Of a DNA stretch of 36,850 bases, positions 1 through 36,850 are shown piece by piece. Each line of letters opens with the position of its first letter. The first letter of the stretch is position 1. A program made the position numbers and the translations under genes. Origin of the DNA: Bowmanella yangjiangensis (GTDB lineage Bacteria; Pseudomonadota; Gammaproteobacteria; Enterobacterales; Alteromonadaceae); the NCBI RefSeq assembly GCF_017255015.1, contig NZ_JAFKCS010000020.1:1-36850 (forward strand). Reading direction: 5' to 3'. The notes beneath the pieces were generated by a model. The model made no database searches, was not told the DNA's origin, and saw only the letters and a program-made list of their open reading frames with translations.

Positions 1-180
1 TCTTACATAGCCGGTGTCACTTCACAACCACGCAATCGTATGGGAAACGATATCGAAATCATCTCTGGTGGTAAAGGCACGGCTGATGAGAAATTCAAAG
101 CCCTGCAAGACGCCGGTGTTACTACCGTGCGTTCACTGGCTGATATCGGCAAAGCGCTGCGCGAGCGTACTGGCTGGTAA
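1..180 (+). CDS. sucD: Succinyl-CoA ligase alpha subunit, C-terminal end (partial)
   Basis: Only the last 59 codons are present; the gene begins outside the window. The frame reads SYIAGVT at the start, [11 protein letters not shown] in the middle and [11 protein letters not shown] near the end, the recognisable C-terminus of SucD, which with SucB makes succinyl-CoA synthetase of the TCA cycle. In E. coli this stretch carries RMGHAGAI, whose His (246/247) is phosphorylated during catalysis. Here the aligned residues are RMGNDIEI: codon 46-48 is AAC (Asn), and neighbouring residues also differ (TSQPRNR where APKGKR is usual). The frame is intact on both sides, so this is substitution, not a frameshift. 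A rho-independent terminator follows. Family assignment is firm; activity of this copy is doubtful if the sequence is right. Confidence 0.93.
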
Positions 181-231
181 TTACCGGTTACGCGCTTCGG
201 GCCGTGAAATGCGAGCTTTGAGCTAAAAGTT

Positions 232-255
232 AAAAACCCGCTTCGGCGGGTTTTT
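232..255 (+). terminator. Rho-independent terminator after sucD
   Basis: A 10-bp perfect stem (AAAAACCCGC / GCGGGTTTTT) closes a TTCG tetraloop and ends in a T-run, about 50 bp after the sucD stop. It ends the sucD transcript and separates it from the AT-rich patch downstream. Confidence 0.93.
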
Positions 256-463
256 GTTTATTTGGGCCCTATGCTGTGAAGCCAGTTTATCTCAGTATGA
301 GCATCGAAAGACTTCCTGGGAAAAGCAAATTAAGGGCAGCCAAAGAGCAGCTGCAAGCGCGTTTTTGTGGAAGCCAGGTGTAATAAATCTGGGAGAAAAA
401 TTTATAGAGTACTTTTGGAATGGTAAGATATTCCCGTTCATTCTTCTCATAAGTGTATGACTT

Positions 464-1372
464 TTGAAATATTACTGTATTGCCTCTCCACACAAAAATG
501 AACTTTGGTATGACCATCGATTGTATGTAAACCTGAAAGAAGAGCTTTCTGCTTTGGGGTATCATTATCGCGCTGCCGCAAAGAACAGAATATATTTTCT
601 CGGTGCGCCTCAGAGGCATTTTTATCCAGAAGTTGGCAAGTTCGATCCTACGGCGAACAACATTGCTTTGGTCTATTGTCATCCTGAGAAGCTGAATAGA
701 TTAGATAGGTTTGAGCATGTCTTTGCTTGCAGCCGTGGCTTTAAGAGTTTTTTGGACTGGCAGAGATGGAAGAATTGGGAGATTTTTAAATCAGAGAAGC
801 CCTTTACGACGAAAAGACCTATTCAGATTATCCCTCCTTTTTCGTCCTTGAAACCGGCAGGTAATACAATGCCCCGGTATCAGTGTGATGTTTCGTTTAT
901 GGGGGTGCCTCGTATTAGACCTGCACTCGAAGCCGTGCTGCCGCTTGTGGATGAGCTGAATATCAAGTTAAATCTCTATGGCCCGGGCTGGCACAGTTAT
1001 CCGGGACAAGGCAACCCAGAGAAGTATTGGATTGCTAAGCAAATTCCTTATGAAGATATACCCAAGCTAGCATTGGGTAGCAAAGTTTGTTTGTTAGATC
1101 ACCACGACACTATGAACAAGATTGGCTCAATCAGTCATAAGTATGTTGACTTTGTGATGTCCGGAGGGTTTGTGGTGAGCGACTATAACCGAGATGCTGT
1201 GAAGAACTATAGCGGTATCTGCTTTAGTGAGCAGCGTCCACTCAAAAGTATTCTGAGCGAGTACTTAAATGATGAAGAAAAGCGGCGCAGACACGTGTTA
1301 AAACAGCAATCAATAATGGAAAAGCAGACAACGAAAATTGCTGCTGAGCGTTTAGCCAGTTGCTTTGTGTAG
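464..1372 (+). CDS. CgeB-like glycosyltransferase (GT-B fold, family 1-like)
   Basis: A 302-residue protein. The second half carries the pattern of CgeB/YkvP-type glycosyl transferase domains: LYGPGW (about residues 170-175), a middle segment on cell-surface-type 'KVCLLDHH', then the HKYVDFVMSGGFVVSDYN stretch corresponding to the donor-nucleotide-sugar site of family 1 enzymes. The N-terminal half is the less conserved acceptor-side Rossmann domain. Probable role: transfer of a sugar in surface polysaccharide or glycan synthesis; donor and acceptor cannot be read from sequence. The start is a TTG: a stop lies two codons upstream in frame, and the nearest in-frame Met is about 130 residues in. 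No good ribosome site is seen before the TTG, so expression may be weak. The gene is AT-richer than its flanks and lies with the broken DUF5672 gene, suggesting joint acquisition. Confidence 0.75.
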   Translation: MKYYCIASPHKNELWYDHRLYVNLKEELSALGYHYRAAAKNRIYFLGAPQRHFYPEVGKFDPTANNIALVYCHPEKLNRLDRFEHVFACSRGFKSFLDWQRWKNWEIFKSEKPFTTKRPIQIIPPFSSLKPAGNTMPRYQCDVSFMGVPRIRPALEAVLPLVDELNIKLNLYGPGWHSYPGQGNPEKYWIAKQIPYEDIPKLALGSKVCLLDHHDTMNKIGSISHKYVDFVMSGGFVVSDYNRDAVKNYSGICFSEQRPLKSILSEYLNDEEKRRRHVLKQQSIMEKQTTKIAAERLASCFV

Positions 1373-1504
1373 GTTTGAGTTTGTGCAAGTTACTTTTATT
1401 TATCTATTCCAGTCTAATTTTATTCGGATTTTAATAGAATTATTTATATAGGAATAATGTTTATCTAATTGATTCTGTAACTTTGTTAAAGGAATAATGA
1501 TTAA

Positions 1505-2374
1505 ATGTATACGCCTGAATTTTTTCGCTCTCATTTTCTCAATAATGAGTGTTTCAATGAAACAGGGGGGAGTTTTAATTCTGTTGTGAAAGAGTTTTGT
1601 GAAAAACTCACCCCTAGAGAGAAGAATAATTCTATCGGGATTGATTTTAGGGAATTCATAGATTGCAAAAAGGAGTGTGAATTTCTTGATGATGAGGTTG
1701 CGGGAGTAATAATTGAGAGTTGAGACCATCCTTATCTAGATGTGCTAGTCCTCGAGTTTTACAATATGCTTAAAATACCTATCCAAGTATTTCACGGGCC
1801 TTCTAGTAAGTATAAGCTGTTAGAAGGGGGGCTTGGTTCTCTTGTTGATAGTGGTATTGTTAAATTAACTCCTTTGAAGTCTGACAGACTGAAGGCCAGC
1901 TCTTATAATGCACTTTTGTTGTCACGTGAATTTTGGTCTCAAATAATTGGTCGAAAGAAAATACTTATTTTTCAGACGGACGCAATACTCTGTAGAAATT
2001 CAGATTATAAATTGGATGATTTTTTATGTTTCGATTATATTGGTTCAAAATGGCCTAATGAGAGAGCAATTGGAGTTTGCGTGGAAGGTGGAAATGGTGG
2101 CTTTAGTTTGAGAGATTGGCATGCCTGTTATAAGGTTCTTGAACTGTTCCCTTCGCAGTACTGGAGTGGTGCAGAAGATACGTACTTTGCTTTTTTTCTT
2201 GAGGTGGCAGGTTTTAATGTCGCCAGTAATAATGACTGCGAAAAGTTTAGCACTCAACACCAGTTCGTAAGGAAAAGCTTCGGTGCACACAATATTAGAC
2301 TTTTAAAACAGGAAGAGAAAAAAAGATTTCTGGAGTATTGTCCCGAGGCAAAAAGAATTTTGAGTAGGGTGTAA
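1505..2374 (+). pseudogene. DUF5672 family protein, interrupted by an in-frame TGA
   Basis: Two pieces, 1505-1723 and 1724-2374, are in the same frame and join into one 290-codon gene if the TGA at 1721-1723 is read through. The junction reads VIIES-stop-DHPYLDVLVLEFYN, where the family usually has an E-S-R-P/H-type segment; a CGA or AGA Arg codon changed by one base would give this stop. The downstream part has the family landmarks ILIFQTDAILCR, YIGSKWP and GGNGGFSLR, then WSGAEDTYFAFF. DUF5672 proteins accompany glycosyltransferases and are thought to be GT-A-like sugar transferases; the exact reaction is unknown to me. A ribosome site (AAAGGA, about 1488-1493) precedes the ATG at 1505. The second piece could start internally but would lack the first strand of the fold. 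A sequencing error is the simplest alternative. Confidence 0.8.
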
Positions 2375-2549
2375 AGATACTTCTTGCTATTTCTTTTTAT
2401 CTATTGAGCATGGACAGTTTTTCCTTGCTCACAGGCAGTGCTGATTGTCATCTTTTGCGTCTAATGCCTTGTTCGTGAGGATAAGAGTTATGCCGTTTGG
2501 CGTATTCAGCGGGTAAAATAGTCTGGTTTGTTTAAGGAGAAGCTTTTAG

Positions 2550-3077
2550 ATGTTGAGAGATAACCAAACCCGCTACGGTGCTATTTCCAGACTATTACAT
2601 TGGGGAATGGCGTTGTTGATAGTGTGGCAATGCGGTAGTTCATCTGCGCGTTTTTTTATGGAAGATAGCGCCATTGAACAGTTTATGTGGCCAACTCACA
2701 AACCGGTTGGTTTGCTGATCTTTGTGTTTATGGTAATTCGTATTGTGTGGGCTGTTATGCATATGTCCAGCCGTCCTGCTGCCGTGAATATGCTGGCAAA
2801 ATTGGGTCATATCGCGTTGTATGCTTTCCTGTTTGCTGTGCCGCTGTTTGCCTTGCTTCGTCAATACGGTTCAGGGCGGACATTCGAGGCCTTTGGCATC
2901 ACAGTAATGCCTGGCTTTGAAGGTGAGAAGATCGAATGGATGCTTGAGCTAGGCAATAACTGGCATGGCCTGCTGGGTTGGACATTGTTTGCTTTTGTTG
3001 CGGGTCATATATTGATGGCTTTTGTGCATCGCTATGATGCGGGTAAGCAAGACATTATCCGTAGAATGTGGCGATAA
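2550..3077 (+). CDS. Cytochrome b561 family, diheme membrane electron carrier
   Basis: 175 residues with four hydrophobic segments (about 15-33, 50-70, 85-105, 140-160). Candidate heme-ligand histidines sit where the CybB family has them: His17 (LLHWGMA), His50 (WPTHKPVG), His139 (NNWHGLLGW) and His153 (VAGHILMA). The family moves electrons from ubiquinol in the inner membrane; E. coli CybB is a superoxide:ubiquinone oxidoreductase. The start is supported by AAGGAG at 2534-2539, ten bases before the ATG. It is a single-gene unit closed by a strong terminator. Base composition returns to the normal level of the window here, marking the end of the AT-rich patch. Confidence 0.9.
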   Translation: MLRDNQTRYGAISRLLHWGMALLIVWQCGSSSARFFMEDSAIEQFMWPTHKPVGLLIFVFMVIRIVWAVMHMSSRPAAVNMLAKLGHIALYAFLFAVPLFALLRQYGSGRTFEAFGITVMPGFEGEKIEWMLELGNNWHGLLGWTLFAFVAGHILMAFVHRYDAGKQDIIRRMWR

Positions 3078-3140
3078 GGGCAAAAACAAGCGAAGTATTC
3101 TGAGCCCGCTCGGCTTTCGAATTATTTTTTTGTGATTGAA

Positions 3141-3167
3141 GCCGCCTGTTATGCAGGCGGCTTTTTT
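3141..3167 (+). terminator. Rho-independent terminator after cytochrome b561
   Basis: Perfect 8-bp GC-rich stem GCCGCCTG / CAGGCGGC with loop TTATG, followed by six Ts. Confidence 0.93.
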
Positions 3168-3170
3168 GTT

Positions 3171-3542
3171 AAGGCTGATACCTTGGTCAGACAGTTTGAT
3201 TTTAGTTACTAAGCGTTTTTCTGATTCATTGTGTTGGCATAACTAGGTAAGCGAACTTTTTACTGAGTTCTAAAGCGTCAAAATGTCTAGCTATCTGAAA
3301 CGACAGACGGATAACGAGCCTACCAATATGAACTATATTGAGAAGCGATGCTGGCGTGGGGTTGCATGGTCTGGTTTAAATCAATGAGGGAGCATATTTG
3401 ATGAGGTATTTCAGTTCTAAAACGTTGACCTTTGTCACAATTGCGTTTCTGGCGGCCGGTCTCTACCAAAGGTAAACATCCTGCTTAGTGAGTATTTTTG
3501 CAATATCTATATTCTGAGCCTGACTGGCGTGTTGGAGGTGTT
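3171..3542. other. Intergenic stretch upstream of the serine hydrolase
   Basis: About 370 bp with no gene of ordinary size. It holds one possible micro-ORF (3401-3475, listed separately) and otherwise no clear promoter, repeat or RNA motif that I can defend. Confidence 0.5.
3401..3475 (+). CDS. Possible 24-residue hydrophobic small protein or signal-peptide remnant
   Basis: An ATG with a good ribosome site (GAGGGAG at 3386-3392, eight bases upstream) opens a 25-codon frame ending in TAA. The peptide begins MRYFSSK, has a hydrophobic core LTFVTIAFLAAG and ends LYQR, i.e. a positively charged start followed by a membrane-like segment. It could be a small membrane protein, a leader peptide ahead of the serine hydrolase, or the surviving signal peptide of a lost exported protein. 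No homolog is recognised. Coding status is uncertain. Confidence 0.3.
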   Translation: MRYFSSKTLTFVTIAFLAAGLYQR

Positions 3543-4874
3543 ATGAAAAAGCTATGCGGTATTGGTGGTTTGGCTATGGGAGTGGGCATTTTGCTGGTTA
3601 GCCAAGCCGTGGCGAACACTGTGTCAGATTTTCCTGATGCGCGACAAAGTGACCCTGCTAAGTTGGGTTGGATGGTTGGGTCTCCGCCGCCTGCGGACAA
3701 GATTCTTCGTTTCGACGACGGCAGTTACTTTCGTTTTCCACAAATGCGCTGGAGTGTATCGAACTTCCGACAACTGATGCCTACCGTTAATGTCTCCAGA
3801 GGGATCGGTAACCCCTCTCCACTTAAGGCTAAGTTGCGCGATGATCTGGATGAGGTGCAGTTTACGCCTATTGGACGCACCTCTGCTATGACCTGGCAGG
3901 CATCGCTACTGGAAAACTATACCGACGGTATCTTGGTTATGCACAAAGGCACTGTTGTGTATGAGCGTTATTTCGGTGTGTTAACGCCACAGGGACAGCA
4001 TGCTGCGATGTCTGTCACCAAAACCTTCGTTGGGACGCTGGCAGCGTTACTGGTGGCTGAAGGGAAACTGATACCGGAACGAAAGGTGTCTGAATATGTG
4101 CCGGAACTTGAGGCGTCTGCATTCGGCTCTGCGACGGTCAGGCAGGTTATGGATATGACCACCGGCATCCGCTTCAGCGAAGATTATGCCGATCCTAACG
4201 CCGAAGTGTGGGCCCATGCAGCAGCGGGGAATCCGCTACCCAAGCCAGCGGATTATCAGGGACCTCGCTCCTATTACGACTTTCTGAAAACCGTAACTGA
4301 CGAGGGTAAGCACGGTACAGCCTTTCATTATCGCACCGCCAATACCGATGTTCTGGGCTGGATACTCGCCAGAGTGACAGGTAAGCATGTCGCGCAGTTG
4401 TTGTCGGAGCGAATCTGGCAAAAAATGGGGATGGAGCAGGATGCTTATATGTCGGTGGACTCCATAGGCACGCCCTTTGCTGGCGGGGGACTGAATTTGG
4501 GCCTGCGAGATTTGGCCCGTTTTGGGGAAACGATTAGAAATGATGGTTATTTCAATGGACAGCAAATATTGCCGAAGTCTGTGATTGCTGATATTCGCAA
4601 AGGAGCAAGCCAAACGGATTTTGCAGCCGCCGGTTATGCCTTGCTAAAAGGCTGGAGTTACCGGAATATGTGGTGGGTCACCCACAATGCTCACGGTGCA
4701 TTTATGGCCCGGGGCGTTCATGGGCAGGCGTTATACATTGATCCAAAAGCCGAAATGGTCATCGCCCGGTTTGCCAGTCACCCGGTAGCGGGTAATGCCG
4801 CTAATGATCCCATATCGCTAGCGGCCTATCAGGCATTGGCTGAACATTTGCTTAGCGAGCAAACCACGCCCTGA
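3543..4874 (+). CDS. Exported serine hydrolase, beta-lactamase class C / 6-aminohexanoate-dimer hydrolase type
   Basis: 443 residues. MKKLCGIGGLAMGVGILLVS followed by QAVA is a signal peptide with likely cleavage after AVA, so the enzyme is periplasmic or secreted. The beta-lactamase-fold catalytic S-x-x-K is Ser157-Val-Thr-Lys160 (AMSVTKTFVGTL); a Tyr at 263 (HYRTANTDVLGW) matches the general-base Tyr of the family, and a later RGVHGQ stretch occupies the KTG-equivalent position. Closest remembered relatives are esterase/amide hydrolases of the EstB and NylB type rather than true beta-lactamases; the substrate is unknown. The ATG at 3543 is preferred because GGAGG lies at 3534-3538 and the signal peptide begins there; an extension to 3498 would put non-signal residues in front. 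Confidence 0.88.
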   Translation: MKKLCGIGGLAMGVGILLVSQAVANTVSDFPDARQSDPAKLGWMVGSPPPADKILRFDDGSYFRFPQMRWSVSNFRQLMPTVNVSRGIGNPSPLKAKLRDDLDEVQFTPIGRTSAMTWQASLLENYTDGILVMHKGTVVYERYFGVLTPQGQHAAMSVTKTFVGTLAALLVAEGKLIPERKVSEYVPELEASAFGSATVRQVMDMTTGIRFSEDYADPNAEVWAHAAAGNPLPKPADYQGPRSYYDFLKTVTDEGKHGTAFHYRTANTDVLGWILARVTGKHVAQLLSERIWQKMGMEQDAYMSVDSIGTPFAGGGLNLGLRDLARFGETIRNDGYFNGQQILPKSVIADIRKGASQTDFAAAGYALLKGWSYRNMWWVTHNAHGAFMARGVHGQALYIDPKAEMVIARFASHPVAGNAANDPISLAAYQALAEHLLSEQTTP

Positions 4875-4927
4875 GTTGAAGGCTCTTATGACGGTTTTTT
4901 TATGCTGTATCGCGATATCCTTGCTTG

Positions 4928-4953
4928 CCCTCAGTAAAAATCTTTACTGAGGG
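4928..4953 (+). terminator. Hairpin after the serine hydrolase (possible terminator)
   Basis: A perfect 11-bp stem CCCTCAGTAAA / TTTACTGAGGG with a 4-base loop, 54 bp after the stop. No T-run follows, so it may act as a 3'-end stabiliser instead of an intrinsic terminator. Confidence 0.55.
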
Positions 4954-6704
<1,751 letters not shown>

Positions 6705-6742
6705 CTATATTGCGTTTTATGAATGTGGTGATGTTTTTGGTT

Positions 6743-6773
6743 AACTGAGCGTCAGAGCCCCTGAGGCTCAGTT
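6743..6773 (+). terminator. Hairpin terminator between convergent gdhA and the DUF3307 gene
   Basis: Outer stem AACTGAGC / GCTCAGTT, one G-G mismatch, then inner stem TCAG / CTGA around AGCCC. A short T-containing tail (ATTCTTG) follows. It could serve both converging genes. Confidence 0.6.
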
Positions 6774-6857
6774 ATTCTTGTTAGCCTTAAATTTAAAGCT
6801 GCCTTGCTTTGCCAGCTCAGAGAGTTGGGCTGAAAATCTGTGCTTTGGAGCTTCTGG

Positions 6858-7625
6858 CTACGAAGTCAATGCTGAATTAATTGCCAACCCAATCTCTAAT
6901 GTGGCCAGCCCCAACAGCAAACTAATACTGACACTAAGCAGGGTTCCCAGCATCACATATTCGGTGAGTCGTCGGTCTTTTTGGCGGGTAAGATCGCCAA
7001 ATCGAAAGACGGATTTGGCCGCCATTAAAAAGCCGATGCCGGAATATTGTCCCAGTAGTACAAAGGTCAGGATAAGCACTCGCTCCAGCACGCCGATAGC
7101 ATGACCGGCATTGGGTAAGCTGCCTTCGTTAATGTCTAGTGTCCACTTTCTAAGTAAAAGCGCAATCAAGACCGAACTGGGGCGCATAATCAGCAAATAG
7201 GCCAGCAGGACGAGCAGATGGGGGGGACTCCACAGCCAGGTCCACAGAGAAGCCAGCCATGGCCAGTATGATGACAGTTGCATGGCAATGGCCATCAGCA
7301 CGATGAAGTGTAGGAGTTGGTCCAGCAAAAAGTAACGGGCATAAGGCGGACAAAAGGATTTTGCCAAATCAATCAAATAATGGCTGATACCTACCAGCAG
7401 GGCTAACCAGATTGGCTGCCAGAATGCAGGACCCCAGCCGTATGCCCATTCCCAACTGAAAATAACCAACCAGGCGAGCAAGGCATGCACCAGGGCATGA
7501 CAAAATAATTTAGGGGAACGGTGGTGGTGAGCCAGGCGCTCATTAATCCAACTGACCGGGTGGAAGAAAAAGTCACCCAGCAAATGGGCGGTCAGCAACG
7601 CCAGGATAAGTAGCAGTTCATCCAT
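6858..7625 (-). CDS. DUF3307 family polytopic membrane protein
   Basis: 255 residues, largely hydrophobic, with about six to seven membrane segments. Conserved polar residues typical of the DUF3307 family lie inside or at the edges of these segments: His14 and Asp18 (AHLLGDFFFHP), His43 and His47 (CHALVHALL), His82 and Asp86 (SHYLIDLAKS), and Asp102 with His106 (LDQLLHF). The His/Asp pattern recalls membrane metal-dependent hydrolases, but no activity is established for the family. The start overlaps the end of the SatD gene by 8 bp, so the two are translationally linked and almost certainly one operon. In other bacteria SatD and DUF3307 genes are, to my recollection, frequent neighbours. Role inferred: membrane partner or effector of SatD. 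Confidence 0.85.
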   Translation of the reverse strand: MDELLLILALLTAHLLGDFFFHPVSWINERLAHHHRSPKLFCHALVHALLAWLVIFSWEWAYGWGPAFWQPIWLALLVGISHYLIDLAKSFCPPYARYFLLDQLLHFIVLMAIAMQLSSYWPWLASLWTWLWSPPHLLVLLAYLLIMRPSSVLIALLLRKWTLDINEGSLPNAGHAIGVLERVLILTFVLLGQYSGIGFLMAAKSVFRFGDLTRQKDRRLTEYVMLGTLLSVSISLLLGLATLEIGLAINSALTS

Positions 7626-8256
7626 GAAAATACCTGTCGGTTAATTGTTCGCTGTAAAGGATAACCTGCATCAGTAGATCATAGTGGCCCTGGTTAAGCA
7701 ACTTGGTTGCGTTAACTCTGGAGGTATGCAAGTGTTTGGCCACGGCTAAATGGCTTTTATCTTCAAGAAGCAGATATTCCTGTAAAGCCTGAGCCTGGCG
7801 CACTGTCATCTGTGATATCAGGGCATCGGTTTGGCGCAGAGTAATGCCCATATGCCAGTTAAAGTCATCCTCTGTACTTTGGACATTCATGCGCTGGCCC
7901 TGAGGCAGACTGTCCAACCCGGTACCCGATAAGGTAAAGGCTTCGCCTGTTGCACTTTTTACGTCCGGACGCGGGTTGCTGATAGTACCTATGCCCACAC
8001 TTAAGCGGCAATCTTGTAGCTGGCTGCGCATGGCGAGCCTAAGCAGGATAGCGCTGTGGGCCCAAGCTTGTGGTTTATTCAACAGGAGCTGGAAGGCATC
8101 ACCACGATAGACATTGTATTGTCCAGCGTCCCTGCGGCATAGATAGCGTAAGGTTTGGTCTAAAGCATAAAGTAAGGCGTCATATTCATTGGCAGGAATC
8201 TGGCTGGACGCCACTAAGTCGCCAGTTAAAACCGCATAGACTTTTGATTTTTTCAT
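7618..8256 (-). CDS. SatD family protein: cyclase/palm-like domain with C-terminal helix-turn-helix
   Basis: 212 residues. The opening VYAVLTGDLVASSQ is diagnostic of SatD. Residues 1-120 read like a class III nucleotidyl-cyclase/palm domain: Asp13 in the first strand, then a helix, Asp53 in VYRGDAFQLLL, a long helix, the strand RLSVGIGT (84-91) and GEAFTLSGTGLDSL (104-117). The tail (about 160-195, with VAKHLHTSRVNATKLL) looks like a sigma-region-4-type helix-turn-helix. The streptococcal sat locus gave the name (acid tolerance/secretion); the biochemical role is unknown. GGAGG lies just before the ATG inside an 18-bp palindrome. Three such palindromes cover the promoter, suggesting autoregulation by the HTH. 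The cyclase comparison is my inference from motif order. Confidence 0.85.
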   Translation of the reverse strand: MKKSKVYAVLTGDLVASSQIPANEYDALLYALDQTLRYLCRRDAGQYNVYRGDAFQLLLNKPQAWAHSAILLRLAMRSQLQDCRLSVGIGTISNPRPDVKSATGEAFTLSGTGLDSLPQGQRMNVQSTEDDFNWHMGITLRQTDALISQMTVRQAQALQEYLLLEDKSHLAVAKHLHTSRVNATKLLNQGHYDLLMQVILYSEQLTDRYFHG

Positions 8257-8274
8257 GTAACCTCCGGTGGTTAC
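8257..8274. promoter_or_regulatory. Palindromic operator 1 of the satD promoter (overlaps the ribosome site)
   Basis: GTAACC-N6-GGTTAC, 18 bp, immediately before the satD ATG on the minus strand. It contains the GGAGG ribosome site, so a bound repressor or a folded RNA hairpin could block translation start. Confidence 0.7.
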
Positions 8275-8284
8275 TTTTATGTAT

Positions 8285-8302
8285 GTAACCTAATTTAGTT
8301 AC
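8285..8302. promoter_or_regulatory. Palindromic operator 2 of the satD promoter (overlaps the -10 box)
   Basis: GTAAC-N8-GTTAC, 18 bp, exactly 28 bp from operator 1. The proposed -10 box lies inside it. Confidence 0.7.
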
Positions 8303-8320
8303 TTTTAGCCAGGTAATCAA
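8292..8320 (-). promoter_or_regulatory. Sigma-70 promoter for satD-DUF3307
   Basis: On the minus strand, TTGATT (complement of 8315-8320), a 17-bp spacer, and TAAATT (complement of 8292-8297). Each hexamer falls within one of the 18-bp palindromes, the normal arrangement for repression. Confidence 0.65.
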
Positions 8321-8330
8321 CTGGGGTTAC
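8313..8330. promoter_or_regulatory. Palindromic operator 3 of the satD promoter (overlaps the -35 box)
   Basis: GTAATC-N6-GGTTAC, 18 bp, one mismatch from the other arms, again exactly 28 bp from operator 2. It covers the -35 hexamer. Confidence 0.65.
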
Positions 8331-8392
8331 ATCAGTCGGGCGGGGCTCGGCTGTGAAAGCCGCTATCTGGCTGCTGTATTCCCGTCACAAAC

Positions 8393-8401
8393 TGGTATAC
8401 T
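8393..8401 (+). promoter_or_regulatory. Extended -10 promoter for glnS
   Basis: TGGTATACT fits the TGn-extended -10 consensus, 40 bp before the glnS ATG. The -35 region is weak, as is common for extended -10 promoters. Confidence 0.55.
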
Positions 8402-8440
8402 AGCGTTTTGTTGATAAACCTAATAACGACAGGGGTAGTA

Positions 8441-10105
8441 ATGGCCGAGACCGACATTCGTCCGACCAATTTTATTCGTCAAATCATTGATAAGGATCTG
8501 GCTGAAGGGGTACACAATCATGTGCATACACGTTTCCCCCCTGAGCCCAATGGCTATCTGCACATTGGTCATGCTAAATCCATTTGTTTGAACTTCGGTC
8601 TGGCCCAAGATTATCAAGGGCAATGTAATCTGCGATTTGATGACACTAACCCCGAGAAAGAGAACATTGATTACGTTAATTCCATTAAAGACGACGTAAG
8701 CTGGCTTGGTTTCTCCTGGGATGGCGAAGTGTGCTATTCCTCTGATTATTTCGACCGTTTACATGGCTATGCCGTGGAACTCATTGAAAAAGGCTTAGCC
8801 TATGTGGAATTTTCCAGTCAGGAAACGATGCGTGAGTTGCGTGGCACCTTAAAAGAACCTGGCAAAAACAGTCCATACCGTGATACGACAGTCGAAGAAA
8901 ACCTCGACCACTTTGCCAAGATGACCGCGGGTGAATACCCGGAAGGGCATTGCGTATTACGGGCTAAAATTGATATGGCGTCACCATTTATGTGCATGCG
9001 CGATCCGGTGATTTACCGGGTTAAGTTTGCCCATCACCATCAGACGGGTGACAAATGGTGTGTGTATCCCATGTACGATTTCACTCACTGTATTTCGGAC
9101 GCTATCGAAGGTATTACGCATTCTCTGTGTACACTGGAGTTCCAGGATAACCGCCGTTTATACGACTGGGTACTAGATAATATCAGTATTGAATGTCACC
9201 CCCGTCAGTACGAATTTTCTCGTCTGAATCTGGAATATACGGTGCTTTCAAAGCGCAAGTTGATCCAGTTGGTTGAAGAGCAACATGTAGAGGGCTGGGA
9301 CGACCCGCGTATGCCAACCATTGCCGGTTTGCGTCGCCGTGGTTATACACCTGCGTCTATTCGCGAGTTTTGCAAACGTATTGGCGTGACCAAAATGGAT
9401 AACATGGTGGAAATGGGCATGCTGGAAGCCTGTATCCGCGATGACCTGAACCAAAATGCCGCGCGTGCTATGGCCGTTCTGGACCCCCTGAAAGTCGTGA
9501 TTGAGAACTACCCAGCGGACCAGGTGGAAATGCTCAGTGCCCCTAACCATCCGTCAGATGACAGCATGGGCACCCGTGAGCTGCCCTTTACCCGTGAAAT
9601 CTACATTGAGCGTGAAGATTTCCGTGAAGAAGCCAACAAGAAGTTCAAACGATTGGTGTTAGGTAAAGAAGTGCGCTTGCGTAATGCCTATTTCCTCAAA
9701 GCCGAGCGGGCCGAGAAAGACGAACAAGGCAATATCACCACACTTTATTGTACCTATGATGCGGATACCTTAGGCAAGGATCCTGCCGATGGTCGCAAGG
9801 CTAAAGGGGTTATTCATTGGGTATCGGCTAGTCATGGTGTACCTGCTGAAGTGCGTTTGTACGACCGCTTGTTCAAAGTGCCGAATCCGGCCGCAGAAGA
9901 AAGCTTCACTGATAGCATCAACCCTGCGTCGATGACAGTGGTGCAAGGGGTGCTTGAGCCCAGTTTGGCCAACACCGAACCAGGTAAAGCACTGCAGTTT
10001 GAGCGCTTAGGTTATTTCTGCAAAGACAAGCGTGCCGACAAACTGGTCTTTAACCGTACCGTGGGTTTGCGTGATACCTGGGCCAAAATCGAAGGCCAGG
10101 AATAA
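8441..10105 (+). CDS. glnS: Glutaminyl-tRNA synthetase
   Basis: 554 residues, the same length as E. coli GlnRS. It charges tRNA-Gln with glutamine using ATP in the cytoplasm. Class I signatures are present: His41-Ile-Gly-His44 in [16 protein letters not shown], and the KMSKS-equivalent VLSKRK at 268-273. [11 protein letters not shown] and the C-terminal beta-barrel anticodon-binding region (from about 340 on) also match. The ATG at 8441 gives [16 protein letters not shown], aligned with the E. coli N-terminus, and has AGGGGT five bases upstream; the longer frame from 8408 has no such support. A bidirectional terminator follows. Confidence 0.98.
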
Positions 10106-10122
10106 GTCGCAATATAGAATAA

Positions 10123-10156
10123 AAAAGCAGTGATGGTGTTTGCCATCACTGCTTTT
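10123..10156. terminator. Bidirectional terminator between glnS and the yciK-like gene
   Basis: Perfect 14-bp stem AAAAGCAGTGATGG / CCATCACTGCTTTT with a 6-base loop. A- and T-runs on the two sides let it terminate both convergent genes. Confidence 0.9.
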
Positions 10157-10171
10157 ATGCTTGAGGCCTGT

Positions 10172-10915
10172 TTACTTTGGCTGAGCGTCAATACTCTGGC
10201 CGTTCACCCCTTTGCTGTTATCTGCCATCAGATACACATATAACGGCATAATATCTTCTGGTGTTTTCAAAGATTCTGGCTTCTCACCTGGATAAGCCTT
10301 GGCACGCATTTTCGTGCGGGTTGCGCCGGGATTAATGCAGTTAAAGCGGATAGGGGAGTTAGCATACTCATCTGCCAGTACCTGCATCATGCCTTCAGTG
10401 GCAAATTTGGATACAGCGTAGGCGCCCCAGTAGGCTCTGCCTGTCCTGCCGACACCAGATGACGTGAATACAACCGACGCACACGGCGCGAGTTTCAACA
10501 CAGGCAACAAGGCTTGAGTCAGCAGGAATTGGCTAGTGAGGTTAACCTGCATAATATCCTGCCATTCTTTTTCTTCTATTTGGGCAAACGGCCTTAAATA
10601 GCCTAATAAGCTGGCATTATGCAATACCCCATCCAGCTTGCCGAATTGCTCAACAATAGTTTGCGCAAACTGCTGGTAGTGGGTGGAAGTCGCACCATTA
10701 AGATCAAGTGGTACAATGGCGGGCTCTGGACAGCCAGCCTCAACAATTTCATCGTAAACCGCTTCAAGTTTACTGACTGTACGACCCAACAAAATGACCG
10801 TGGCTCCGGCCTTTGCATAGGAGAGTGCGGCAACTTTCCCAATACCGTCACCGGCTCCGGTAACCAGGATCACTTTGCCCTGCAGGGCTTCTTCCGCTGT
10901 ATCATATTGCTGCAT
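10172..10915 (-). CDS. yciK: YciK-like short-chain dehydrogenase/reductase
   Basis: A 247-residue SDR oxidoreductase, taking the internal Met at 10915. Cofactor motif TGAGDGIG is near the N-terminus; LLGRTVSKL follows the second strand; HNASLLG is the NNAG-equivalent; the active-site Tyr and Lys are in WGAYAVSKFATEGMM. The block NCINPGATRTKMRA and the PEDIMPLYVYLM stretch match E. coli YciK closely. The substrate is unknown. The frame is open to an ATG at 10936, adding seven residues (MYLDRYF), but the shorter start matches the known YciK N-terminus better; neither has a strong ribosome site. The gene is transcribed away from the VolA-like gene. Confidence 0.9.
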   Translation of the reverse strand: MQQYDTAEEALQGKVILVTGAGDGIGKVAALSYAKAGATVILLGRTVSKLEAVYDEIVEAGCPEPAIVPLDLNGATSTHYQQFAQTIVEQFGKLDGVLHNASLLGYLRPFAQIEEKEWQDIMQVNLTSQFLLTQALLPVLKLAPCASVVFTSSGVGRTGRAYWGAYAVSKFATEGMMQVLADEYANSPIRFNCINPGATRTKMRAKAYPGEKPESLKTPEDIMPLYVYLMADNSKGVNGQSIDAQPK

Positions 10916-11215
10916 AAAATAACGGTCCAAATACATGAAAACCGGCGGATTCTAGCATTTAATTAAGGTGCTGTATGAGAAAAATACCTGAACATCCTGC
11001 TGTCACAAACAATTAACAAAACTTTGCAAATGGCTAGCAAAGTCAATAATATTGCATTAACGTTAACTGGTCATACTTGTTGGGATAACGCAATGAAATC
11101 CTGGCTTTGACCGGCTAAATTACGAGCAAAAGGCCCTTTTTTACCCTAGTGCCGACAAGGACAAATCCGGTCGGATGGTGGAACAAGAACAAAAAACAGG
11201 TTTTGGGGAGACACA

Positions 11216-13801
11216 ATGAAAAAATTAGTAATCAGCGCTGCAGTAGCCTCTGTAATGGGGCTGTCTGGATGTGGAGGCGGTGAGTCGTTAAGCGACATCC
11301 AGTCTGATGCCGACAAGGCCCCTGCCAAACCCTTTGCAAGGATAGTGTTCGATCCGGCCGCCTCCAAGCTAAACGTACCCAATGATTTGTTAATGATCCC
11401 AGATACCAGTTTGGGCTTCTTTGACTTTACGATTAATACCGCCAGTGATGCTGATTTTAATCCTGCGGACCCGCAATCGGCATTGACGGCTTTGGATGGC
11501 TGGTCGACTCAACATCCATTTAAGATTGATATCAATGTGCCAAGTGGTGTCAGCCTGGATACATCCAGTGTTAGTGCTAATTCTATTCGTCTGTTTGAGT
11601 CGACACAGGCGTTAGAGGGTGATGAACCCTTATGTCAGGCTATTGCGGCTGAAGTTGCAGCGCCAGGATTGCCCTGTGTATTAGGTGATGAACTGGTGTG
11701 GGGTGTTGATTACATCGCACAGATGCCAGCTGGCCAAACTGGGTCGGTTCAGTCGGTTCAGGTTATTCCCTTGAAACCGCTGAAACCGGGGCAAGGTTAT
11801 ATGCTGGTTGTGACGGATGACCTTAAAGACAGTGATGGTCGCCCTGTGAAAGGGTCTTCCAGTTGGGAGTTGGCTTCTCAGGATCCGAACACTGCACCCT
11901 TAGGTTCAGATGCACAGAAGCAGCTACAGAACATTCTGAATTTCTTTATGACTCTGCTTGGCGGTGAAGGTTTGGAGCGGGGGGATGTCTCTTATGCCGC
12001 CTATTTCTCAACACAGTCCGCTGGTAAGGTGTTATCTACCGTAAAATCTATGCAAATTGCTCAGTTTGCTCAGGCCGTCGGTGCTGGAATGACGCCACAA
12101 GCTGCCGCAGCTCAGTATTTGCCTGTAATTCAAATTGGTAGCGCCCAGGCACCCGATGTCTATTCCGCTCTTGCTCCTCGCGCTTTAGGTGAGCAGATGT
12201 GGGCTCAAGTAACGGCACTTGGACTGAACACATGCTCAGGCCTCGTAGCTGGCTTGCAAAACGCTAACCCACAAATTGCCGGAACGGCAACACAAGTATT
12301 TAGTCAGCTTGGCATGTACTGCGCGGCACAGATGCGTCAGGGCAGCATGCAACTGGATTACTACCTGAGTAAAACTCACCCTACCACTGATTGGTGGCGG
12401 GCTGCTTGTACTAACGGTGCTATGCTGAAGAGTATGGGGGCCGCTGCTATTGGTAATGTGGTGGCGGCTGGCTTGACGGGGCCTTACAATGAGCAGTGCC
12501 AGGCGTTATCGCAAGGGCAGTTGTTTGACCTTGATCTGAAAACTGCTGGTGTTATCGCCTTTGACGATCCGCGTCACTTAACCAAGGTTAGCCCTATCCC
12601 TAGAACCAACGGCAAGGAAACTCTGACCGTACAAGTGACGGTACCTGATCCAAATTATGCCAATATTATCAATGCGCAATTAGGGCAACCGGCGATCAGT
12701 AAGCCTGCCGCTGGCTGGCCGGTAGTGATACTGCAGCACGGTATTACTTCTAAGAAAGAAGATATGCTTGCAGCGACAGGCGCATTGTCTTTAGCGGGTT
12801 ATGCTACGGTGGCTATTGATCATCCGTTACATGGTAGCCGTGGTTTTGTGATTGATGGCAAAGTGGTTAATGCCAGCAGTGGAACCGGCGGCAGCCCGAC
12901 TGATTATCTGAATCTGACTAGCTTGCTTAGTGCCAGAGACAATATGCGTCAGAGCATTGCGGATATTCTTGGTTTACGTTTGGGCTTAAATGCTGATGTG
13001 GATCTGTCTAACGGCAGTACTACCTTGTTGGATGGCACTCAGGTGTCTTTTGTTGGCCATTCTTTGGGTGCTATTACAGGGACGGGAGCAGTAGCCCTAG
13101 CCAATACAAGTTTTGGGGAACCTCTGGCAGCTTTCGATGGCATGTATAAGATTGAAGCCGCCACGTTGGCCAATCCTGGCGGTGGGGTAGGTGGTTTCCT
13201 TATGGAGTCTGCATCCTTCTCTCCGTTGATTAAGGGGTCCTTAATGGCAAAGGCATCACCCGAATTCCAGGCCGCTTTACAGCAGTATATGCAGGCAAAT
13301 GGAATTCCTTCGGTAACTCCTGAACTGTTGACCGCATTTTATCCATTGTTTGAATCTCAACTGACTGCTGAACAACTAGCCAGTGCAAACGCTACTTTTG
13401 CGAGTTTTACATTCGCAGCTCAAACGTTAATCGATGCTGGTGATCCTAACAACTATGCCATGGCATTAGCTGCGAGCACTCCAGTACATATGATTGAAGT
13501 GGTGGGTGGTAACCAAGTTAATGGTGAAGTGAGTAAACCTGATCAGGTGATTCCAAACAAAACCACTTTACCTCTTGCCGGTACAGAGCCTTTGGCCAAG
13601 CTGATGGGATTATGGCCAGCGGTAGTGTCAGATACGCAAGGCAGTGGTTTAGTTCAGTTTGCGGAAGGAAGCCATAGTTCGCTGCTGGACCCAGGTCCAA
13701 GTGTGGCGGCAACCACCGAAATGCAAAAGCAATTGGCGACCTTTATGGCATCCAAGGGGATGTTGATTAATATCACTGATACCAGCGTGATAGCTCAGTA
13801 A
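11216..13801 (+). CDS. VolA/Pla-1-type extracellular lipase lipoprotein
   Basis: 861 residues. The lipoprotein signal ends in LSGC, with the acylated Cys at about residue 19 followed by GGGES, a flexible tether. The N-terminal part (about 29-280) resembles the bacterial virulence-factor lipase N-terminal domain, with paired cysteines. The C-terminal alpha/beta-hydrolase has PVVILQHGITSKKEDM (oxyanion region), the nucleophile Ser616 in FVGHSLGAITG, a DHPLHGSRG motif and a late histidine in EGSHSSLLDPG as the likely catalytic His. Relatives in Vibrio (VolA) are surface-exposed lysophospholipases that free fatty acids from host or environmental phospholipid. GGGGAG-type Shine-Dalgarno (GGGGAGAC) lies before the ATG. 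A strong terminator follows, so it is monocistronic. Lipase class is well supported; the substrate is inferred. Confidence 0.9.
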   Translation: MKKLVISAAVASVMGLSGCGGGESLSDIQSDADKAPAKPFARIVFDPAASKLNVPNDLLMIPDTSLGFFDFTINTASDADFNPADPQSALTALDGWSTQHPFKIDINVPSGVSLDTSSVSANSIRLFESTQALEGDEPLCQAIAAEVAAPGLPCVLGDELVWGVDYIAQMPAGQTGSVQSVQVIPLKPLKPGQGYMLVVTDDLKDSDGRPVKGSSSWELASQDPNTAPLGSDAQKQLQNILNFFMTLLGGEGLERGDVSYAAYFSTQSAGKVLSTVKSMQIAQFAQAVGAGMTPQAAAAQYLPVIQIGSAQAPDVYSALAPRALGEQMWAQVTALGLNTCSGLVAGLQNANPQIAGTATQVFSQLGMYCAAQMRQGSMQLDYYLSKTHPTTDWWRAACTNGAMLKSMGAAAIGNVVAAGLTGPYNEQCQALSQGQLFDLDLKTAGVIAFDDPRHLTKVSPIPRTNGKETLTVQVTVPDPNYANIINAQLGQPAISKPAAGWPVVILQHGITSKKEDMLAATGALSLAGYATVAIDHPLHGSRGFVIDGKVVNASSGTGGSPTDYLNLTSLLSARDNMRQSIADILGLRLGLNADVDLSNGSTTLLDGTQVSFVGHSLGAITGTGAVALANTSFGEPLAAFDGMYKIEAATLANPGGGVGGFLMESASFSPLIKGSLMAKASPEFQAALQQYMQANGIPSVTPELLTAFYPLFESQLTAEQLASANATFASFTFAAQTLIDAGDPNNYAMALAASTPVHMIEVVGGNQVNGEVSKPDQVIPNKTTLPLAGTEPLAKLMGLWPAVVSDTQGSGLVQFAEGSHSSLLDPGPSVAATTEMQKQLATFMASKGMLINITDTSVIAQ

Positions 13802-13820
13802 AAAAACGCTGCATGCAGTT

Positions 13821-13854
13821 AATAAAGCCAGGTCTTTGACCTGGCTTTATTTTT
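13821..13854 (+). terminator. Rho-independent terminator after the VolA-like lipase gene
   Basis: Perfect 14-bp stem AATAAAGCCAGGTC / GACCTGGCTTTATT, 3-base loop, then Ts. Confidence 0.92.
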
Positions 13855-13907
13855 AGGTAGATTGCCCCCACATAGAGTGGGTATGAAAATCATGGGAGTA
13901 ATAGATT

Positions 13908-14936
13908 TTGGAATTCCTTTACGAATACGGACTGTTTGCGGCTAAAGCGATAACACTGGTTGTGGCGCTGCTATTAGCCGTCGGTGGCGTCATTGGCCTG
14001 GCCAGTCGTCAGAAGGCAGCTAAAGGTGAGTTAGAAATAAACTCGATATCCGAGCGTTTGGACGAGCTGAAACTGCATGCCAGTCAGTTAATTCTGAGTA
14101 AGGAAGAATGGAAGAAGCAGGAAAAAGCAGACAAAAAGCAAAAGAAAGCAGAGCAGAAAAAATCCAAGGAGGCTGCAGATACTCACAAGGCCAACTTGTT
14201 TGTAGTGGACTTCAAGGGCTCTATGGATGCACATGAAGTCGATGCTCTGCGCGAAGAAATCACGGCAATATTATGTATTGCCAAGCCAGAAGATGAGGTT
14301 TTGGTGCGCCTGGAAAGTGGTGGCGGTGTGGTACATGGTTATGGTCTGGCAGCATCACAATTACAGCGTTTAAGAGATGCCAATATAAAGCTGACCGTCT
14401 CTGTGGACAAGGTAGCTGCTAGTGGTGGTTATATGATGGCGTGCGTTGCCGATAGGGTGGTTGCGTCTAAATTCGCCATCATTGGTTCTATTGGCGTCAT
14501 TGCCCAGCTTCCCAATTTTAATAAACTGTTGAAAAAGCACGACATTGACTGGGAGCAACATACCGCCGGGCAGTTTAAGCGCACCCTGACAGTATTCGGA
14601 GAAAACAATGATGAAGGTCGTCAAAAGTTTCGAGAAGAACTGGAAGAAGTGCATAAGCTATTTAAAGCCTTTGTGCAGGATCACCGCACAGAACTTGACC
14701 TGGATAAAGTGGCCACGGGTGAGTACTGGTATGGCACGCAAGCTTTAGAACTGAAGCTGGTTGATGAGTTACAGACCTCGGATGATCTATTGCTCAAAGC
14801 CAATCAGGATAAAAAGATATTCCAGGTAAAATACACGCAAAAGAAAAATCTGATGGAAAAGTTGGGTAAGAGCGCAGGGATTGCACTGGAGTCCACGATA
14901 GGCAAGCTCTGGCAAAAGTCCCAGCACCCTTTATAA
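13908..14936 (+). CDS. sohB: SohB, inner-membrane serine protease of the signal peptide peptidase (S49) family
   Basis: 342 residues, close to E. coli SohB throughout. An N-terminal membrane segment (about 8-30) is followed by a lysine-rich charged linker (60-85) and the S49 protease domain: VVDFKGSMDAHEVDALREEI, RLESGGGVVHGYGLAASQ, the nucleophile Ser172 in DKVAASGGYMMA, and the general-base Lys224 in TAGQFKRTLT. It faces the periplasm, probably degrading membrane or signal-peptide fragments. The start is a TTG: residues EFLYEYGLFAAK align with the E. coli start MELLSEYGLF, GGGAG lies at 13894-13898, and nearby ATGs (13883, 13892) are in another frame. The array-containing intergenic region follows. 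Confidence 0.95.
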   Translation: MEFLYEYGLFAAKAITLVVALLLAVGGVIGLASRQKAAKGELEINSISERLDELKLHASQLILSKEEWKKQEKADKKQKKAEQKKSKEAADTHKANLFVVDFKGSMDAHEVDALREEITAILCIAKPEDEVLVRLESGGGVVHGYGLAASQLQRLRDANIKLTVSVDKVAASGGYMMACVADRVVASKFAIIGSIGVIAQLPNFNKLLKKHDIDWEQHTAGQFKRTLTVFGENNDEGRQKFREELEEVHKLFKAFVQDHRTELDLDKVATGEYWYGTQALELKLVDELQTSDDLLLKANQDKKIFQVKYTQKKNLMEKLGKSAGIALESTIGKLWQKSQHPL

Positions 14937-15223
14937 AACTCATTCCTTTTATACATTATGCCGCCCCGGCGCTCTGCTGAGGTGGCATAACATCAAGTGC
15001 TTTAACTTTTACCACAAAGCATTGTTCGAATTGCATCGAGCTGGTCGTTGATATAAGACGCTAGTGTTTACTCTGTTAATAAAGATCAGACATCCCTGCT
15101 ATGGAATGTATTTTTATCTGTTGGATGAAATGCTTGTTGGTGCCTTGGTTGGGAGTTCTAGCGTAGGGTGGTTTTAAACATGCTGGGGAGGGAGCAAGAT
15201 AAAGCCAAGGGAACATTTCTGAC
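14937..15223. other. Intergenic region between sohB and the 50-bp array
   Basis: Nearly 290 bp with no convincing ORF. A hairpin at 14956-14990 (TTATGCCGCC / GGTGGCATAA, one G-T pair) sits 20 bp after the sohB stop and may mark its 3' end, though no T-run follows. The rest shows nothing recognisable. Confidence 0.5.
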
Positions 15224-15390
15224 CGTCCATCCATGGACATCGCTGATGAGTATTCCCTAGTGCATCAGCATATCGTCCATCCATGGACATCGCTGATGAG
15301 TGTTCCCTACCACATCAGCATACCGTCCATCCATGGACATCGCTGATGAGTGTTCCTTACCACATCAGCATACCGTCCATCCATGGACAT
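15224..15390 (-). repeat. Array 1: 50-bp tandem repeat, three full units plus a partial unit
   Basis: Units begin at 15224, 15274, 15324 and 15374 (the last is 17 bp), exactly 50 bp apart. Copies 2 and 3 differ at one base; copy 1 is slightly more divergent. Read on the minus strand, each unit has the core CATGGATGGACGGTATGC preceded by GCGATGTC, then a variable block framed by inverted arms GCTGATG / CATCAGC. The core also holds GTCCAT-GG-ATGGAC, a 6-bp hairpin. On the minus strand the first unit starts right at the T-tract of the symporter terminator. A period of 50 excludes protein repeats. The same core recurs at 22963-23045. Confidence 0.95.
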
Positions 15391-15418
15391 AAAAAACCGC
15401 GGATTACCGCGGTTTTTT
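15391..15418. terminator. Bidirectional terminator at the 3' end of the DAACS symporter gene
   Basis: Perfect 12-bp stem AAAAAACCGCGG / CCGCGGTTTTTT around ATTA. On the minus strand it lies 13 bp after the symporter stop; its T-run is followed directly by the first unit of array 1. Confidence 0.95.
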
Positions 15419-15431
15419 GTCTTAAGCGTAT

Positions 15432-16778
15432 CTATTTATTTTTGTCGAAGTGCTCAAAATCGACATTTTCTTCACGAGCCCCAGCATTGGGATCGTTATA
15501 GGTATCAAGATCCAGTTCACCTTCGCTCTTTGCCACAATACAAGCTACAGTGCAGTCACCGGTGACATTGACCGCGGTACGGGTCATATCCAGCAACCGG
15601 TCAACCCCGATAATCAGGGCAATACCTTCCACCGGCAAACCAACCTGCTGCAACACCATCGCCAGCATAATCAGGCCCACGCCGGGCACACCTGCCGTAC
15701 CAATGGATGCCAGGGTCGCGGTCAGGATCACCATCAGATAGTCCGAAACCGACAAATCCACTCCATAGACCTGAGCAATAAATACCGTGGCAACACCCTG
15801 CATAATGGCAGTGCCATCCATATTAATAGTGGCGCCTAAAGGTACAGTGAAAGAGGCTACGGTGTTCTTTACACCCAATTTGTTGCGCGCCGTTTCCAAA
15901 GTAACCGGCAGAGTGGCGCTACTACTTGAGGTACTAAAGGCAAATAGCGCAGCGTCGCGCATTTTGCGGATCATAATGATTGGATTTAAACCGGCTAACA
16001 GCTTAAGTAGTAGCGGGTAGGAAATAAACGCATGGACCAATAGTACAAACAATACTAAGAAGAAGTATTTCAGCAAACTCGTGAAAGTGTCAAAACCAAT
16101 AGTGGCAAACAGTTTGGCCATCAGAGCCAACACGCCGTAAGGTGCTAAGTTCATTAGAATGGTCACCAGGCGCATAACGACTTTGTTTAAATCTTCGAAC
16201 AAATCGCCAAGCCGCTTACCGGCACTGCCTGACATGGCCATGGAAACACCAAATAACACCGAGAAGACAATAATTTGCAACATGTTTCCCTCAGCCATGG
16301 CATTGATCGGGTTAGTGGGAAACATATTGATGATAACGTCAGACAACGAGGGCGCTTCTTTGGCTGTAAAGCTTGTGTTGGTATCCAGGTTTATACCCTC
16401 ACCTGGTGACACAATTAACGCGAAAGAAACCGCAATAGTGATCGCCAATGCTGTGGTAAACAAATAGAGTAAAATTGATTTTCCGCCCAGACGCCCCAGC
16501 TTGCTTGGGTCTGAAAGGTTGCAGGTACCACAAACCAGTGATACAAAAACCAGCGGAACCACCAACATTTGTAAGCTGGCGATAAAGATTTTACCTATGA
16601 TATTAAATATACCTTCCACCAGAAGCGTATACGTAGAAATCTCCAGCCCTAATACCCGGAAGGTGAAATCTCCGCTATCATCAAACAGGGCTCGAAGCAG
16701 GGTTCCGATGAGGATCCCGGCTAACATGCCGAGGAAGATTCTGGTGGTAAGACTGTACTTAGTTGCAGTAGAGGCCAT
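15432..16778 (-). CDS. Dicarboxylate/amino acid:cation symporter (DAACS, GltP/GltT type)
   Basis: 448 residues with about eight membrane segments plus re-entrant loops. Family signatures are clear: the serine-rich re-entrant loop SSSSATLP at 284-291, NMDGT at 319-323 and the C-terminal DRLLDMTRTAVNVTGD, whose Asp/Arg/Asn contact the substrate. It imports glutamate, aspartate or C4-dicarboxylates with Na+ or H+. MASTATKYSLTTRIFLGMLAGI is a typical start. The C-terminal tail after residue 420 is acidic and cytoplasmic. It is monocistronic, convergent with sohB, and followed by terminator plus repeat array. Which substrate is used cannot be decided from sequence. Confidence 0.94.
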   Translation of the reverse strand: MASTATKYSLTTRIFLGMLAGILIGTLLRALFDDSGDFTFRVLGLEISTYTLLVEGIFNIIGKIFIASLQMLVVPLVFVSLVCGTCNLSDPSKLGRLGGKSILLYLFTTALAITIAVSFALIVSPGEGINLDTNTSFTAKEAPSLSDVIINMFPTNPINAMAEGNMLQIIVFSVLFGVSMAMSGSAGKRLGDLFEDLNKVVMRLVTILMNLAPYGVLALMAKLFATIGFDTFTSLLKYFFLVLFVLLVHAFISYPLLLKLLAGLNPIIMIRKMRDAALFAFSTSSSSATLPVTLETARNKLGVKNTVASFTVPLGATINMDGTAIMQGVATVFIAQVYGVDLSVSDYLMVILTATLASIGTAGVPGVGLIMLAMVLQQVGLPVEGIALIIGVDRLLDMTRTAVNVTGDCTVACIVAKSEGELDLDTYNDPNAGAREENVDFEHFDKNK

Positions 16779-16906
16779 AGATGTCCAAGTCGTTATAGTT
16801 ATAAGCGGCTAAGACTAACAATTTTGCCGGATAAGCTGAACTTAAAAAACATCGAAATCAGCTAAACAGCTTATTCCAAAGACAATCAGAGGTTAGGGAG
16901 AAAAGA

Positions 16907-19102
16907 ATGAGGTCAACCCTTAAAGTCGCAGCCATCTATTTGCTGAGCCTAATGCTCGTTGCCTGCGGCGGCGGCGGTTCATTGAGCAACGACGGAGGGG
17001 GGAATCCAACCCCCAGTTCATACAGTATTAGTTTCTCTGTTGTTGATGAGCAGGGCGGTGCCGTTGATCATGTCAACGGTGAGTTGTCAGCATCAACACC
17101 CTGGACCGTGCTTGCTAAAGTCACAAAAGATGGCAGTGCACAGTCGGGTGTAACCGTTACCTTTACCCTGGCCGATGGTGAAGTGGCCAGTTTGTCGAAG
17201 GGCAGTGACACCACTAATAGCGATGGTGTTGCCGAGGTGCAAGTATTGGCCGGTGGTAAAAAAGGCAGTGTGGTGCTTGCAGCCAGACTAACTGACAATA
17301 CCGAAGCAACCTTATCTTTTGATTCAGCTGGCGATGGCAACTCATCAACAGTGGAGATTGCCAAACTAAGCCTGTTTGCCAGCTCTACGCAATTACCTTC
17401 TTCAGGCTCAGATGAAATTGAATTGATTGCATTGGTACAAGATGCATCAAACGCTTTACTGGAAGGTGTTGACGTTCAGTTTTCCGCTTCATCCGGCCAG
17501 CTAAGCACTGGAACCGCGACAACCGCTGATGATGGAACCGCTCGTAAAACTCTGACCACTTTAAATGAAGCGGAGAACCGTGAGATTGAAGTCAAAGCCA
17601 GGGCGGGTAATAAAGAACAAATCTTGCTGGTTAAAGTCGTAGGTACCAGTGTCAGAATCAATGGCCCGTCTTCGGTGATTGTGAATGACGAAGCTGAATT
17701 TGCCATTACCGTGACCGACTCGGATGGTAAGGGCATAAATAATGCTGCAGTCAGTCTGGCAGCAACTAATGGAACCTTTGTCGGAGATACTGCTAACCTG
17801 AAAACCGACGGTAATGGTCAGATTCTGGTGCGTTATCGGGCGAGTGCTTCAGGGCAGGATACAATTACTGCATCGGCATTAAATGCCCAGGCCAGTTTCG
17901 TGGTGAATGTGCAGCAAGATAACTTTGCTTTCCAAGGCCTCCCGAACACCAGCGTTAAGCAGATCCCTATTAATACCGATTCCATTATCACGATTAACTG
18001 GAGTAAAAATGGTATTGCTTATCAGGGGGGCACAGTAAGTTTCAATGCTTCTCGCGGCCAGTTTAACAATAGCTCTGTGACTACCAACAGCTCGGGCCAG
18101 GCATCGGTAACGATCCGTTCAAGCAATGCCGGTGTATCGGCTATCTCTGCCGAAGGTCGCGACAGCAATGGCAATGTTGTTACCGCCAGAGCAGAGGTCG
18201 AATTTGTAGCTACGGTTGCCCATAGCATTATTGTTGATGCAACCCCAGACGTGGTTGGTCCGGATGGACAAACGGCGACCATTACTGCCTTGGTTCGTGA
18301 TCCTGACGGTAATCTGGTTAAAGGTAAACAAGTTAACTTTACGGTTGACGACACCTCTTCTGGTAAATTGTCACCCAATTCCAGCGTAACAGATAGCCGC
18401 GGTGTTGCTACCACTGTCTTTACTTCAGAAGCCGTATCCAGCAATGAAGCGGTAAGAGTGACCGCCACTGTTGCAGATACACCATCAGTGACATCATTTA
18501 CTGACTTGACCGTGGGCGCCAGAGCCTTTGATATTACTATAGGCACGGGTAACTTTATTGTGGTGCCAGAAGGCGACAACACCAGTTATATGAAAGAGTT
18601 TGCGGTATTTGTTAGTACTTCAAATGGTGCCCCGGCCAAAGATGTTCGACTAACTGCATCAGTTATGCCTTTGCCACTTAGTTTGGGTGGAACATATTCA
18701 AAAGGCTACTGGCAGTGGAATGCCATATTGGAAGTGTGGGAGCCAATAGTGACGGCTGTTTGTGATAACGAAGATATTAATGCCGATGGTGTATTGGATG
18801 CAGGTGAAGACACTAACAATGACACCTTCCTGACTCCTGGCATCATAGGTACGCTGAAGTTTGCTGATAACAACAATGTTACCGACGAAAATGGCCGTGC
18901 TACTCTGGAGTATCGCTATCCCAAGGACAGGGCACCTTGGACCACGGTGGTTATTCAGGTTAACAGTGAATCAGCACGCAGCGAAGATGCTGAAGATCAG
19001 CGCTACACATTAGATTACTCAGCCGAGGAAGCCAATAACGAGAATGGTAGCATGGCACCAAACTGGTTTGGTCGCGGCCTGACCTGTACCGACCGGCTGT
19101 AA
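16907..19102 (+). CDS. Lipoprotein with tandem bacterial Ig-like (Big_1, invasin-type) domains
   Basis: 731 residues. The signal ends in LVAC, with Cys about residue 20 and a GGGGS tether, so an outer-membrane lipoprotein. About five repeats of roughly 100 residues follow (approximately 37-145, 146-245, 247-335, 336-435, 436-550), each with a G-V-x-V-x-F/L-x(n)-G core and a (T)-D-x-x-G-x-A strand, e.g. VTVTFTLADGEV and TTNSDGVAEVQV. These are Big_1 domains as in intimin/invasin. The C-terminal part has an acidic DINADGVLDAGED motif resembling a calcium-binding dockerin/TSP3 loop. Likely role: surface adhesion or structural filament; the partner is unknown. There is no beta-barrel domain, so it is not a classical invasin. 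A ribosome site (GGGAG) precedes the ATG and a strong terminator follows. Confidence 0.88.
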   Translation: MRSTLKVAAIYLLSLMLVACGGGGSLSNDGGGNPTPSSYSISFSVVDEQGGAVDHVNGELSASTPWTVLAKVTKDGSAQSGVTVTFTLADGEVASLSKGSDTTNSDGVAEVQVLAGGKKGSVVLAARLTDNTEATLSFDSAGDGNSSTVEIAKLSLFASSTQLPSSGSDEIELIALVQDASNALLEGVDVQFSASSGQLSTGTATTADDGTARKTLTTLNEAENREIEVKARAGNKEQILLVKVVGTSVRINGPSSVIVNDEAEFAITVTDSDGKGINNAAVSLAATNGTFVGDTANLKTDGNGQILVRYRASASGQDTITASALNAQASFVVNVQQDNFAFQGLPNTSVKQIPINTDSIITINWSKNGIAYQGGTVSFNASRGQFNNSSVTTNSSGQASVTIRSSNAGVSAISAEGRDSNGNVVTARAEVEFVATVAHSIIVDATPDVVGPDGQTATITALVRDPDGNLVKGKQVNFTVDDTSSGKLSPNSSVTDSRGVATTVFTSEAVSSNEAVRVTATVADTPSVTSFTDLTVGARAFDITIGTGNFIVVPEGDNTSYMKEFAVFVSTSNGAPAKDVRLTASVMPLPLSLGGTYSKGYWQWNAILEVWEPIVTAVCDNEDINADGVLDAGEDTNNDTFLTPGIIGTLKFADNNNVTDENGRATLEYRYPKDRAPWTTVVIQVNSESARSEDAEDQRYTLDYSAEEANNENGSMAPNWFGRGLTCTDRL

Positions 19103-19117
19103 CTCGGTCAAATTTAG

Positions 19118-19149
19118 AAAAACCGATGCCATGGCATCGGTTTTTTTTT
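19118..19149 (+). terminator. Rho-independent terminator after the Ig-like lipoprotein gene
   Basis: Stem AAAAACCGATG / CATCGGTTTTT around CCATGG, with a nine-base T-run. Confidence 0.93.
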
Positions 19150-19245
19150 ATGTCCGGTCGATTAAATTTAGCGGCCTGTCTGATTCTGCTTTTTTAAACC
19201 TTGTGCTTTGGTAAGGTGCATTAAAAAAGGAAGTCATCTGGATAT

Positions 19246-19734
19246 ATGAATAGACATCTGTCTTCGGCGTTACGTTGGTTGGTACTGCTCGTTGCCTTGG
19301 GAGTTTTGTATCAATGGCAAACCCGAAACTTGTTAGAGACGGGGAATCAAGTACCTGACACACATTTACCTTTGTTATCCGGCGGTAGCAGCCCATTAAC
19401 GGAAGAGGGTAAGCCAACACTGGTATACTTTTTTGCCCCCTGGTGTTCCATTTGTGCCGCCAGTATCGGTAATCTGGAGGCGCTGGAAAGTGATGAGCTG
19501 GTGATTCGCCGCGTGGCTATGGACTATGCCTCACTTGAGGATGTCAGTGATTTTGTCAGAGACAACGAAGTGTCCGGGGATGTGTTGATAGGCCATGAAG
19601 GACTTAAACAGCAATTTAGAGTGTTAGGTTACCCCACTTATTACTTGCTGGATGCCAATCAGCGGGTGGTTGCTAGTGATATGGGCTATAGCACCAGCAT
19701 GGGACTGAAAGTCAGAAAAGCGCTGGCTTTGTGA
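19246..19734 (+). CDS. Membrane-anchored thioredoxin-like protein (TlpA/ScsD type)
   Basis: 162 residues. An N-terminal membrane anchor (about 10-25) carries a periplasmic thioredoxin fold: PTLVYFFAPWCSIC with active-site Cys67-Ser-Ile-Cys70, and the cis-Pro loop LGYPTYYL at Pro130. The family reduces or isomerises disulfides of periplasmic proteins, usually receiving electrons from DsbD-type membrane proteins. CSIC is an uncommon CxxC spacer; it is seen in suppressor-of-copper-sensitivity-type proteins, but no scs genes are adjacent. The gene stands alone between the Ig-like lipoprotein and the carboxypeptidase. The ribosome site is weak (AAAGGAAG, about 15 bases before the ATG). Confidence 0.87.
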   Translation: MNRHLSSALRWLVLLVALGVLYQWQTRNLLETGNQVPDTHLPLLSGGSSPLTEEGKPTLVYFFAPWCSICAASIGNLEALESDELVIRRVAMDYASLEDVSDFVRDNEVSGDVLIGHEGLKQQFRVLGYPTYYLLDANQRVVASDMGYSTSMGLKVRKALAL

Positions 19735-19941
19735 TTAACCTTTCGGCTCAAAAGAAGTGAAGCTTTTCGACTACAACATTTCTATTGCTAACTATTTGCG
19801 ACTTAGATTTCAAATCTGCGGCTAAGGCTGAAAGGGCCATGTGGCTTGGGTTGATTGGCAAAACAGAGGGCTTTTAGTTTGTGAGAATTGTTGTACTTTA
19901 TGTTAGATTAGCGCCGTCATTCACCTAACGTCATATTTACA

Positions 19942-21066
19942 ATGAGAATAAGCTGCAATTTTGATAGCGGTAATATCCAGGTTGTTCGGGCTGACAGCCC
20001 GGATGACATTCAATTAAGAATCAATAAAGATCATCAATCTGACTTTTATCAGTGGTTTCACTTTCGCTTAGAAAGCCAGCCTATGGTGAATCATAAGCTG
20101 CATATCGGTGATTTAGCCAAATCTGCCTATCCTGACGGATGGAAAGGATATCAGGCGGTTGCGTCGTATGACCGTCAGGAGTGGTTTAGGGTGGATTGTC
20201 AGTTTGATGGCGATACGCTAACTATTGACCACACACCTGAATATGCCACTACCTATTATGCCTATTTCGCTCCTTATTCTTATGAACGTCATTTGGATTT
20301 GCTTGCCTGGGCACAAACCTCTTTCGACTGTGAGTTAAGCCACCTTGGTGAAACACTAGACGGCCGTGATATGTCGCTGCTTACTGTGGGACATGCGGAG
20401 CCAGGCAAAAAAGCCATTTGGATAGTCGCTCGTCAGCATCCGGGAGAAAGCATGGCCGAGTGGCTGGTCGAAGGATTGCTTGAACGATTACTAAATGAAG
20501 ATGATGGTCTGTCCAGACAATTATTGGACCAAGCCGTATTTTACATTGTGCCGAATATGAACCCGGATGGTTCAGTGCGCGGACATTTACGTACTAATGC
20601 TAAAGGCATCAACCTTAATCGTGAATGGGCACATCCTTCTTTAGAAAACAGCCCTGAGGTTTATTACGTCCGAAACAAGATGCAACAAACCGGTGTGGAT
20701 ATGTTTTTAGATGTGCATGGTGATGAAGCATTGCCCTATAACTTTGTCGCGGGTGGCGAAGGTATCCCTAACTACAGTGATAAAATTGCGCAACTGGAGA
20801 GTACCTTCAAGCAAGCGTTGTTGACTGCTACGCCAGAATTCCAGGACACTTACGGCTATGCCAAGGACAATCCTGGCGAAGCGAATCTGACGGTCGGTTC
20901 CAATGCCATTGGCAACGATTTTCACTGCTTGGCCTATACCTTGGAAATGCCGTTTAAAGACAATGCTGAGTTACCTTGCGCGGCTTATGGTTGGTCGCCG
21001 GAACGCAGTAAACAGCTAGGTAAAGACGTGTTAATCGCCGTGCGCGCCGTATTAAATCAGCTTTAA
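19942..21066 (+). CDS. M14 zinc carboxypeptidase, cytosolic (CCP/Nna1-like) subfamily
   Basis: 374 residues without signal peptide. An N-terminal beta-sandwich (about 1-130, with FYQWFHFRLE and YYAYFAPYSYERHLDLL) precedes the peptidase domain, as in bacterial homologs of eukaryotic tubulin-deglutamylating CCPs. Zinc ligands are His166 and Glu169 in RQHPGESMAEW, and His259 in DVHGDE. Substrate-binding MNPDGSVRGH and GINLNREW follow, and the catalytic Glu335 is in YTLEMPFKDN. It should remove C-terminal residues from peptides or proteins in the cytoplasm; natural bacterial substrates are unknown. It is monocistronic, with a hairpin 3' of the stop. Confidence 0.92.
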   Translation: MRISCNFDSGNIQVVRADSPDDIQLRINKDHQSDFYQWFHFRLESQPMVNHKLHIGDLAKSAYPDGWKGYQAVASYDRQEWFRVDCQFDGDTLTIDHTPEYATTYYAYFAPYSYERHLDLLAWAQTSFDCELSHLGETLDGRDMSLLTVGHAEPGKKAIWIVARQHPGESMAEWLVEGLLERLLNEDDGLSRQLLDQAVFYIVPNMNPDGSVRGHLRTNAKGINLNREWAHPSLENSPEVYYVRNKMQQTGVDMFLDVHGDEALPYNFVAGGEGIPNYSDKIAQLESTFKQALLTATPEFQDTYGYAKDNPGEANLTVGSNAIGNDFHCLAYTLEMPFKDNAELPCAAYGWSPERSKQLGKDVLIAVRAVLNQL

Positions 21067-21076
21067 CTGAGACCAT

Positions 21077-21100
21077 ATGCCGGGACTGGACGCCCGGCAT
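21077..21100 (+). terminator. Hairpin after the M14 carboxypeptidase gene
   Basis: ATGCCGGG / CCCGGCAT, 8-bp perfect stem with an 8-base loop, followed by TTAATT; a weak T-tract, so terminator function is probable but not certain. Confidence 0.6.
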
Positions 21101-21238
21101 TTAATTGGGAAGGGAAAGTTCCCAAAAAATAATAAGCGGCTAGACCGCAAGGTGGTGTAGTTTTGAATGCATACTCCACTGGTTGCAACAGGTGGTTATC
21201 TGCCTCTAACTCTATAACGATAACAAAAGGGGAAAGCG

Positions 21239-22924
21239 TTGGAATCCTTCAATCAGTTCTTACTCTCACTGGACGGCATGCTCGGAAGTGCCGCCTGGTT
21301 TCCTTATGTACTCTTAGGCGTAGGCCTGTTTTTCACTATCTATTTGGGTTTTCCACAAATCCGATATTTTAAACATGCCTGGCTGGTGGTCAGCGGTAAG
21401 CTGGATAGAAAAGGGGCCCCTGGTGATACAACTCACTTTCAGGCTCTGACAACGGCATTATCAGGCACTGTGGGTACGGGTAACATCGGCGGGGTGGCTT
21501 TTGCTATCTTCCTTGGTGGCCCTGCGGCACTATTCTGGATGTGGGCAACCGCCTTTTTGGGTATGACCACCAAGTTTGTCGAAGTAACGCTTTCACACAA
21601 GTATCGGGTGAAAACCGAGGACGGCACTATGGCCGGTGGCCCTATGTATTACATGGATCGCCGTCTTAATATGAAGTGGTTGGCTATTGCCTTCGCCATT
21701 GCCACTGTCATCAGTTCTTTCGGTACAGGTAACCTGCCCCAAATCAATAATATCGCGCAGGGCATGCAGGCAACCTTTGGCTTAGAGCCAATGTTAACCG
21801 GTGGTGTACTGGCCGTGTTGCTGGCACTGGTTATTTTGGGCGGTATTCAACGTATCGCCAAAGTAACCTCTAAGGTCGTGCCTTTTATGTCAGTGCTATA
21901 CGTTATTGGTGCACTGGCGGTAATTTTGTACAACGTTGAAAATATCGGCCCTGCCTTCGCATCGGTCATTTCAGATGCCTTTACCGGCTCTGCTGCTGCC
22001 GGTGGTTTCCTGGGCGCGACTATTGCCTATGCTTTTAACCGTGGTGTTAACCGTGGCTTGTTTTCTAACGAAGCGGGTCAAGGTTCAGCCCCTATTGCCC
22101 ACGCTGCAGCCAAGGCGGATGAACCTGTATCTGAAGGTATGGTGTCTATCCTGGAACCTTTTATCGATACCATTATTATCTGTACTCTGACAGGCCTCGT
22201 TATCTTGTCCTCCGGTGTATGGAAAGAAAAATTCGATAACGAGTTTGAGCGCGCTGATATGAAGATTCTGGCCGGTCAGTATTCGGATCAGAATGATGAT
22301 GACCGTCATCAACTGTTCTTATATCTGAACAACGAGAAAGGCCATACTATCGAGCCCTATAACGGTAAGATTGAAGTTGTTTCAGGTAAAGCCATCAGCC
22401 GCAACTTCACTATTATCAATTCTCGCTCAGTAGCAGAAGATGTTGTCTTCAGTGTTGATGCCAAGGAAGATTTGTTTACGGGTACCTTGAATGTAAAAGA
22501 TGGTCGACTGCTTAAGGACAATATACTGGTGTCCGGCAAGTCTTTAGTGCATTCCGCGCAGTTAACTACGGTAGCCTTTACCCGAGGTTTCTTTGGTGAC
22601 TATGGCCAGTACATAGTGTCTATAGGTCTGTTGCTGTTTGCCTTTTCTACGGCGATTGCCTGGTCCTATTACGGCGACCGAGCTATGACCTATTTGTTGG
22701 GACCCCGCTCAGTTATGCCGTATAGGGTATTTTATGTGGCAGGCTTTTTCTGGGCCTCATTCTCTGACACCACCTTGGTCTGGAATCTGGCGGCGGTAGC
22801 CATTGTGGTGATGACCCTGCCGAACCTGTTCGGTATCATGGTGCTCCATAAGGAAATGAAGCAGACAGTGAATGAGTACTGGCGCGATTTCAAGGAAAAA
22901 CAGGCGAATAAAGATCAAGCCTGA
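21239..22924 (+). CDS. Alanine/glycine:cation symporter (AGCS, AlsT type) with a large extra-membrane insert
   Basis: 561 residues, versus about 450-490 usual for the family. AGCS landmarks include [21 protein letters not shown] (65-87), the [13 protein letters not shown] region, and the [19 protein letters not shown] block (273-291). It imports alanine or glycine with Na+. Residues of about 329-437, between TM segments ending [10 protein letters not shown] and starting [14 protein letters not shown], form a hydrophilic insert absent from standard AlsT, with beta-rich sequence such as [18 protein letters not shown]; it is likely an extra domain outside the membrane. The TTG start has AAGGGGAAA just upstream; the next Met (residue 14) would still keep the first membrane helix, so the start is fairly but not fully sure. 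A terminator and the second 50-bp array follow. Confidence 0.92.
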
Positions 22925-22935
22925 TAACCAATGAA

Positions 22936-22962
22936 AAGCGCGGCACAAGCCGCGCTTGTTTT
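22936..22962 (+). terminator. Rho-independent terminator after the alsT-like gene
   Basis: Perfect 9-bp stem AAGCGCGGC / GCCGCGCTT around ACAA, then GTTTT. The last T is directly joined to the first unit of array 2. Confidence 0.9.
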
Positions 22963-23045
22963 ATGTGCATGGATGGACGGTATGCCGGGGTTGCAGGGAG
23001 CCTTCACCGGCGATGTGCATGGATGGACGGTATGCCGGGGTTGCA
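22963..23045 (+). repeat. Array 2: 50-bp repeat, one full unit plus a partial unit, same family as array 1
   Basis: Units start at 22963 and 23013, 50 bp apart. Each opens ATGTG followed by CATGGATGGACGGTATGC, the core of array 1 in the opposite chromosomal orientation but the same orientation relative to its upstream gene and terminator. The variable block of the full unit is bounded by GCCGG and CCGGC, replacing GCTGATG / CATCAGC of array 1. The second unit matches for 33 bp, then diverges. Confidence 0.92.
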
Positions 23046-23133
23046 AAGCTCCTGTTGGCATTTTCGAATAAGCGACCTGGCAGGGAATATTGGTGGTCGA
23101 TGTCTGCAGTAACTGAGATGAATTGGAGGGAAG

Positions 23134-23526
23134 ATGGCGCTGACAAACTGCCCGTCCTGTAACAAGAAAATTTCCGATAAGGCCAAGTCCTGCCAACATT
23201 GCGGTTTTGCCGTAGGGGCGGCAACGGAAGATGATATCTTGCGTAAGCAGCGCTTTAACAAATTCAAAAGAGCGCAGTCTATTCAGACGCAATCCATGAT
23301 AGCTATGCTGATGTTTATTGCTGGCTTTGCCATTTTGTATTGGGGAGACGGTCCCTCAACGGAATATGCTTGCAAACTGTCTTTTAATTTGATTAATAAC
23401 AGCAGCCCAATTTGCCTTTGGCATGGGCAGCTACAATACAATATCGCCATGAGTTGCTCGGTGATTGGTTTCGTCTGGTACGTAATCAATCGTGTTCGTT
23501 TGATTTTTATGAAGAAGTTTGATTGA
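23134..23526 (+). CDS. Zinc-ribbon small membrane protein
   Basis: 130 residues. An N-terminal zinc ribbon of the CPSCN / CQHCG type (Cys6, Cys9, Cys20, Cys23) is followed by a basic linker and two membrane segments (about 53-70 and 103-122) with a 30-residue loop containing two cysteines between them. The architecture suggests a cytoplasmic metal-binding head on a membrane anchor; no function is recognised. GGAGG lies at 23126-23130, close before the ATG. The stop overlaps the start region of the YeaC-like gene (TGATGATG), so the two are translationally coupled. Confidence 0.8.
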   Translation: MALTNCPSCNKKISDKAKSCQHCGFAVGAATEDDILRKQRFNKFKRAQSIQTQSMIAMLMFIAGFAILYWGDGPSTEYACKLSFNLINNSSPICLWHGQLQYNIAMSCSVIGFVWYVINRVRLIFMKKFD

Positions 23527-23804
23527 TGATGGATATCCAGCAAATGGTCAATGCCATGACGCCTGACGTCTACGAAAGACTACGTCAGGCGGTTGAAACC
23601 GGTAAATGGCCAGATGGCACCCCGTTAAGTGAAGGGCAGCGTGATAGCAGTATGCAAGCCGTTATGCTCTATCAAGCTACGGTGCTTAAGTCCGACGAAC
23701 ATATGACGGTCGGCGCAGACGGCAGCATAGTGCATAAATCCAAACAAGCGCTAAAGCAACAGTTTCAGCCTTCTATTGCCAGGTTTAAAGCAGATGATAT
23801 TTAA
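23526..23804 (+). CDS. yeaC: YeaC-like DUF1315 protein
   Basis: A 92-residue soluble protein. MTPDVYERLRQAVETGKWPDGTPL matches the start of E. coli YeaC (DUF1315), followed by an RDSSMQAVMLYQA helix. Function is unknown in any organism to my knowledge. Two adjacent ATGs (23526 and 23529) are possible; both overlap or abut the preceding stop. Its 3' end overlaps the DUF349 gene by 11 bp, so the three genes from 23134 to 26565 form one tightly packed operon. Confidence 0.85.
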   Translation: MMDIQQMVNAMTPDVYERLRQAVETGKWPDGTPLSEGQRDSSMQAVMLYQATVLKSDEHMTVGADGSIVHKSKQALKQQFQPSIARFKADDI

Positions 23805-26565
23805 AAATCTGTTTCGTCCCAAGCACCAGCATTCCGATGCCAAAGTCAGGCAACAGGCTGTGGCATCCCTAGACCCGGGCAATCCGGAGCATAAAACTGC
23901 GCTGCACGAGATGGCATTTAATGACGAAAGTATCGCTGTCAGGCTCGCTGCGCTGGATAAGTTAAACAGCTTTGCTCTGTGGTGGAAGCTGGCGCAAACC
24001 GAGCGTCAGGAACGCGTCCATAAACGTGCTCAGCAGCGGGTAGAAAGTATTTTACTCGACGATCAGGCCGATAGCCTGACCGATAAGCAGCGACACACTT
24101 TTGTGCAAGAATGCGCGAATCACGCACTCTTGGAAAAATTACTGCTGCAACGCTGGCAGCATGATGAGCCAGTGTTAAGCCAAGCTGTGTTAGCCAAGAT
24201 TGATAAATCGACTTTACGTCAGCGTGTGATGTTCGAGACGAATGATGCCAGCTTGCGTTTAGCACTGGCTGAGCAAGAACAAGAGCCCGAGTGTCTGCAA
24301 CGTATGTTGCGAAAGCATAAAGATCCACAGATTGTCAAACTCGCCAGACAGAAGCTGGATAAGCTCAGTCAGGAGCAATTGGATAAGCAGCAGCTAGAGC
24401 GGGAGCTTAGATTGGTGCTGGCCAAGCTGTTGGCACTAAAGGATTGCCAGGAATATCCGCTACTTTGTGAGCAATTGGAGCAATTGTCTGCTCAGTTTGA
24501 AAGTCAGCAGGAAAAGTTGACAGCGTTGCCGCAAGCTGTTCGTGAAGAGATTCTAAGTAAATTTCATGATTTGACCGAAAAAGTACGCACTCGTGCCGAG
24601 GCGACCAAGCAAGACTGGCTGCAAGCAGAATCTGAGCGTAAAGCCACTGAACTGGCAAGTCAGATTAAGCAACAAGCCCAGCAGTGGCTGAACGATGTGA
24701 CTAACCAACAAAACATCGAACAGCTGTCTGAGCAAGCAAGATGCACTTTGATGGAACAAATAGAGATGCATCGTACAGCCTTGCAAGGGTTACCGGCCGA
24801 TCAAGCAATAGAGTCTCTACACAATCGCTTTGCCCAGATACAAATTGCGCTGGATAAACTACCGGCGTTGCAACAGGCAATTGAAGGTGCGCGCACCTTA
24901 CTGGACAGTATCCAAGGCGTTGCGTTGCCAGATAGTTTGGCAGAATTGGGGGGCGCCCAGCAGGCCTGGCAAGAAGCACGTGGTGCATACAGAGAATTGA
25001 AAAAGCCCCATGGCGACCTGTGGCCTCTTGCCCTGCATAAGCAGTGGCAAGCGCTGGATAAAGCCTGGCAGAACGCCATCAGTGAACTTCGTCAACAAGC
25101 CAAGGCACAAGTGAATAAGGTTCGGGGTGGCCTACATAAAGTGCAGGATATGATTGAAGCTGGCAAGTTCAACGCTGCACTGTCTTTGTATCAGCGCTTG
25201 CAGGAGAATATTCAGGCGTTGCCTGAACAGGAAATGCAAGCTTTGCAACGATTGAGTGAACAAGTTCAGGCGCAAATAGAGAATCTTAAGGAATGGCAGG
25301 TTTATATTGCCCAGCCGCGCAAGCCAGCATTGCTTAATGAGATCCGTAGTTTGCTGGATGCGCCTTTGCCAATCAAAGAGCAGGCCGAAAAGGTTAAGCA
25401 ATTGCGCAGTCAATGGAACAGCTTGGGTAAACTGGAAAGTGATGAAGACAGCGAGTTGAATCTGGCCTTTGATCAGGCCTGTGAGCTGGCGTTTATACCC
25501 GTCCGTGAATACTATGCCCAGGCAGAACAAGTCCGGGAGCAAAATTTGCAAGCCAAGCTGGCGGTATTGAGTCAACTAACTGAATTGGCACAAGCCGATA
25601 TCAATATGGAAGAGTTAGCCAGACAGCAGCAAGGGCTGGAAAAGCAGTGGCGTGATATAGGTGAAATAGACTACCGGCGGGTTGCAGAGCTGAACCAAGA
25701 GTTTCGCGACCGTTGTGCGCCAGTGAAGGCTAAACTGCTTGAATGGTATCAGGATAATGAGGCGCAAAAGCAGCGTCTGGTAGAAAAAGTGCAAAGTTTG
25801 CTGGATGCCGAAGACACCCTTGAGGCTATTGCCTTGGCTAAACAGGCGCAGGAAAGCTGGAAGAAGATTGGGCGAGGGCGTGCTAAGGTGGATCGTCAGC
25901 TTTGGTCAGTATTCAGGGCGGCAAACGATGCATTATTTGCCAGGCGCAATGAGGCCCAGCAACAACAACGTCAGGCCAATAATGCCATTATCGGCCAGAT
26001 TGATGCGTTGTTAGATCAGGCTGCACTCGCCTTGAGAGAAGCCTCTGAGCAACCACAGTTGCAGGCCCTGCAGAGTGCTACGCAGCAGCAACTGACCAAC
26101 TTAGTCAGTGAACTTGATGCACGTGCTACACAGAGCAAGATGCGCGACTGGCAGAAACTGGAAAACCAGATCGCTGATAAGGCCAAAGCTCTTCGGCAAG
26201 ATGCAAAGCAGGCGCAGTTTACGCTGTTGCTTGATATTTTGTCGCAGTGGCAAGAAGAGCAGCTACCTGCAAGGGTTGAACAACTACCTGGCGTTTGGCG
26301 TCAGGCATTTGCTCAAACAGAAGAGCGAGAGAGTCGAGCTAGAATTCTGTTAAAAATGGAATTATTAGCGGGCGTGGAATCTCCGCAGGAAGAAGCAGAA
26401 ATGCGTCGCGAAACACAGTTGGAAATGATGACAAACAAACTTGAGCAGGGCGAATCACTGGATTTGCAAAAATTACTGATTAAGTGGATTGGTCAGGGGC
26501 CGGTTGCCGCTTCTGAACAAGAACAGTTGGTGCGTTTGCAACGACTGTTTGTACCGCAAGACTAA
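23794..26565 (+). CDS. DUF349-containing long coiled-coil protein
   Basis: 923 residues, very rich in Gln, Glu, Leu and Lys. The first ~70 residues (ASLDPGNPEHKTALHEMAF) look HEAT-like; the rest is predicted mostly helical and coiled-coil, with several DUF349-type segments containing W (e.g. QWNSLGKLES, QWRDIGEID, SWKKIGRGR, each a helix of the x-W-x-x-(I/L)-G type). No signal peptide or membrane segment, so cytoplasmic. DUF349 proteins are widespread but unassigned; a structural or scaffold role is a guess. ATG 23794 (MIFKNLFRPK) is chosen over an upstream TTG because it is a normal start in the 3' end of yeaC and gives a natural N-terminus. A strong terminator follows. Confidence 0.88.
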   Translation: MIFKNLFRPKHQHSDAKVRQQAVASLDPGNPEHKTALHEMAFNDESIAVRLAALDKLNSFALWWKLAQTERQERVHKRAQQRVESILLDDQADSLTDKQRHTFVQECANHALLEKLLLQRWQHDEPVLSQAVLAKIDKSTLRQRVMFETNDASLRLALAEQEQEPECLQRMLRKHKDPQIVKLARQKLDKLSQEQLDKQQLERELRLVLAKLLALKDCQEYPLLCEQLEQLSAQFESQQEKLTALPQAVREEILSKFHDLTEKVRTRAEATKQDWLQAESERKATELASQIKQQAQQWLNDVTNQQNIEQLSEQARCTLMEQIEMHRTALQGLPADQAIESLHNRFAQIQIALDKLPALQQAIEGARTLLDSIQGVALPDSLAELGGAQQAWQEARGAYRELKKPHGDLWPLALHKQWQALDKAWQNAISELRQQAKAQVNKVRGGLHKVQDMIEAGKFNAALSLYQRLQENIQALPEQEMQALQRLSEQVQAQIENLKEWQVYIAQPRKPALLNEIRSLLDAPLPIKEQAEKVKQLRSQWNSLGKLESDEDSELNLAFDQACELAFIPVREYYAQAEQVREQNLQAKLAVLSQLTELAQADINMEELARQQQGLEKQWRDIGEIDYRRVAELNQEFRDRCAPVKAKLLEWYQDNEAQKQRLVEKVQSLLDAEDTLEAIALAKQAQESWKKIGRGRAKVDRQLWSVFRAANDALFARRNEAQQQQRQANNAIIGQIDALLDQAALALREASEQPQLQALQSATQQQLTNLVSELDARATQSKMRDWQKLENQIADKAKALRQDAKQAQFTLLLDILSQWQEEQLPARVEQLPGVWRQAFAQTEERESRARILLKMELLAGVESPQEEAEMRRETQLEMMTNKLEQGESLDLQKLLIKWIGQGPVAASEQEQLVRLQRLFVPQD

Positions 26566-26587
26566 TGTATTTGACGTAATCGTAATG

Positions 26588-26616
26588 AGCCCCGTCAAAT
26601 GACGGGGCTTTTTTTT
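26588..26616 (+). terminator. Rho-independent terminator of the zinc-ribbon/yeaC/DUF349 operon
   Basis: 9-bp stem AGCCCCGTC / GACGGGGCT, AAAT loop, eight Ts. Confidence 0.95.
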
Positions 26617-26673
26617 GACTATGTCCTGTGCTTGAGAAACATCAAAACAGGACGTTGACGAGATGAGGATAGC

Positions 26674-27087
26674 ATGACAACACAACCCAGAATTATTGTT
26701 TCCAATCAGGATGCGGACAGATTGGAAGCCTTGCTTGATTCTTTGTCTGATAAGGATTTCCCAGGCAAGGAAGTACTACTGCATGAGTTGGACAGAGCGG
26801 AGAATATGGATAATCGCGACATTCCACCTTGCGTGGTAACGATGAATTCAACTGTACGCTTTAAGGTGGTATCAAGCGGCGAGTCGTTCTGTAAAACCTT
26901 GGTGTATCCAAAGGACATGGACAGTTCGGGAGATAAAGTTTCCATACTTGCGCCAATTGGTAGCGCGATGCTGGGACTATCAGAAGGTGATGAAATCCAG
27001 TGGCCAGCACCGGGCGGCAAGGCCGTGACCGTACATATTGACGAAGTGATTTACCAGCCTGAACGCTCAGGTGATTTTCACAGGTAA
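26674..27087 (+). CDS. rnk: Rnk, nucleoside diphosphate kinase regulator
   Basis: 137 residues. A short N-terminal helical arm (ADRLEALLDSL) precedes a GreA/GreB-type C-terminal FKBP-like domain (about 50-130: VVTMNSTVRFKVV, KTLVYPKD, VSILAPIGSAMLGLSEGDEI). Rnk binds RNA polymerase near the secondary channel but has a shorter arm than GreA and does not stimulate cleavage; in other bacteria it affects nucleotide pools and Ndk. The same domain order and length are seen here. A purine-rich GAGATGAGGAT tract lies before the ATG. Confidence 0.93.
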   Translation: MTTQPRIIVSNQDADRLEALLDSLSDKDFPGKEVLLHELDRAENMDNRDIPPCVVTMNSTVRFKVVSSGESFCKTLVYPKDMDSSGDKVSILAPIGSAMLGLSEGDEIQWPAPGGKAVTVHIDEVIYQPERSGDFHR

Positions 27088-27092
27088 GCGCA

Positions 27093-27108
27093 GCCCGGTA
27101 AGCCGGGC
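27093..27108 (+). other. Intergenic hairpin between rnk and ybaK
   Basis: GCCCGG / CCGGGC with a TAAG loop, no T-run. Placed between two co-directional genes 41 bp apart, it may act as a weak attenuator or stabilise the rnk end of the message. Confidence 0.45.
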
Positions 27109-27128
27109 AATAAATACAAGGAATTGTT

Positions 27129-27593
27129 ATGACTCCTGCGGTACTCGCACTACAAAAAGCTCAGGCTGACTTCAAGCTGCATCAATATGAACATGCTCCA
27201 GACGCTCCTTCCTACGGATTGGAAGCGGCGGAAAAACTTGGGGTGAATGCGCATAGGGTGTTTAAAACCCTAGTGGCTGAGACAGACAAGGGCGAGTTAC
27301 TTGTTGCTATCATCCCTGTGGATGAGAAGTTGAATTTAAAGTGCCTGGCAAAAGCGGCCGCTTGTAAAAAAGCCGACATGGCCAAGCCGGACAAAGTGCA
27401 GCGCAGCAGCGGTTATGTGCTAGGTGGGGTGAGTCCCATTGGACAAAAAAGGCCTTTAGTGACTTTTATACATAGCTCCGCTCAGGAATTAGCAAGTATG
27501 TACGTGAGTGGTGGGCGACGTGGTTTAGAAATAGAACTGGCACCGGATGTCCTGGTAAAGGCGACCGGTGCCCGATTTGCCAATCTGCTTTAA
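27129..27593 (+). CDS. ybaK: Cys-tRNA(Pro)/Cys-tRNA(Cys) deacylase YbaK
   Basis: 154 residues. The YbaK/EbsC editing domain removes Cys mischarged onto tRNA-Pro in trans. Recognisable parts: HQYEHAPDAPSYGLEAAEKLG (20-45), VFKTLVAETDKGELLVAIIPVDEKLNLK with the catalytic-loop Lys, and GYVLGGVSPIGQKRPLVTFIH (substrate loop GxxSPIG). Length is typical. AAGGAA precedes the ATG by six bases. Probably co-transcribed with rnk. Its TAA shares bases with the ansA stop on the other strand. Confidence 0.95.
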   Translation: MTPAVLALQKAQADFKLHQYEHAPDAPSYGLEAAEKLGVNAHRVFKTLVAETDKGELLVAIIPVDEKLNLKCLAKAAACKKADMAKPDKVQRSSGYVLGGVSPIGQKRPLVTFIHSSAQELASMYVSGGRRGLEIELAPDVLVKATGARFANLL

Positions 27594-28597
27594 TCGCTAA
27601 GTTCACCGCGCAGGTTTTCGGTTAACAACCTGCGGGTTTCTTCCACCGGCAATCCTTTACTCAATAAATAATGCAATTTGGCTAGGGCAGCCTCAAGCGT
27701 CATATCGCCGCCGGATACCACCCCAACTTGTGCCAGGGCATTGCCAGTGGCGTAGCCAGCCATATTAACTTTGCCGCGCAAGCACTGGGTGCAATTTAGC
27801 ACAATGATGCCTTTTCGCTGGGCCAGTTCCAACTGTTCCAGAAGCGCCGGATTTTGCGGCGCATTGCCGACACCATAGCTTAACAAGATCAAAGCATTTA
27901 CCGGCTGTTGCAGGGTATTTCGTATTACTTCACTGCTTATACCTGGGTATAAAGTCACTACACCAATTGGTTGAGCACTTACCGGACTTACCTTCAACGA
28001 TTGCTGAATAACAGGTTTAACCTGGCCTTCCAGCACGTCAATGTTAATGCCTGCTTCCATTAACGGTGGAAAGTTGGGGGAGGCGAAGGCATTAAATCCA
28101 TCAGCGTGAATTTTGCGGCTACGATTACCTCGCAGCAGCTGGTTGCTAAAAAACAGGCAAACCTCATGAACCGGATAGTTGGCTGCCAGATAAAGCGCAT
28201 TGAGCAAATTTTCCTGTCCGTCACTGCGAATTTCCGCAAGCGGGATCTGCGATCCCGTAACAATCACGGGTTTGGTCAGATTTTCCAGCATAAACGACAG
28301 TGCCGAGGCGGTATAAGCCATAGTGTCAGTGCCATGCAGAATAATAAAACCGTCGTAGCTGTCGTAATTGGACTGAATATCATCGGCAATATGTTGCCAA
28401 TCCAGGGGAGACATATCAGACGAGTCCATCAACTGATCGTATTCGTGAATAGTGAACTGCGGCATTTCATCACGGTGAAATTCCGGCATTTTGCTTAGGG
28501 TTTCAGATAAGAAACCAGGTACACAAACGTATCCTTTGCTGGAAGGGCGCATGCCTATAGTGCCGCCGGTATAGGCCACGTAGATATGTTTTTTCAT
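27590..28597 (-). CDS. ansA: Type I (cytoplasmic) L-asparaginase
   Basis: 335 residues. Hydrolyses asparagine to aspartate and ammonia. The catalytic Thr13 is in VAYTGGTIGM (first TGGT signature), and Thr90-Asp91 form the second catalytic pair in ILHGTDTMAYTASAL. NRSRKIHADGFNAFASPN and the absence of a signal peptide mark the type I cytoplasmic enzyme. It resembles E. coli AnsA over the full length. It is transcribed convergently to ybaK with a fully overlapping stop (TTAA), and divergently from the DUF885 gene across a 194-bp gap that must hold both promoters. Confidence 0.95.
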   Translation of the reverse strand: MKKHIYVAYTGGTIGMRPSSKGYVCVPGFLSETLSKMPEFHRDEMPQFTIHEYDQLMDSSDMSPLDWQHIADDIQSNYDSYDGFIILHGTDTMAYTASALSFMLENLTKPVIVTGSQIPLAEIRSDGQENLLNALYLAANYPVHEVCLFFSNQLLRGNRSRKIHADGFNAFASPNFPPLMEAGINIDVLEGQVKPVIQQSLKVSPVSAQPIGVVTLYPGISSEVIRNTLQQPVNALILLSYGVGNAPQNPALLEQLELAQRKGIIVLNCTQCLRGKVNMAGYATGNALAQVGVVSGGDMTLEAALAKLHYLLSKGLPVEETRRLLTENLRGELSD

Positions 28598-28791
28598 GAC
28601 GTAGGGCTGTTTTTCTGTTTTGCGCTATTCTAGCGCTTCACCCAACAGGCCACAAACAACAGCAGAATAATTAAAGTATTCCGAATACGGATCATCGTGA
28701 AATACAGTGATTGGTGGATTTTCATGGTGTAAAGATCGCAAGCTGTGATTGAATACCCGCCTCGCATCTTCATTAATCACAGGTCTTCTTT

Positions 28792-30609
28792 ATGCGCTTA
28801 TCCATTGTGGCGGCTTCCGTGGCTTTATTATTGGCAGGTTGCCATTCCAGTCAGAACACCCAGTCAACCCTAGCTAACGCCGCTGCCGTCAGTCAGACAA
28901 AGGCAGAATCTGACGCCCAGAAAGTTATTGAATTAGTTGAACGGTATTTTGCCGAGAGCCTGGTGATAAATCCGCTTTCCGCCACTTTTGTGGGGGTAAT
29001 GGACTATAACGATAAGTTTAGTGCCCCTATCAGTAACGAGAGCTTAGCGGAAGTTGCAGCTTTTGAACGACGGTACCTGGCAGAGGCACAAGCTATTGAT
29101 GGCAGTAAACTGACCGGACAGGACAGATTGAATTATGAGATTTTTGTCTATGCCCGTCAGCAAGCGGTGGATGGCCTGGCTTTTCCTTCCCACTTAATCC
29201 CCTTCAATCAGATGTGGGGCGTGCAGAATTTCTATCCCATGTTGGGCTCCGGCGGCAGCGCGCAACCTTTTCACACTGAGCAGGACTACATCAACTTTAT
29301 CAAGCGAACGGATGGCTTTGCTGCTTACATGGATAGCGCCATTGCCGCCATGCGTGAAGGTATGCAAAAGGGCATAGTACTACCCAAAAGCTTGATCGTT
29401 AAAGTCTTACCGCAGTTGCAAGCGCATATTGTCAGTCAGCCACAAGACAGCGTTTTCTACGGCCCTGTCAATCTGTTAGCTGATAATGCTCAGCTGAGTG
29501 AAGAACAAAAAGCCAGACTGAAAGCCGATTACGAGCATATGATTATGCAAGTGATCGTGCCGGTCTATCAGCGTACTTATGATTTTATGCTTAATGAGTA
29601 TCTGCCTGCTGGACGTGACTCTGTAGGCTTGGCGGCATTGCCTGATGGCAAGGCGTGGTATGAGCATATGATAGCGGTCAATACCACCCTACCACTGACC
29701 GCTGAGGAGATTCATCAGTATGGTTTAGCGGAAGTTGCCAGGATCCGTAGTGAGATGGACAAGGTGCGCGAAACCGTTGGCTTTAAGGGGAATTTAGCCG
29801 CGTTTTTTGAATATCTGAAAACTGACCCGCAGTTTTTCTTTAGTAGCGAACAAGCGCTGATTCAGGCTTATGAGCAGGTGAAAGCCGATATTAACCGCCG
29901 CCTGCCAGCGTTGTTTGAGGTGTTTCCTAAGGCCGATTATGAGGTCAAAGCGGTTGAAGCTTACCGGGCCGCATCATCGGCAGGGGCTAGCTATCAGCAG
30001 CCAGCACCTGATGGCTCCAGACCTGGCATATTTTACATTAATACCCACGATTTGAAGTCTCAGCCAAGGTATTTGGTGGAAACACTAAGCATTCATGAAG
30101 CTGCCCCAGGCCATCATTTTCAAATTGCCATCCAGCAAGAAGTTGAAGCTTTACCAGATTTTCGTAAGTACGAGTTTTACACCGTATTTGCCGAAGGCTG
30201 GGCACTTTATGCTGAGAGTCTGGGCAAGGAACTGGGCCTGTTTACTGACCCTTACATGTGGTACGGGCGACTATCCGATGAGCAATTAAGGGCCATGCGT
30301 CTGGTGGTAGATACCGGCTTACATGCAAAAGGCTGGACCCGCGAACAGGCGATTGCCTTTATGCGTGACAATTCATCCATGGGGGACGCGGATATTGAGG
30401 CGGAAGTCGAGCGATACATCGCTATTCCTGGTCAGGCGCTTTCCTACAAAGTTGGCCAGCGCGCCATTCGGCAGTTGCGTGAGAAGTTAGCTACCCGGTT
30501 AGGGGGACGCTTTGATGTTCGCAAATTCCACACTCAAGTGTTGATTGATGGTGCCATGCCCATGCCAGTGCTGGAAGCCAAATTACTGCGCTGGGCTGAT
30601 AGCCTTTAA
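28792..30609 (+). CDS. DUF885 family lipoprotein, probable zinc peptidase
   Basis: 605 residues. The lipoprotein signal ends in LLAGC, Cys17, then HSSQN. The DUF885 family signature is present: SIHEAAPGHHFQ with His435-Glu436 and His441/His442, a gluzincin-like zinc site, followed by the downstream EGWALYAESLGKELG (probable third ligand Glu) and a C-terminal tyrosine-rich IPGQALSYKVGQRAI stretch. Expected place is the periplasmic face of a membrane; substrates are unknown, but family members with measured activity act on peptides. No clear Shine-Dalgarno; the weak GTCTTC-type context suggests modest translation. It is monocistronic, ending in a hairpin. Confidence 0.88.
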   Translation: MRLSIVAASVALLLAGCHSSQNTQSTLANAAAVSQTKAESDAQKVIELVERYFAESLVINPLSATFVGVMDYNDKFSAPISNESLAEVAAFERRYLAEAQAIDGSKLTGQDRLNYEIFVYARQQAVDGLAFPSHLIPFNQMWGVQNFYPMLGSGGSAQPFHTEQDYINFIKRTDGFAAYMDSAIAAMREGMQKGIVLPKSLIVKVLPQLQAHIVSQPQDSVFYGPVNLLADNAQLSEEQKARLKADYEHMIMQVIVPVYQRTYDFMLNEYLPAGRDSVGLAALPDGKAWYEHMIAVNTTLPLTAEEIHQYGLAEVARIRSEMDKVRETVGFKGNLAAFFEYLKTDPQFFFSSEQALIQAYEQVKADINRRLPALFEVFPKADYEVKAVEAYRAASSAGASYQQPAPDGSRPGIFYINTHDLKSQPRYLVETLSIHEAAPGHHFQIAIQQEVEALPDFRKYEFYTVFAEGWALYAESLGKELGLFTDPYMWYGRLSDEQLRAMRLVVDTGLHAKGWTREQAIAFMRDNSSMGDADIEAEVERYIAIPGQALSYKVGQRAIRQLREKLATRLGGRFDVRKFHTQVLIDGAMPMPVLEAKLLRWADSL

Positions 30610-30614
30610 TCTTC

Positions 30615-30646
30615 TATTGCGACCGGCTTTTGCTCCGGTCGCAATA
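30615..30646 (+). terminator. Hairpin after the DUF885 gene
   Basis: Perfect 12-bp stem TATTGCGACCGG / CCGGTCGCAATA with an 8-base loop, five bases after the stop. Only a weak TGTT tail follows. Confidence 0.6.
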
Positions 30647-30766
30647 TGTTCAAACCTTGCGTGCTGAAGGTAAATCCCTGATTATATCGGGCTCACTTTT
30701 AGGGAATGGGCAAAGCCCAGCATAAATAGCCGGCCAAAGAAGCACGGCAGCAAGGTTAACAACAAG

Positions 30767-33031
30767 ATGAAATTATACAGCACTGTGGCACTACTAGGAT
30801 TTGCCAGTCTAAACGCCGCCGCCAATGACAATATTGCTTATCATGGTCAACCCGTTGAAATCGATGGTAACTTTGATGATGCTATCTGGCAGCAAATCCA
30901 GCCAATATCTATCCATCATATTACCCGCCCGTCAGATCAAGGGACTGCCGACGTTGAAACTACCGTTAGGGTTTATGAAGACGGCGAGTATTTATATTTA
31001 GCCTTTGATGCCCGTGATCCCCATCCGGACCAAATCCGAGCAGCCTACCGTAAGCGCGACAATATCTGGGGAGACGATATTGTTGGGGTGAAAATAGATA
31101 CCTACGGTAATCACCAACTGGCTTATCAGTTTTTTGCTAATCCGCTGGGGAGTCAGCTCGACTCGGTGGAGAACGCCGTAACCGGCAATGAGTCTTCTGC
31201 GTGGGATGGCCATTGGCAAGCAGTGGGTAAGATTACTGAGCAGGGCTATCGGGTTGAAATGGCCATACCCTTCTACATCATGAATTTCCCTAATAGTGAA
31301 GGCCCAAAACAATGGGCGATGGAATTTGTGCGTTTTTGGCCACGGGATGTAGACAGACGTATTTCCAGTGTGGACATCAGCCATGCCAATGAGTGCTGGG
31401 TTTGTCAAATGCCTTTGTATACCGGCTTTGCCAACGCACGTTCTACACAGAAACTGATTTTGGCCCCAGCCATAGTCGCAGGGCGTGACGAGAGCCGTGA
31501 TAGATATAGCCAGGGAGACTGGCAGCACAACAATCAAAATGAAGCCAGTCTGGATGTCAAATGGGCCATCAGTGAAGACATCACCTTAAATGCCACGCTG
31601 AACCCGGACTTTTCACAGGTCGAGGCCGATGCGGCTCAGTTGTCGGTAAATGAATCTTTCAGTTTGTTTTTCGAAGAGAAACGGCCATTTTTTACCGAGA
31701 ATGCTGATTATTTTTCTGCGCCCTGGGATTTGGTGCATACCCGTAACCTGGCGGCACCTTCAGTGGGAGCTAAAGCCACAGGGCGGGTAGGGGAGCATAC
31801 TTTCGGTCTGTTTATGGCGGATGACGACACCACGTCCATGATTATACCTGGTAATCTGGGGTCGGCGGCGGCAACCCTGGATATCAAAAGTAAGAACCTG
31901 GCCGCCAGATACAGCCAGCGTTTGAATAAGCAGGTTACCTTAGGGGCAATGACGACCTGGCGCTCGGCCGATAATTATCAGAATACCGTGGCAGCCACCG
32001 ATGCCAATATTCGTTTTACCGATCAGGATAATCTGACGGTCGCCTTTGCCCGTTCTGATACCGATAACCCGGATTATCTGCCTGATTATCTGTGGGGGGA
32101 GGCAGCAGAGCGCGCCAGTGCAGCCAATCAAGCCGGCAATGCCTGGTATCTTCACTACGAACACAGTTTTCAAAATGGCAGTGTATTTGTCAGTCATGAA
32201 GACATTGATGAAGATTTTCGTGCAGACCTGGGCTTTATGACGAAATCTGACTGGCAAAGCAGTCTGGTTGGCGGAGGATACAGCTTTTACCCTGAACAGG
32301 AAACCTGGTGGAGTGCCCTGAATTTTTATACTGACTGGGATATCACTCATAATCAGGCTGGTGAACTGATAGAAAAAGAGTGGGAAGGCACCGTTGGCCT
32401 GGATAGCTTATGGGACAGTGCTTTCGAATTCGGGTTCTACGTTCGTGACCGGGCGGGCCTTCGTTTTAATGACCAATCGTTAGCCGTGGGTGGAAATAGT
32501 GACAGGTTTGAAGAGAAAGGCTTGATCTTTTTTGCCGAAGTCAGCCCCTTGTCCAACGCTTATCTCAGTGTGTTTGTAGAAAAAGGCGATGGCCTGGATT
32601 TATACAACAACCGTTTGTCTGACCTGTTGTATGTGGAATCTGAAGCCAAAGTCGCCTTTACTCACAATCTGCAATTCCATGTGCGTAATGAATACACCCG
32701 GCTTGATTATCAGAGTAATCGTGTGTTGGATGCCAGCATTACTGATGTGCGTTTGACATACCAGTTTTCCAGTCATTCAGCGCTGCGCTTGAGCATGATA
32801 TTTGATGATACTGAGCAAGGCCTGGCCCATTTCGCGGCAGGACGCGCCGACGGCTTGTATCGGCAGGAAACGGGGCTGGCTTCGCAGCTGCTTTACTCTT
32901 ATGAAGTGAATCCGCAAACGGTTTTTTATCTTGGCTATTCAGAAAGTGCCAGTAAAAACGATGTGCTCAACAGTTTACGGGCGGATCGTCGTACGGCGTT
33001 CTTAAAATTCTCTTATGCCTGGTTTGTGTAG
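30767..33031 (+). CDS. DUF5916 outer-membrane barrel-like protein with N-terminal CBM9-like domain
   Basis: 754 residues. A signal peptide (MKLYSTVALLGFASLNAAA, cleavage near AND) leads to a carbohydrate-binding family 9-like beta-sandwich (about 25-215: VEIDGNFDDAIWQQ, VRVYEDGEYLYLAFDARDP, DDIVGVKIDTYG, YRVEMAIPFYIMNF). The DUF5916 region follows with ATLNPDFSQVEADAAQLSVN, FFEEKRPFFTENADYF and many alternating beta strands ending in an aromatic C-terminus (FLKFSYAWFV), as expected of an outer-membrane barrel. The family's function is not established; sugar or peptide binding at the surface is an inference. The C-terminal stop overlaps the ribosome site of the next small gene. Confidence 0.9.
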   Translation: MKLYSTVALLGFASLNAAANDNIAYHGQPVEIDGNFDDAIWQQIQPISIHHITRPSDQGTADVETTVRVYEDGEYLYLAFDARDPHPDQIRAAYRKRDNIWGDDIVGVKIDTYGNHQLAYQFFANPLGSQLDSVENAVTGNESSAWDGHWQAVGKITEQGYRVEMAIPFYIMNFPNSEGPKQWAMEFVRFWPRDVDRRISSVDISHANECWVCQMPLYTGFANARSTQKLILAPAIVAGRDESRDRYSQGDWQHNNQNEASLDVKWAISEDITLNATLNPDFSQVEADAAQLSVNESFSLFFEEKRPFFTENADYFSAPWDLVHTRNLAAPSVGAKATGRVGEHTFGLFMADDDTTSMIIPGNLGSAAATLDIKSKNLAARYSQRLNKQVTLGAMTTWRSADNYQNTVAATDANIRFTDQDNLTVAFARSDTDNPDYLPDYLWGEAAERASAANQAGNAWYLHYEHSFQNGSVFVSHEDIDEDFRADLGFMTKSDWQSSLVGGGYSFYPEQETWWSALNFYTDWDITHNQAGELIEKEWEGTVGLDSLWDSAFEFGFYVRDRAGLRFNDQSLAVGGNSDRFEEKGLIFFAEVSPLSNAYLSVFVEKGDGLDLYNNRLSDLLYVESEAKVAFTHNLQFHVRNEYTRLDYQSNRVLDASITDVRLTYQFSSHSALRLSMIFDDTEQGLAHFAAGRADGLYRQETGLASQLLYSYEVNPQTVFYLGYSESASKNDVLNSLRADRRTAFLKFSYAWFV

Positions 33032-33045
33032 AGGTGATGCCACTG

Positions 33046-33273
33046 ATGGCAAAAGTTGAAAAGAGTACAACCGCAGTGGCAGAGCCGGGCTGTGTGAAGG
33101 CCATCGCCTGTCGCTGCGGGGGTAAAGCCGGGCCTCTGACTGCAGTGGCCGGTTGTTATGATCGCTGGCAAATACGTTGTCAGGTAGCAGTTTGTCAGGC
33201 TATAAATACCGGGCAGGGGCGAGATGACGTGATTCGAGGTTGGAACCGGTTAAGTACACATTTATATCGCTAG
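33046..33273 (+). CDS. Small Lar-like zinc-ribbon protein
   Basis: 75 residues. The pattern C22-x-C24-G-G, then C45-x4-C50 preceded by WQIRC, and a C-terminal VIRGWNRLS matches the Lar/restriction-alleviation-like small zinc-ribbon family (CPxCGG ... C..C ... AIxxWN). Two extra Cys (16, 37) are present. The ATG at 33046 is chosen because GAGG (33031-33034), at the DUF5916 stop, is 11 bases upstream; earlier starts at 33034 or 33037 leave no room for it. It is probably translationally coupled to the DUF5916 gene. Function in non-phage settings is unknown. Confidence 0.6.
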   Translation: MAKVEKSTTAVAEPGCVKAIACRCGGKAGPLTAVAGCYDRWQIRCQVAVCQAINTGQGRDDVIRGWNRLSTHLYR

Positions 33274-33451
33274 GCTGGCGGCCACTGCGAATATTATGGG
33301 CTAGAGCGATTTTTGCTGATGTGCATCACTAACGATTGGAGTATGATAGGCCAAACTGGATGCCTGATGTTTGAAAGTAGCGCAGAGTACACGGACTTCA
33401 GGTGAGGGAACCAATAAGCTCAAAACAACAAGAAAGCCTGGAGCTATTCCT

Positions 33452-34096
33452 TTGATAAAAATTTTCCTGGTTGACGACCATGATTTGGTACGTACGGGTA
33501 TCAAATTGATTTTGGACTCAGAGAAGTCCTTTGAAGTAATTGGCGAGGCCGATAGCGGGGAAGAGGCGGTCAAGTTTTGCCGTACCCAGCATCCTGACGT
33601 GGTCATGATGGACATGAACATGCCAGGAATAGGTGGCCTTGAAGCAACTAAGAAAATTCTTCGTCATAATCCCGATATCAAAGTGATTTTCCTGTCTATG
33701 TACAAGGAAAATCCAATTCCGGCCAAAGTGATGCAGGTGGGTGCCTGGGGTTTTGTGACCAAAGACGCCGAGCCAAAAGAAATGATTCAGGCGATTTTCC
33801 AGGTCCATGCAGGGCAAAAATACATTGCCTCGGATATTGCCCGTCAGATTGCGCTGGGCAAAATTGATACGCATCAGTCTGATCCTTTCCGCGAATTGTC
33901 GGAACGTGAGTTGCAGATCATGATTATGCTGACCAAAGGCGAGAAAGTACCTGATATTGCTACTCGACTCAGCATCAGTGCCAAAACCGTCAATACCTAT
34001 CGTTACCGTATGTTTGAAAAACTCGGTGTAACCGGCGATGTTGAGTTAACCCACCTGGCCCTCCGCCATAAACTCATCAGCCCTGAGCAAATTTGA
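33452..34096 (+). CDS. uvrY: Response regulator UvrY (GacA type)
   Basis: 214 residues. Receiver domain (1-120) with acidic pocket Asp8-Asp9, phospho-acceptor Asp54 in VVMMDMNMPGIGG, and switch Lys near 104 in FVTKDAE. LuxR-type HTH (about 145-205): LSERELQIMIMLTKGEKV, then ISAKTVNTYRYRMFEKLGV. Partner of the BarA (GacS) sensor kinase; activates CsrB/C-type small RNAs and so antagonises CsrA. The start is a TTG at 33452: LIKIFLVDDH aligns with the E. coli start MINVLLVDDH, and GGAG lies at 33440-33443. A longer frame from 33371 adds unrelated residues. As in enterobacteria and Vibrio, uvrC follows. Confidence 0.95.
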   Translation: MIKIFLVDDHDLVRTGIKLILDSEKSFEVIGEADSGEEAVKFCRTQHPDVVMMDMNMPGIGGLEATKKILRHNPDIKVIFLSMYKENPIPAKVMQVGAWGFVTKDAEPKEMIQAIFQVHAGQKYIASDIARQIALGKIDTHQSDPFRELSERELQIMIMLTKGEKVPDIATRLSISAKTVNTYRYRMFEKLGVTGDVELTHLALRHKLISPEQI

Positions 34097-34178
34097 TTGC
34101 GATTGTGCTGATGTTATCTAGTCAAGTGTGCAGGGTTAGTCATAATCCTGCTGTTGCTTCAATTTTCCCGTTGTTGCT

Positions 34179-36020
34179 ATGAGCGAACAGCCAGTTGAAA
34201 GCGTTACAGCCTTTGACCATAAGGCATTTTTAAAAAATCTGACCGGGGCGCCTGGGGTTTATCGTATGTATAACCTCAAAGGTGAGGTGATTTATGTCGG
34301 TAAGGCGAAGAACCTTAAAAAGCGGGTATCGAGCTACTTTCGCACTAACCTGGACAGCATAAAAACCCAGTCGCTGGTTAAACAAATTCAACATATGGAT
34401 GTGACGGTAACCCATACCGAAACCGAAGCCTTCATTCTTGAAAATAACTACATCAAAAAGTATCGGCCTCGTTACAACGTGCTGCTTCGAGACGATAAGA
34501 GCTACCCCTACATTCTGCTAACCGAACACCAGCACCCGCGATTGACCATACATCGCGGTGGTCGCAAACCCAAAGGCGAGTACTTTGGCCCTTATCCCAG
34601 TGCCTGGGCGGTACGGGAAAGCTTGCGTACTATGCAAAAACTGTTTCCGGTACGTCAGTGTGAAGACGGGGAATACAAAGCACGCACCCGACCTTGTTTG
34701 CAATACCAGCTTAAGCGCTGCGCTGGCCCTTGTGTACAGGGACTGGTCAGCGATGTTGAGTATGAACAGCAAGTGCAACTGGCCAGATTGTTCCTCAAAG
34801 GGAAAAACGCCGAGGTCATTGATGCCTTGGTCAAGAAAATGGAGCAGGCCAGTGAAGAGTTAAAATTTGAGGCCGCCGCCAGATTTCGCGACCAGATATC
34901 AGCCTTGCGAAAAGTGCAGGAACAGCAATGGGTTAGCGGCGATCAGCCGGAAATGGACGTGTTTGGTTTTGCCTATCGCAATGGTATTGCCAGTATTCAG
35001 GGCTTTTTTATTCGCGATAACAAACTACTGGGCAGTAAGAGCTATTTCCCTAAAGTGCCGGCTGATGTCAGCCCACAGGAAGTCTTTCAATCTTTCTTGT
35101 TGCAGTATTACCTGGCCGATAATAAATCTATTCCCCGCCAGATAGTGTTGCCGATGGTCCTGGACGATGCTGAGGCCATTGAAGAGCTGTTAAGCCGTCA
35201 GGCTGGCCGTAAAGTACAGTTTTTCCAGGGCGTCAGGGAAGAAAAACGCCGTTACCTGAAACTGGCTAATACTAATGCCGAAACGGCATTGGAAGCACAG
35301 CAAAGCAGTCAGAAATCGGTATTTGCCCGCTATCTGGAACTGGAGCAGGTATTAGATCTGGATACCCCGATTCAGCGCATGGAATGTTTCGATATCAGTC
35401 ATACGTCGGGCCAGCAAACCGTAGCGTCCTGCGTAGTGTTTAATCGCGAAGGGCCGTTTAAAAGTGACTACCGTCGCTACAATATCGAAGGAATAACGCC
35501 AGGGGACGACTACGCTGCTATGGATCAGGCACTTAGGCGCCGTTACAGCAAAATTACCGACCAGAGTAAAATCCCTGATATTTTGTTTATCGATGGCGGA
35601 AAGGGCCAGCTTGCCCAGGCTGAAGCCTGTTTTGAGAACTGGCCGCACGCGAAAATGCCCATGCTGATTGGGGTTGCCAAAGGCACCAGCCGCAAACCTG
35701 GTCTGGAAACCCTGATTCTGGCCGGTAGCCATGCCACTATTCCCATGCAGGCAAATTCGTCGGCACTGCACTTAATTCAGCATATTCGCGATGAAGCTCA
35801 CCGCTTTGCCATTACCGGTCACAGGGCACGCCGTCAAAAAGTGAAAACCCAATCCAAGCTGGAAAGTATTCCAGGGGTAGGGGCCAAACGTCGACAAAGC
35901 CTGCTTAAATATATGGGCGGTATGCAGGAAGTATTGGCTGCCAGTGTTGAAGAATTAGCCAAAGTGCCGGGAATTAGTGAAGAACTTGCGCTGATTATCC
36001 ATGAACACCTGCATTTGTAG
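34179..36020 (+). CDS. uvrC: Excinuclease ABC subunit C
   Basis: 613 residues, standard UvrC length. Makes both incisions around DNA lesions in nucleotide excision repair with UvrA/UvrB. GIY-YIG nuclease for the 3' cut (about 20-100: [21 protein letters not shown]), a cysteine cluster typical of UvrC ([13 protein letters not shown]), UVR motif (about 205-240, [21 protein letters not shown]), RNase H-like domain for the 5' cut (from about 380: [18 protein letters not shown]), and C-terminal tandem helix-hairpin-helix ([16 protein letters not shown]). Ribosome site before the ATG is weak. It lies 82 bp after uvrY and 61 bp before pgsA, the classical order. Confidence 0.98.
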
Positions 36021-36081
36021 GAAGGAATTGGTGTAAGATGTCCACCAGCAGATCTCAAATGACAGAATTGTGACAAGCAGT

Positions 36082-36645
36082 ATGTGGACCATCCCCAATA
36101 TTCTCACCTCTCTTCGCGTGTTGTTGATCCCGGTGTTTGTCATCGTGTATTTCCTGGACTGGAAATGGGCGCACCAAGCCGCCGCTTTTATTTTCTGGTT
36201 TGCCGCTATTACCGACTGGTTTGACGGTTATCTGGCCCGCCGCTTACAACAATCCACTGCCTTTGGGGCTTTTTTAGATCCGGTTGCCGATAAGCTGATT
36301 GTGGGTGCTGCGCTGATCATGATTGCCCATAGCTATGATTCAGCCTGGATTACCGTTTCCGCAGTGCTGTTGATGTCACGGGAAATCTTTGTTTCCGCAT
36401 TACGTGAATGGATGGCCGAGTCAGGTAAACGCGATTCGGTGCAGGTGTCCTTTATTGGCAAAGCTAAAACTATGGCACAGATGCTGGCGTTGATCGGATT
36501 ATTGTCAGAATTGGAATACTTTATGGGTGTCCCCATTTACTGGGTGACCTTAGGTAAAATCCTGCTGATTATTGCCACTGTGCTGTCAGTTTGGTCTATG
36601 TGTATCTACCTGAAAGCCGCGTGGAAATACCTCAGCGCCGAGTGA
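36082..36645 (+). CDS. pgsA: CDP-diacylglycerol-glycerol-3-phosphate 3-phosphatidyltransferase
   Basis: 187 residues. Makes phosphatidylglycerophosphate, the committed step to PG and cardiolipin, in the inner membrane. CDP-alcohol phosphotransferase motif is complete: the DG-x2-AR segment (DGYLARR), then x8-G-x3-D-x3-D (FGAFLDPVADK). About five to six membrane helices. The ATG at 36082 (MWTIPNILTSLRV) aligns with E. coli MQFNIPTLLTLFRV; the GTG at 36070 is possible but adds four residues. Expected to be co-transcribed with uvrC. Confidence 0.96.
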   Translation: MWTIPNILTSLRVLLIPVFVIVYFLDWKWAHQAAAFIFWFAAITDWFDGYLARRLQQSTAFGAFLDPVADKLIVGAALIMIAHSYDSAWITVSAVLLMSREIFVSALREWMAESGKRDSVQVSFIGKAKTMAQMLALIGLLSELEYFMGVPIYWVTLGKILLIIATVLSVWSMCIYLKAAWKYLSAE

Positions 36646-36688
36646 CTGTTGGAAAATAGGACGTTTAAGTCAAAATTTCGGCAGTCGA

Positions 36689-36709
36689 CACAAAAATGAC
36701 ATTTTTGTG
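36689..36709. promoter_or_regulatory. 21-bp palindrome just upstream of the tRNA promoter
   Basis: CACAAAAATG-A-CATTTTTGTG, perfect, ending one base before the -35 box. It may be the pgsA 3' hairpin, an AT-rich UP element, or a binding site for an activator such as Fis; sequence alone does not decide. Confidence 0.6.
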
Positions 36710-36710
36710 G

Positions 36711-36738
36711 TTGACAGCCAAGGCGGTGACTGTAGAAT
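36711..36738 (+). promoter_or_regulatory. Strong sigma-70 promoter for the tRNA-Gly gene
   Basis: TTGACA at 36711-36716, a 16-bp spacer and TAGAAT at 36733-36738. A GC-containing discriminator follows, as at stable-RNA promoters. Confidence 0.88.
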
Positions 36739-36799
36739 TCAGCCCACGTTTGGCAAGCCAAGCGGTAGGGGTTCTCAACAGAACAACTGCAGGAAATAA

Positions 36800-36850
36800 G
36801 CGGGAATAGCTCAGTTGGTAGAGCACAACCTTGCCAAGGTTGGGGTCGCG
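36800..36850 (+). tRNA. tRNA-Gly (GCC), 5' part; cut by the window end
   Basis: GCGGGAATAGCTCAGTTGG is the acceptor arm plus D arm of gammaproteobacterial tRNA-Gly. The anticodon stem-loop CCTTGCCAAGG has anticodon GCC at 36833-36835. The variable loop is reached; the T arm lies outside. The uvrC-pgsA-glyW order is known in enterobacteria. Confidence 0.95.

Follow-up and report, generated by a model that had tools for sequence, protein, structure and literature searches.

The tandem array directly behind alsT in the window (the whole 36,850-nt stretch of Bowmanella yangjiangensis DNA analysed here) is a partly decayed, weak copy of a dispersed hairpin repeat family. Read together, the copies define a typical unit, ATG-YYC-ANGGAT-GRR-CGGTAT followed by a second hairpin: the first hairpin (H1) has a 4-bp stem and the loop A(N)GGAU, and the second (H2) has a variable outer stem and a short inner stem with a loop that is again A(N)GGA. 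Comparison across copies supports a unit secondary structure that is selected, or at least maintained, and the fixed A(N)GGA loop on changing stems, which the initial annotation of this DNA had missed, is the more telling half of the pattern. The loop fits a CsrA/RsmA site, a match of motif and partner that makes these loops candidate sites, and we judge the chances about even that the family consists of proliferating CsrA-site hairpins that are transcribed by read-through and work like CsrB.

Two arrays in the window start at intrinsic terminators

The window holds two arrays, each behind its own gene and terminator, with the following features:

15222..15390, minus strand: array 1, the better preserved of the two, with three full 50-nt units plus a fourth H1
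15391..15418, minus strand: intrinsic terminator of the gltP-like gene, CCGCGG-TAAT-CCGCGG with T-run 15396-15391 (sequence and strict test)
15432..16778, minus strand: GltP-like symporter, glutamate/dicarboxylate family (best NCBIfam match GltP, 267.5 bits, below the cut-off of 638)
21239..22924, plus strand: alsT/agcS, amino acid carrier protein (TIGR00835 agcS, 606.8 bits against a cut-off of 272.65)
22936..22962, plus strand: alsT intrinsic terminator, hairpin 22936-22957, T-run ending at 22962 (terminator scan and strict test)
22963..23012, plus strand: unit 1 of array 2, 50 nt, type A (repeat family; row 13 of alignment A2)
22965..22978, plus strand: H1 of unit 1, GUGC[AUGGAU]GGAC, with one G.G mismatch and loop 22969-22974 (sequence and family covariation of the stem)
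22984..23011, plus strand: H2 of unit 1, outer arms GCCGG 22984-22988 and CCGGC 23007-23011 (sequence)
23013..23045, plus strand: unit 2 of array 2, truncated, H1 at 23015-23028 with the same G.G mismatch as unit 1

The initial annotation had placed the start of array 2 at the alsT terminator with a 50-bp period, and both claims hold: the array begins on the first base after the T-run, and two identical 33-mers, 22963-22995 and 23013-23045, start 50 nt apart (the sequence of unit 1 is ATGTGCATGGATGGACGGTATGCCGGGGTTGCAGGGAGCCTTCACCGGCG). Arrays 1 and 2 also have the same orientation relative to their own genes, as had been stated, because both start at the base after the T-run of the upstream terminator. 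The variable arms GCCGG/CCGGC do occupy the positions of GCTGATG/CATCAGC in array 1, but both arms are present in unit 1 only; there the inner GC/GC stem of H2 encloses the loop AGGGA at 22995-22999, and unit 2 retains the 5' arm without the CCGGC partner and without a GGA loop. The "same core" ascribed to both arrays is related in sequence, yet in array 2 it carries the G.G mismatch in both copies, and the core of the units, unmentioned as such in the annotation, is the hairpin itself, GUCC[AUGGAU]GGAC.

Tandem Repeats Finder (TRF) reports 3.4 copies of 50 nt at 94% for array 1, and the two arrays are related on opposite strands through inverted repeats I1-I3, which are 77-83% complementary. 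The fold check that had been proposed for the unit RNA gave a divided answer: array 1 (149 nt) folds with z -3.46 on the read-through strand and z -5.09 on the complement, whereas array 2 alone is close to shuffles (z -0.16 for 83 nt, z +0.46 for the 50-nt unit) and, judged by energy as the annotation had proposed, would fail. Structural support for array 2 comes from covariation across copies and not from its own folding energy.

Rfam has no match over the arrays in the window at gathering threshold; the array 2 region gives only a chance-level PrrB_RsmZ match (E 3.4), to the terminator, and no family match was found among 13 array loci at E 0.3. Sub-threshold matches to P9 and Phe_leader near array starts (L031:1572-1637, minus strand; L241:1394-1503, plus strand) may perhaps be to terminators. 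A consensus scan detected no promoter-like site at array 1, one near array 2 but inside alsT (22811-22839, with 0.5 expected by chance), and no terminator-like site 3' of array 2 up to 23300; the gltP-like terminator passes the strict test described below, yet is absent from the output of the consensus terminator scan. Elsewhere in the window, a perfect palindrome, AAAAACCGATGCCATGGCATCGGTTTTT, lies at 19118-19145 and is perhaps a two-way terminator, and a tRNA gene (Rfam RF00005) at 36800-36850 on the plus strand is cut by the window end.

Arrays in the genome adjoin terminators on the read-through strand

A DNA search and a one-mismatch pattern search located 15 array loci in the Bowmanella yangjiangensis genome, and more diverged copies may exist beyond these. 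In all 15 arrays the first unit adjoins the T-run of an intrinsic terminator on the read-through strand, under a strict test by which 116 of 113,960 sampled positions qualify in a 400-kb control sample (20 hand-chosen 20-kb stretches from six contigs, without known arrays). The test lists 16 'first' units in these loci, the sixteenth being an internal unit of the C1 porin array; units with fewer than 45 upstream bases were left out and identical upstream ends merged. It replaced an earlier, lax test, which 229 of 529 T-rich control positions had passed and from which 9 of 176 units were excluded for too short an upstream sequence. The terminator hairpins vary from locus to locus and are therefore part of the genes rather than of the repeat.

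The hairpins downstream of these junctions are strongly biased in strand. Within 250 nt after the T-run, the 15 loci contain 48 sense A(N)GGA hairpins (one of which overlaps an H1, and to which the alsT array contributes its two H1 loops only) against 4 antisense ones; two permuted control loops give 4 in all with both strands together, and the 250 nt upstream give 2 and 0. Outside arrays, the 400-kb sample contains 14 perfect 4-bp A(N)GGA hairpins, within the 10-30 obtained for seven control loops, and therefore no excess is seen there. A recurrent block, roughly GGGCAGAWAACTGCTCCTGCGTTWTCTGCACTTCCGCCATCCCTGGCGGTCG, lies 3' of several arrays and carries GGA hairpins on the opposite strand; it follows the arrays at L053, L057 and L061 and, in the window genome, at L005 (C90), L037 (C667) and L036 (C223), and complementarity to H1 loops is seen for some of the loops in the block.

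The genes upstream of the 15 arrays encode AlsT, the GltP-like protein (below cut-off), PitA (PHO4), an FGE-sulfatase/PEGA protein, isocitrate dehydrogenase, BamB, Porin_7, peptidase M3, AcnB, Mdh, a chemotaxis receptor (below cut-offs), TypA (cut by the locus end, below cut-off), L33, Rsd and AsnB. The possible link to transporters raised by the first two host genes finds no support in this list: three of the 15 are transporters and one is a porin, the rest being metabolic, translation, envelope, chemotaxis, peptidase or regulatory genes, and the link therefore looks like chance. Three of the 15 are TCA-cycle genes, an observation made after the fact.

Such a placement would also suit a local 3'-end element, with hairpins acting in cis on read-through RNA, with or without CsrA, for instance as a block to 3' exonucleases or an insulator of the next gene, and with no titration in trans. 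The fixed position after terminators, mostly on one strand in this genome, and the housekeeping character of upstream genes such as rpmG, mdh, acnB, typA and icd are consistent with this reading. A cis role would not need the A(N)GGA loop, however; few terminators carry arrays (15 arrays, compared with 239 strict terminators in the 400-kb sample alone), and sites are gained and lost. We regard a purely local element as improbable.

Stems covary around a constant loop

Two unit spacings were aligned, type A of 50 nt and type B of 52 nt, both with the H2 loop starting at base 33. The two alignments, A2 and A3, were selected by spacing and loop, not by pairing, and one row of 15 for type A, a truncated type-B unit, was removed before A2 was made. 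Paired cells amount to 93.9% in type A (14 units) and 94.7% in type B (13 units). Changes on both sides are found in 9 of 14 pairs of type A and 8 of 13 of type B, numbers reached by 0/500 and 4/500 shuffles, respectively; each type has 25 double-change cells, which none of 500 shuffles reaches. Covariation, which the initial annotation had asked to see examined, is present in both unit types, with a score reached by 0/500 shuffles in either. Further pair types behave like shuffles in type A (223/500) and are mildly unusual in type B (12/500), and slid structures give far lower values for both paired cells and covariation score.

At least 176 units were collected, a count biased by the Y..R stem pattern used to find them. 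Two pattern scans in which H1 stem positions 2 and 3 were left free are unbiased for those two positions only; the outer G-C pair, the closing C-G pair and the loop GGAT were fixed, and the window genome was counted in both scans. They matched 15 of 369 genomes of the class and 7 of 59 of the family, and the reversed pattern matched none in either. All 56 sites outside the Bowmanella yangjiangensis genome pair at both free positions (53 Watson-Crick, 3 with G-U), using eight Watson-Crick combinations and two with a G-U pair. When each sequence is counted once per genome, 30 of 32 sites have Watson-Crick pairs at both positions; shuffles average 10.6 and reach at most 18. In the genome of the window itself 10 of 12 sites pair, the two unpaired being those of array 2. 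The secondary structure that had been proposed from two arrays is thereby supported across copies as selected, or at least maintained.

The loop of H2 is conserved as well: GGA lies in the terminal loop of 137 of 166 distinct H2 folds (mean 24 and maximum 33 in 20 shuffled sets), and a perfect 3-bp stem surrounds A(N)GGA in 99 of 168 H2 regions, with control loops yielding 2 for A(N)GAG, 1 for A(N)AGG, 20 for T(N)GGA and 5 for the reverse complement. Plain tandem duplication with chance pairing and unconstrained structure would explain an array 2 that folds like shuffles, but the covariation across genomes, the loop conservation and the terminator junction far exceed their controls and contradict it at the level of the family, leaving it exceedingly unlikely.

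The family is spread among Gammaproteobacteria

Scanning named genomes with ATGTYCANGGATGRACGG returned at least 118 stretches. Among the matches listed, 104 of 118 are gammaproteobacterial, or only 'Proteobacteria/Pseudomonadota', by record title (one is Lautropia); 92 of these 104 have H1 followed by GGTA, and 58 also have an H2 with a perfect 3-bp A(N)GGA hairpin. The 14 listed matches with other titles include one with H1-GGTA and none that adds the H2 hairpin.

First units adjoin a strict terminator in 36 of 101 cases in the named-genome set (among the matches listed), 9 of 21 in the class set, 14 of 21 in the family set and 2 of 5 in viral contigs. Compared with 15 of 15 in the window genome, the terminator lock is therefore strong in Bowmanella yangjiangensis and partial in other taxa. 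Some contigs of metagenome-assembled genomes (MAGs) have adjoining units in both orientations (L072, L146, L151; MAG Kmv18), and these clusters are more REP/BIME-like than the window arrays. Loci L249 and L254 (G379) carry units with GCAC/GTGC stems and a terminator-like hairpin about 80 bases after the unit start; these units are possibly free-standing RNA.

Orthologous sites turn over among close relatives

The gltP site is occupied in all three Bowmanella-like genomes and the alsT site in two of the three, and neither is occupied in the other relatives examined. An array behind gltP is present in Bowmanella pacifica and B. denitrificans; it is found in none of the 29 relatives with a fetched locus (58 same-family relatives were searched) and is also absent from two Lacimicrobium records, of which one is included in the 29. 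At this site the stems vary among close relatives with pairing kept: the outer H2 stem is GCTGATG/CATCAGC in the window, GCTGACG/CGTCAGC in B. pacifica and GTCGGTG/CACCGAC in B. denitrificans, and the H1 stem is GTCC/GGAC in the first two and ATCC/GGAT in the third.

Behind alsT, no array was found at 18 full orthologs (from 20 chosen family genomes), and the site is empty in the two Lacimicrobium. B. pacifica has one H1 there (GTCC/GGAC), then the opposite-strand block, B. denitrificans has a TTATGTC string only, and Aliiglaciecola sp. CAU 1673 (G381) has a closely similar terminator hairpin with nothing 3' of it. Other sites are held in common with B. pacifica (mdh and rpmG), with B. denitrificans (acnB and the FGE-sulfatase gene) and with Aliiglaciecola sp. 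CAU 1673 (rpmG). This mixed occupancy indicates persistence of the family at part of its sites, with gain, loss or exchange at the remainder.

Turnover of this kind is what REP- or MITE-like mobile DNA would produce, and this is the main rival. The hairpins would then form in single-stranded DNA as substrates of a transposase or of replication slippage, with no role for CsrA; the enzyme would read the A(N)GGA loop, and terminators would be harmless landing sites. Besides turnover among close relatives (the alsT site being occupied in the window and in B. pacifica), the exact junction to the T-run, the inverted and two-strand clusters in some MAGs and the complement of array 1, which folds at least as well as the read-through strand, agree with mobile DNA, as does the statement that REPs lie predominantly 3' of coding regions (PMC3733652).

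The GTAG- and CGTC-tagged REP/BIME elements, as described there, resemble the arrays in being short extragenic palindromes with variable stems, mostly 3' of genes (PMC3733652). The family likewise is an extragenic palindromic repeat in many copies, with 15 loci in this genome. The arrays differ in having two hairpins per unit, a constant A(N)GGA loop, a head-to-tail arrangement and, in this genome, a lock to terminators. The window units have no GTAG tag; elsewhere, one subfamily contains a GTAG string (CGGTAGTAGGG), and a CGTC read on the opposite strand falls within the H1 stem region and overlaps it. In the genomes sampled, Y1_Tnp genes occur in 10 of 14 carriers and in 20 of 26 non-carriers picked for comparison, no more often in the former, and they are missing from carrier G235 (completeness 100). 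The two Y1_Tnp loci of the window genome lack the searched unit strings beyond short fragments and are not flanked by H1 units as a RAYT gene would be; a RAYT/Y1 transposase as the mover is not supported. A transposase rule would also need to agree, by accident, with both the CsrA loop rule and the 48:4 strand bias. Mobile DNA with no link to CsrA appears to us possible but rather doubtful.

The loops resemble CsrA sites

The loops read CANGGAUG or CAGGA(U/A/C)G, matching the SELEX consensus of CsrA and the CsrB repeats. In the SELEX work, the consensus is RUACARGGAUGU, GGA lies in a hairpin loop in 51 of 55 ligands, 44 have six-base loops, the hairpins mostly have four or fewer base pairs, and the CsrB repeats are given as CAGGA(U/A/C)G (PMC7652899). 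Units with GUAC[ANGGAU]GUAC, close to or at the consensus, occur in G111, G228 and G327 of the class sample and in G379 of the family sample.

The window genome has a csrA gene, and 51 of the first 52 residues of its product are identical to PDB chain 1y00 (Carbon storage regulator), and both L4 and R44 are retained. We take this chain to be E. coli CsrA. Presence of csrA does not separate carriers (12 of 14) from 26 evenly picked non-carriers (23 of 26) and has no power as a discriminator; carrier G123, 95% complete, shows no csrA. In the window, a response regulator gene (33371-34096, plus strand), recognized by eye, directly precedes a uvrC-like gene (34179-36020, plus strand), presumably the usual place of uvrY/gacA, which in other Gammaproteobacteria is the activator of CsrB-type sRNAs.

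Several known RNAs share parts of this design. CsrB, CsrC, RsmY and RsmZ have several GGA-loop hairpins and CAGGA(U/A/C)G repeats, as the array family does, and in Pseudoalteromonas the CsrA-sequestering sRNAs Pf1-Pf3 include two, Pf2 and Pf3, with 21 and 9 GGA motifs (PMC11882849). CsrB-type sRNAs are genes with their own promoter and terminator, however, whereas the arrays are dispersed repeats after the terminators of other genes; the consensus scan gives array 2 neither, and the arrays match no CsrB/RsmZ model of Rfam.

The nearest precedent for the location after a first terminator and for a read-through origin is E. coli RrA/RrB/RrF. These RNAs are made by read-through of the first terminator and bind CsrA in vitro through GGA loop sites, and deletion and overexpression of RrB have modest effects only (PMC8144298). 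They differ from the arrays in lying between two rRNA-operon terminators, in three copies more than 98% identical, and in not forming a repeat family; no second terminator is seen 3' of array 2. Xanthomonas RsmU, in the portion of its description consulted, is likewise an RsmA-binding RNA from an mRNA 3' end, but it comes from one locus by processing of a 3' UTR, with no tandem units described in that portion, and its GGA mutant still bound RsmA (PMC7694677). Full-text literature searches, judged from titles and abstract starts, returned no description of the present repeat family.

Discussion

We propose that each array is a copy of a dispersed, still turning-over hairpin-repeat family, whose 50-52-nt unit would give two RNA hairpins, each presenting the A(N)GGA loop as a putative CsrA/RsmA binding site. 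The arrays would enter RNA only when polymerase reads through the upstream terminator; CsrA dimers would then bind the loops of the read-through tail in pairs, and free CsrA would fall in proportion to read-through and to transcription of the upstream gene, as it does with CsrB made from its own promoter, with a possible benefit to the cell.

Several observations weigh against a CsrA decoy. A position 3' of a terminator should mean low dosage. The core stem of array 2 is mismatched and the array folds like shuffles, and the complement of array 1 folds better relative to shuffles than the read-through strand does (z -5.09 against z -3.46). Many units in other taxa lie off terminators, some clusters use both strands, an opposite-strand block of GGA hairpins stands 3' of several arrays, and the further pair types of type A do not depart from shuffles (223/500). 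The presence of csrA in carriers and non-carriers alike and the modest effects of altering RrB in E. coli point the same way.

This regularity at family level would surprise a specialist, and its candidate partner is named and easy to test, although the focal copy is degenerate. If the loops bind CsrA, its availability would be set by CsrB-type sRNAs together with short arrays behind ordinary genes, and arrays of CsrA sites would be gained and lost within a genus. More tentatively, the family may represent mobile RNA modules, widespread in Gammaproteobacteria, that place ready-made CsrA sites at transcript 3' ends and thus form a distributed read-through decoy, a transposable wiring of a global regulator. 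Even without CsrA, loops that stay constant while the stems change freely suggest a factor that reads the repeats; if the proposal is true, the family would have a defined molecular partner and could serve to test directly in what way extragenic repeats of bacteria are useful.
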